Source: Alphaproteobacteria bacterium (GTDB taxonomy: Bacteria > Pseudomonadota > Alphaproteobacteria > UBA828). Taken from it: a stretch of DNA of 42,982 bases. Position 1 is the stretch's first letter, and each line of letters starts with the position of its first letter. The position numbers and the translations under genes were made by a program. This document shows positions 1 to 42,982 of the stretch, piece after piece. The notes beneath the pieces were generated by a model that worked only from the letters and a program-made list of their open reading frames with translations, made no database searches and was not told the DNA's origin. The DNA lies in the NCBI GenBank assembly GCA_016869195.1, contig VGET01000004.1:1-42982 (forward strand). Direction: 5' to 3'.

Positions 1-48
1 ACACCCCAGACCTGTCCCCCATCATCCATTCCAGTCCGAGGCCATCCC

Positions 49-2811
49 ATGCTGGGGAGTTTTGCGCAGCGCATCTTCGGTTCGGTCAATGAGCGCACGA
101 TTCGCGCCTATCGCGGCCAGGTTTCGGCCATTAACGGGCTCGAAAAGGAGCTGGAGCGGCTTTCGGACGCGGATTTACGCGCCCGAACCGATGAATTCCG
201 TGAGCGGATCGCCAAGGGAACCAAGCTGGACGACCTGTTGGCCCCCGCTTTCGCCACGGTACGCGAGGCCGCCAAGCGCACCATCGGGCAGCGCCATTAC
301 GACGTACAGCTGATCGGCGGCATGGTGCTGCACGAGGGCCGCATCGCCGAGATGGCCACCGGTGAAGGCAAGACGCTGGTCGCAACGCTGCCGGTTTACC
401 TTAACGCGCTCTGCGGCAAGGGCGTGCACGTCGTCACCGTGAACGACTATCTGGCCCGCCGCGATTCCGAATGGATGGGGCGGATCTATCGTTTCCTCGG
501 GCTGAGCGTCGGCTGCATCGTGCACGGCCTCGACGACGCGGTGCGGCGCGAGCAATACGGCTCCGACGTGACCTATGGCACCAACAACGAGTTCGGCTTC
601 GACTATCTGCGCGACAACATGAAGTTCTCGCTCGACACCATGGTGCAGCGGGAATTCAGCTACGCGATCGTCGATGAGGTCGACAGCATCCTGATCGATG
701 AGGCGCGCACGCCGCTGATCATCTCGGGCCCCGCCGAAGACAGCTCCGAGCTCTATCGCACGATCGATGCGATCATTCCCGAGCTGATCGAGGGTGACTT
801 CGAGAAGGACGAGAAGTCGCGCGCGATCAATCTGACGGACGCCGGCGTCGAGCGGCTTGAGAAACGCCTCGGCGAGCTCGGCGCGTTGAAGGGCCCGAAC
901 CTCTACGACTACGAGAACGTCACGATCGTGCATCACGTCAATCAGGCGCTGCGCGCGCACAAGATGTTCGAGCGAGACCGCGACTACATCGTGCGCGACA
1001 ACAAGGTCGTGATCATCGACGAGTTCACCGGCCGCATGATGCCCGGCCGGCGCTTCTCCGAGGGCCTGCATCAATCGCTCGAGGCCAAGGAGAAGGTGCG
1101 CATCCAGCCCGAAAATCAGACGCTCGCCTCGATCACCTTCCAGAACTATTTCCGCCTCTATCCGAAGCTCGCCGGCATGACCGGCACGGCAGCAACCGAG
1201 GCGGCCGAGTTCGGCGATATCTATCGTCTCGAGGTCACCCAGATTCCGACTAACCTGCCCTGCGTGCGCAAGGACGAGCATGACGAGGTCTACCGTACGG
1301 CCGAGGAGAAGTGGTCGGCCGTGGTCGAGGAGATCAAGGCCTGTCGCGGCACGGGCCAGCCGGTGCTGGTCGGCACGACCAGCATCGAGAAATCCGAGTT
1401 CCTGTCCGAGCGCCTGAAGAAGGCGGGCGTGCAGCACACCGTCCTGAACGCGCGCTATCACGAGCAGGAGGCGCACATCGTGGCGCAGGCCGGCCGGCTC
1501 GGCGCGGTGACGATCGCGACCAACATGGCGGGCCGCGGCACCGACATTCAGCTTGGCGGCAATATCGAGTTTCGCGTTCAGGACGAGTTGGCCCAGATCT
1601 CCGAGCCCGATGCACGCCAGCCGGCGGAGGCCAAGATCCGCGCGGAGGTATTGGCCGAGCGCGAGAAGGTGAAGCAGATCGGCGGGCTCTGCGTCATCGG
1701 CAGCGAGCGCCATGAGGCGCGGCGCATCGACAATCAGCTGCGCGGCCGCTCCGGCCGCCAGGGCGACCCCGGGCGATCCAAGTTCTTCCTCTCGCTCGAG
1801 GACGATCTCTTGCGCATCTTCGGCGGCGAGCGCATGGACGGGCTGCTCGGCAAGCTCGGCCTGAAAGAGGGCGAGGCGATCATCCATTCCTGGATCAACA
1901 AGGCGCTCGAGAAGGCGCAACAGAAGGTCGAGGCGCGCAATTACGAGATCCGCAAGAACCTGCTGAAGTTCGACGACGTGATGAACGATCAGCGCAAGGT
2001 GATCTACGAGCAGCGCAAGGATCTGATGCGCGCCACGTCGGTGACCGACACGCTGGACGACATGCGCGGCGAAGTGGTCGACGATATGATCGACGAATGC
2101 ATTCCCGAACAGAGCTATGCCGAGGAATGGAACCTCGAGAAGCTGGATGAGGACGTGAAGCGCGTCTTCAACCTGGCGCTGCCGATCAGGGCCTGGGCCA
2201 ATGAAGAGGGCATCGCGGACGAGGAAATCCGCGAGCGCATCGACGACGCCGTCAGCAAGAAGATGACGCAGAAGGCCGAGACCTATGGCCCTGAGATCTG
2301 GACCATGGCGGAGAAGAGCATGCTGCTACAGCTGCTCGACCAGACCTGGAAGGATCATCTCCTGGCGCTCGATCACCTCAGGCAGGGCATTGGGTTGCGC
2401 GCCTACGGCCAGCGTGACCCGCTGAACGAATATAAGCGCGAGGCGTTCGACATGTTCGACGCCATGCTGAAATCGTTCCGCGAGCGCGTCACCTCGGTGC
2501 TCGCCCACCTCGAGCTCAGGATCGAAGGCCAGCCGGCGCCGAGCGGTGGCCCCGGCCAGATCGCCGGCGTGGTCAAGCGGCCGGGCCAGGCGCCCTCAGG
2601 CACTCAGGCGGGCGGCCCTGGCGGCGTGCCGGCCAGCGCCGCCGCAACAACAGCCACGGCCGGTGCCGTCGCGGTCAGTGCTGTCGCGGCGCGGCCGGCA
2701 CCCGCCGTGCGGCGCGACGATCCCTCAACCTGGGCGAATACGCCGCGCAATGCCGACTGCCCCTGCGGCTCGGGCAAGAAGTACAAGCACTGCCACGGCA
2801 AGTTGGCGTAG
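49..2811 (+). CDS. secA: Preprotein translocase ATPase SecA
   Basis: SecA drives unfolded preproteins through the SecYEG channel at the inner membrane by ATP hydrolysis. The 920-aa product is full length. It has the Walker A motif ATGEGKT at residues 103-109, the DEAD-type helicase region with [14 protein letters not shown] near residue 208, and a second RecA-like domain with [12 protein letters not shown] near residue 490. After a Pro/Ala/Gly-rich linker it ends in the zinc-binding tail [14 protein letters not shown] (Cys904, Cys906, Cys915, His916), which binds SecB and phospholipid in known SecA proteins. The ATG at 49 is preceded by a weak GAGG and fits the family N-terminus. The gene is convergent with the SMP-30 gene, with a repeat-filled spacer between them. 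I see nothing odd in it. Confidence 0.98.
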
Positions 2812-2884
2812 GTCCGAGTTGCTGGGCGTTCGTCACCCCCTCACCCTACTTCGGCTAGGCTCGCGCGAGCTCGCCAAGCCTCCG

Positions 2885-3050
2885 TATCCCTCTCCCCCTT
2901 CAAAGGGGGAGAGGAAAGGTGAGGGGGCCGCATCCAGGCGCTGCAGGCCGGCATCAGCGCTCGGAGGCGCGCGGCGCGCCACCTCTCCCAACCCTCTCCG
3001 CCCCTCGGGGCGGAGAGGGTGACGTGCGCCAGCGCGGCGGGTGAGGTGGG
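2885..3050. repeat. Palindromic repeat cluster, family A, copy 1
   Basis: The spacer between the convergent ends of secA and the SMP-30 gene holds two strong inverted repeats. The first has 12-bp arms CCTCTCCCCCTT (2889-2900) and its complement (2903-2914) with a 2-nt loop. The second has perfect 14-bp arms ACCCTCTCCGCCCC (2991-3004) and its complement (3007-3020), again with a 2-nt loop, and sits inside an outer CCACCTC/GAGGTGG pair that closes near 3049. The same design recurs at 11427-11556. The elements are REP-like, and any RNA made across them would fold into stable stem-loops. Confidence 0.8.
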
Positions 3051-3053
3051 AAA

Positions 3054-3938
3054 TTACAGCTTCGGCTTGTAGAGCGCGCGGCCGCGGCAGGGCACCGCGA
3101 TCTCCTCGAGCGCGTTGGTGCCGAGGTCGGTGACGACCGCGCCGTCCGCGCCTTCCCGGAACGCGATGTTGGTCGGGCGCTGGCCGTTGGTCTTGATGCG
3201 ATCGACGACCTTGCCGCCCCGATCGAGCACGGTCACATCGCCCTGGCCGAACACGGTGCAATAGAGCCGGCCGTCCTGCCCGAAGGCCATGCCGTCGGGC
3301 CCGACGAAGGCGCTCGGCGCGCCATTGATGACATTGCCGAACACCTCGCGCTTCGGCGCCGCCTGTCCGAACACGTCATAGCGATAGACGTTGCCCGACA
3401 GCGTCTCGTTGACATAGAGGATGTTGTCAGCATCGAACGCGATGCCGTTGGTGAAGCGAAGCCCGGTATCGAGCGTGCGCAGCACGCGACCGCTCTTCGG
3501 GTCGATGTCGAAGATGCGGCCGTGATAGGGGATGGTCTTGTAGTCCGAGCGGATCGCCTGACCGTCGATGAAGTCGTCGGGCAGAATCCCCGAATCGGTA
3601 AGGTAAAGATGGCCATCGGGACCGAAGGCGACGTCATTGGGCCAGAGATAGGGGTCGCCATCCGGCCCGACGAAGCGCTTCAGGATTTTGCCAGTGGGTG
3701 AAAGGCAGACGACGCTCTCCTGCTCGCCGCCCGCGGTCCACAGATTACCATCGCCGTCGATGGTGAGGCCGTTCGGTCGCCCGCCCGGCCGCGCGACCTC
3801 ATGGCGCTGGCCCTTGGCATCGACCCGGCTGACGCAAGCCCGAGCCTTCGCCATCTCGACGAGGTAGACCTGCCCGTCCTCGGTGCAGACCGGACCCTCG
3901 GGCTCCATCACGCCCGAGCACACAACGCGATTGGCCAT
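3054..3938 (-). CDS. SMP-30/gluconolactonase/LRE family protein
   Basis: The 294-aa product is a six-bladed beta-propeller of the SMP-30/gluconolactonase type, usually a metal-dependent lactone hydrolase acting on sugar lactones. Propeller signatures are visible: the metal-ligand Glu in the EGP segment near residue 14, RPNGLTIDGDGNLW, WPNDVAFGPDGHLYLTDSG, FTNGIAFDADNILYVNET and GPDGMAFGQDGRLY. No signal peptide is seen, so it is probably cytoplasmic. It lies alone between secA and accA, with different palindromic repeats on each side (family A downstream, family B upstream), which suggests an accessory insertion between core genes. The substrate cannot be read from the sequence. Confidence 0.85.
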   Translation of the reverse strand: MANRVVCSGVMEPEGPVCTEDGQVYLVEMAKARACVSRVDAKGQRHEVARPGGRPNGLTIDGDGNLWTAGGEQESVVCLSPTGKILKRFVGPDGDPYLWPNDVAFGPDGHLYLTDSGILPDDFIDGQAIRSDYKTIPYHGRIFDIDPKSGRVLRTLDTGLRFTNGIAFDADNILYVNETLSGNVYRYDVFGQAAPKREVFGNVINGAPSAFVGPDGMAFGQDGRLYCTVFGQGDVTVLDRGGKVVDRIKTNGQRPTNIAFREGADGAVVTDLGTNALEEIAVPCRGRALYKPKL

Positions 3939-4032
3939 GACCTCCCCTTCTCATTCTCGATCGTTGTTTGTCAGCGCACCGGCGGCGTTGACGAAGCATA
4001 CAGAGACGCGAACCTGAGCATCGCCCCCAGGT

Positions 4033-4108
4033 CGTCATGCCCGGATTTAATCCGGGCATCCAGTCTTGTTTCAAACCCTGGATGGCCGGGTCAAGCCCGG
4101 CCATGACG
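4033..4108. repeat. Palindromic repeat, family B, copy 1
   Basis: A 76-bp element is bounded by CGTCATG and its complement CATGACG. It contains two nested hairpins: GCCCGGAT-TTA-ATCCGGGC (4039-4057) and GGCCGGG-TCAAG-CCCGGCC (4084-4102). A related element lies at 17338-17432. It is a dispersed intergenic palindrome located upstream of the SMP-30 gene and downstream of accA. Confidence 0.75.
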
Positions 4109-4139
4109 AGAAAAAAGGGGCGCGCCGGCTGAGTGCCGC

Positions 4140-5108
4140 TCAGCCCAGGCCCTTCTGGCCGATCGCGAGGAATTTCTGGCGCCGGCGGCTGCGCACCTCG
4201 CCGCCCGGCACACCGCGGAAGGTATCGAGCGCGCGCTCGAGCGCCTCGCCGACCGCATTGATCGCGTCCTCGGGCTTGCGGTGCGCGCCGCCCAAGGGCT
4301 CGGGGATGATCTCATCGATCACGCCGAGCTTCAGCAGATCTTCCGCGGTCAATTTCAGCGCCTCGGCGGCTTCCTGCGCGTGCTCGGCGCTGCGCCAGAG
4401 GATCGAGGCGCAGCCCTCGGGCGAGATGACCGAATAGATCGCGTGCTCGAGCATGAGGATGCGGTTGGCGGTGGCGAGCGCGATGGCGCCGCCCGAGCCG
4501 CCCTCGCCGATGATCACGCTGACGATCGGCACGCGCAGATCGACGCAGGTTTCGATCGAGCGCGCGATGGCTTCGGCCTGTCCCCGTTCCTCCGCGCCGA
4601 CGCCGGGATAGGCGCCCGCGGTATCGACGAGGGTCACCACCGGCAGGTTGAAACGCTCGGCGAGCCGCATGAGCCTGACCGCCTTGCGATAGCCTTCGGG
4701 GTTCGGCATGCCGAAATTGTGCTTGATGCGGCTCTCGGTGTCCGCGCCCTTCTCCTGGCCGATCAGCATGATCGAATGACCGCGAAAGCGCCCGAGCCCG
4801 CCGATCACCGCGCGGTCCTCGCCGAACTTGCGATCGCCGGCCAAGGGCGTGAAATCCTCGATCAGGGCCTGCACATAGTCGAGGCAATGGGGCCGGAGCG
4901 CGTGGCGCGCGACGAGCGTTTTCTGCCAGGGGCTGAGCCGCGCATAGGTCTGGCGCAGCGTGCGGTCGACCTTGCCCTGAAGGCGCGCGACCTCTTCGAC
5001 GATGTTGAGCCCGCCCGAATCGCTCAGGTGGCGCAGCTCACGAATTTTCCCCTCGATCTCGGCGATCGGCTTCTCGAAGTCCAAATAGGAGCTCATCTCG
5101 TCGCTCAA
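4140..5108 (-). CDS. accA: Acetyl-CoA carboxylase carboxyltransferase subunit alpha
   Basis: AccA is the alpha subunit of the AccA/AccD carboxyltransferase, which moves the carboxyl group from carboxybiotin to acetyl-CoA to give malonyl-CoA for fatty-acid synthesis. The 322-aa length is normal. The crotonase-fold signatures are intact, including [50 protein letters not shown] and [16 protein letters not shown]. The start lies 9 nt after the stop of xerD, making it the last gene of a minus-strand operon of small membrane protein, 605-aa protein, xerD and accA. A xerD-accA neighbourhood is common in alphaproteobacteria (recalled). Confidence 0.97.
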
Positions 5109-5117
5109 TGGCCTTCC

Positions 5118-6086
5118 TCAGCGTGCGAGCGGGTGGTGATCGCGCACCACCGCCTTCAGCCGGTCATCGACAACATGGGTGTAAATCTCGGTCGTCGCAA
5201 TATCCGCGTGACCGAGCATGGTTTGTACCGCGCGCAAATCCGCCCCGTGAGCCAGCAGGTGACTCGCAAAGGCGTGGCGCAGCACATGGGGCGAAAGCCG
5301 CGCGGGCTCGATGCCGGCGGCGAATGCGAGGCCTTTCAGAAGTTGGCCGACGCGATGGCGGGTGAGCCGCCCGCCCGCGCCGCGCGAGGGAAAGAGATGG
5401 GGTGACGCCCGCCCAGGCAGATGGGTGGCGCGCGCCGCGAGATAGGCCTCGACCGCGAGCCGCGCGGGCTCGCCCAGCGGCACGACGCGCTCCTTCGAGC
5501 CCTTGCCACGCACGATCAGGCTTGCACCGTCGCGCGCGAAGGCCGAGAGCGGCAGGCCGGCGAGCTCGGAGACGCGCAGGCCCGCGGCATAGAGCAGCTC
5601 GATGATCGCGACCAGACGCAGCGCGTCGGCCCGGGCACGCACCGTTTTCGCACGCCCGACGCCGTCATAGGCCGCCTTGATCAGCACCTCGACCTCGGCC
5701 TCGCTCAGGATCTTGGGCAGAGGCCGCCCGAGCTTGGGTCCATCGATCGTGTCGGTCGGGTCGTCGCGCCGCGCGCCCTCCGCCACCAGGAAGGCGAAGA
5801 ACTGGCGCAGCGCCGACAAGCGCCGCGCGGCTGTGCGGGGCGAATAGGACGCCTTGGACAAGGCGACCAGATGGTCGCGCAGCTGCTCGCGCGTGGCCTC
5901 GGCCAGCGCACCCGGCGTGCGCGGAATCGTCTTGGCGACCGACGTCAGGTCACGCTGATAGGCCGCCACCGTGTTCTCGCTCGCGCCGCGCTCGGCCCTG
6001 AGCATCTCGACGAAGCGCTCGATCGCGCGCTCATCGGCCGCGGCGATGGCAGGCGTGTCTTGCTTGTTTTTTTGGCCGCCGCTCAT
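5118..6086 (-). CDS. xerD: Tyrosine recombinase XerD
   Basis: XerD acts with XerC at dif and FtsK to resolve chromosome dimers. The 322-aa product has an N-terminal SAM-like core-binding domain (about residues 20-105) and a catalytic domain with all expected residues: Arg171 (AAGLRVSEL), the beta-hairpin Lys196 (RGKGSKER), His267 and Arg270 (LSPHVLRHAFASHLL), His293 (LGHADIATTE) and the nucleophile Tyr302 (IYTHV). The ATG overlaps the stop of the upstream 605-aa gene in an ATGA junction, which suggests translational coupling. The core-gene context argues for the housekeeping recombinase rather than a mobile-element integrase. XerC cannot be excluded from the sequence alone. Confidence 0.92.
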   Translation of the reverse strand: MSGGQKNKQDTPAIAAADERAIERFVEMLRAERGASENTVAAYQRDLTSVAKTIPRTPGALAEATREQLRDHLVALSKASYSPRTAARRLSALRQFFAFLVAEGARRDDPTDTIDGPKLGRPLPKILSEAEVEVLIKAAYDGVGRAKTVRARADALRLVAIIELLYAAGLRVSELAGLPLSAFARDGASLIVRGKGSKERVVPLGEPARLAVEAYLAARATHLPGRASPHLFPSRGAGGRLTRHRVGQLLKGLAFAAGIEPARLSPHVLRHAFASHLLAHGADLRAVQTMLGHADIATTEIYTHVVDDRLKAVVRDHHPLAR

Positions 6087-7900
6087 AGGCCTTTGCCGAG
6101 CGCAGCCTCGAGCGCGAGCGTGCGGGCCGGAAGCGCGAGGCCGGCATTGTTGAGACTCTGCACCGTCAGCGCGAGTGTCAGGGTCGAGGCCCGGGTCGGC
6201 CCGTCATTGCCGAGCGCCGCGAGCGACAACAACCCGGTCTCGCCACTCCGCTGTTCGGCCGCCGCCTTGCCGAGCGCATCGACCAAGGCTGGTGGCGGCA
6301 CGGAGGCCGTTTCATTGCCGCCGCCGAGCGTGATGTCGAGCACCACCTGATCCGGCACCTGAAGCCCGAGCGCCTTCATCAGGGTCACGGTCAGGCTCGC
6401 GCGCTGCGCGGCCTCGGGCGTCGCGGTGCCGCCATTCACCTTGAGCCACGCGTCGAACAGATCCGGCTTGAACGGCTCGCCCGTCGTCTGCTCGGCCAAC
6501 GCCATCACCGGCCAGAGCGACACCGCGATATCGAACAGCGCTGGATCGCTCCGACCCTGCTCGGCGGCGAGCGTGTGCCAGCGCTTGGCCATGGCCGGCT
6601 CGCCGCCGGCAAGCAGGGCGCGCGCCGCATCGCCCGCAAAGAACGCGAGCGCAGGCGTCTGCTCGATCTTCGCGAGCAGGGGAAAGACGACGCGCGCGAA
6701 CATCGGGAACGCCTTGTCCTGGCGCGCACGCGCGAAGCCGGCCTGCATGAGCTTGGCCTGCCCGTCGGGAGTCGGCTCGGCCAGGATCGCGCGGTAGATC
6801 AGCGCGCGCGCCATCGGACCCGAGAGCTTCTCGGCTGCCTTTAGCGGGTTCGTGAGCTCGGCCTTCTTGAACTGCTGAACTTCGTAGAACTTACCGACGC
6901 TTTCGGCCGGCACGGTGCCAGCAAGCTCCGCCCGCTCCACGGCCGCCAGCCGAAGTTTCATCGGCGTATCGGCCGAGGCCGCGATGAGCCGCATCAACGC
7001 CGGATTCGCGCCCTCGCTCGCGCTTTCGGGGATTGGGCGCTTCGCCCGTTTCAGCATGGCGAAGTGCAAGGGCGTCGGATCGGGCAGTGCCTCGAGCTTG
7101 GCCTTGGAGCCGAGCACCGCATCTGCGAGCACGAGAAACGCCTTGTCCGGCTCGCCCCCATCGCGCAGCACGTCGAGCCCGATGCGCCCGGCCTCGGCCT
7201 CGCCACCGATGATCTGGCAGAAGATCAACGCCTTCTGCCAATAGGGCTCGCCCGAGCGCTTGACCTCCTCGCGCGTATGGGTGCAGGCGCGAGCGAACTC
7301 CTCGCCGCCCGCCAGGAAATCAAGATCGGTCTCGATGCGCGCCCTGACCGCATCAAGCGCCGGCGAGGTCGGCGCGTTCGCCAGCAGGGCGGCCGCAATC
7401 TGATATTCACCCATCGCGGCGAGAGCGCCCGCGCGCGCGGACAGGAACGAGCCCGGCGGGCCGCCGCCCTCGGGCGGGGTCGCCTGCGTCGCCAGGAGGC
7501 CGATCGCGAGCCGGCGCATGGTGAGCGAGGGCCCCGAGGTCGGCAGGCGCGCCATCAGCGCCTCGACATAGTCGCGCTTGGAGCCACGCCAGATCGTCGC
7601 GGGCAGATTGCCGCCGGCGCTCTCGCCAAGGCCAGTCCCATCCGGCCCGACCGCCTCGAGCTCGTCGATCTCGACCGCATCCTTGGACCGCGCGGGCTTT
7701 TGCGGCTGAAACACGTCTTCGTTTTCGGGCGCGTAGTCAGGCTCGAGCGGCTGCGCGTCGAGGCCCGGCAGAAGCTGGACTGGCCGATCGTCGTCGGCCA
7801 AGGCCTCGGCCCCGGCCGGGGCAAGGAGCCCCGCCGCAAGCAACGCCACCCCCAGAATCGAACCGCGCGCTCCGGACGAGCGCCGAGCCGCTCGTCTCAG
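6083..7900 (-). CDS. Exported protein of unknown function, probable CTG start
   Basis: I do not recognise a characterised family. The product is Ala/Leu-rich with many predicted helices after a signal peptide whose hydrophobic core is LGVALLAAGLLAPAGAEALA, so it is probably periplasmic; the mature part looks like a helical-repeat scaffold. A GTG at 7849 would give 588 aa, but it has no ribosome site and cuts the signal peptide short. A CTG at 7900 gives 605 aa with an Arg-rich N-region. It has AAGGAG 8 nt upstream (7909-7914), and it overlaps the stop of the preceding small gene as CTGA, like the ATGA junction at its own 3' end with xerD. I prefer the CTG start. The gene is the second of the operon ending in xerD-accA. 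It may serve the envelope or division, but this is only suggested by context. Confidence 0.8.
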   Translation of the reverse strand: MRRAARRSSGARGSILGVALLAAGLLAPAGAEALADDDRPVQLLPGLDAQPLEPDYAPENEDVFQPQKPARSKDAVEIDELEAVGPDGTGLGESAGGNLPATIWRGSKRDYVEALMARLPTSGPSLTMRRLAIGLLATQATPPEGGGPPGSFLSARAGALAAMGEYQIAAALLANAPTSPALDAVRARIETDLDFLAGGEEFARACTHTREEVKRSGEPYWQKALIFCQIIGGEAEAGRIGLDVLRDGGEPDKAFLVLADAVLGSKAKLEALPDPTPLHFAMLKRAKRPIPESASEGANPALMRLIAASADTPMKLRLAAVERAELAGTVPAESVGKFYEVQQFKKAELTNPLKAAEKLSGPMARALIYRAILAEPTPDGQAKLMQAGFARARQDKAFPMFARVVFPLLAKIEQTPALAFFAGDAARALLAGGEPAMAKRWHTLAAEQGRSDPALFDIAVSLWPVMALAEQTTGEPFKPDLFDAWLKVNGGTATPEAAQRASLTVTLMKALGLQVPDQVVLDITLGGGNETASVPPPALVDALGKAAAEQRSGETGLLSLAALGNDGPTRASTLTLALTVQSLNNAGLALPARTLALEAALGKGL

Positions 7901-8064
7901 GGTGGTAGCTCCTTGGTGATGGTGGCGTCGATCGGCTGTTTCGGTGGCGGGATGTCCCAGATCATCAGGAACGCGATCGCACCGCCGATCGCGAGGATCA
8001 CGATCAGCGCGAGCGCGCGCAATACCACGCTCTTGCCGCTATCGCTGCTTCGACTCGCTCTCAC
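7897..8064 (-). CDS. Small single-pass membrane protein
   Basis: This is a short protein with one transmembrane segment (LRALALIVILAIGGAIAFLMIW) followed by a Pro-rich periplasmic tail, IPPPKQPIDATITKELPP. Small proteins with a similar helix and a DIPPP tail are common beside the xerD/aroK region in alphaproteobacteria (recalled); no function is known to me. The start is uncertain. A GTG at 8064 gives 55 aa with only a weak ribosome site, and a longer reading to 8169 gives 90 aa but would run into the aroK leader. Its TGA overlaps the proposed CTG start of the next gene, so the two are probably coupled. It is the first gene of the xerD-accA operon and is divergent from aroK. Confidence 0.7.
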   Translation of the reverse strand: MRASRSSDSGKSVVLRALALIVILAIGGAIAFLMIWDIPPPKQPIDATITKELPP

Positions 8065-8195
8065 GGGGAACCATCCGGGTGCACGGGCGATCCGCTGTGC
8101 TAGAGTGCGTTCATGTCGAGTCGGGGCGAGTTTACCGAGCGAGTCGATCGTCTTCAATCGTCCGCCCATACTGGCGCCATGAATGGGGCCATTCG

Positions 8196-8774
8196 ATGAC
8201 CGGCGTCGCCCCCTGCCCGAACCTCGACCGCGCGATCGTGCTGGTCGGCCTCATGGGCGCCGGCAAGAGCGCGCTCGGCCGACGACTGGCCGCTAGGCTC
8301 GGTCTGCGCTTCGTCGACGCCGACGCCGAGATCGAGAAAGCCGCGGGCTGCTCGATCGAGGATTTCTTCGCGGCCCATGGCGAGCCGGCGTTTCGCGAGG
8401 GCGAGCGGCGCGTTGTGGCGCGGCTGCTCGGCGAAGGCCCGCACGTGCTCGCCACCGGCGGCGGCGCCTTCATGGACCCTGAGACAAGGCGGCGGATTCA
8501 CGAGCGTGGCATCTCAGTCTGGCTCCGCGCCGACCTCGACTTGCTGCTCAATCGCGTATCGCGGCGCGACGACCGCCCGCTCCTGAAGGACGGCGACAAG
8601 CGCGAGACCCTGGCGCGCCTGATCGAGGAACGCTACCCGATCTACGCCGAGGCGGACATCGTGGTCGACAGCGAGGACGTGCCGCACGAGCGCATGGTGG
8701 AGAAGATCGTCGACGCGCTGGCGACCTATCAGGCCGCGAACGGGGGTTGCGCGCGCGAGCCTGCGGCCGGATGA
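8196..8774 (+). CDS. aroK: Shikimate kinase
   Basis: Shikimate kinase phosphorylates shikimate to shikimate 3-phosphate in the aromatic amino-acid pathway. The 192-aa product has the P-loop GLMGAGKS (residues 18-25), the shikimate-binding VDADAEIE segment, the GGGAFMDPETR region and the LID-type RRDDRPLL segment. I chose the ATG at 8196 because homology begins directly after it. The frame stays open further upstream, but that extension crosses the divergent small membrane-protein gene and has no kinase features. It is 20 nt upstream of aroB, the usual aroKB pair. Confidence 0.95.
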   Translation: MTGVAPCPNLDRAIVLVGLMGAGKSALGRRLAARLGLRFVDADAEIEKAAGCSIEDFFAAHGEPAFREGERRVVARLLGEGPHVLATGGGAFMDPETRRRIHERGISVWLRADLDLLLNRVSRRDDRPLLKDGDKRETLARLIEERYPIYAEADIVVDSEDVPHERMVEKIVDALATYQAANGGCAREPAAG

Positions 8775-8794
8775 TCGCCGCCGACAGCTGAGCC

Positions 8795-9946
8795 ATGGCC
8801 AGTTCCCGGACCGCCCTCCCGCACGCGCACGACGTGGTGCCCGTCGAGCTTGGCGCGCGCCGCTACGATATCGTGGTCGGCGAAGGCCTGATCGCGCACG
8901 CCGGCCGGCACATCACGGAGCGGCTTGGTCCGCGCCCCTTGGCTGTCGTGACCGATGCCAATGTCGCGCGCCTGCATCTCGATGCGCTGATGGCGTCGCT
9001 CGCCGGCGCCAAACAAATGGTGCCGCCGATCGTCGTCGAGGCCGGCGAGGCGAGCAAGGACTTCGCCTATCTCGAGCGCGTGGTTGAGCGCCTGATCGAA
9101 GCGCGGATTGAGCGCTCGACGCTATTGATCGCGCTCGGCGGCGGCGTGATCGGCGATCTCGCGGGCTTCGCCGCCAGTGTCGCGCTCCGCGGCATCGATT
9201 TCGTTCAGGTGCCGACCACACTCCTCGCCCAGGTCGACAGCTCGGTCGGCGGCAAGACTGCGATCAACAGCCGCCACGGCAAGAACCTGATCGGCAGCTT
9301 CCACCAGCCCCGCCTCGTGCTCTCGGACATCGGCGCGCTCGACAGCTTGCCCGGGCGCGAGCTGCGCGCCGGCTATGCCGAGGTCGCGAAGTACGGGCTG
9401 ATCGACGATGCGCCGTTCTTTGCCTGGCTCGAGCGCAACGCCGCGTCTCTGCTCGCGGGCGACCGCGCGCTCCGGCGCGAGGCCGTGATGCGCTCCTGTC
9501 AATCCAAAGCGCGCATCGTCGCGGCCGACGAGCGCGAGGCCGATGTGCGCGCGTTGCTCAATCTCGGCCACACCTTCGGCCATGCCTTCGAGGCCGAGAC
9601 CGGCTTTGGGTCGGAGCTGCTGCACGGCGAGGCGGTCGCGCTCGGCATGGCGCTGGCGCACGACCTCTCGGCGCGTCTTGGGTTGTGCCCGCCGGATGAT
9701 GCCACGCGCGTGAAAAATCATCTCAAATCGGTCGGCCTGCCAAGCACGGTCGGCGATCTGAGACCGCGCGATTGGCGTACCGACCGCCTGATCGAGCACA
9801 TGGCACACGACAAGAAGGTGAAGGACGGCCGGCTGACCTTTATCCTCTCGCGCGGCATCGGCCGCGCCTTCATCACCACCGACGTGCCGATCGATGCGCT
9901 GCGCGCGCTGCTCGATGACAGCATCGCAGCCGCGGCACGCCGCTAG
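8795..9946 (+). CDS. aroB: 3-dehydroquinate synthase
   Basis: AroB converts DAHP to 3-dehydroquinate, the second step of the shikimate pathway, using NAD and a divalent metal. The 383-aa product has the NAD-binding segment GGGVIGDLAGFAASVALRG near residues 113-131, the VPTTLLAQVDSSVGGKTAIN signature, KNLIGSFHQP, and the metal-ligand region LNLGHTFGHAFE followed by LLHGEAVALGM. All key motifs are intact. It is co-transcribed with aroK and probably with the CNNM transporter gene, which starts 30 nt downstream. Confidence 0.97.
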   Translation: MASSRTALPHAHDVVPVELGARRYDIVVGEGLIAHAGRHITERLGPRPLAVVTDANVARLHLDALMASLAGAKQMVPPIVVEAGEASKDFAYLERVVERLIEARIERSTLLIALGGGVIGDLAGFAASVALRGIDFVQVPTTLLAQVDSSVGGKTAINSRHGKNLIGSFHQPRLVLSDIGALDSLPGRELRAGYAEVAKYGLIDDAPFFAWLERNAASLLAGDRALRREAVMRSCQSKARIVAADEREADVRALLNLGHTFGHAFEAETGFGSELLHGEAVALGMALAHDLSARLGLCPPDDATRVKNHLKSVGLPSTVGDLRPRDWRTDRLIEHMAHDKKVKDGRLTFILSRGIGRAFITTDVPIDALRALLDDSIAAAARR

Positions 9947-9976
9947 ACGTCGGACGTTTCAGCCCAGGGTAGGCTC

Positions 9977-11251
9977 ATGATTGCCTCCATCGTCGGGATC
10001 GTCTTTCTGCTCATGGCGTCGGCCTTTTTCTCGGGCAGCGAGACCGCGCTGACTGCAACCTCACGCGCGCGCATGCACCATCTGGAGCAGCGAGGCAATC
10101 GGCGCGCACGATTGGTGGCGCGCCTGATCGAGCGGCGCGAGCGCCTGATCGGCACGCTCCTGATCGGCAACAACATCGTCAATATCTTCGCCTCCTCGCT
10201 CGCGACCAGCGTGCTCTACAGCCTGGTCGGCGAGGGCATCGCGGTTCTGCTCGCGACGGTCGTGATGACCATCCTCCTCGTCATCTTCTCGGAGGTGCTG
10301 CCCAAGACCATCGCGATCAGAAACGCCGACCGCGTGTCGCTTGCGGTGGCGCCGATTGCCACGGGCATTGTGTTCCTGCTCACCCCATTGGCTGCGACCG
10401 TTCAGGCCATTGTCTCGGCCATCCTCAAGGCGTTCGGGGTACGCGCGCAGGCCACTGATCACACGGCGGCGGAGGAGGAGCTGCGCGGGGCAATCAGCCT
10501 GCACGCCGATTCGGGCGCCGTGATCGGGCATGAGAAGGCCATGCTGCACAGCATCCTCGATCTCGATCGTCTCCCGGTCAGCGACGCGATGACCCACCGG
10601 CGCAGCATGCTGATGCTGGACGCCGACATGCCCCCGACCGAGCTGGTCGAACGCGTGATGAGCTCGAACTACACGCGCATGCCGGTTTGGCGCGGCGAGC
10701 CCGACAATATCATTGGCGTATTGCACGCGAAGGACTTGCTGCGCGCGCTCGGCGCCGCCCGCAATGACCCGACCGCGATCGACGTCACGAAGATCCTGGT
10801 CAAGCCCTGGTTCGTGCCCGAGACCACCACATTGCTGGAGCAGATGACGGCGTTCCGCGAGAAGCACGCGCATTTCGCGCTCGTGGTCGATGAGTATGGC
10901 GCGCTGATGGGTCTGATCACGCTCGAGGATATTCTGGAAGAGATCGTCGGTGAGATTACCGATGAGCACGACATCGCCTCGCGCAACGTCTCGGCGCAGC
11001 CAGACGGCAGCTATCTCGTGCTCGGCTCGGTCACGATTCGCGATGTCAACCGGCGCCTCGGATGGAATTTGAGCGACGAGGCGGCGACCACGATCGCCGG
11101 TCTCATGCTGCACCACGCCCAGACCATCCCTGAGGTCGGCGGCGCCTGCGACGTACAGGGCTTTCGCTTCGAGCTGGTCGCGCGCCAGGGCAACACCCTC
11201 ACCCAAATTCGCATCCGGCCCGCGCGCGACATCGCGCCCCGCGACGCCTAG
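9977..11251 (+). CDS. CNNM/HlyC-CorC family membrane protein
   Basis: This 424-aa integral membrane protein belongs to the CNNM/CorC (UPF0053) family, members of which are linked to magnesium or cobalt export. An N-terminal DUF21 domain has several hydrophobic helices, with the characteristic FFSGSETALTATSRARMHHL segment at about residues 15-34. Two CBS domains follow (about residues 200-330, with DAMTHRRSMLML and GALMGLITLEDILEEIVGEI). A C-terminal CorC/HlyC transporter-associated domain ends the protein. AGGGTAGG precedes the ATG. It lies 30 nt after aroB, a neighbourhood that recurs in alphaproteobacteria (recalled). The transported ion is not clear from the sequence. Confidence 0.9.
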   Translation: MIASIVGIVFLLMASAFFSGSETALTATSRARMHHLEQRGNRRARLVARLIERRERLIGTLLIGNNIVNIFASSLATSVLYSLVGEGIAVLLATVVMTILLVIFSEVLPKTIAIRNADRVSLAVAPIATGIVFLLTPLAATVQAIVSAILKAFGVRAQATDHTAAEEELRGAISLHADSGAVIGHEKAMLHSILDLDRLPVSDAMTHRRSMLMLDADMPPTELVERVMSSNYTRMPVWRGEPDNIIGVLHAKDLLRALGAARNDPTAIDVTKILVKPWFVPETTTLLEQMTAFREKHAHFALVVDEYGALMGLITLEDILEEIVGEITDEHDIASRNVSAQPDGSYLVLGSVTIRDVNRRLGWNLSDEAATTIAGLMLHHAQTIPEVGGACDVQGFRFELVARQGNTLTQIRIRPARDIAPRDA

Positions 11252-11589
11252 CCTCGATCGGCCTTCATTTTGGCTGCGACTCCTGACGCCCTTCGCCCAC
11301 CCAAAATGGCGCAACGGAGGCGCCCATCGGGCAGGTATGACATCGATTGGCCGCGTGCATCGGTCCATCAGCGGATCGCGCCTTCTATGTCCACCACAGT
11401 CGCTAGATTTAGCAATCCCACGCCGTATCCCTCTCCGCCTGCGGGGCGGAGAGGGTGGCGCGCGCCTGCGCGCCGGGTGAGGTGGGGACTGGCTGATCGA
11501 CCGAATCCGCCCCCCACCTCTCCCCAACCCTCTCCGCCCCCGAGGGCGGAGAGGGAGCGCGGGGCGATGTACACGCGGAAGCAATCCCG
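11252..11589. other. 338-nt spacer with repeats, no gene
   Basis: The spacer between the CNNM gene and the AEC transporter gene contains no convincing coding sequence. Near its left end is an 8-bp inverted repeat, CATTTTGG (11266-11273) with CCAAAATG (11301-11308). The 27-nt loop makes a normal terminator doubtful. The right half is filled by the family A repeat cluster. Confidence 0.6.
11427..11556. repeat. Palindromic repeat cluster, family A, copy 2
   Basis: Two inverted repeats have the same 11-bp arms, CCCTCTCCGCC with its complement GGCGGAGAGGG: 11429-11439 with 11445-11455, and 11528-11538 with 11545-11555. Between them lie GGGTGAGGTGGGG and CCCCACCTCTCCCC, the same outer motif seen around the copy at 2885-3050. 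The unit is therefore a composite palindromic element present twice in this window, each time as a pair of stem-loops. Confidence 0.8.
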
Positions 11590-12465
11590 ATGATTCTCGA
11601 GATCTTCGAGATCATCGCGCCGGTGTTTCTCTGCGCCGGCGTCGGCTACCTCTGGCGCAAGTCGAAGCAGCCCTACGACACGGCGCTCGTCACCCGCCTG
11701 GTCTCGATAATCGGCGCGCCCTGCCTGATCTTCTCGACGCTCGTCGGGCTCGAGGGCATGGCGGGCGAGATCGGCGAGATGCTGATCGCCTCGCTGCTCG
11801 CGGTCTCGGGCGCGGCGGTCGTGTCGTTCCTCGCGCTGCGCGGCCTCGGCCTGCCCTGGCGCACCTATCTTGCGGCGCTGATCTTCCCCAATGCGGGCAA
11901 TATGGGCCTGCCGCTCTGCTTGTTCGCGTTCGGCGAGCAAGGTCTCGCGCTCGGCATTGGCTTCTTCGCGGTGACGGCGACACTCAACCTCACCCTCGGC
12001 AATTGGTTCTATTCGGGCGCGCCCATGCCGTGGAAGGCGCTGAAGACGCCGATCCCCTACGCGGTCGGGCTCGGCCTCGTGCTGATGGCGACCGGCGCGA
12101 CCCCGCCCGATGTCATCGTCAAGACGACGAAGCTCCTGGGCGGCGTCGCGATACCCCTCATGATGCTGTCTTTGGGGGTGTCGCTGGCCGAGCTCGGCAT
12201 CACCCAACCGAAGCGCACCGTCATGCTCGCGCTACTGCGTTTCGGGGTCGGGCTCGGCGTCGGCTATCTGATCGCGCTCGCCTTCGGCTTCGAGGGGGCG
12301 CAGCGCGGCGTCGTGATGATCCAGAGCGCCATGCCGGTCGCCGTGTTCAACTATCTTTTCGCCGCCTACCACAAGCGCAACGCGGCCGAGATCGCGAGCC
12401 TGGTGGTCGTCTCCTCGGCCCTTGCGTTCCTGACCATGCCGCTGCTGGTCTATCTCGCGAGGTGA
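11590..12465 (+). CDS. AEC family transporter
   Basis: The 291-aa membrane protein is of the auxin efflux carrier (AEC) family, a group of secondary transporters often for malonate, malate or other organic anions. It shows two bundles of hydrophobic helices (about residues 1-140 and 155-291). The family motifs FPNAGNMGLPLCLFAFGEQG (near residue 100) and the GVAIPLMMLSLGVSLAELG segment (near residue 185) are present. The substrate is unknown. It is followed 76 nt later by the DUF2889 gene. The two together interrupt the core aroB/CNNM to bolA/DnaJ stretch and are bordered by family A repeats on the left and a family C repeat on the right. Confidence 0.88.
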   Translation: MILEIFEIIAPVFLCAGVGYLWRKSKQPYDTALVTRLVSIIGAPCLIFSTLVGLEGMAGEIGEMLIASLLAVSGAAVVSFLALRGLGLPWRTYLAALIFPNAGNMGLPLCLFAFGEQGLALGIGFFAVTATLNLTLGNWFYSGAPMPWKALKTPIPYAVGLGLVLMATGATPPDVIVKTTKLLGGVAIPLMMLSLGVSLAELGITQPKRTVMLALLRFGVGLGVGYLIALAFGFEGAQRGVVMIQSAMPVAVFNYLFAAYHKRNAAEIASLVVVSSALAFLTMPLLVYLAR

Positions 12466-12541
12466 TTGGCTTTTCCCTGGCTTGACAGGCGCGGGCGCGC
12501 GGACGAGCTATTAGCAGCCCACTGGCTCGAGGATTGTCGCC

Positions 12542-13099
12542 ATGCCCCTATCCCCGCCCGCCGCGCGCGAGCGCCTGCACACCCGCACCATTACCTGCCA
12601 CGGCTATCAGCGCGCGGACGGCCTGTTCGACATCGAGGGCCACATCACCGACGTGAAGACCACACCCGTGCCGAACGAATGGCGCCGCGACATCCCCCCC
12701 GGCGTGCCGATCCACGAGATGTGGGCGCGGCTCACCCTCGACAAGGACATGCTGGTGGTGAGCGCCGAGGCCGCCTCCGATCACACGCCCTACGAGATCT
12801 GCCCGGCGGTCGCGCCGAGCTTCGCCGCGCTCGCGGGCCTGCGCATCGGCCCGGGCTGGCGCAAGCTGGTGAAGGAGACGGTGGGCGGCACCAAGGGCTG
12901 CACCCATATCGTGGAGCTGATCGGCGTGCTCGGCACCGTCGCCTATCAGACCCTCTGGCCGGTGCGCGCCAAGGAGTACAAGTCGAGCCCGACGACGCGC
13001 CCGCCCATTCTCGACACCTGCCACGCGCTGCGCTCCGACGGTCCGGTGGTGAAGCGCTTTTTCCCCACCCACTATGTCGGAGACGGGAAGCCTCGTTAG
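12542..13099 (+). CDS. DUF2889 family protein
   Basis: The 185-aa soluble protein matches the DUF2889 family, which has no established function that I know of. Recognisable parts are the N-terminal RTITCHGYQRADGLFDIEGHITD, the central VPIHEMWARLTLD and SDHTPYEICPAVAPSF, and a Cys-containing GTKGCTHIVELIGVLGTVAYQT. The conserved His and Cys residues could bind a metal, but that is only a guess. The start at 12542 follows a GAGGATT ribosome site. It runs convergent to bolA across a family C repeat. Confidence 0.8.
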   Translation: MPLSPPAARERLHTRTITCHGYQRADGLFDIEGHITDVKTTPVPNEWRRDIPPGVPIHEMWARLTLDKDMLVVSAEAASDHTPYEICPAVAPSFAALAGLRIGPGWRKLVKETVGGTKGCTHIVELIGVLGTVAYQTLWPVRAKEYKSSPTTRPPILDTCHALRSDGPVVKRFFPTHYVGDGKPR

Positions 13100-13140
13100 T
13101 TCGAACAGTTTCAACGCTAATGGAGACAGTCAGCTATCGG

Positions 13141-13265
13141 CGTCATTCCGGCCGCTAAGCGAGCCGAGCGCTTGGCGCGCTCGAATTGCGAGCGTTGCGA
13201 GCCGGAATCCATCGTCGCCATATTTGCGAACGGCGCCATGGATTCCCGCTTGCGCGGGAATGACG
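13141..13265. repeat. Palindromic repeat, family C, copy 1
   Basis: The element begins CGTCATTCCGG and ends CGGGAATGACG. Inside are CCGGAATCCATCG and a hairpin GATTCCCGC-TTGC-GCGGGAATG. The same parts in reverse order and orientation occur at 24150-24275. It sits between the convergent DUF2889 gene and bolA. It is an inactive-looking dispersed palindrome with no open frame. Confidence 0.75.
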
Positions 13266-13300
13266 AACCAAGGGTCACGTCCAAGCGTTCCGCGCCCGAG

Positions 13301-13573
13301 CTAACCATCCTCTTCCGGCGTGCGCGTGGTGAGCGCGAGGGCGTGCAGGCCACCCGCGAATTCGTCCGCCAGAATCGAATAGACCAGACGCTGACGCGCG
13401 ACCCGGCTCATGCCGCGAAACGCGGCCGAGGTGATCTCGACCGTGAAGTGGGTCTCGCCGCCGTGTTTCGCCCCGGCGTGCCCGATATGGCGATCGGAAT
13501 CATCGATCACCTCGAGGCGGTCTGGAGTCAGGCGGGCCTTAAGCTTTTGTTTGATAGTGTCGATCACGGCCAT
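13301..13573 (-). CDS. bolA: BolA family protein
   Basis: BolA proteins bind [2Fe-2S] clusters together with monothiol glutaredoxins, and some bind DNA to modulate envelope and cell-shape genes. The 90-aa product covers the whole domain: KLKARLTPDRLEVIDDSDRH, then GGETHFTVEITSAAFRGMSRVARQRLVYSIL, then the C-terminal His in GGLHALALTTRTPEE that is a conserved cluster ligand in the family. It is divergent from the DnaJ-like gene, and bolA, DnaJ-like, cobS and cobT are often found together in alphaproteobacteria (recalled). Confidence 0.93.
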   Translation of the reverse strand: MAVIDTIKQKLKARLTPDRLEVIDDSDRHIGHAGAKHGGETHFTVEITSAAFRGMSRVARQRLVYSILADEFAGGLHALALTTRTPEEDG

Positions 13574-13643
13574 GGCGCGGCACGGTGAGCGGACGGCCGT
13601 TCGCTGTCAAGCCTCGGAGAGGACGGGAAAACCGGGCGATTCC

Positions 13644-13679
13644 TTGATTGGGCCCAAACGTAAGCGCATAGTGTTCGAA
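13644..13679 (+). promoter_or_regulatory. Predicted sigma-70 promoter giving a leaderless DnaJ-like mRNA
   Basis: A -35 element TTGATT (13644-13649) is followed after 17 nt by a -10 element CATAGT (13667-13672). The expected first transcribed base, 7 nt after the -10, is 13679, which is the A of the DnaJ-like gene's ATG. No ribosome-binding site is visible in front of that ATG, which fits a leaderless message. Confidence 0.5.
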
Positions 13680-14317
13680 TGACCAGAATCCAGGGCAATC
13701 GAGTGGCCCGCGATGGCCGGGTGCAGGATGGCGTCGAGCGCGCCTGCGAGCACCCCGGTTGTCGAGAGCCCGCGCACTATCGCGCGCCGCGCGGCCCCGA
13801 GGCGCTCAACGCCTATCGCTGGTTCTGCCTCGACCATGTGCGCGCGTTCAACCAGGGCTGGGACTATTTTGCCGGCTGGAGCCAGCCCGAGATCGAGCGC
13901 TTTCAACGCGAATCCGTCACCGGCCATCGCCCGACCTGGCCGCTCGGCAAGCGCCCGCACGACCGCGACCCCGATTGGCGCTACCACGCCGCCCGCCAGG
14001 CCTTCCGCAATTTCGCGCGCGAATGGCTGGATGAGGACGTGATGAATGATGCCGAGCAGCGCGGCAGCCGGCGCACAAAGAACGGAAATAACGGTGATTT
14101 TGACGAGACCCAAAAGCGCCAGGGCTCGCCCTGGGCCGAGGCGTTGGCGGCGCTTGGCCTTGACGGCCCGGTCAGCAAGATCGAGCTGAAACGGCGCTAC
14201 AAGGAGCTGGTGAAGCGCCACCACCCTGACGCGAATGGCGGTTCGCGCGAGTCCGAAGAACGATTGAAATTGATCAACCGGGCCTATACTTATCTGCGTC
14301 AGCAGATTGTGCAATGA
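13679..14317 (+). CDS. DnaJ-domain protein (C-terminal J domain)
   Basis: The 212-aa protein has a J domain at its C-terminus (about residues 155-212, with LKRRYKELVKRHHPDANGG holding the HPD tripeptide that stimulates Hsp70 ATPase). The N-terminal 100 residues are Cys/His- and Trp-rich (CEHPGCREPAHYRAP, WFCLDHVRAFNQGWDYF) and may bind a metal. This architecture is found next to cobS in many alphaproteobacteria; its client protein is unknown to me. The predicted promoter places the transcription start at the ATG itself. It is followed 47 nt later by cobS. Confidence 0.9.
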   Translation: MTRIQGNRVARDGRVQDGVERACEHPGCREPAHYRAPRGPEALNAYRWFCLDHVRAFNQGWDYFAGWSQPEIERFQRESVTGHRPTWPLGKRPHDRDPDWRYHAARQAFRNFAREWLDEDVMNDAEQRGSRRTKNGNNGDFDETQKRQGSPWAEALAALGLDGPVSKIELKRRYKELVKRHHPDANGGSRESEERLKLINRAYTYLRQQIVQ

Positions 14318-14364
14318 TGGCAGGCTCCTAGGCTGCCATTCCGTTCCCAGAAGGGTTCCCGTTC

Positions 14365-15372
14365 ATGGCCATGGAAATGACCGCGGGCGCCGGCGAGACC
14401 CGTTCGGCCCGCGTTCCCGACATTCAAGTGTCGGTCAGACAGGTATTTGGCATCGATTCCGACATGGTGGTGCCGGCGTTTTCGACGCCCGATGACTATG
14501 TGCCGGCGGTCGATTCCGCCTACCGGTTCGACCGCGACACCACGATGGCCATTCTCGCCGGCTTCGCGCACAACCGTCGCGTGATGATCCAGGGCTATCA
14601 CGGCACGGGCAAGTCGACCCACATCGAGCAGGTCGCGGCCCGGCTCAACTGGGCCTGCATCCGCATCAACCTCGACAGCCACATCAGCCGCATCGACCTC
14701 GTCGGCAAGGACGCCATCGTGATCCGCGACGGCAAGCAGGTCACCGAGTTCCGCGAAGGCATGCTGCCCTGGGCGCTGCAGAATCCGGTCGCGCTCGTGT
14801 TCGACGAATATGACGCCGGCCGGCCGGATGTGATGTTCGTGATCCAGCGCGTGCTCGAGGTCGACGGCAAGATGACCCTGCTAGACCAGAACCGCGTGCT
14901 GAAGCCGCACCCGGCGTTTCGCGTCTTCGCCACCGCCAACACGGTCGGCCTCGGCGACACCACCGGCCTTTATCACGGCACGCAGCAGATCAACCAGGGC
15001 CAGATGGACCGCTGGAACATCGTGGCCACGCTCAATTATCTGCCGCACGATGAGGAAGTGGCGATCGTGCTCGCGAAGTCGCCCACCTATTCATCGCCCG
15101 AGCAGAAGAAGCTGATCGATGCCATGGTCGAGGTCGCGTCCCTCACGCGCGCGGGCTTCATGGCAGGTGACGTGTCGACCGTGATGTCGCCGCGCACCGT
15201 GATGCATTGGGCCGAGAACGCCAAGATCTTCGGCGATGTCGGCTATGCCTTCCGCGTCACCTTCCTCAACAAATGCGACGAGCTGGAACGGCCGACGGTC
15301 GCCGAGTACTACCAGCGCTGCCTCGGCAAGGAGCTGCCGGAATCGGCGGCCAAGGCGCGCCCATCGCGCTGA
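14365..15372 (+). CDS. cobS: Aerobic cobaltochelatase subunit CobS
   Basis: CobS is the AAA+ motor subunit of the CobN-CobS-CobT complex, which inserts cobalt into hydrogenobyrinic acid a,c-diamide in aerobic B12 synthesis. The 335-aa product has Walker [10 protein letters not shown] (residues 77-85), Walker [11 protein letters not shown] near residue 145, and the sensor-like segment [21 protein letters not shown]. The ATG at 14365 has AGAAGGG upstream. It is followed by cobT after 20 nt. CobN is not in this window. Confidence 0.96.
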
Positions 15373-15392
15373 GCGGTTGAGGTTTATCGGAC

Positions 15393-17297
15393 GTGGCGGA
15401 CCAGGAAAGCGATCTCGAGCGCTTCCAGCGCGCGGTCAGCTCGGCCATGCGGGCGCTGGCGGGTGATGACGAGCTCGTGGTCTCGTTCGGCGCCGAACAG
15501 GCGCGCGTCGTCGGCCATGCCGCCGAGCTGCCGTTCCCGACGCACGAGGCGCTGACCAATGACGACGTCGCGCTGGTGCGCGGCTCCGCCGATGGTCTCG
15601 CGCTTCGGCTGCGCTATCACGACCACGGCCGACATACGCGCACCCAGCCCAAGGGCCGCACCTCGCGCGCGATCTATGACGCGGTCGAGCAGGCGAGGGT
15701 CGAGGCAATCGGCGCACGCCGCCTCCTCGGTGTTGCCGAGAACCTCAATGCCTCGCTCGAACAACGCTGCCGCGCCAAGGGCTATGACCACATCACGGTG
15801 GCTGAGCAGGCGCCCTTGGCCGAGGCGCTCGGGCTTTGGGTGCGCGAGGCGCTGACCCATCAGGCACTGCCTGATGCCGCCAAGAAGGTCGCGGATCTGT
15901 GGCGGCCCTGGCTCGAAGGCACCATTCCTCCGGCGCGGCTGAAGGCGCTCGGCGCGGCGCTCGAGAATCAGGACGCGTTCGGCAAGGCCGTGAAGGGCCT
16001 GATCAAGGATCTCCACCTCGAGGAGGACGATTCCGAGAGCGAGGACGACGCCGAGAGCAACGCGCCGCCCGAAGAGACCGAGGACGACAATCAGGGCGAG
16101 GCCGGCGCGGCCCAGACCGGCGAGAAGCTCGAGGGCGAGGGCGAAAGCGAGAGCGAGGTCGATGCCGGCGAAGACGCCGATGACTCGGACGATTCAGACG
16201 CCGATGCCGACGCGACCACCGGCGAGGGCGAAGAGGAATCGGAGGAAGGCGGGCGGCGGCGCATGCTGCCCCATGGTGGGCCCGACACGCCGGGCGAGCC
16301 GCCCTACAAATCGTTCACGCTCGAGTTCGACGAGGTGGTCGAAGCCGACCAGCTCTGCGATTCGGAGGAGCTGACGCGGCTGCGCGCCCAGCTCGACCAG
16401 CAATTGGCGCAGCTCCAGCACGTCATCGGGCGCCTCGCCAATCGGCTCCAGCGGAAGCTGCTCGCGCGCCAGACGCGTGCTTGGGAGTTCGATCTCGAGG
16501 AAGGCGCGCTCGACGCGGCCCGCCTCTCGCGCGTCGTGACCAACCCGCTCCATCCCCTCTCCTACAAGCAGGAGAAGGAAACCGAGTTCCGCGATACGGT
16601 GGTCTCGCTCCTGCTCGACAATTCGGGCTCGATGCGCGGCCGCCCGATCATGGTGGCAGCGATGAGCGCCGACATCCTCGCGCGCACGCTCGAGCGCTGC
16701 GGCGTCAAGGTCGAGATCCTGGGCTTCACCACGCGTGCCTGGAAGGGCGGCCAGTCACGCGAGAAGTGGCTGGCGGAGGGCCGCCCGCGCAACCCCGGCC
16801 GGCTCAACGATCTCCGCCATATCGTCTACAAGCCGGCCGATGCGCCCTGGCGGCGCGCGCGCCGGAGCTTGGGCCTCATGCTGCGTGAAGGTCTCCTCAA
16901 GGAGAACATCGACGGCGAGGCCCTCCTCTGGGCCCATGAGCGCCTGCTCGGCCGGCCCGAGGAGCGGCGCATCATGATGGTGATCTCCGATGGCGCGCCG
17001 GTCGATGATTCGACGCTCTCGGTCAATGCGCGCAATTATCTCGAGCGGCATCTGCGCCAGGTGATCGGCTGGATCGAATCAAGCAAGGTCGTAGAGCTGA
17101 TCGCGATCGGCATCGGCCATGATGTCACCCGCTACTACCATCGCGCGGTCACGATCACCGATGCCGAGCAGCTCGGCGGCACGATGACCGAGCAGCTGGC
17201 CGAGATGTTCAGCGAGACAGCGGCGAAGAAGCCCCAGCCCTCGCGCGCGCCGCGAAAGTCGGCGGCGCCACAGGCGCCGGTCCGGCTGGTTCACTGA
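15393..17297 (+). CDS. cobT: Aerobic cobaltochelatase subunit CobT
   Basis: CobT is the von Willebrand-A-type partner of CobS in cobalt insertion. The 634-aa product has an N-terminal helical region, a strongly acidic linker (about residues 210-285, long runs of Glu, Asp and Ser), and a C-terminal VWA domain with the MIDAS motif [11 protein letters not shown] near residues 406-416 and [16 protein letters not shown] near residue 530. The acidic linker and MIDAS are typical of the family. The start is GTG at 15393 with GAGG about 11 nt upstream. The C-terminal tail is rich in Pro, Ala and Lys. Confidence 0.95.
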
Positions 17298-17337
17298 CCG
17301 CGCAACGCAAGCGACCATCAATCAGCCCTATCCACAA

Positions 17338-17432
17338 CGTCGTGCCCGGGCCGGCGGGGCTTTACCCGCCGTGACCCGGGCATCCAGAGCCTCAGTCTTG
17401 CTGGATTGCCGGGTCAATGCCCGGCAATGACG
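17338..17432. repeat. Palindromic repeat, family B, copy 2
   Basis: A 95-bp element lies between the convergent ends of cobT and the exported orphan gene. It is bounded by CGTCGTGCCCGG and CCGGCAATGACG. Inside, TGCCCGGG pairs with CCCGGGCA around a smaller GGCGGG/CCCGCC hairpin, and ATTGCCGGG pairs with CCCGGCAAT. It matches the layout of the copy at 4033-4108. Confidence 0.75.
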
Positions 17433-17467
17433 CGTTGGAGTGAGGGGCGCCGCAAAAGGCCTTTTCG

Positions 17468-18472
17468 TCAACCGCCCTGCAGCGCCTGAAGCTTCTGCTG
17501 CCGCTCGATCTGAAGCTGAATGCGCATGTTCTCGAGCGCGCTCGCCTGCTGCTGGAAGCTCGCCAGCGCCGCATCGTCGAACGAGCCGGCCTCGACGCCG
17601 TTGACATAGGTCGTCCGCACGTTGAGCAGATTGCCCTCGACATCGAATGACGTCGGGATGTTGGAGAGCGCGTCGAGCACGATCTGGCGATTCGCATCGT
17701 CGGCGGGGCCGGCCGAGGGCGCGGCGTTCACCGCGGCCAGCATCTGGTCATAGGCGCTCCGGCCATTCGCGACGTGGCCATAGCCCTGCGAGATGATATC
17801 GCGCGCACCGGCAAAGGCCTCAGGCCCCACCTGATTGCCCTTCACCAGCTCGATCTGTGTGCTCAACAGGTGTACAAGCACGTCGGCTTCGGCCTTCATC
17901 GCCGAATAGAGGTAGAAACTCACGTTCGGGCCGGCCTTGATGTCGATCTGCTGCTGATAGAGCATGGCCTGGTTCGCGATCTGCCCGCGCGTCAGCTCCA
18001 GGTTCTTGATCGTGCGCTGAAGATAGAAGTTCTCGTCCCGATGGCGCCCCGCCTCGACCAGGCGCTCACCGGCCTCGATCGCCTCGAGCGTCACTGAGCG
18101 TGTGCTCTCGGCCATTTGGAGCGTGGTCGCAAGCGTGCGGCGCATCTGGTCATCGACCACGCTCGGCGGCGGCGGGCTCGCCGCCAGTTGCGCTGACAGC
18201 TCGGCATGCCGTGCGCGCAGCCGCATGGAGAGTTCCTGCACGTTCCGCGCCGCATCCTCATCGCTCATCTGTCCGCTGAACACGGCGTCGGCCAGCACAT
18301 CGTACGACGTGGTCTCCTCATAGACCTGACTGAAGCCCGCGATCAGCACGTTCAGGCTTTGAGAGTATTCCGCCCCCTGCTTGATTTCTTCCAGGGTTGG
18401 CAAAGCACGCGCGGTCAAGGGCGTGGCTACCGCCAGCACCGCGAACAAGGCCATAATCAGCAGTTTCCGCAT
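17468..18472 (-). CDS. Exported alpha-helical protein of unknown function
   Basis: I do not recognise this 334-aa protein. It has a clear Sec signal peptide, MRKLLIMALFAVLAVATPL, with likely cleavage near TARA-LP, so it is probably periplasmic or outer-membrane associated. The mature protein is mostly helical and Gln/Ala/Glu-rich, with coiled-coil-like segments such as ELSMRLRARHAELSAQLAA and a C-terminal QIERQQKLQALQGG. There is no lipobox. The ATG at 18472 is chosen because GGAGG stands 5-6 nt upstream and the signal peptide starts there; a start at 18499 lacks both. Upstream lie a TTGGTTAACCAA palindrome, a TAAGAT -10-like box with a poor -35, and three TGTGTC-type palindromes, so activator control is likely. 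Confidence 0.85.
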   Translation of the reverse strand: MRKLLIMALFAVLAVATPLTARALPTLEEIKQGAEYSQSLNVLIAGFSQVYEETTSYDVLADAVFSGQMSDEDAARNVQELSMRLRARHAELSAQLAASPPPPSVVDDQMRRTLATTLQMAESTRSVTLEAIEAGERLVEAGRHRDENFYLQRTIKNLELTRGQIANQAMLYQQQIDIKAGPNVSFYLYSAMKAEADVLVHLLSTQIELVKGNQVGPEAFAGARDIISQGYGHVANGRSAYDQMLAAVNAAPSAGPADDANRQIVLDALSNIPTSFDVEGNLLNVRTTYVNGVEAGSFDDAALASFQQQASALENMRIQLQIERQQKLQALQGG

Positions 18473-18526
18473 CGGGTCCTCCGCATGTTGGTTAACCAAT
18501 CTTATTCAAAGGGAGCCGGCGGTGCC

Positions 18527-18586
18527 TGTAAGCGGCGACACAGCGTTGTGTCAGCGGACACATGGCCGGTTGTGTCCGCCGACACA
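18527..18586 (-). promoter_or_regulatory. Three tandem TGTGTC-N4-GACACA palindromes (putative operators)
   Basis: Two perfect-arm 16-bp palindromes, TGTGTCAGCGGACACA (18547-18562) and TGTGTCCGCCGACACA (18571-18586), and a degenerate third, TGTAAGCGGCGACACA (18527-18542), lie upstream of the minus-strand exported orphan gene. The spacer bases are also similar (G/C-rich). If TAAGAT on the minus strand (18499-18504) is the -10, the site centres fall near -42, -62 and -86, positions typical for an activator. Readthrough RNA from the dienelactone hydrolase gene could also fold them into hairpins. The cognate regulator is not known. Confidence 0.5.
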
Positions 18587-18606
18587 GCGCTTCGCGATAC
18601 CTCGGC

Positions 18607-19371
18607 TTAGCCGATAGTGCGCTTGAGGAACTCGGTCGTGCGCTGCCAGGCGAGCGCGGCATCGGCCTCGTCATAGCGCCCGCCGGTCGGGTTGGCGAAG
18701 GCGTGATCGGCGTCGTACCAATGGGCCTCAAGCGTCTTGCCCGCCGTCTTCATCTCGGCCGCGAAGCCATCGACCATGGCGCGGTTGATCCACTGGTCCT
18801 TCTCGGCGAAATGGCCTAGCACCGGGCCGACCAGGGGGCCGAGCTCGGCCGCCTGCTTGGCGACATTGCCGTAATAGACAATTGTGCCATCGACAGGCAC
18901 GGCGAGGCTCGCGTTGAGCGACCAGCCGCCGCCGAAGCACCAGCCGATTGTCGCGACCTTGCCGGTCGCGCGCGCGTCCTTCTTGAGCCAGCTGACCCAA
19001 GATTTGACCGTGTCGGTCGCGACCGCGGCATCGACACCGCCGATCAGCGCCTTCGCCTCATCGGGCGTCTTGGCCACCTGACCGGCGAACAGATCAATCG
19101 CGAGCGCGAGATAGCCGAGCTTGGCGAGCTCGGCGGCGACCGACTTGATCTGGTCATTTAGACCCCACCACTCGTGCACCAGCATGACGGCGGGTGCCGG
19201 CGCGGCCGCGGGCAAGGCCAGCGCCGCGCTCACCGTCTTGCCGCCCTCGGTCGTCAATGACACCGTCTCGAGGCCGGCGGCCGCGGCACGCGCCAAGCGC
19301 GGGTTGGCGAGAACGGTGGCGAGCGACAAGCCGGCGAGACCTACCATCAGCTCACGACGGGCAATGTTCAT
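18607..19371 (-). CDS. Dienelactone hydrolase family protein, exported
   Basis: The 254-aa alpha/beta hydrolase is of the dienelactone hydrolase type, which opens cyclic ester bonds using a Cys-Asp-His triad. The nucleophile Cys145 is in GWCFGGGWS, the Asp is about residue 192 (HFAEKDQWIN), and the His is about residue 223 (DADHAFANPTG). The N-terminus MNIARRELMVGLAGLSLATV with a later AXA-like site reads as a possible twin-arginine signal, so the enzyme may be periplasmic. It is divergent from the phytase-like esterase gene, with 67 nt between them. The natural substrate is unknown; chlorocatechol degradation is not supported by the neighbours. Confidence 0.9.
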   Translation of the reverse strand: MNIARRELMVGLAGLSLATVLANPRLARAAAAGLETVSLTTEGGKTVSAALALPAAAPAPAVMLVHEWWGLNDQIKSVAAELAKLGYLALAIDLFAGQVAKTPDEAKALIGGVDAAVATDTVKSWVSWLKKDARATGKVATIGWCFGGGWSLNASLAVPVDGTIVYYGNVAKQAAELGPLVGPVLGHFAEKDQWINRAMVDGFAAEMKTAGKTLEAHWYDADHAFANPTGGRYDEADAALAWQRTTEFLKRTIG

Positions 19372-19438
19372 GGCAACCTCCCTACTTCCTCATCATGTTC
19401 GCACCAGGGGATCGGGCGACGCCTCGACAGGCTTAGAC

Positions 19439-20503
19439 ATGATGCAGACCCGCGTGAAGACAACTGGGCGTGATCGCCCCTTCCGGCCTTGGCCGTGGCG
19501 CATGGCGCTCGCGGTCCTGCTGCTGCTGATGACGCCGTTGGCGGCAGCGCGAGCCGAGCCGGTCTCGATCACCGCGACGCCGATACCGCTTAATGTCGAT
19601 AAGTCCGAGCAGGCCGAGATCGGCCGGCTGCGCTATCTGGGCGGCCTCGAATTGCGCGCGGACAGCGCGCATTTCGGCGGCTTTTCGGGCCTGCTCGTGA
19701 GCGATGACGGGCGCAGCCTGATCGCGCTGTCGGATCGCGGCTCGTGGCTGACCGCCGAGCTCGTCCATGACGATGACGGCCGCCTGATCGGCATGGAGCG
19801 CGCCGACATCGCGCCGGCGCGTCGCCCACCGGGGCGCGCCTTCGACCCCGAGGCCCTGATGTTCCGCCCGCGCGAGAACGACCTCCTCATCACCTCCGAG
19901 CGCAATCACCGCCTGATCGCTTACGAACTGCCGCAGACCCGCAGCCGCTCGACGCCCTATCGCTACAACGCGCACGAACTTGCGCGCTTCAGGCCAAGCG
20001 TGCTGGAGGCTCCACGCGACTTCGCCAACCTCGGCAAGAACGAGGGCATCGAGGCGCTGGTTCAGCTCACGGATGGTCGCCTGTTCGCGCTCGAGGAGGG
20101 CGGTGAAAATCCCGCCGACACGCCGGCGCGCGGCTGGCTGATCGGGTCGAAGGACAAGGTCGAGCGACTGACACTCACGCGCTCCGTCCGCTTCCGCCCG
20201 ACCGATGCGGCGCTACTACCGAATGGCGACGTGCTCGTGCTCGAGCGCCGCTACACCGCGCTTGGCGGCGTGGCGGCGCGGCTACGCGTGCTCGAGCAGG
20301 AGGCGCTCGTCGCTGGCGCCGAGCTTCAGGGCGAGGTGATCGCCGAGCTCGTGCCGCCTGTCTCGGTCGACAACATGGAGGGGCTGGCGGTTCGCCAGGA
20401 CGGTAACCGCACCATCGTCACGCTGATCTCGGACGACAATTTCAATCAGTGGCAGCGCACGATTCTGCTGCAATTCGAGCTACGGCCCGAACGCACGCGC
20501 TGA
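19439..20503 (+). CDS. Esterase-like activity of phytase family protein
   Basis: The 354-aa exported protein resembles the 'esterase-like activity of phytase' (PF13449) family, a beta-propeller-like group with ill-defined hydrolase activity. It has a long signal peptide (MALAVLLLLMTPLAAARAEP about residues 22-41). The mature protein contains GGLELRADSAHFGGFSGLLV, a SDRGSWLTAELV strand, FDPEALMF, and GKNEGIEALVQLTDGRLFALEEG. I chose the ATG at 19439 (a second ATG follows immediately). The frame stays open upstream, but that part overlaps the divergent hydrolase gene. Confidence 0.82.
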   Translation: MMQTRVKTTGRDRPFRPWPWRMALAVLLLLMTPLAAARAEPVSITATPIPLNVDKSEQAEIGRLRYLGGLELRADSAHFGGFSGLLVSDDGRSLIALSDRGSWLTAELVHDDDGRLIGMERADIAPARRPPGRAFDPEALMFRPRENDLLITSERNHRLIAYELPQTRSRSTPYRYNAHELARFRPSVLEAPRDFANLGKNEGIEALVQLTDGRLFALEEGGENPADTPARGWLIGSKDKVERLTLTRSVRFRPTDAALLPNGDVLVLERRYTALGGVAARLRVLEQEALVAGAELQGEVIAELVPPVSVDNMEGLAVRQDGNRTIVTLISDDNFNQWQRTILLQFELRPERTR

Positions 20504-20554
20504 CACGTCGCGCCACGCCGCGATCCGGCGTAGCGTCGAACCAAGCGGCTCGGT

Positions 20555-20758
20555 CTATTCTTCTCGAAGGGCGCGCTTGCGAGCGAGCTTGCGGGTGCGA
20601 CGCACCGCCTCGGCCTTCTCGCGGGCGCGACGCTCGGACGGCTTCTCATAGTGCCGCCGCATCTTCATCTCCCGAAAGATGCCTTCACGCTGCATCTTCT
20701 TCTTGAGCGCCTTCAGCGCCTGATCGACGTTATTTTCGCGTACGAGGACTTGGACCAA
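20555..20758 (-). CDS. rpsU: 30S ribosomal protein S21, TTG start
   Basis: S21 is a small-subunit protein that helps 16S rRNA pair with mRNA during initiation. The product (67 aa with the TTG start) contains [20 protein letters not shown] and the basic tail [20 protein letters not shown]. The family begins right at VQVLVR, so the start must be the TTG at 20758. AAGGAGAGG stands about 10 nt in front of it. A reading frame up to 20803 would add 15 unrelated residues. A good promoter lies upstream. Confidence 0.95.
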
Positions 20759-20826
20759 ACGGAACCCCTCTCCTTTCCCCCAACACAAAAGCGACGAGGC
20801 CATGGCAGCCTCGCCGCGGGGGCGTC

Positions 20827-20855
20827 TCTATAGCACGAGGCCGGCGGCCTGTGAA
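20827..20855 (-). promoter_or_regulatory. Predicted sigma-70 promoter of rpsU
   Basis: On the minus strand TTCACA (20850-20855) and TATAGA (20827-20832) are separated by exactly 17 nt. Transcription would begin near 20820, giving a leader of about 60 nt. The leader holds a stem made of GCGAGGC and GCCTCG(T)CGC halves, roughly 20790-20815, just before the ribosome site. Confidence 0.6.
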
Positions 20856-20963
20856 GGCCGGGGCGGTGGGACAATTCTTACCCGACCCTTAGGAAATTCG
20901 GCCCGGTGACCATGTGGTGACCAAGGGCTTTACCCAGCGCTTTCCTGACTCCATGATGGGGTC

Positions 20964-21506
20964 ATGTCGATTCTCAAGATCGCCCGCGCGGGCCATCCGG
21001 TCCTGAAGCGCGTGGCCGAGCCGGTCGCCGACCCCACCTCGCCCGCTATCCGCCACCTCATTGCCGACATGATCGAGACCCTAGTGGACATTGACGGCGC
21101 GGGGCTGGCCGCCCCCCAGGTCCACGTCTCGCGCCGCGTCGTGATTTTCCGCGTGCCCGAGGAGCGCGCCAAGCGCGAGGACCGCGAGGCCGCCGAGCCC
21201 CAGCCTCTGACCGTGCTGATCAACCCGGTGATCGAGCCGATGTCGACCGAGATGGCCGAGGGGCTCGAGGCCTGCCTGTCGCTGCCGGGCCTCGCCGGAC
21301 GGGTGCCGCGCTACACCCACATCCGTTATCGCGGGCTCGACCACGAGGGTCGGGCGATCGAACGCGAGGCGCGCGGGTTTCACGCACGCGTCGTGCAGCA
21401 CGAATGCGACCATCTCGATGGTATTCTCTACCCGATGCGGATGGCCGACATGTCGACCCTCGCCTTCACCACCGAGCTCGGCCGCGATGAGGTGGAGGAA
21501 TCATGA
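20964..21506 (+). CDS. def: Peptide deformylase family protein
   Basis: Peptide deformylase removes the formyl group from nascent N-terminal methionine using a metal held by one Cys and two His. The 180-aa product has motif I GAGLAAPQ (residues 45-52), motif III QHECDHLDG (145-153), and a motif II that reads EACLS (102-106) in place of the usual EGCLS. The Cys ligand Cys104, His146 and His150 and the catalytic Glu147 are kept. The gene overlaps the COQ9 gene by ATGA instead of lying beside fmt, so it may be a second, specialised deformylase. Activity is likely but not certain. Confidence 0.88.
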   Translation: MSILKIARAGHPVLKRVAEPVADPTSPAIRHLIADMIETLVDIDGAGLAAPQVHVSRRVVIFRVPEERAKREDREAAEPQPLTVLINPVIEPMSTEMAEGLEACLSLPGLAGRVPRYTHIRYRGLDHEGRAIEREARGFHARVVQHECDHLDGILYPMRMADMSTLAFTTELGRDEVEES

Positions 21507-22243
21507 GCAACGCATTCTGGCGTCCCTTGGCGCCGAGCCTCGAGCGGGACCGGCTGCTCGAGGCGGTCCTGAACCATGTGCCGTTCGATGGCTGGAGCCC
21601 GGCGGCGCTCAAGGCCGCGGCGGGTGACCTCGGCCTGACGCAGGAGGAAGCCGAGCGCGAGTTTCCCGGTGGCGTGCTTGACCTCATCGGCTATCACTCG
21701 GTGCGCGCCGACCGGCAGATGGGCGAGGCGTTGGCCGCGCTCGACCTCGCCAAACTCAGCCTCCGTCGCCGCGTCATTGCGGTGATTCGCGCGCGGCTCG
21801 AGCAGAATGCCTCGGCGAGAGAATCCGTGCGTGCCGCGCTTGGCGTGTTGAGCCAGCCGCGCAACCTGCCGGTCGCCATGGCGCTGCTCTATCGAACCGT
21901 CGATGCGGTGTGGTGGGCCGCGGGCGACACCGCGACCAATTTCAGCTTCTACACCAAGCGCGCGACGCTCGCCGGCGTCTACATGGCGACGCTCATGGTC
22001 TGGCTCAATGATCGTTCCGAAGGCGCAAGCGAGACCTGGGCCTTCCTCGAGCGGCGCATCGATGATGTGTTGAAGATCCAGAAAGCGCGTGGGCGCGTGG
22101 AAGCCGCCCTGCCCGATTTGCCCGGCCTATTCCGCGCGTTTCGCCAGGCCACGGCGGCGCGTCACCGACGCGGGGTGAGGCCTGATTGGCGCGCGGATGG
22201 GGACGCAAAGCGCGAGCCGCCATCCAGCGCGCCCGAGAGCTGA
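21503..22243 (+). CDS. COQ9 family protein
   Basis: COQ9 proteins are TetR-fold lipid-binding factors that present ubiquinone intermediates to the hydroxylase Coq7. The 246-aa product shows the N-terminal helical part (ERDRLLEAVLNHVPFDGWS), and the core VDAVWWAAGDTATNFSFYTKRATLAGVY, which is the strongest family signature. The last 30 residues are basic and disordered. The ATG overlaps the stop of the deformylase gene (ATGA), so the two are co-translated. This indicates that the host makes ubiquinone. Confidence 0.9.
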   Translation: MSNAFWRPLAPSLERDRLLEAVLNHVPFDGWSPAALKAAAGDLGLTQEEAEREFPGGVLDLIGYHSVRADRQMGEALAALDLAKLSLRRRVIAVIRARLEQNASARESVRAALGVLSQPRNLPVAMALLYRTVDAVWWAAGDTATNFSFYTKRATLAGVYMATLMVWLNDRSEGASETWAFLERRIDDVLKIQKARGRVEAALPDLPGLFRAFRQATAARHRRGVRPDWRADGDAKREPPSSAPES

Positions 22244-22346
22244 GGACCCGCCCGGTCGCGTGATATCCCGATCTGGGGCACGCCTGGACACCATCGCCTG
22301 ACCTTCCGATAATCGATCCTTCCACCACGGCAGCAGGGCCGAATCC

Positions 22347-24111
22347 GTGACCGGGGAGCCCATCGAGCGGCGTTTGGCCGCGATCCTGAGCGCGGATGTC
22401 GTCGGCTATAGCCGCTTGATGGCGGCCGATGAGACCGGCACCTTGACCCGGCTCGAGGCGCTGCGCCGCGAGCTGATTGACCCGTCGATCGCCGGGCACC
22501 GCGGCCGCACGGTCAAGCTGATTGGCGACGGCATGCTGGTCGAGTTCCCGAGCGCGGTCGAGGCCGTGCGGTGCGCGATCGAGATTCAGCGCGCGTGCTC
22601 CGAGCGCCACGCCGACAGCTCCAGCGATACGAAGCTCGAGCTTCGCATCGGCATCAATCTCGGCGATGTCATCGTGCGCGGCGATAACCTCTATGGCGAT
22701 GGCGTCAACGTCGCCGCGCGGCTTGAATCGGTCGCCGAGCCCGGTGGCATCTGCATCTCGCGCGCGGTGCGCGACCAGGTGCGCGACAAGCTCGTCGTTC
22801 GCCTCGATGATCTTGGCGAAATCGAGGTCAAGAACATTGCCCGGCCGGTGCGGGTGTTTCGGGTACGCACCGGCGAACAGCCCGCGGAAAGTCGCCCGAG
22901 CGCCATCAAGGTGCCGGCGAGCGAAGGCCCTTCGATCGTGGTGCTTCCGTTCGCCAATATGAGCGGCGACCCCGAACAGGAATATTTCAGCGACGGCATC
23001 ACCGAAGACCTCATCACCGATCTAAGCAAGATTCCGGGCCTCCTGGTGATCGCGCGCAACTCCTCGTTTGCCTTCAAGGGCAAGGCCGTCGACTCGTCGA
23101 GATCTGCAAACAGTTCCGCGTGCGCTACGCACTCGAAGGCTCGGTGCGCAAAGCCGGTCAGCGGGTGCGCATCACCGCGCAGCTAATCGATGGCGCGACC
23201 GGCGGCCACCTCTGGGCCGAGCGTTATGACCGCGAGCTGACCGACATCTTCGCGGTACAGGACGAGGTGACGCGTCAGATCGTCACCGCGCTCAAGATCA
23301 ATTTCGACAAGGCGCGCTCGGCTCAGGCTACGCCCGCCGCGCCGGCGCGGATCGAGGCGCACGATTGCTTCCTGCGCGGGCGCGAGCTGATGCAGACGAC
23401 GAACCTGAGCAGGGAAGGCGTGCGTAGCGCGGGCGAGTGGTTCCGCCGTGCGGTCGAGCTCGACCCTACCTATCCCGGCGGCTATGGCGGGCTGGCGCAG
23501 GTTTACGCGCTGCAATACCAGAACCAGTGGGGCTCGAACCCCGCCGACGATCTGCGTCAGGCCAGGCGCTATGTTGATGAGGGCTTGGCGCAGGACCCGC
23601 GCGACGCCTATCTGCACTTCCAGAACGCGCTCGTCTCGATGTTCGAGAAGAACTACGAGCGCTGGCAGAGCGAGGTCGAGCTGGCGCTCGCTCTCAACCC
23701 AAACCTCGCGCTCGCGCTGAACGTGCGCGGGACGTACACTTGTACCAAGGCGAGCCGCTCAAGGGCCTGCCCTTTATCGAACAGGCGATGCGGCTCGACC
23801 CGGCCTTCAGGCAGCATTACCTGCACTTCGTCGCCATGGCCTATTTCTTCGCCGGTCAGCTGGAGAAGGCGGTCGAGGTGTTTCGCGAGCGCATCACGCT
23901 CAATCCCGGCACCGATCTGTCGCGCGTCTATCTGGCGTCCGCGCTCGCCCATTTGGGCCGGCTTGACGAAGCACGTGAGGTCTGGCGCCAGCTCAGAGAG
24001 ATCAATCCGGCCTATGCCGCGGCGACGCATCTGCGCCGTCTTGCCTTACGAGCTGTGGACATCGAGCGCGTGCTCGACGGCCTGCGCAAGGCCGGCCTGC
24101 CGACGGATTAG
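22347..24111 (+). pseudogene. Class III adenylate/guanylate cyclase-TolB-TPR protein, two frameshifts
   Basis: The gene encodes a class III nucleotide cyclase domain (about residues 5-165), a TolB-like region (SIVVLPFANMSGDPEQEYFS) and C-terminal TPR repeats. Catalytic residues are present: Asp17 and Asp61 for metals, Lys58 suggesting ATP as substrate, and NVAARLES for the transition state. The frame is broken twice. Near 23094, frame 1 gives KGKAVD then garbage while the next frame resumes at EICKQFRVRYALEGSV. Near 23734 it shifts again and resumes at VHLYQGEPLKGLPF. Each break is repaired by adding one base, which restores 588 aa. The start is GTG at 22347. It may be a real pseudogene or contain two sequence errors; no slippery sequence supports programmed frameshifting. 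The intact cyclase part could still be made alone. Confidence 0.85.
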
Positions 24112-24149
24112 AACGTTTGCCACGCAAATGAATCCGCCTTTCTTGGTCT

Positions 24150-24275
24150 GTCATTCCCGCGCAAGCGGGAATCCATCGAACCGCAGACACCGAGACCGCA
24201 ACTCTGGATTCCGGATCGCAAGCCTCGCAGCCGAACGCCTTCGGTGTCCGGGCTCGGCTAGCGTCCGGAATGACG
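24150..24275. repeat. Palindromic repeat, family C, copy 2
   Basis: The element starts GTCATTCCCGC-GCAA-GCGGGAATCCATCG and ends GTCCGGAATGACG, with CTGGATTCCGG between. These are the parts of the copy at 13141-13265 in inverted order. It fills the spacer between the convergent cyclase gene and purK. Confidence 0.75.
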
Positions 24276-24332
24276 ATAGATGTGTGCTGTCATGAGCGAG
24301 AAATCCGCTCCGGTCGCGCGTTGAACGGAATT

Positions 24333-25448
24333 TCAACTCGAGCGCGGCTTGATCCAGGTGACGTGGCCCATCTTGCGGCCCGGCCGCGCCTCGGCCTTGC
24401 CGTAGAGATGGAGATGCGCGCCGGGGTCGGCGAGCAGCGCGGGCCAGCGCTCGACGTCATCGCCGATCAAATTCTGCATCACCGCGTCCGAGTGACGCTC
24501 CGGGCTCCCGAGCGGCAGGCCGCAGACCGCGCGCACATGCTGCTCGAACTGGCTTGTGCCGCAGGCATCGATCGTCCAATGGCCCGAATTGTGCACGCGC
24601 GGCGCGAGCTCGTTCATCAGGAGCCCGCCGGCCTTGCTGACGAACAGCTCGACACAGAGCACGCCGACATGATCGAGCGCGTCGACGATGCGGCCCGCGA
24701 GTTCTTCTGCTTCTGCAGCCAGCGTCGGCGTGATCGGGGCCGGCGCGGTGGTGCGGTCGAGAATGCCGCCGACATGGCGGTTCTCGACCGGCACAAAGGG
24801 GGCGAGCGTGCCATCGAGCGCACGCGCGATGACGACCGAGATCTCGCGCTCGAAATCCACCCGCGCCTCGAGGATGGCAGGCGCCCGGCCGACGGCCTGC
24901 CACGCCTCGGCCGGATCGCTCGACGCCTCGATGGTTGCCTGCCCCTTGCCGTCATAGCCGAGCCGCCGGGTCTTCAGGATCGCGGGCGTGCCGATGCGGG
25001 CGAGCGCCGCTTCGAGGCTCGGCACGTCGTCAACAGGTGCGAATGAAGCGGTGCCGATGCCAAGGGCATTCGCGAATGTCTTCTCATTGAGCCGGTCCTG
25101 CGCGATCTCGAGCGAACGGGCGCCCGGGCGCACCGGCACGAGCGGCTCGAGAAGATGCACGGTCTCGACCGGCACGTTCTCGAACTCATAGGTGACGACG
25201 GACACCTGTTTGGCAAAACGCTCGAGCGCGGCGTGGTCGCGATAATCGGCGTGCGTGGTCGCGGCCGCCACCTGCCCGGCCGGCGGGTCGCCCTCGGGCG
25301 CAAAGACGTGGCAACGATAGCCGAGCCGCGCCGCTGCGAGCGCGATCATGCGTCCGAGCTGGCCGCCGCCGAGAATGCCAATGGTCGCGCCCGGCGCGAT
25401 GACCAGCGCGGGCGCTCCCTTCGCCTTAGGCGTCGTCGCGCGGCTCAT
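24333..25448 (-). CDS. purK: 5-(carboxyamino)imidazole ribonucleotide synthase
   Basis: PurK makes N5-CAIR from AIR, bicarbonate and ATP in de novo purine synthesis. The 371-aa ATP-grasp protein shows [21 protein letters not shown] near the N-terminus, the ATP-binding [31 protein letters not shown], and the metal-binding [20 protein letters not shown]. The ATG at 25448 overlaps purE by 23 nt and fits the family start; a longer reading to 25508 lies entirely inside purE. The two genes form an operon. Confidence 0.96.
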
Positions 25449-25923
25449 GCTCGACCGAATCGGTCTGCCTCGCGCGCCAGGCCTCGAGCGCCGCCGCGAC
25501 CTTCGCATCCCCGAGGCCCACGATCGCGGCCGCTAGGACGGCGGCGTTGATCGCGCCGGGCTTGCCGATCGCGAGCGTGCCGACCGGGACACCGCCCGGC
25601 ATCTGAACGATCGAGAGCAGGCTGTCGAGGCCCTTCAGGGATTGGCTCTCGATCGGCACGCCGAGCACCGGCAGCGTGGTCATCGAGGCCGCCATGCCGG
25701 GCAGATGGGCCGCGCCGCCGGCGCCCGCGATGATCACCTTGAGGCCGCGGGTGCGCGCGCCGTTTGCATAGTCGTAGAGCCGCTTCGGCGTGCGATGGGC
25801 CGAAACGATACGCTTCTCGAAGCGCACGCCAAGCGCCGTCAGCGTCTCCGCCGCGTGGCGCATGGTCGCCCAGTCCGATTGGCTGCCCATGATGATGCCG
25901 ACTTCCGGCGCGCGCTCGCTCAT
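25426..25923 (-). CDS. purE: 5-(carboxyamino)imidazole ribonucleotide mutase
   Basis: PurE converts N5-CAIR to CAIR, the step after PurK. The 165-aa product has the class I PurE signature [20 protein letters not shown], the VSAHRTP motif with the catalytic His, [20 protein letters not shown] and [20 protein letters not shown]. The ATG at 25923 has GGGAGAG upstream; the frame is open further to 26448, but that part is antisense to the GGDEF gene. It is the promoter-proximal gene of purEK. Confidence 0.97.
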
Positions 25924-26113
25924 CGAGGCTCTCCCTGTCGCTGGGGTCGTGATCCTAGGGTCCACGCGCCAATTTCGCCAATCGTTTCCGAGACCTCGCC
26001 GGAGTGCCCGGGCACCGTAGCGAAATCCTGATTCATTAACAGTCTGTAAGGGACGTTCGGCCAGACTGACGAGCAAGGATCGAAGGCTTAAAGGCCAGGA
26101 CGGGCAACGGGCG

Positions 26114-26847
26114 ATGAAGGTCGAACGGTCTAGTACGACAGCGCGAGGCGTGGGCGACGCCCGGCGTCCCCAGGGGCTGGCGCGCGCGGGCGTCTCCAAT
26201 GGTGAGACCGGCTCGGCCCACATCATCGCCGATACCGCGGAGGTGCTGGGGATTCCCGTCACCGAGCTGACACCCAAGGTCCGTGCCGCGATCATGGGCC
26301 TGATGGCCGAGGTCGCGCGCCTGCGCGAGGAGCTCACCCGCAGCAAGGGCCGCATCGACCATCTGGAGAAGCTCGCCGACCAGGATTCGCTCCTGCCGAT
26401 CCACAATCGCCGCGCCTTCGTGCGCGAGCTGACCCGCGCGATCTCCATGACCGAGCGCTATGGCACGCCGAGCTCGGTTATCTATTTCGACGTAACGGCA
26501 TGAAGCGCATCAACGACTCGCTCGGCCACGGTGCCGGCGACGTCGCGCTCCATCGTGTGGCCGACCGCCTGCGCACCAGCATCCGCGATTCCGACATCGT
26601 GGGGCGGCTCGGCGGCAACGAGTTCGGCGTCATCCTGTTCAGCGCTGATTCAGACGCCGCGCAAATCAAGGCCACCACCTTGGCCGAGGCGGTGCAGAGC
26701 GATCCGCTGGTCTATGACAATGCCGAGATCAAGCTCACGGTGACGTTCGGCACCTACACGTTTCTCGGCAAGGAGGACGCGGTGCAGGTGCTCGCCGCGG
26801 CCGACGAGGCCATGTACGCGCGCAAGCAGACCATCATGCCGGCCTAG
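26114..26847 (+). pseudogene. GGDEF domain protein with one frameshift and GGNEF signature
   Basis: The product would be a soluble 244-aa protein with a disordered N-terminus, a helical/coiled-coil segment ([20 protein letters not shown]) and a GGDEF domain. The frame breaks at about 26493: gac gta acg gca tga is read where gac gta aac ggc atg would give the conserved FDVNGMKRIND. One missing A in a short A run explains it. The I-site RDSD is kept five residues ahead of the signature, but the signature is GGNEF rather than GGDEF or GGEEF (codon AAC at 26617-26619). Loss of that acidic residue normally abolishes c-di-GMP synthesis, so the protein may be a degenerate sensor even if the frame is intact. 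Confidence 0.8.
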
Positions 26848-26882
26848 AAGGTCGGTCGGCCCAACAGCTCTCCCTTCAAGCA

Positions 26883-26917
26883 GGCGTCAGAAACGCCACG
26901 GGCGCCTTGCGGCGCCC
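26883..26917 (-). terminator. Possible terminator after the first DUF465 gene
   Basis: Two hairpins lie just past the stop of the minus-strand DUF465 gene: GGGCGCC-TTGC-GGCGCCC (26900-26917) and GGCGT-CAGAA-ACGCC (26883-26897). There is no good T-tract, so termination efficiency is doubtful. Confidence 0.35.
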
Positions 26918-26922
26918 ATTGC

Positions 26923-27120
26923 TCAAGCGATGATGTTTGGCACCATCGCGCTTTCAAGCTTGGCGATCTGATCCTTCAACGCGAGTTTTCGCTTTTTCAA
27001 CCGTCGGAGCTGGACTTCGTTCAGGTCGACCGTCTCGGCGAGACGGGTGATGACTTCATCAAGGTCGCGATGCTCAACTCTCAACTCAACAAGCTTCTGC
27101 TCTGCCTCGACACGTTCCAT
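26923..27120 (-). CDS. YdcH/DUF465 family small protein, copy 1
   Basis: The 65-aa protein is of the DUF465 (YdcH) family, short helical hairpins with no settled function. It contains the typical VELRVEHRDLDEVITRL then LRRLKKRKLALKDQIAKLE. I chose the ATG at 27120, which has GAGGAG 7 nt upstream; a frame to 27225 has no family match. A second member is encoded 0.9 kb away, on the other side of ubiX. Confidence 0.85.
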   Translation of the reverse strand: MERVEAEQKLVELRVEHRDLDEVITRLAETVDLNEVQLRRLKKRKLALKDQIAKLESAMVPNIIA

Positions 27121-27159
27121 CAATGCACTCCTCAGCGGCAGACCAAGATGACAAAAAAA

Positions 27160-27187
27160 ATATAACACCGCGTCGGATCGGCCCCAA
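27160..27187 (-). promoter_or_regulatory. Predicted promoter of the first DUF465 gene
   Basis: On the minus strand TTGGGG (27182-27187) and TTATAT (27160-27165) are separated by 16 nt, in an unusually A/T-rich stretch for this genome. Transcription would start about 33 nt upstream of the DUF465 ATG. Confidence 0.45.
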
Positions 27188-27277
27188 TCGCTTTTTGGCT
27201 CGCCCGATGTTCCGGGCGTTATCATTCAAGTATTTGAAATTAATAAGGATTTTTTGCGATAGGCAACCTTGCCGCGA

Positions 27278-27943
27278 TCACCGCTCACGCTCGCGCAGAC
27301 GCGCCGGCAAGGCCTCGATCGAGCCCTCCGCCGGAGTGGCCGCCAGCGCCCGAGTCGCGAGTGATTTTGTCTCGCGCCAGCGGTGCGACAGGCCGGAATC
27401 GAGCTCGAACAAATCGAGCAGGCGGCCGACCGAATGGTCGATCACCTCGTCGATCGTCTGGGGCTTCGGATAGAGCGCGGGCATGGCGGGCGCGATGATC
27501 GCGCCGAGTTCCGCCAGCTGGGTGAGGGTGCGTAAATGGCCGAGATGGAGCGGCGTTTCGCGCACCATCAGCACCAGGCGCCGCCGCTCCTTCAGGCACA
27601 CATCGGCGGCGCGGCTGAGCAAGGTTGTGGTGACGCCGGTCGCGATTTCGGACATCGAGCGGATCGAGCACGGCGCAATGATCATGCCCGCCGTGCGAAA
27701 AGAGCCGCTTGCGATCGGGGCACCCAAATCCGCCGGAGAATGCGACACGCTCGCAAGCGCCTTGACGTCCTTCGGGCTCAGCTCAGTCTCGTAGCCGAGC
27801 GTCATCTCACCCGCCCGACTGAGCACGAGGTGGGATTCCACTTCGAGCGCCCGCAGGGCCTCGAGCAGCCGCACGCCATAGGCGACGCCCGAGGCGCCGC
27901 TGATGCCGACGACGAGCCGCATCGGTGTGGTCAAGGGCGGCAC
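27278..27943 (-). CDS. ubiX: UbiX family flavin prenyltransferase
   Basis: UbiX joins dimethylallyl phosphate to FMN to make prenyl-FMN, the cofactor of UbiD decarboxylases in ubiquinone synthesis. The 221-aa product has the flavin-binding start RLVVGISGASGVAYGVRLLE, the middle segment GMIIAPCSIRSMSEIATGV, the RRRLVLMVRETPLHLGHLR signature and APAMPALYPKPQTIDEVIDH. The start is either GTG at 27943 or ATG at 27922; neither has a good ribosome site. It lies between two DUF465 genes. No ubiD is in the window. Confidence 0.93.
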   Translation of the reverse strand: MPPLTTPMRLVVGISGASGVAYGVRLLEALRALEVESHLVLSRAGEMTLGYETELSPKDVKALASVSHSPADLGAPIASGSFRTAGMIIAPCSIRSMSEIATGVTTTLLSRAADVCLKERRRLVLMVRETPLHLGHLRTLTQLAELGAIIAPAMPALYPKPQTIDEVIDHSVGRLLDLFELDSGLSHRWRETKSLATRALAATPAEGSIEALPARLRERER

Positions 27944-28013
27944 TCCATGGCATTATCATGGTGGTGTAATGACGGGCCGCCAAGGGCCCGCAGCGCGGAG
28001 ATCTCGGAAAAAG

Positions 28014-28253
28014 ATGATCGGATTGGGAGAGCTCGTCAATTCTGAGGGGGAGTTCGGTGTCGATGACTACCGGGCGTGCTTGGCCGCCAAGCACGCGAAC
28101 CTCGAACGAGCGATCCAGGAGGAATGGGAGCGGCCGGCACCGGACCAGATTTCTCTCACCGCACTCAAGCGCCGGCGCCTCAAGGTGAAGGACGAGATCG
28201 TCCGCCTGCGCACGGGCAAGGCCATCGGCCGCCGCCTGGCCGCCCCGGCCTAG
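28014..28253 (+). CDS. YdcH/DUF465 family small protein, copy 2
   Basis: The 79-aa protein is a second DUF465-type hairpin, with DDYRACLAAKHANLERAIQE and LTALKRRRLKVKDEIVRLR. The ATG at 28014 has GGAA close upstream. It is divergent from ubiX and ends 7 nt from the convergent hldE stop. It differs clearly from copy 1, so it is not a recent duplicate. Confidence 0.8.
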   Translation: MIGLGELVNSEGEFGVDDYRACLAAKHANLERAIQEEWERPAPDQISLTALKRRRLKVKDEIVRLRTGKAIGRRLAAPA

Positions 28254-28260
28254 GAAAGCC

Positions 28261-29724
28261 TCAGCGCTTCAGGCGCTCGATCGTCCGCGTGGTCGAGAAG
28301 CCGGGCTCGAGCGTGGCCAAGAGCACCCGACCGCCATAGGACTGCACGAAACTGCCGCCGACCACTTGATCGAGCGCATAGTCCGCGCCCTTGATCAGCA
28401 CATCGGGCCGGAGCGCCTCGATCAGCGCGATGGGGGTGTCGGCCTCGAACAACACGACGAGATCGACCAGCTCGAGCGAGGCCAGCACCTCGGCCCGCGC
28501 GGCCTCGTTCTGCACCGGCCGCTCCGGCCCCTTCAGACGCTTGACCGACGCATCGCTGTTGAGGCCTACGACTAGCCGGTCGCAGGCGCCGCGCGCCTGA
28601 CGTAAGAGCGCCAGGTGGCCCGGATGCAGCAGGTCGAAGCAGCCATTGGTGAAGCCGACGCACTTGCCCTCGGCGCGCCAGCGGCTGACCGCATCGACCG
28701 CATCGGGCAGGAGCATCAGCTTGGCGTCCTGCGCGGTGCGGTCGTTCGCGCGCACCGCGCGCTGCAACTCGACGCCGTGCGCAACCGCCGTGCCGGTCTT
28801 GCCCACGACAATGCCGGCCGCGGCGTTCGCCAACAGCGCCGCCTCGACCGGATCGACGCCCTGGCCGAGCGCCGCCGCAAAGGTCGCCACCGCGGTGTCG
28901 CCCGCGCCCGAGACGTCATAAACCTCGCGCGCCTGCGCCGGGAGATGCTCCACGCGGCCATTGGCGGCGACATAGGTCATGCCCTCATGGCTCCGCGTCA
29001 CCAGGACGGCCTCGATGCCGCAGCGCTCGATCAGCGCCCGCGCGCCCTTCACGATCGCCGCCTCGCTGTCGAGCCGCTCGCCGACCGCGGCCGAGAGCTC
29101 GCCGCGATTGGGTGTCACCACGCTCGCGCCGCGATAACGCGCGAAGTCCGCGCCCTTGGGATCGACGACGACGGGGTGGCCGGCCGCGCGCGCGCGCGCG
29201 ATGACCGCCTGCACGACCTCGGGCGTGATCACGCCCTTGGCATAGTCCGAGATCACGATCGATGACGCCTGGGGCGTAAGATCGCCGACGAGCGCGATCA
29301 GGCGCTCGGCCGTGCGAGCCTCGATCGGGCGCGTGGTCTCGGCATCGGCGCGCAGCAATTGCTGGTTCCCTGCAACGAAGCGGGTCTTGACGGTTGAGGG
29401 GCGCCCGGCCTCGATCAGGAGATAAGGCTCGAGCTGCGGTTCCTTGCCGACCATGGTGGTGAGCTGGCGGCCGACCTCGTCATCGCCGATCACCGCGATC
29501 AGCCAGGCGCGCGCGCCGAGCGCGGTGACGTTGCGCACCACATTGCCGGCCCCGCCCAGCATGGCGCGCTCACGCTCGATGCGCAGCACCGGCACCGGCG
29601 CCTCGGGCGAGGTGCGCTCGACGCCGCCATAGACATAGCGGTCGAGCATGAGATCGCCGATGCAGAGCACCTGACTCAGCGCCAGGCGTTCGACCAGGTT
29701 GAGCATGGAGGCCGGCTCGATCAT
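28261..29724 (-). CDS. hldE: Bifunctional heptose-7-phosphate kinase/heptose-1-phosphate adenylyltransferase
   Basis: HldE supplies ADP-heptose for lipopolysaccharide core. The 487-aa protein fuses a ribokinase-like domain (about 1-320; GDLMLDRYVYGGVERTSPEA, AMLGGAGNVVRNV, YDVSGAGDTAVATFAAAL) to a cytidylyltransferase-type domain (about 345-487; GFTNGCFDLLHPGHLALL). Both active-site regions are intact. The ATG at 29724 gives full length; another ATG at 29706 is possible. It implies that the host makes heptose-containing LPS. Confidence 0.96.
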   Translation of the reverse strand: MIEPASMLNLVERLALSQVLCIGDLMLDRYVYGGVERTSPEAPVPVLRIERERAMLGGAGNVVRNVTALGARAWLIAVIGDDEVGRQLTTMVGKEPQLEPYLLIEAGRPSTVKTRFVAGNQQLLRADAETTRPIEARTAERLIALVGDLTPQASSIVISDYAKGVITPEVVQAVIARARAAGHPVVVDPKGADFARYRGASVVTPNRGELSAAVGERLDSEAAIVKGARALIERCGIEAVLVTRSHEGMTYVAANGRVEHLPAQAREVYDVSGAGDTAVATFAAALGQGVDPVEAALLANAAAGIVVGKTGTAVAHGVELQRAVRANDRTAQDAKLMLLPDAVDAVSRWRAEGKCVGFTNGCFDLLHPGHLALLRQARGACDRLVVGLNSDASVKRLKGPERPVQNEAARAEVLASLELVDLVVLFEADTPIALIEALRPDVLIKGADYALDQVVGGSFVQSYGGRVLLATLEPGFSTTRTIERLKR

Positions 29725-29837
29725 GCGCTCATGATAACGGATTCGGCCGGATCATGGTTAACGGGGGTTAACGCGTCGGGCTTGCGGGGCGCCGAGCGAG
29801 CGGCCACCATGGGGTCACGGGGAGGCGAACAAGAACA

Positions 29838-31148
29838 ATGACCGCTGGGCGTGCCGAATATCAGCGCCGGCTGACCAGTCCGGACGAAGCCGTGTCACGC
29901 CTGAAGCCGGGGCAGCGGCTGATCCTGCCGACCTTTGCCGGTGCGCCGCCTGCGCTTGTCGCGGCGCTCGGGCGCGGGGCGGCAGAAGGTGCGCTTCGGG
30001 ACGTCACGATCAGCGCGATCCTGCCGGGGCGTGACATCGCGCGCCATCTGGTGAAGCCGGAGCTCGCCGGCAAGTTCAAGTGGGACTCGCTCTTCTGCGC
30101 CGGCTGTGATCGGCCGGGCGTATTCACCGGCCAATACGACATGACGCCGATGCATTTCGGCCAGATGCCGCGCATCCTGCGCGCCATGCCGGCGCATGCG
30201 ATCATGGCACTGGCCTCGCCCCCCGACGCCGAGGGCTTCGTCAGCCTCGGCATCAGTGTCGACTATTCGCGCTCGATGTTCGATTACGCGCCCTACCGCG
30301 TGGTCGAGATCAACCCGAACGTGCCGCAGGTGCGCGGGCCGTGCCGGATTCACCTGAGCCAGATCGATGCGCTGGTCGAAAGCGACGACCCGATCGCAGA
30401 GCTGCCCGAGCCCGCGCTTGGCGATGAGGAGCGCGCGATCGCCCGCTTCATCGCCGATCGGATTCCCGACGGCGCCACGATCCAGCTCGGCTATGGCGCG
30501 GTGCCGAGCGGCGTCGGCCTCGCGCTCACCGGGCACAAGCGGCTTGGCATCCACACTGAGATGTTTGTCGATCCGATGCGTGTCCTGATCGAGGCCGGCG
30601 TCGTCGACAACAGCGAGAAGACGTACAACCCGGGCATCACGCCTTTCACGTTCGTCGGCGGCAGTGCCGCGACCTATCGCTTCCTGCACGGCAATTCGAT
30701 GATCGAGGGCCACCCGGTCGAATACACCAACGACCCGGTGGTGATCGCGCGCCACAAGCGCATGATCTCGGTCAACGCGACGCTTGCGGTCGACCTCACC
30801 GGCCAGGCCTGCTCCGAATCGATCGGCGGCATGCAATATAGCGGCACCGGCGGTCAGGTCGATTTCGTGCGCGGCGCGACGATGTCGGATGGCGGCAAGT
30901 CGTTCCTGTGCACGAGCGCGACCGCGAAGCACGGCACGATCTCGTGCATCGTCGATGCCCTGCCGCCCTCAGCGGTCATCACCACCGCGCGCACCGACAT
31001 CGATGCCGTCGTCACCGAATATGGTGTCGCGGAACTCCGCGGCCGCTCGCTGCGTGACCGCGCCCAGGCGCTGATCGCGATCGCCCATCCGAAATTCCGC
31101 GATTCGCTCGAGGAGGCCGCCCGCGCCCGCGGCCTCGGCAAGCGCTGA
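29838..31148 (+). CDS. Acetyl-CoA hydrolase/transferase family CoA-transferase
   Basis: The 436-aa enzyme is of the acetyl-CoA hydrolase/4-hydroxybutyrate CoA-transferase family, which moves CoA from acetyl-CoA to another acid through a glutamyl-CoA intermediate. The likely catalytic residue is Glu241 in LGIHTEMFVD. Other signatures are IQLGYGAVPSGVGLAL, GGQVDFVRGATMSDGGKSF and VVTEYGVAELRGRSLRDRA. GGGAGG precedes the ATG. It is followed 33 nt later by an acyl-CoA synthetase gene, so the two probably form an operon for activating short-chain acids. The acceptor acid cannot be stated from the sequence. Confidence 0.9.
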   Translation: MTAGRAEYQRRLTSPDEAVSRLKPGQRLILPTFAGAPPALVAALGRGAAEGALRDVTISAILPGRDIARHLVKPELAGKFKWDSLFCAGCDRPGVFTGQYDMTPMHFGQMPRILRAMPAHAIMALASPPDAEGFVSLGISVDYSRSMFDYAPYRVVEINPNVPQVRGPCRIHLSQIDALVESDDPIAELPEPALGDEERAIARFIADRIPDGATIQLGYGAVPSGVGLALTGHKRLGIHTEMFVDPMRVLIEAGVVDNSEKTYNPGITPFTFVGGSAATYRFLHGNSMIEGHPVEYTNDPVVIARHKRMISVNATLAVDLTGQACSESIGGMQYSGTGGQVDFVRGATMSDGGKSFLCTSATAKHGTISCIVDALPPSAVITTARTDIDAVVTEYGVAELRGRSLRDRAQALIAIAHPKFRDSLEEAARARGLGKR

Positions 31149-31181
31149 TCCCATCGAGTTCTCTGTGCCACGGAAAAGATC

Positions 31182-33086
31182 ATGACAAGCCGCTATGACG
31201 AGGTCTATGCGCGGGCCAAGACCGCGCCCGAAGCGTTCTGGGCCGAAGCCGCCGAGGCGGTGAGCTGGACCAAACGCTGGGACCGCGTGCTCGATTTCGA
31301 TCGTGCGCCGTTCGCGCGCTGGTTCGTCGGGGCCGAGCTCAACACCTGCTACAACGTGCTCGACCGCCATGTCGAGGCCGGGCGCGGCGCGCAGATCGCG
31401 CTGATCCATGACAGCCCGGTCACCCAATCGGTGCAGAAGCTCTCTTATGCCGAACTGCTCGATCGGACCGCGCGCTTCGCTGGCGTGCTGAAGGGCGCGG
31501 GCGTCGGGCGCGGCGATCGCGTGATCATCTACATGCCGATGATCCCGGAAGCCGTGGTCGCGATGCTCGCCTGCGCGAGGCTCGGCGCGATCCACTCGGT
31601 CGTCTTCGGCGGATTCGCCGCGCCGGAGCTGGCCGCGCGCATCGATGATGCGTCGCCCAAGGTGATCGTCTGGGCGAGCTGCGGCATCGAGGTCAACCGC
31701 GTCATCCCCTATAAGCCGATGATCGATGAGGCGCTGAAGCTCGCGACCCACAAGGTCGCGCGCTGCGTGCTCATTCAGCGCACGGCGCAGCGAGCAGAGC
31801 CGGTGCCGGGCCGCGATCTCGACTACGAGAGCGAGATGGCGCGGGCAATGCCGGTCGCCTGCCTTCCCGTCCTGGCGACCGACCCGCTCTACGTGCTCTA
31901 CACCTCGGGCACCACCGGCAAGCCCAAGGGCATTGTGCGCGACAATGGCGGCCACATGGTCGCGCTCAATTGGAGCATGAAGAACATCTACGCGATGAAG
32001 CCGGGCGAGGTGTTTTGGGCCGCGTCCGACATCGGTTGGGTGGTCGGCCACTCCTATATCGTCTACGCGCCACTCGCCTATGGCTGCACCAGCATCCTCT
32101 ACGAGGGCAAGCCGGTCGGCACGCCCGATGCCGGCGCCTATTGGCGGCTGATCGCCGAGCACCAGGTGAAGGTGCTGTTCACCGCACCGACCGCGTTTCG
32201 CGCGATTCGCCGCGAGGACCCCGAGGCGACGCATCTTTCGCGCCACGATCTCTCGCGCTTCGAAATCCTGTTTCTCGCGGGCGAGCGCACCGACCCCGAC
32301 ACGCTGATCTGGGCGCAGACCAAGCTCAACCGCCCGGTGTTCGATCATTGGTGGCAGACCGAGACCGGCTGGCCCATGGGCGCGAATTGTGCGGGGCTCG
32401 GCGCGCTCCCGGTCAAGCCTGGCTCACCGACCAAGGCGGTGCCCGGCTATCGCATCGGCGTGATGGACGAGAAGGACAAGCCGGCGCCGGCCGAGACCAT
32501 CGGACCAATTGTGGTGGAACTGCCGCTGCCGCCCGGTTGCCTCCCCACGCTCTGGAACAATGAGGACGGCTGCCGGCGGGCCTATTTCGAGCGCTATCCG
32601 GGCTATTACTTGACCGGCGATGCCGGCTACATCGATCGCGATGGCTACCTCTACATCATGAGCCGCACCGACGACGTCATCAACGTCGCGGGCCATCGGC
32701 TTTCGACCGGCGCAATGGAGGAAGCGCTCGCGCGCCACCGCGATGTCGCCGAATGCGCGGTCATCGGCGTCTCGGATTCGCTCAAGGGCCAGGTGCCGCT
32801 CGGCTTCGTGGTGCTCAAGGCCGGCGTAAACCGGCCCGATGCCGACATCCTCAAGGAGCTGGTGCAGCTCGTGCGCGAGCAGATCGGCCCGGTTGCGGCC
32901 TTCCGCCAGGCGCTCGTGGTCAACCGTCTGCCCAAGACCCGCTCGGGCAAGATCCTGCGCGGCACCATGCGGAAGATCGCCGACTGCGAGGCCTATGCCA
33001 TGCCCGCGACCATCGACGATCCCGCGACCCTGGACGAAATCCGGTCGGCCTTGCGCACGGTCGGCTATGCCGGGACGACCGCCTGA
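31182..33086 (+). CDS. Propionyl-CoA synthetase-like acyl-CoA synthetase
   Basis: The 634-aa AMP-forming ligase is closest in layout to propionyl-CoA synthetase (PrpE/ACSS3 type). It shows the P-loop YTSGTTGKPKGIVRDNGGHM, DIGWVVGHSYIVYAPL, the DHWWQTETGWP core, YLTGDAGYIDRDGYLYIMSR, and the catalytic Lys in KTRSGKILRGTMRKIAD. Short-chain acids (propionate, butyrate, acetate) are likely substrates. The start ATG has GGAAAAG upstream. It follows the CoA-transferase gene on the same strand. Confidence 0.9.
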   Translation: MTSRYDEVYARAKTAPEAFWAEAAEAVSWTKRWDRVLDFDRAPFARWFVGAELNTCYNVLDRHVEAGRGAQIALIHDSPVTQSVQKLSYAELLDRTARFAGVLKGAGVGRGDRVIIYMPMIPEAVVAMLACARLGAIHSVVFGGFAAPELAARIDDASPKVIVWASCGIEVNRVIPYKPMIDEALKLATHKVARCVLIQRTAQRAEPVPGRDLDYESEMARAMPVACLPVLATDPLYVLYTSGTTGKPKGIVRDNGGHMVALNWSMKNIYAMKPGEVFWAASDIGWVVGHSYIVYAPLAYGCTSILYEGKPVGTPDAGAYWRLIAEHQVKVLFTAPTAFRAIRREDPEATHLSRHDLSRFEILFLAGERTDPDTLIWAQTKLNRPVFDHWWQTETGWPMGANCAGLGALPVKPGSPTKAVPGYRIGVMDEKDKPAPAETIGPIVVELPLPPGCLPTLWNNEDGCRRAYFERYPGYYLTGDAGYIDRDGYLYIMSRTDDVINVAGHRLSTGAMEEALARHRDVAECAVIGVSDSLKGQVPLGFVVLKAGVNRPDADILKELVQLVREQIGPVAAFRQALVVNRLPKTRSGKILRGTMRKIADCEAYAMPATIDDPATLDEIRSALRTVGYAGTTA

Positions 33087-33272
33087 ACCGCGGTAAAGTG
33101 GCAAGACTTGGGCCGCGCCCGGCCCGGTCTGCGGTATTCCTATATCGAATGATCGATTATTGGGGCCAAGCCGCCCAAAAAACTTATCCCCATAAATCTT
33201 ACGTTTACTTTAGGGCGTAAGGCTGAGCTGTCCGAGCATAACTGTGCGAAATGCATAGGACGGAAGAGAGCG

Positions 33273-34223
33273 ATGTCGGCCCTGAATCTCGCAGATATTC
33301 AGGTTCTCCTGGTTGAGCCCAATGAGAAGGAGCGCCTGCCGCTCCACCAGGGCCTCCTTGCGCGCGGGATCAAGGGCGCCGCCGCGGTGTCCTCAGTCGA
33401 GGAAGCGGCGTCGATTGCGCGCAAGCGCCTGATCGACATGACCATCGCGGATGCCGAGCTTCCTGCAGGCGACGCCATCACCTTCAATCGCTCGATCCGT
33501 GTCGGCCAGATGGGTCGCAACCCGTTTCTCGTCAGTGTCTGCACGCTCGCAAATACCCTCGAGAACGTCGTGCGGCAGGCCGCGCATGACGGCCCCGACC
33601 TAGTGCTCGCCAAGCCGGTGACCATCGGCAAGTTGCTCGATCGGTTGACCAGCGTGATTCACTCGCGACCGTCTTTTTTGGTGACCGACGCCTATGTCGG
33701 GCCGGACCGGCCGCAAATCGCCAGGCCGCAAGAGAACGCCACGCGGGTCGAGGTGCCCAACACGCTGGCCGACAAGGCGCTCGAGCGCTTCGACGTCAAC
33801 CGCGCGGTCTCCGCCATCGATGCGGCACGCTCGCTGGTCGAGCGCCTTGCGCTGACCCAAGCCGCGCAGACGATCTCGACCCTGACCCACCAGATCGTCA
33901 ACAGCTTCGACACCGGCACGCTCGATGAGAGCGCAAACCCAGCGCTCAGCACGCTGTTCGACCGGTCCCGCGAGATCGCCCGTCGCTTGAAGGGTACGCA
34001 GGAGGAGTCGGTCGCCGAGATGTGCATGAGCGTGATGAAAGTCTCGGTCGACCTTCAGCGTGCCATCAAGTCACCCGCGGTCAAGGATGTTCGGCTGCTT
34101 CAGAACCTCGGCATGGCGATCCACATGTCGATCACGTCGGAACGGCAGGTCGAGCACCTCTCCACACGGATCGCGAAGTCCGTCATGGAGGCGAAGTTCC
34201 GCCGCGTGGCCAAGCAGTCCTGA
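33273..34223 (+). CDS. Receiver-like protein with helical C-terminal domain, paralogue 1
   Basis: The 316-aa protein starts with a CheY-like receiver fold (about residues 8-130). VLLVEPNE replaces the usual VDD pair with Glu-Pro; an Asp is present where phosphorylation would occur (DMTIADAEL), and the Lys of LAKPV is kept. A linker with YVGPDR, a motif I associate with alphaproteobacterial receiver proteins, joins it to a helical C-terminal domain (VKDVRLLQNLGMAIHMS, STRIAKSVMEAKFRR). I do not know a named function. The gene at 34332 is a close paralogue in tandem. GGAAGAG precedes the ATG. Confidence 0.75.
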   Translation: MSALNLADIQVLLVEPNEKERLPLHQGLLARGIKGAAAVSSVEEAASIARKRLIDMTIADAELPAGDAITFNRSIRVGQMGRNPFLVSVCTLANTLENVVRQAAHDGPDLVLAKPVTIGKLLDRLTSVIHSRPSFLVTDAYVGPDRPQIARPQENATRVEVPNTLADKALERFDVNRAVSAIDAARSLVERLALTQAAQTISTLTHQIVNSFDTGTLDESANPALSTLFDRSREIARRLKGTQEESVAEMCMSVMKVSVDLQRAIKSPAVKDVRLLQNLGMAIHMSITSERQVEHLSTRIAKSVMEAKFRRVAKQS

Positions 34224-34331
34224 CACTTTGCGCCATTCGCCGGCACCTTGATAACCGCTTCTTAACCCGCGCCCGCGAGCATGGGCTCTGGCCTGCCAAG
34301 GCCGCGCCAACGCAGCGAGAAGGACGCGCTC

Positions 34332-35285
34332 ATGTCGGCGATCAAGCTCGCCGAAGTACAGGTGCTACTCGTCGAGCCGAATGAGGAGGCGCGCCGCCCG
34401 CTTCAGGACGGGTTGATCGCGCATGGCCTCAAGAACACGGCATCCGTCGGCTCGGTCGCCGAGGCGGTGGCGCTTTGCCGCATCCGCATGTTCGACCTCG
34501 TGATCGCGGATCACGGCCTGCTCAAGTTTCAGCGGAACTCGCTGCTCAAGGCGATTCGTTTCGGCGAGGTCGGTCGCAACCCCTTCCTGGTGAACTTCAG
34601 CACGCTGCAGAGCTCGACCGCCGGCGCCGTGAGCCAGGCGATCAATGACGGCCCTGACGCCGTGCTCGCAAAGCCGTTCGCGGTCTCGATGCTGCTCGAT
34701 CGGGTTGCGCGCATGATCGACAGCCGGCAACCCTTCGTCGTCACCGGCACCTATATCGGGCCGGATCGGCGCACGGTGGCACGGCCGCAAGGCGCGGTCG
34801 CGATGCTCGATGTGCCCAACACGTTGCGCGACAAGGCACTCGACCAGTTCGACCCGGCTCGTGCCTTCGCCGAGATCGATGCCGCGCGCGCGGTGGTCGA
34901 CACCCAGATGCTGGCGCAGAACGCCCTCGTCGTGACCTCGGTCGCGCGCGAGGTGGTGGGCCTCTATGACCGCGGCAATGTCGAAAGCTCGATCCGGCTG
35001 TTGCTCGACATGCTGCTCGAGCGCGGGCGCGAGACCGCGCGCCGCGTCACCAACACGGCCGACGCGCATGTCGCCGAGTTGTGCGAAGGTCTGGTCAAGG
35101 TGGTCGAGGACATCAGGGGCGACTACCTCGCCCCCTCGCCCAAGGACGTTCGGCTGTTACAGAACCTAGGCCTCGCGATCGATATGTCGCTGAAGCCCGA
35201 AGAGAAGATCACGCATCTCTCGAAGCGCATCGCCTACTCGGTGATGGAAGCGAAGCGTCGACGCCCGGTTCAGCGGGTGTTGTAG
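34332..35285 (+). CDS. Receiver-like protein with helical C-terminal domain, paralogue 2
   Basis: The 317-aa protein has the same layout as its upstream neighbour: VLLVEPNE, DLVIADHGLL (phosphoacceptor-like Asp), LAKPFAVSMLLDRV, YIGPDRR, a VPNTLRDKALDQFDP segment, and the C-terminal VRLLQNLGLAIDMSLKPEEK and SKRIAYSVMEAKRR. By eye about half of the residues match paralogue 1. The most divergent part is the middle of the receiver, where paralogue 1 has a Pro-Ala-Gly loop and this one LLKFQRNS. I place the start at 34332, where similarity begins; a frame to 34281 is open but unsupported. It ends 9 nt before the convergent trcR stop. Confidence 0.75.
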   Translation: MSAIKLAEVQVLLVEPNEEARRPLQDGLIAHGLKNTASVGSVAEAVALCRIRMFDLVIADHGLLKFQRNSLLKAIRFGEVGRNPFLVNFSTLQSSTAGAVSQAINDGPDAVLAKPFAVSMLLDRVARMIDSRQPFVVTGTYIGPDRRTVARPQGAVAMLDVPNTLRDKALDQFDPARAFAEIDAARAVVDTQMLAQNALVVTSVAREVVGLYDRGNVESSIRLLLDMLLERGRETARRVTNTADAHVAELCEGLVKVVEDIRGDYLAPSPKDVRLLQNLGLAIDMSLKPEEKITHLSKRIAYSVMEAKRRRPVQRVL

Positions 35286-35294
35286 GCGCGTTCC

Positions 35295-35978
35295 TCAGGC
35301 GTTCGAATCACCGTCCGCGCCGGCAGCGCTATCGTTGGCTGGCGCATCCACGCCACCGACGTCCGAACCAGCCGCCGTCGCCCCCGCCTCATCCGGCTTC
35401 GGGGTCGCGGCCTTGCGCGGCCGGTTCGCACCTTTCTCAGCACGCTGCGCGGCCCGCTCCTCGCGCCGACGCGCGATGTTGATCTGCTCGAGCAGCTCGG
35501 CCTCGCTGCACAGCCCGAGCAACACCGGATCCTGCGGCGAGATGTTGGCGGCGTTCCAATGCGTGCGGCCACGCACCTGGGCGATCGTCGCGGGCGTCGT
35601 GCCAAGCAGTCGCGCGACTTGCGAATCGCTCAGCACCGGATAGTTGCGAATCAGCCAGGCGATCGCGTTCGGGCGCTCATGGCGCTTGCTGACCGGGGTG
35701 TAGCGGCCGCGCCTTGGCTTCGTCACCGTCTCCGCCACGCTGCCGGCGATCTTGAGCCGCGCTGCGGGGTCGCCCTCGCAGCGCGCGATCTCTTCCGTCG
35801 ACAATTGGCCGGTCGACACGGGATCGAGCCCGCGTATGCCAACCGCCACCTCGCCATCGGCGATGCCCTGCACCTCGAGCGGGTGCAGCCCGGTGAAGCC
35901 CGCTATCTGCTCGAAGCTAAGCGCGGTGTTTTCGACCAGCCATACGGCGGTCGCCTTCGGCATCAGCGGCTGGGCCAT
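35295..35978 (-). CDS. trcR: Cell-cycle transcriptional regulator TrcR (DUF1013)
   Basis: The DUF1013 family protein is annotated as the cell-cycle regulator TrcR in alphaproteobacteria (recalled). The 227-aa product has the highly conserved start MPKATAVWLVENTALSFEQI, then GFTGLHPLEVQGIADGEVA, RPNAIAWLIRNYPVLSDSQV with a helix-turn-helix-like LLGTTPATIAQVR, HWNAANISPQDPVLLGLCSE, and a charged, disordered Ala/Pro/Asp-rich tail of about 60 residues. The ATG at 35978 is preferred because GGAGAA lies 9 nt upstream; a TTG at 35993 belongs to that ribosome site. It has a good promoter. Confidence 0.9.
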   Translation of the reverse strand: MAQPLMPKATAVWLVENTALSFEQIAGFTGLHPLEVQGIADGEVAVGIRGLDPVSTGQLSTEEIARCEGDPAARLKIAGSVAETVTKPRRGRYTPVSKRHERPNAIAWLIRNYPVLSDSQVARLLGTTPATIAQVRGRTHWNAANISPQDPVLLGLCSEAELLEQINIARRREERAAQRAEKGANRPRKAATPKPDEAGATAAGSDVGGVDAPANDSAAGADGDSNA

Positions 35979-36071
35979 CGATTCATTCTCCAAAGCACGC
36001 GGCGGCGCGGCCTACCGTCGGACCCGACGGCACCCGCCACCGCCATGTCCAAAGGTGTGGTGAGTGTGCAA

Positions 36072-36099
36072 ACTATACTGGCTTCGCCGCGAGGGTAAA
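36072..36099 (-). promoter_or_regulatory. Predicted sigma-70 promoter of trcR
   Basis: On the minus strand TTTACC (36094-36099) and TATAGT (36072-36077) are separated by 16 nt. The transcript would begin near 36065, leaving a leader of about 87 nt before the TrcR ATG. Confidence 0.55.
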
Positions 36100-36117
36100 G
36101 CCTGTGCGGCAGCAGGG

Positions 36118-37116
36118 TCAAACCGTCAGAATCACCTTGCCGATGTGTTGGCCCGATTCGAGCCGGGCATGGGCCTCGCTCGCCTGAGCCAGGGAATAGG
36201 TGCGATCGATCACGGGCTTGACCGCGCCTGCCGCGATCAGTGGCCAGACCTCGCTTTGCAGGCCCGCGGCGATGCGCGCCTTGGCCTCGACGCTCTGCGG
36301 GCGGAGCGTCGAGCCGGTGAGCATCAGGCGCTTCTGCATCAGGACGACGAGGTTGATCTCGGCCTTCGCGCCCTCCTGCACCGCGATCAACGCGAGCCGG
36401 CCCTCGGGCCGGAGCGCCTTCATGTCGCGAGCGATGTAGGAGCCGCCCACCATGTCGAGCACAACATCGACACCTTCCCCGCCGGTGAGCTTGAGCACCG
36501 CCTCTTCGAACGGCTCGGCACGGTAATTGATCGCGCCCTCGGCGCCGAGGGTCAGGCAGGCAGCGCATTTTTCGTCCGAGCCGGCGGTCGCGAACACGCG
36601 CGCGCCGAAGGCGCGGGCCAGTTGAATCGCCGTCGTGCCGATGCCGCTGGTGCCGCCGTGAATCAGCACGCGCTCACCCGCCCTCAACCCGGCGCGCATG
36701 AACAGATTGGTCCAGACGGTGAAGAAGGTCTCCGGCAGGCCGGCCGCTTCGACCGCGCCGAGTTGTCCCGGAATCTGCAGGCACTGCGCCTCGGGCGCCG
36801 TGCAGAACGTGGCGTAGCCGCCACCCGTGACCAGCGCGCAAACCCGCTCCCCCAGCTTGAAGCGATTCGTTCCAGGCCCGAGCGCGACGATCTCGCCCGC
36901 GACCTCGAGGCCGGGGATGTCGCTCGCACCCTGCGGCGGCGGGTAGCCGCCCTTACGCTGCATCAGGTCAGGCCGGTTCACCCCCGCCGCCTCGACCCGG
37001 ATCAGGACCTCTCCGAGCCCGGGCACCGGCATCGGCCGCTTCGCCGGCTTCAGCACCTCCGGCCCGCCGGGTGAGCTGATTTCGATCGCCGTGATCTCGG
37101 CAGGCAGCGTTGGCAT
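36118..37116 (-). CDS. NAD(P)H-quinone oxidoreductase (PIG3-type MDR family)
   Basis: The 332-aa medium-chain dehydrogenase/reductase is of the zeta-crystallin/PIG3 type, which reduces quinones with NAD(P)H and lacks the zinc of true alcohol dehydrogenases. It shows EVLIRVEAAGVNRPDLMQRK with the active-site-like Asn, PGLEVAGEIVALGPGTNRF, LPETFFTVWTNLF and the cofactor-binding HGGTSGIGTTAIQLARAFGA. It is divergent from the DUF1192 gene, a pairing that is common in Rhodospirillales (recalled). Confidence 0.9.
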   Translation of the reverse strand: MPTLPAEITAIEISSPGGPEVLKPAKRPMPVPGLGEVLIRVEAAGVNRPDLMQRKGGYPPPQGASDIPGLEVAGEIVALGPGTNRFKLGERVCALVTGGGYATFCTAPEAQCLQIPGQLGAVEAAGLPETFFTVWTNLFMRAGLRAGERVLIHGGTSGIGTTAIQLARAFGARVFATAGSDEKCAACLTLGAEGAINYRAEPFEEAVLKLTGGEGVDVVLDMVGGSYIARDMKALRPEGRLALIAVQEGAKAEINLVVLMQKRLMLTGSTLRPQSVEAKARIAAGLQSEVWPLIAAGAVKPVIDRTYSLAQASEAHARLESGQHIGKVILTV

Positions 37117-37188
37117 GGCTCGGGTCCGGCTTGTTGCGGTTGGCGGCGGCGGCGGTAGTCTTTAGCAGAGCCGATCATGGAGGGCATC

Positions 37189-37371
37189 ATGGACGACGAT
37201 GAGGCACGGCCACCCCTGCCCGACTGGCCGCCGAAATCGATCGATCACCTCTCGCTCGAGGCGCTGCAGGCCTATCGGCGGGCGCTGGACGCCGAGATCG
37301 CCCGGGTCGAGCGCACGATCGAGTCGCGCGGCCGGCACCGCTCAGCCGCCGACGCATTGTTCAAGCGTTAG
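37189..37371 (+). CDS. DUF1192 family small protein
   Basis: The 60-aa protein is of the DUF1192 family: an acidic Pro-rich start (EARPPLPDWPPKSIDHLS) then one amphipathic helix, LQAYRRALDAEIARVERTIE. No function is known to me. The ATG at 37189 has GGAGG five bases upstream and is preferred over the in-frame ATG at 37177, which overlaps that ribosome site. Confidence 0.85.
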   Translation: MDDDEARPPLPDWPPKSIDHLSLEALQAYRRALDAEIARVERTIESRGRHRSAADALFKR

Positions 37372-37434
37372 CAAAAAGGGCGGAAGGGTCGCCGGCATTA
37401 ACGAATTCTTAGAGCTTTCGGCCTAGGGTGGGCC

Positions 37435-37463
37435 TTGCCGATATATCGATACCCCGATCTATC
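37435..37463 (+). promoter_or_regulatory. Predicted promoter of the small RNA
   Basis: TTGCCG (37435-37440) and TCTATC (37458-37463) are separated by 17 nt, giving a start near 37470. The spacer includes ATATATCGAT, A/T-rich for this genome. Confidence 0.5.
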
Positions 37464-37469
37464 GTGCAT

Positions 37470-37538
37470 TTTGTCCTCCCTGATTATTCCGTCTCCCTGT
37501 AACCCGCGCCGCCGGTCCTCCGGCGGCGCTTTTGTTTT
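37470..37538 (+). ncRNA. Probable small RNA, alpha-r14/suhB (MmgR)-like
   Basis: A roughly 70-nt transcript is predicted between a promoter and an intrinsic terminator, with no open frame. It carries two C/U-rich boxes, TCCTCCCTG (near 37474) and TCTCCCTG (37492-37499), which can pair with Shine-Dalgarno sequences. It ends with a perfect 10-bp hairpin and a T-tract. These traits and the length are those I recall for the alphaproteobacterial alpha-r14/suhB family (S. meliloti MmgR is about 77 nt), a set of Hfq-dependent riboregulators. Assignment to that family is by recall and should be tested with the Rfam model; that it is a small RNA is the safer call. Confidence 0.58.
37506..37538 (+). 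terminator. Intrinsic terminator of the small RNA
   Basis: A perfect stem GCGCCGCCGG (37506-37515) with CCGGCGGCGC (37520-37529) closes a TCCT loop and is followed directly by TTTTGTTTT. It is 135 nt after the DUF1192 stop, so it fits the small RNA better than that gene. Confidence 0.85.
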
Positions 37539-37601
37539 CGGCGCGTGAAATCCGCGCGCGCCTGCGTGTCGCAGGGTGCCGGGGCGAACCGGTTAAACCC
37601 C

Positions 37602-37630
37602 TTGACATACAAGGATTTGTGGCCTTAACT
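37602..37630 (+). promoter_or_regulatory. Predicted strong sigma-70 promoter of the lipoprotein gene
   Basis: A consensus -35 TTGACA (37602-37607) is followed after 17 nt by TTAACT (37625-37630). Transcription would start near 37637, giving a short leader of about 30 nt with AGGGAG before the ATG. This is the best sigma-70 match I saw in the window, in keeping with high expression of an Lpp-like protein. Confidence 0.75.
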
Positions 37631-37665
37631 CGGGCGGCCAACGAGAGCTATAGGGAGCACGGTCC

Positions 37666-37944
37666 ATGGTCAGAAAATCCTTCGTCGTCCGGTCTCTCAT
37701 CCTGGCGTTGCCACTGGCGATTGCGGCCGGCTGCACGCAGCCGCAGACCGACTCGTCCAAGGTCGACGCAGCGGCCCAGCAATCGGCCGAGTCCAAGCAG
37801 ATGGCGATGGACGCCATGGCCAAGGCCCAGGAGGCGGCTGATGCGGCCAATCGAGCGGCGGCGGCGGCTGAGCAGGCCGCGGCGGACGCCCAGGCGGCGT
37901 CCGACAAGGCCGATCGGATGATGCAGAAGTCGATGCACAAATAG
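37666..37944 (+). CDS. Alanine-zipper lipoprotein (Lpp-like)
   Basis: The 92-aa lipoprotein has a signal peptide with lipobox AAGC (Cys at residue 23) and, after TQPQTDSSKVDAAAQQ, a heptad-like helix with Ala at most core positions, such as AADAANRAAAAAEQAAADAQ. This resembles trimeric alanine-zipper Lpp-type proteins that tie the outer membrane to peptidoglycan. It ends MMQKSMHK, with a C-terminal Lys as in Braun's lipoprotein, and the next gene is an L,D-transpeptidase, which could attach it to peptidoglycan. The pairing with the enzyme is an inference from position. Confidence 0.85.
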   Translation: MVRKSFVVRSLILALPLAIAAGCTQPQTDSSKVDAAAQQSAESKQMAMDAMAKAQEAADAANRAAAAAEQAAADAQAASDKADRMMQKSMHK

Positions 37945-38003
37945 GTCGTATCAACCGGTTTTGACGGGGCGGCCGGTCAGGCAACCGGCCGCCAGCGGGT
38001 CGT

Positions 38004-38966
38004 TCAGTCGGCTGAAGGCTCGGCGTTCGCGATCGGCACCGGGGTGCCCGAGCGCTGGCTGAGCGTCTGTTTGATCAGGCCCCAATCGACCCACGAAAAG
38101 GCGTCGCCCGCCGTCACGCGGATCAACTCCATCGTGACATCGTCAATCGGGTCGACGGGCGCGAGCCCCAGCGCACCGGTTTCCTCCAGCGCGAAAATCT
38201 GCGCGGGCTCGGGGTGGGCCTCCAGATAGAGCACGCCATCGACCCAGCCGGCCTTGACCTTCTGATCCACGATCGTCACCGGCGTGCCGACTCTGATTTT
38301 GTCGAACAGATGGGCGATGTCCTCGGGATATAGCCGGATGCAGCCATGGCTTACCCGCCGCCCAACACCCCAGGGCCGGTTGGTGCCATGCACCAAATAG
38401 CCCGGAAAGCCGAGATAGATCGCGTATTCGCCGAGCGGGTTGTTGGGTCCGGGCGTAACGACGCGCGGCAAATCGGGCTGCTCCGCGCGCACCGCGGGCC
38501 CTGGATACCAGGTCGGGCGATGTTGTTTGCGCACCACCGACGTTGAGCCGAGCGGCGTATTCCAGCCCTCTCGGCCGGTGCCGATCGGCACGCTGATCGG
38601 CGGCTCGTCGCCGCGCGGAAAGAAGTAGAGCCGCTGGTCACCCAGATTGATGATGAGGCCCTTGTGCGGCGCGTTCGGCAGCAAATGGCCAGTCGGCAGT
38701 ACGACCTTGGTGCCCTCGCCGGGCAGCCAGGGGTCGACGCCCGGATTGGCGGCAATCATTTCGGTGTAGCCGAGGCTATTGTCACGGGCGACGTCGAGCA
38801 GTGTGTCCTCATAGAACGTGGTGTAGGAGCGCATCTCGCCGACAATCGCACTGGTCGTATGATCGGCTTCAAGCGCTGCTGCCGGAGGCGGGGCCGCGCA
38901 CAGGAGGCCAAGCGCCAGGATCACGCCCCCGCACCAACTTCGCCAATGGCTTCCGTATGTCACCAC
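38004..38966 (-). CDS. L,D-transpeptidase (YkuD) with LysM-like domain
   Basis: The 320-aa exported enzyme forms 3-3 peptidoglycan cross-links or anchors lipoproteins. It has a signal peptide (VILALGLLCAAPPPAAALEA), a LysM-like stretch (YEDTLLDVARDNSLGYTEM), and a YkuD domain with HGTNRPWG (His193) and SHGCIRLYPEDI (Cys209 nucleophile). The start is a GTG at 38966 with GAGG upstream. It ends just downstream of the lipoprotein gene, convergent to it. Confidence 0.92.
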   Translation of the reverse strand: MVTYGSHWRSWCGGVILALGLLCAAPPPAAALEADHTTSAIVGEMRSYTTFYEDTLLDVARDNSLGYTEMIAANPGVDPWLPGEGTKVVLPTGHLLPNAPHKGLIINLGDQRLYFFPRGDEPPISVPIGTGREGWNTPLGSTSVVRKQHRPTWYPGPAVRAEQPDLPRVVTPGPNNPLGEYAIYLGFPGYLVHGTNRPWGVGRRVSHGCIRLYPEDIAHLFDKIRVGTPVTIVDQKVKAGWVDGVLYLEAHPEPAQIFALEETGALGLAPVDPIDDVTMELIRVTAGDAFSWVDWGLIKQTLSQRSGTPVPIANAEPSAD

Positions 38967-39094
38967 GCAACACCCTCGGGTTGTCGATCCAAGCCCGGTT
39001 GACCGAAAAGGAAAAACAGTTTGTTAACGCCGGGCCCCGATGATAGGCGAGGGTCTCCGGCCGACCATCGATTGCCCGAGCCAGCGGAGTTCGC

Positions 39095-39505
39095 GTGTCG
39101 AACGAAGATACCAGCACGGCCTATTTCAGCCGGACCTTCGATGAGGCGCTCCGCCTTGTCGTGGAGGCGCGCGACTATGTCGCCGGCCGGCTGGCGTTCG
39201 ACCGCGAGATCGGCGGGCCGGTGCATCAACTCACCTGCGATTGTGAGACTCTGCGCCTCACCACGCGCCTGACCCAGGTGATGGCCTGGCTCTTCATCCA
39301 GCGCGCGCTGCACGAGGGCGAGATCACCGCCGAAGAAGCGCAGTGTGACGCCAATCGGCTGGGCGCGCAGGACGTTTGCCTCGCCGACGACGCTGACATT
39401 GCGGCGCGCCTGCCCAAGCGCCTCGGCAGCCTGAAGAGCCGGAGCCTCGCGCTCTATCAGCGCATCGCGCGCCTGGACGAGATGACGGTGCGCGGCGCGG
39501 CCTGA
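39095..39505 (+). CDS. rcdA: Regulator of CtrA degradation RcdA (DUF1465)
   Basis: RcdA is a helical adaptor that, in Caulobacter, helps ClpXP degrade the master regulator CtrA. The 136-aa product matches the DUF1465 family in length and in FSRTFDEALRLVVEARDYVA and ARLPKRLGSLKSRSLALYQR, with a central TTRLTQVMAWLFIQRALHEG helix. The GTG at 39095 has GGAG upstream. TrcR lies 3 kb away. Whether the CtrA circuit is complete here cannot be told from the window. Confidence 0.85.
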   Translation: MSNEDTSTAYFSRTFDEALRLVVEARDYVAGRLAFDREIGGPVHQLTCDCETLRLTTRLTQVMAWLFIQRALHEGEITAEEAQCDANRLGAQDVCLADDADIAARLPKRLGSLKSRSLALYQRIARLDEMTVRGAA

Positions 39506-39513
39506 GCCCGGGC

Positions 39514-40368
39514 TCATTTCTCGACGGGCGTATCATCGCGCCCGCCCCATTCGGTCCACGACCCGTCAAAGACCGCGACCTGCCTGTAACCGGCGAGGTC
39601 GAGCGCAATCGCAGCGACGCAGGCGGCGATGCCCGAGCCGCAGCTCGTGACCACCGGCCGTGCCGGGTCAAGCCCCGCACTCCTGAAGATCGCGACCAGA
39701 CGTTCAGCCGGCAGAAACGTCTTGTCCTTGGGGTCGAGCACAGCCGGCAGCGGCAGGTTCAGGCTCCCCGGCATGTGACCGCCGCGCAGGCCCGGCCGCG
39801 GCTCGGGCTCGGTGCCGGCGAAGCGCCCGGCCGAGCGCACATCCAGCACCTGCTCGGTGCCGCGCTGGGTGATCACCCGCATCTGGTCAAGCAGCCGCAC
39901 GCGCCCGCCATCTGGCGGCGAAGCGATGTAGGGCGCACGTATCGGTGTCACGCGACCGGGCTCGACCTTCCGGCCCTCGGCACGCCATTTGGGCAGGCCG
40001 CCATCGAGCACCGCGACCCTCTCATGGCCGAACACCCTGAAGGTCCACCACGCGCGCGCGGCGCCAAGCTGGCCCGCGCCGTCATAGGCGATCACGCGAT
40101 CATCCCGCCGAATGCCGAGCGCGCCGACCGCCGCGCCGAACTCCGCCGCGCTCGGCAGCATGTGCGGCAAGCTGGTCGCGTGATCGGCGATCGCATCGAT
40201 ATCGAAAAAGACGGCCCCCGGCAGGTGCGCCTCGAGATGCTCCTTCAGCGGATCGCGCTTCTCGGTCGGCAGATACCAGGAGGCATCGATGATCTTGAGA
40301 TCGCGCGCGCCGAGCTGGCCGGCGAGCCACGCGGTATCGACCACGGGGCCGAACGGTTCGCCCGTCAT
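39514..40368 (-). CDS. sseA: 3-mercaptopyruvate sulfurtransferase
   Basis: SseA moves sulfur from 3-mercaptopyruvate to acceptors such as cyanide or thiols. The 284-aa product has two rhodanese domains; the active Cys243 is in SCGSGIAAC, a CGSG motif typical of mercaptopyruvate enzymes rather than thiosulfate rhodanese. The N-terminal WYLPTEKRDPLKEHLEAHLP and LDGGLPKWRAEGRKVEPG are also family-like. Its ATG overlaps the stop of the hydantoinase-A-like gene as ATGA, so it is the last gene of that operon. Confidence 0.93.
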   Translation of the reverse strand: MTGEPFGPVVDTAWLAGQLGARDLKIIDASWYLPTEKRDPLKEHLEAHLPGAVFFDIDAIADHATSLPHMLPSAAEFGAAVGALGIRRDDRVIAYDGAGQLGAARAWWTFRVFGHERVAVLDGGLPKWRAEGRKVEPGRVTPIRAPYIASPPDGGRVRLLDQMRVITQRGTEQVLDVRSAGRFAGTEPEPRPGLRGGHMPGSLNLPLPAVLDPKDKTFLPAERLVAIFRSAGLDPARPVVTSCGSGIAACVAAIALDLAGYRQVAVFDGSWTEWGGRDDTPVEK

Positions 40369-42437
40369 GGCGCGAGCAGATAGTTGTGCAGCGCCGTCAC
40401 CTCGGCACGCATCTTGGGATAGACGACGATGGTTGTGGTTGGCTCCTCTATGATCGCGGGGCCCTCGATCCGCGCGCCGACACCGAGCGAGGCGCCGAGA
40501 AAAATGGGCGTGTCGACCCGCCCGAGCCCGCTGAAATAGGCGTTGCTGTGCCGGTCCGGCTTCGGCGCGTGGCGCGCGCCCGTGGCCGCGGCAACGAGCT
40601 TCGGCTTATCGAGGTGCGCGGTCAGGCGCCCCTTCCAGTTCATGCATTCGAGGTGCGAGGCCGGGTCCTTCACGGCGTAGAGCCGCTCATGGATCTCGTT
40701 GAAGCTGTTGCGCAGGGTCGTGACATCAGCCTCACCATTGAAGCGGCGCATGGGCAGCGGAATTTCCATCTCCCATTGTTGCGCGAGATAGCGCGCCTCG
40801 ACGAAATATTCGCGTGTGAACGACGCGATGCCGCGCGCGCGCAGCTCCCGCTCGAAGCCGTCGAGCCGCTGATCGATGCCGTCGAGCACGCCATTGGCGG
40901 CGGCGAAATCGAAGAAACCGGTATGCGCGTAGCGCGACTGGCTGAACTCACCGACGATATCCGAGAACTGCGCGCCGCAGGCCGAGAGCGCGCCCGCGGT
41001 GCGCGGCAATAGCACGCGATCGCAGCCGAGCGCGCTTGCGATCAGCATGATGTTGAGCCCCGCCGCGCCGCCGCCCGCGACCAAGAGGCTCTCGCGCGGG
41101 TTGACGCCGTCATTCACCGTGATGTCCTGGATCGCGGCAATCATGGTTTCGCTCGACAGCGTGATGATCGCGGCGGCAGCCTCATCCAGCGACTTTCCGA
41201 TCCGGCTCGCGACGCGCTCGACCGCGCGCGCGGCCGCTTCCCGATCCAGCGCCATGCGCCCACCGAGGAAGTGCCGGGGGTCGATATGGCCGAGCACGAC
41301 GGCCGCATCGGTGACGGTCGGCTCCGTGCCGCCGCGGCCATAGCAGGCGGGGCCGGGCTCAGAGCCCGCGCTCTGCGGGCCGACGCGGAGGAGCCCGCCG
41401 GCATCGAGCCAAGCGATCGAGCCGCCGCCGGCACCGACGCTCCTGACATCGACCGAGGCCATGCCGAGATTATGGCCGGTGTACATGGGGCCGAGCCAGG
41501 TCTCGCGCGTGTATTTCACGAGCCCGCCGCGCACGAGGCTCACGTCGAATGTGGTGCCGCCGGAATCGACCACGATGACATCGCGGCCGAGGCCCTCGGC
41601 CTCCGCATAGGAGACTCCGGCGCGCGGCGCCATGGCCGGTCCCGACTTCACCATGTAGATCGGGCGCAGGATCACGTCATCGACGTGCATCACGCCGCCG
41701 CCCGAACTCGAGATCAGAAGCTCGCCCTTGAAGCCGGCACCGGCGAGATCATCGCGCAGCCCCCGCAGATGCTCCTGCATCAGGGGCTTCAGCGAGGCAT
41801 CGATCGCGGTCGAGGACGCGCGCGGATATTCGCGAATGATCGGGTTCAGCTGGTGCGAGAGCGTGTAGGGCACGCCCGGCAGGATCCGCTCGATCATCGC
41901 CCCGACCTTCATCTCATGCGCCGGGTTGGCGATCGACCAGAGGAGACACACCGCAAGCGCCTCGACGCGCTTCTTCTTGAGCGCCTCGAGCTTGGACGCA
42001 AGGTCCGCTCTATCGAGCGGCGTCACGATGCCACCTTCGGAATCGATGCGCTCGATCACCTGGGCGGTCAGGCGGCGCGGCACATAGGGTGGCGGCATCT
42101 CGATATCGAGCTGCATCGCGTTCAGCTTGCCACCCTGGCGATAGACCAGAATGTCGGGAAAGCCAGCGGTGACCAGGAAGCCGGTTTTCGCGACTTTGCT
42201 CTGCACGATCGCGTTGGTGGCGCGTGTGGTGCCGTAGATCAACACGTCGGCGCCGGCGATCAGCGCGTCATAGGCGATGTCCATATTGCGCGCGGCATCC
42301 TTCAGCGCCTCGGAGAGCCCGCCAAAGCTGCGCCCCGGCGTGGTCAACGCCTTGCCGAGCGTGAGCTGGCCGGCATGATCCGCCACCACCACATCGGTGA
42401 ACGTGCCGCCCGTATCAACCGCGATCCGATAGACCAT
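40365..42437 (-). CDS. Hydantoinase/oxoprolinase A-type ATPase
   Basis: The 690-aa protein is of the HyuA/5-oxoprolinase A/acetone carboxylase beta-like family, ATP-dependent enzymes that open or carboxylate cyclic amides and ketones. It has the N-terminal ASKHA phosphate loop AVDTGGTFTDVVVADHAG, the second SSGGGVMHVDDVI, VIVVDSGGTTFDVSLVRGG, and AGSEPGPACYGRGG. The ATG at 42437 has GAGGAG upstream; an extension to 42503 lacks homology and overlaps the previous gene. The usual HyuB partner is not next to it in this window, which is unusual for the family. The substrate is unknown. Confidence 0.9.
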   Translation of the reverse strand: MVYRIAVDTGGTFTDVVVADHAGQLTLGKALTTPGRSFGGLSEALKDAARNMDIAYDALIAGADVLIYGTTRATNAIVQSKVAKTGFLVTAGFPDILVYRQGGKLNAMQLDIEMPPPYVPRRLTAQVIERIDSEGGIVTPLDRADLASKLEALKKKRVEALAVCLLWSIANPAHEMKVGAMIERILPGVPYTLSHQLNPIIREYPRASSTAIDASLKPLMQEHLRGLRDDLAGAGFKGELLISSSGGGVMHVDDVILRPIYMVKSGPAMAPRAGVSYAEAEGLGRDVIVVDSGGTTFDVSLVRGGLVKYTRETWLGPMYTGHNLGMASVDVRSVGAGGGSIAWLDAGGLLRVGPQSAGSEPGPACYGRGGTEPTVTDAAVVLGHIDPRHFLGGRMALDREAAARAVERVASRIGKSLDEAAAAIITLSSETMIAAIQDITVNDGVNPRESLLVAGGGAAGLNIMLIASALGCDRVLLPRTAGALSACGAQFSDIVGEFSQSRYAHTGFFDFAAANGVLDGIDQRLDGFERELRARGIASFTREYFVEARYLAQQWEMEIPLPMRRFNGEADVTTLRNSFNEIHERLYAVKDPASHLECMNWKGRLTAHLDKPKLVAAATGARHAPKPDRHSNAYFSGLGRVDTPIFLGASLGVGARIEGPAIIEEPTTTIVVYPKMRAEVTALHNYLLAP

Positions 42438-42444
42438 CGTCTCC

Positions 42445-42982
42445 TCACCCCGACCGCGGCCGCTCGCCATAGAGAAGCGTGAGATTGAGGCGGCGGTCCG
42501 CATACGACGGGCGAAAGTCGTATGGAAGGGTTTCGTGAATCAAGCGGGAATCGAAGATCACGGCGCGATTGCGACGATAGGGTACGTCGATCGGCGGGCG
42601 GGCAGCCGCTCTGGCGAGCGCCATCAGCCGCTCGGGCCCGCGATTATAGTCATCGAAGCCCCAATCGGCCGGCACCGGCACGGGGTAGAGCCGAAGGCCG
42701 CCCGAGGTTCCTGGGGTTCGCGCGTCATCGGGCGTGAGCCAGAGATTGATGTTCACCGTGGCGTCATCCGCGTGTGGGCGCGTGCCGGTACCGCCCGGCT
42801 GATATTTGAAGGCCCAGAGTTGCGCCAGTGGATGGGGCCCGAGCAGCGCCGGCAACGCAGACCGAAGTTCCTTTGCGAAGCGCACCAGCACCGGTGCGTC
42901 GAAGCCGTCGTGCAAATAGGCGCCGAGATAGCCGCCGGCCTCCTTGCAGTCGAACCAGATTGTGGCCTCGAGGCAGAAACGG
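42445..42982 (-). CDS. 2OG-Fe(II) oxygenase-like protein, 5' end outside the window
   Basis: The visible part (about 178 residues) is the C-terminal half of a jelly-roll 2-oxoglutarate/Fe(II) oxygenase-like protein. It has the HxD iron ligand pair in RPHADDATVNINLW, TSGGLRLYPVPVPADWGFDD, and the distal His with a following basic residue in FDSRLIHETLPYDFRP then RRLNLTLLYGER. The frame stays open through the right edge at 42982, so the start lies outside. The stop is 7 nt from the hydantoinase-A-like start, so the two are probably in one operon. Related proteins sometimes carry TPR repeats in their N-terminal part (recalled). Confidence 0.78.
   Translation of the reverse strand, partial: RFCLEATIWFDCKEAGGYLGAYLHDGFDAPVLVRFAKELRSALPALLGPHPLAQLWAFKYQPGGTGTRPHADDATVNINLWLTPDDARTPGTSGGLRLYPVPVPADWGFDDYNRGPERLMALARAAARPPIDVPYRRNRAVIFDSRLIHETLPYDFRPSYADRRLNLTLLYGERPRSG

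Follow-up and report, generated by a model that had tools for sequence, protein, structure and literature searches.

The question raised by the spacer downstream of the DUF1192 gene in the window, that is, the whole stretch of 42,982 nucleotides of alphaproteobacterial DNA analyzed here, is whether it carries a small-RNA gene of its own and, if so, to which family the RNA belongs and how it might act. The original prediction placed in this spacer a small-RNA unit that was described as complete, with boxes resembling anti-Shine-Dalgarno sequences, and assigned it to the alpha-r14/suhB (MmgR) family. The unit and its boxes are supported by covariance models of the family and of the class, hairpin covariation, a conserved promoter and synteny; the family assignment is not. 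We consider it likely that the window holds an independent gene for a small RNA acting in trans, and that this RNA is a homologue of the DUF1192-linked one listed in Rfam as BjrC1505.

Results

Elements of the locus and its promoter

The DUF1192 gene, the conserved upstream neighbour, occupies positions 37177-37371 of the forward strand (Pfam PF06698, E 7.8e-16), and the spacer that follows it carries, on the same strand, the two CU-rich boxes, the perfect 10-bp hairpin and the T tract that had been described. Box 1, TCCTCCCTG (37474-37482), is predicted from the fold to be single-stranded, and box 2, TCTCCCTG (37492-37499), is the counterpart of a class-wide CCTCCCTG box. The Rho-independent terminator, recognized from sequence, fold and covariation, consists of a hairpin of 10 G-C pairs with the loop TCCT (37506-37529) and the T tract TTTTGTTTT (37530-37538). 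A loosely defined terminator is by itself not rare (1 found vs 0.7 expected); the fold of the 73 nt at 37466-37538 beats all 200 shuffles, with a z of -4.57. What did not hold in the earlier description was the promoter, the start and the length of the transcript.

The promoter first proposed, TTGCCG-N17-TCTATC, was rejected. It agrees with 7 of 12 consensus bases, no sigma-70-type site was detected by a scan that required 9 or more of the 12, and its two hexamers (37435-37440 and 37458-37463) lie mostly inside the two arms of a 5' stem-loop, SL1 (37436-37468, forward strand; supported by fold and covariation), where compensatory changes are seen; the transcript therefore most likely starts near 37436, and not near 37470 with a length of about 70 nt as had been suggested. 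A different arrangement is found further upstream on the forward strand. The box TTAACGAATTCTTAG (37398-37412), identified by sequence comparison across loci, has the form TTAA-N7-TTAG and thus one mismatch to TTAA-N7-TTAA, which we take to be the CtrA consensus and for which we call the box CtrA-like; it stands 11 nt before the -10 element TAGGGT (TANNNT; 37424-37429), and box and -10 element together place the start near 37436. The RNA predicted from this start and from the covariance models R1 and R2 described below is about 100 nt long (37436-37538, forward strand), its 5' end being set by the -10 element to within a few nucleotides.

This arrangement was evaluated in 36 DUF1192-linked loci picked by eye for a CTCCCTG box and a terminator, from which the near-duplicates L009, L040, L051, L071, L086 and L197 and the variant-box loci L090, L102, L125, L131, L140, L146, L155, L168 and L190 had been left out. 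TTAA-N7-TTAA with at most one mismatch lies 5' of the RNA in 33 of the 36 (13 perfect), as against 15% of dinucleotide shuffles (1.4% perfect), and TANNNT follows it after 11 nt in 26 loci and after 12 nt in four. The combined unit of box and -10 element is thus present in 30/36 loci, compared with 85 of 7200 shuffles (1.2%) and none of 105 DUF1192 loci in which the RNA box is missing. Among seven members of the window's family, the box has a mean pairwise identity of 79% and the spacer between box and -10 element one of 34%. As judged from these alignments, the RNA has its own promoter architecture, TTAA-N7-TTAA/G and then TANNNT 11-12 nt on, a layout of the kind expected where an activator sits over the -35 region of the promoter.

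Other genes of the neighbourhood were recorded as well. Two genes upstream of DUF1192, on the reverse strand, lies a gene for TrcR (35295-35993; PF06242, E 4.8e-56), a transcriptional cell cycle regulator according to its Pfam annotation, a neighbourhood that fits a cell-cycle theme for the small RNA. On the 3' side, the RNA is followed by a gene for an alanine-zipper outer-membrane lipoprotein (37666-37944, forward strand; PF11839) and then by genes for a YkuD L,D-transpeptidase and a DUF1465 protein.

Structure and distribution of the RNA

In the seven-member alignment of the family (A2), 5 of the 11 pairs of SL1 are changed on both sides, with 87% of cells paired, and the terminator hairpin has two such pairs and 97% of cells paired. 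Both helices together reach a covariation score of 0.361, compared with 0.161 in shuffles, none of 500 of which attains the observed value, and with at most 0.170 in slid controls. We regard this covariation as support for SL1 rather than as proof, because seven related sequences are few. The sequence of SL1 is itself variable (60% mean pairwise identity); the best conserved part of the RNA is the stretch of 26 nt that comprises both boxes (37474-37499), with 88% mean pairwise identity in the family, so that the boxes are indeed conserved in relatives. On average, its bases are predicted to be unpaired with a probability of 0.87 in the window and of 0.55-0.87 across the seven members. A structured hairpin that is free in sequence, next to a fixed open stretch, is the pattern that would be expected of a base-pairing RNA.

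The covariance model R1 was built from 26 sequences of the class (alignment A1), none of them from the window's family; these had been chosen for CTCCCTG, with L107, L147 and L160 left out, and the invariance of CCTCCCTG in all 26 has to be read with this selection in mind. R1 has a sole match in the 42,982 bases of the window (37432-37538, 29.1 bits, E 1.1e-6), and the same RNA is its best match across the whole genome (E 8.3e-5). At E <= 0.1, R1 finds matches in 218 of the 289 class genomes, a figure that was not used as a prevalence because many of the weak matches cover just the box and the terminator. The second model, R2, was built from seven members of the window's family and finds matches in 10 of 21 family genomes, three of them outside the training set (G018, E 6e-24; G012, E 4e-19; G016, E 7e-11); DUF1192 adjoins nine of the ten loci. 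The copy in G016 looks decayed, its boxes being altered and its terminator weaker. The R2 unit was not found in the other 11 family genomes, which are eight of genus g5, two of g4 and G002 (67% complete).

Some individual copies deserve a separate description. In G012 (L438 / L015, G012:C223) the body of the RNA is intact, the apparent end of a transposase gene replaces the TTAA box, and no DUF1192 was seen within the stretch examined. G229 has three strong R1 copies (G229:C10:19-130, 221-329 and G229:C15:27-137), of which two follow each other in tandem where a contig ends. The window's own genome contains two more units of CCTCCCTG plus terminator, L002 (G000:C27:10657-10731:-) and L004 (G000:C67:600-703:+), one of which has a CTCCC box within the loop of a hairpin; they are possible sister small RNAs. 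In family f41, the units behind DUF1192 (L140, L146 and L155) are variants: the first of their boxes, CCCCTCCCTT, may lie in a hairpin loop, and the other, CTCCCCC, stands 5' of the terminator. Judging from these variants, forms with two boxes may have had more than one origin.

Family identity and gene neighbourhood

At Rfam gathering thresholds, the whole window of 42,982 bases yielded no match. A permissive scan of the spacer placed BjrC1505 (RF02356; 29.9 bits, E 4.8e-4, 37391-37536; gathering cut-off 50) ahead, by E-value, of suhB/MmgR (RF00519; 25.7 bits over the full model, E 0.002, 37466-37544; cut-off 41), and listed no match to ar14 or ar15 at E <= 10. The BjrC1505 alignment is full-length (model 1-140), with the CUCCCUG-type box directly 5' of the terminator. 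In relatives of the family, BjrC1505 scores 19.7-28.8 bits in five and has no listed match in two. By the E-value of the permissive scan and by the common gene neighbour, BjrC1505 is the closest Rfam family to the window's RNA. The kind of RNA is already known, and the window holds a divergent variant of it that scores below the Rfam cut-off.

A search of the class with BjrC1505 gave matches in 71 of 289 genomes at E <= 0.1, and in 18 of the 30 loci listed (L039-L068) DUF1192 lies within about 1.5 kb. A DNA pattern derived from the core of BjrC1505-type RNAs retrieved at least 120 loci from named genomes, including many of Bradyrhizobium together with Rhodopseudomonas, Afipia, Devosia, Stappia, Sneathiella, Bosea, Labrys and Hyphomicrobium; the set is rich in Bradyrhizobium and does not therefore represent 120 independent cases. 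Among the matches listed, DUF1192 precedes the motif on the same strand in 106 of 120, at a distance of 84-672 nt save for three exceptions (960, 1684 and 2938 nt); it is on the other strand in one of 120, and none was seen in 13 of 120, some of which are at a locus end. These 106 loci lead us to regard the Bradyrhizobium form of the RNA as DUF1192-linked and the window's RNA as its predicted counterpart. In the class sample of 289 genomes, 157 have DUF1192, and the strict unit was counted in 34 of these; predicted homologues of the RNA sit behind DUF1192 in distant Alphaproteobacteria.

Candidate regulator and targets

From the sequence of its box, CtrA would be the natural candidate regulator of the RNA. 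Outside the family, a CtrA match of 66-85% identity is present in 19 of 21 genomes bearing the small RNA (one partial, one short fragment). Within the family, CtrA was matched in two of the nine sRNA-bearing genomes tested (G003 and G010), and seven of the nine, the window's own included, gave no full-length CtrA match at 60% identity or more. In the window's genome (G000) the best CtrA match has 37% identity, below this limit; ChpT was found, and the assembly is probably misjoined in cheA by chpT. Neither CtrA nor ChpT was found in G133 and G229, though both have a perfect box, so that something else may read the box there.

The missing ctrA of the window's genome may reflect either a loss or an assembly gap. 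In G000, cheA lies next to chpT; the contigs of G001 and G007 end in cheA, and those of G012 and G018 end near chpT. With ctrA about 6 kb from chpT in G030, G209 and G022, the ctrA of the window's genome could fall in an assembly gap. On the other hand, in G010, of the window's family, ctrA stands directly beside chpT, where G000 has cheA, which speaks for loss or relocation. With ChpT present and contigs breaking or being misjoined at cheA, the missing ctrA was not taken as a proven loss.

Two further observations concern this cheA region. In G000:C9 (L442, about 10,400) the reading frame of CheA passes into one resembling FliF on the opposite strand, a junction that is probably an assembly misjoin. 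The CheA kinases of G001 (L443:2-2608), G007 (L444:4648-6009) and G000 (L442:9762-10634) contain truncated-globin domains (PF01152; two stretches in that of G001, total E 2e-28) among their Hpt, kinase and CheW parts, which suggests a chemotaxis kinase with its own putative haem sensor.

With regard to possible targets, the window's genome has 74 sites of the form CAGGGAG-N4-10-ATG. In three genomes, at a spacing of 6, the base before AGGGAG is C in 26 cases vs A, G or T in 55, so that C is mildly over-represented. The predicted targets were compared with a control consisting of the other three letters at this position, since a reversed-pattern control would have been too easy given that AGGGAG is itself a ribosome-binding motif. 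For 30 loci on each side, of which 25 and 26 had a frame of at least 60 codons and were scanned, no functional theme was seen in the 25 CAGGGAG candidate genes compared with the 26 control genes; the result of this test is negative.

Discussion

The comparisons described above show, at the level of sequence, a unit that is conserved in its putative promoter, its covarying 5' hairpin, its strongly conserved open stretch and its terminator. We propose that an OmpR-type activator, CtrA in most lineages, would bind the box and that transcription would run from about 37436 to a 3' end at the T tract. The 5' hairpin might protect or present the RNA. Through its two CUCCC boxes, the RNA would base-pair with AGGGAG in the Shine-Dalgarno region of several mRNAs and so keep ribosomes from binding, by analogy with NfeR1 of Sinorhizobium, which is reported to silence ntrB through CU-rich motifs that pair where translation starts (PMC10746234).

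Several alternatives have to be weighed against this proposal. One is that the hairpin is just the terminator of DUF1192, or the RNA a fragment cut from the 3' end of its transcript, with no separate promoter. In the window, no other terminator-like site precedes the hairpin in the roughly 135 nt that separate it from the DUF1192 stop; yet the promoter unit accompanies the RNA and is absent from the DUF1192 loci that lack the RNA box, and L017, L063, L072, L101, L109, L112 and L143 have an intact unit as far as 0.95-1.8 kb downstream of DUF1192, which makes this explanation quite unlikely. It is also hardly credible that the locus encodes a small protein. A TTG frame of 37 codons does span the region (37435-37548), so that the original view of a transcript without a frame was nearly, not strictly, right; however, all six relatives have indels of 1 and 2 nt within the body, the substitutions are explained by hairpin covariation, and the frame continues through the terminator.

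The two other alternatives accept a small RNA and differ on its kinship or its action. Membership in suhB/MmgR (ar8) or ar14 (NfeR1) was rejected and seems to us improbable. The unit is short, with CUCCC boxes and a terminator, its suhB match is full-length, and by bits alone suhB surpasses BjrC1505 in several family relatives, the best score being 35.1 bits, in G003; nevertheless, suhB remains below 41 in all eight family loci, ar14 is unmatched, and of the 20 syntenic loci of the class, 8 reach the cut-off of BjrC1505 and none that of suhB. The architecture also differs, as the window has a single hairpin plus terminator and its sequence contains no CCUCCUCCC, whereas ar14, which is NfeR1, is described in the available part of its report (PMC10746234) as three hairpins with this anti-Shine-Dalgarno motif in each. 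Moreover, the partial sources treat as two separate families what had been taken as one, since MmgR is the ar8 RNA and has partial homology to SuhB (PMC7143759). Finally, instead of blocking mRNAs, the RNA could mainly bind a protein or act as a decoy that captures a CU-binding protein or another RNA through its CUCCC stretch. The target tests, which show no specific regulon, are in line with this, as is the frequent association of CcsR-like alphaproteobacterial RNAs with a small DUF1127 RNA-binding protein mentioned in the accessible part of PMC10253847; but no DUF1127 gene is present among the six neighbouring proteins examined, and the conserved stretch is complementary to AGGGAG ribosome-binding sites, as in the action reported for NfeR1 in the part of the source available. 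We hold this last reading to be unlikely, and return to an RNA that would act on mRNAs.

If such an RNA were under the proposed control, it would be tempting to speculate that it forms an ancient, class-wide branch of the alphaproteobacterial cell-cycle circuit, in which a CtrA-type activator drives an anti-Shine-Dalgarno RNA behind DUF1192 across distant orders and pulses of the activator become bursts of translational repression, with another regulator acting on the same box in lineages devoid of CtrA (G133, G229 and perhaps the window's). We advance this as a tentative possibility, which we would rather doubt than assert. In the literature searched, which did not cover its original description, BjrC1505 is named in a table of a single paper only, and no mention of DUF1192 together with a small RNA was found. 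BjrC1505 is a bare small-RNA family in Rfam, and the present comparison supplies it with a constant gene neighbour, a conserved promoter of the activator type and a divergent branch whose scores, lying below the cut-off, cause it to be overlooked in standard annotation. It also makes testable, in Bradyrhizobium or Rhodopseudomonas, whether the RNA is under CtrA control and which translation starts it blocks.

Small RNAs with some of these properties are described in other species. In Caulobacter crescentus, CcnA is a small RNA with a CtrA box close 5' of its start (at -23; PMC8959179, in its available part). The same partial source gives it a length of 182 nt, a location in the replication origin and an action on ctrA and gcrA, with a DUF1192 link unmentioned there, and CcnA was set aside as an identity for the window's RNA. 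GspR of Sinorhizobium lies between SMc03844 and SMc03845, and its family is characterized in the partial report by complete microsynteny and a predominant restriction to Sinorhizobium/Ensifer, for which reason a locus common to GspR and the window's RNA is unlikely. The suhB/MmgR RNAs share with the window's RNA the short length, a CUCCCU box and the terminator; in contrast, MmgR has 77 nt and its anti-Shine-Dalgarno motif in the first loop, as far as its partial source goes, while the window's RNA has a 5' hairpin without a CUCC box and a predicted length of about 100 nt. NfeR1 (ar14) and AbcR1/2 (ar15) of Sinorhizobium resemble it in their unpaired CU-rich anti-Shine-Dalgarno boxes, through which, in the accessible parts of the reports, a block of the translation start is presumed. 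The closest likeness is with BjrC1505 of Bradyrhizobium and other Alphaproteobacteria, which has the same position behind DUF1192, the same promoter geometry, a CUCCCUG box just 5' of a G+C-rich terminator and a full-length alignment, and differs in that the window's RNA scores below the cut-off and has GUCUCCCUG as box 2 where BjrC1505 has GCCUCCCUG. In many members of the class, a second hairpin occupies the position of box 1, where the window's family carries an extra single-stranded CCUCCCUG box.
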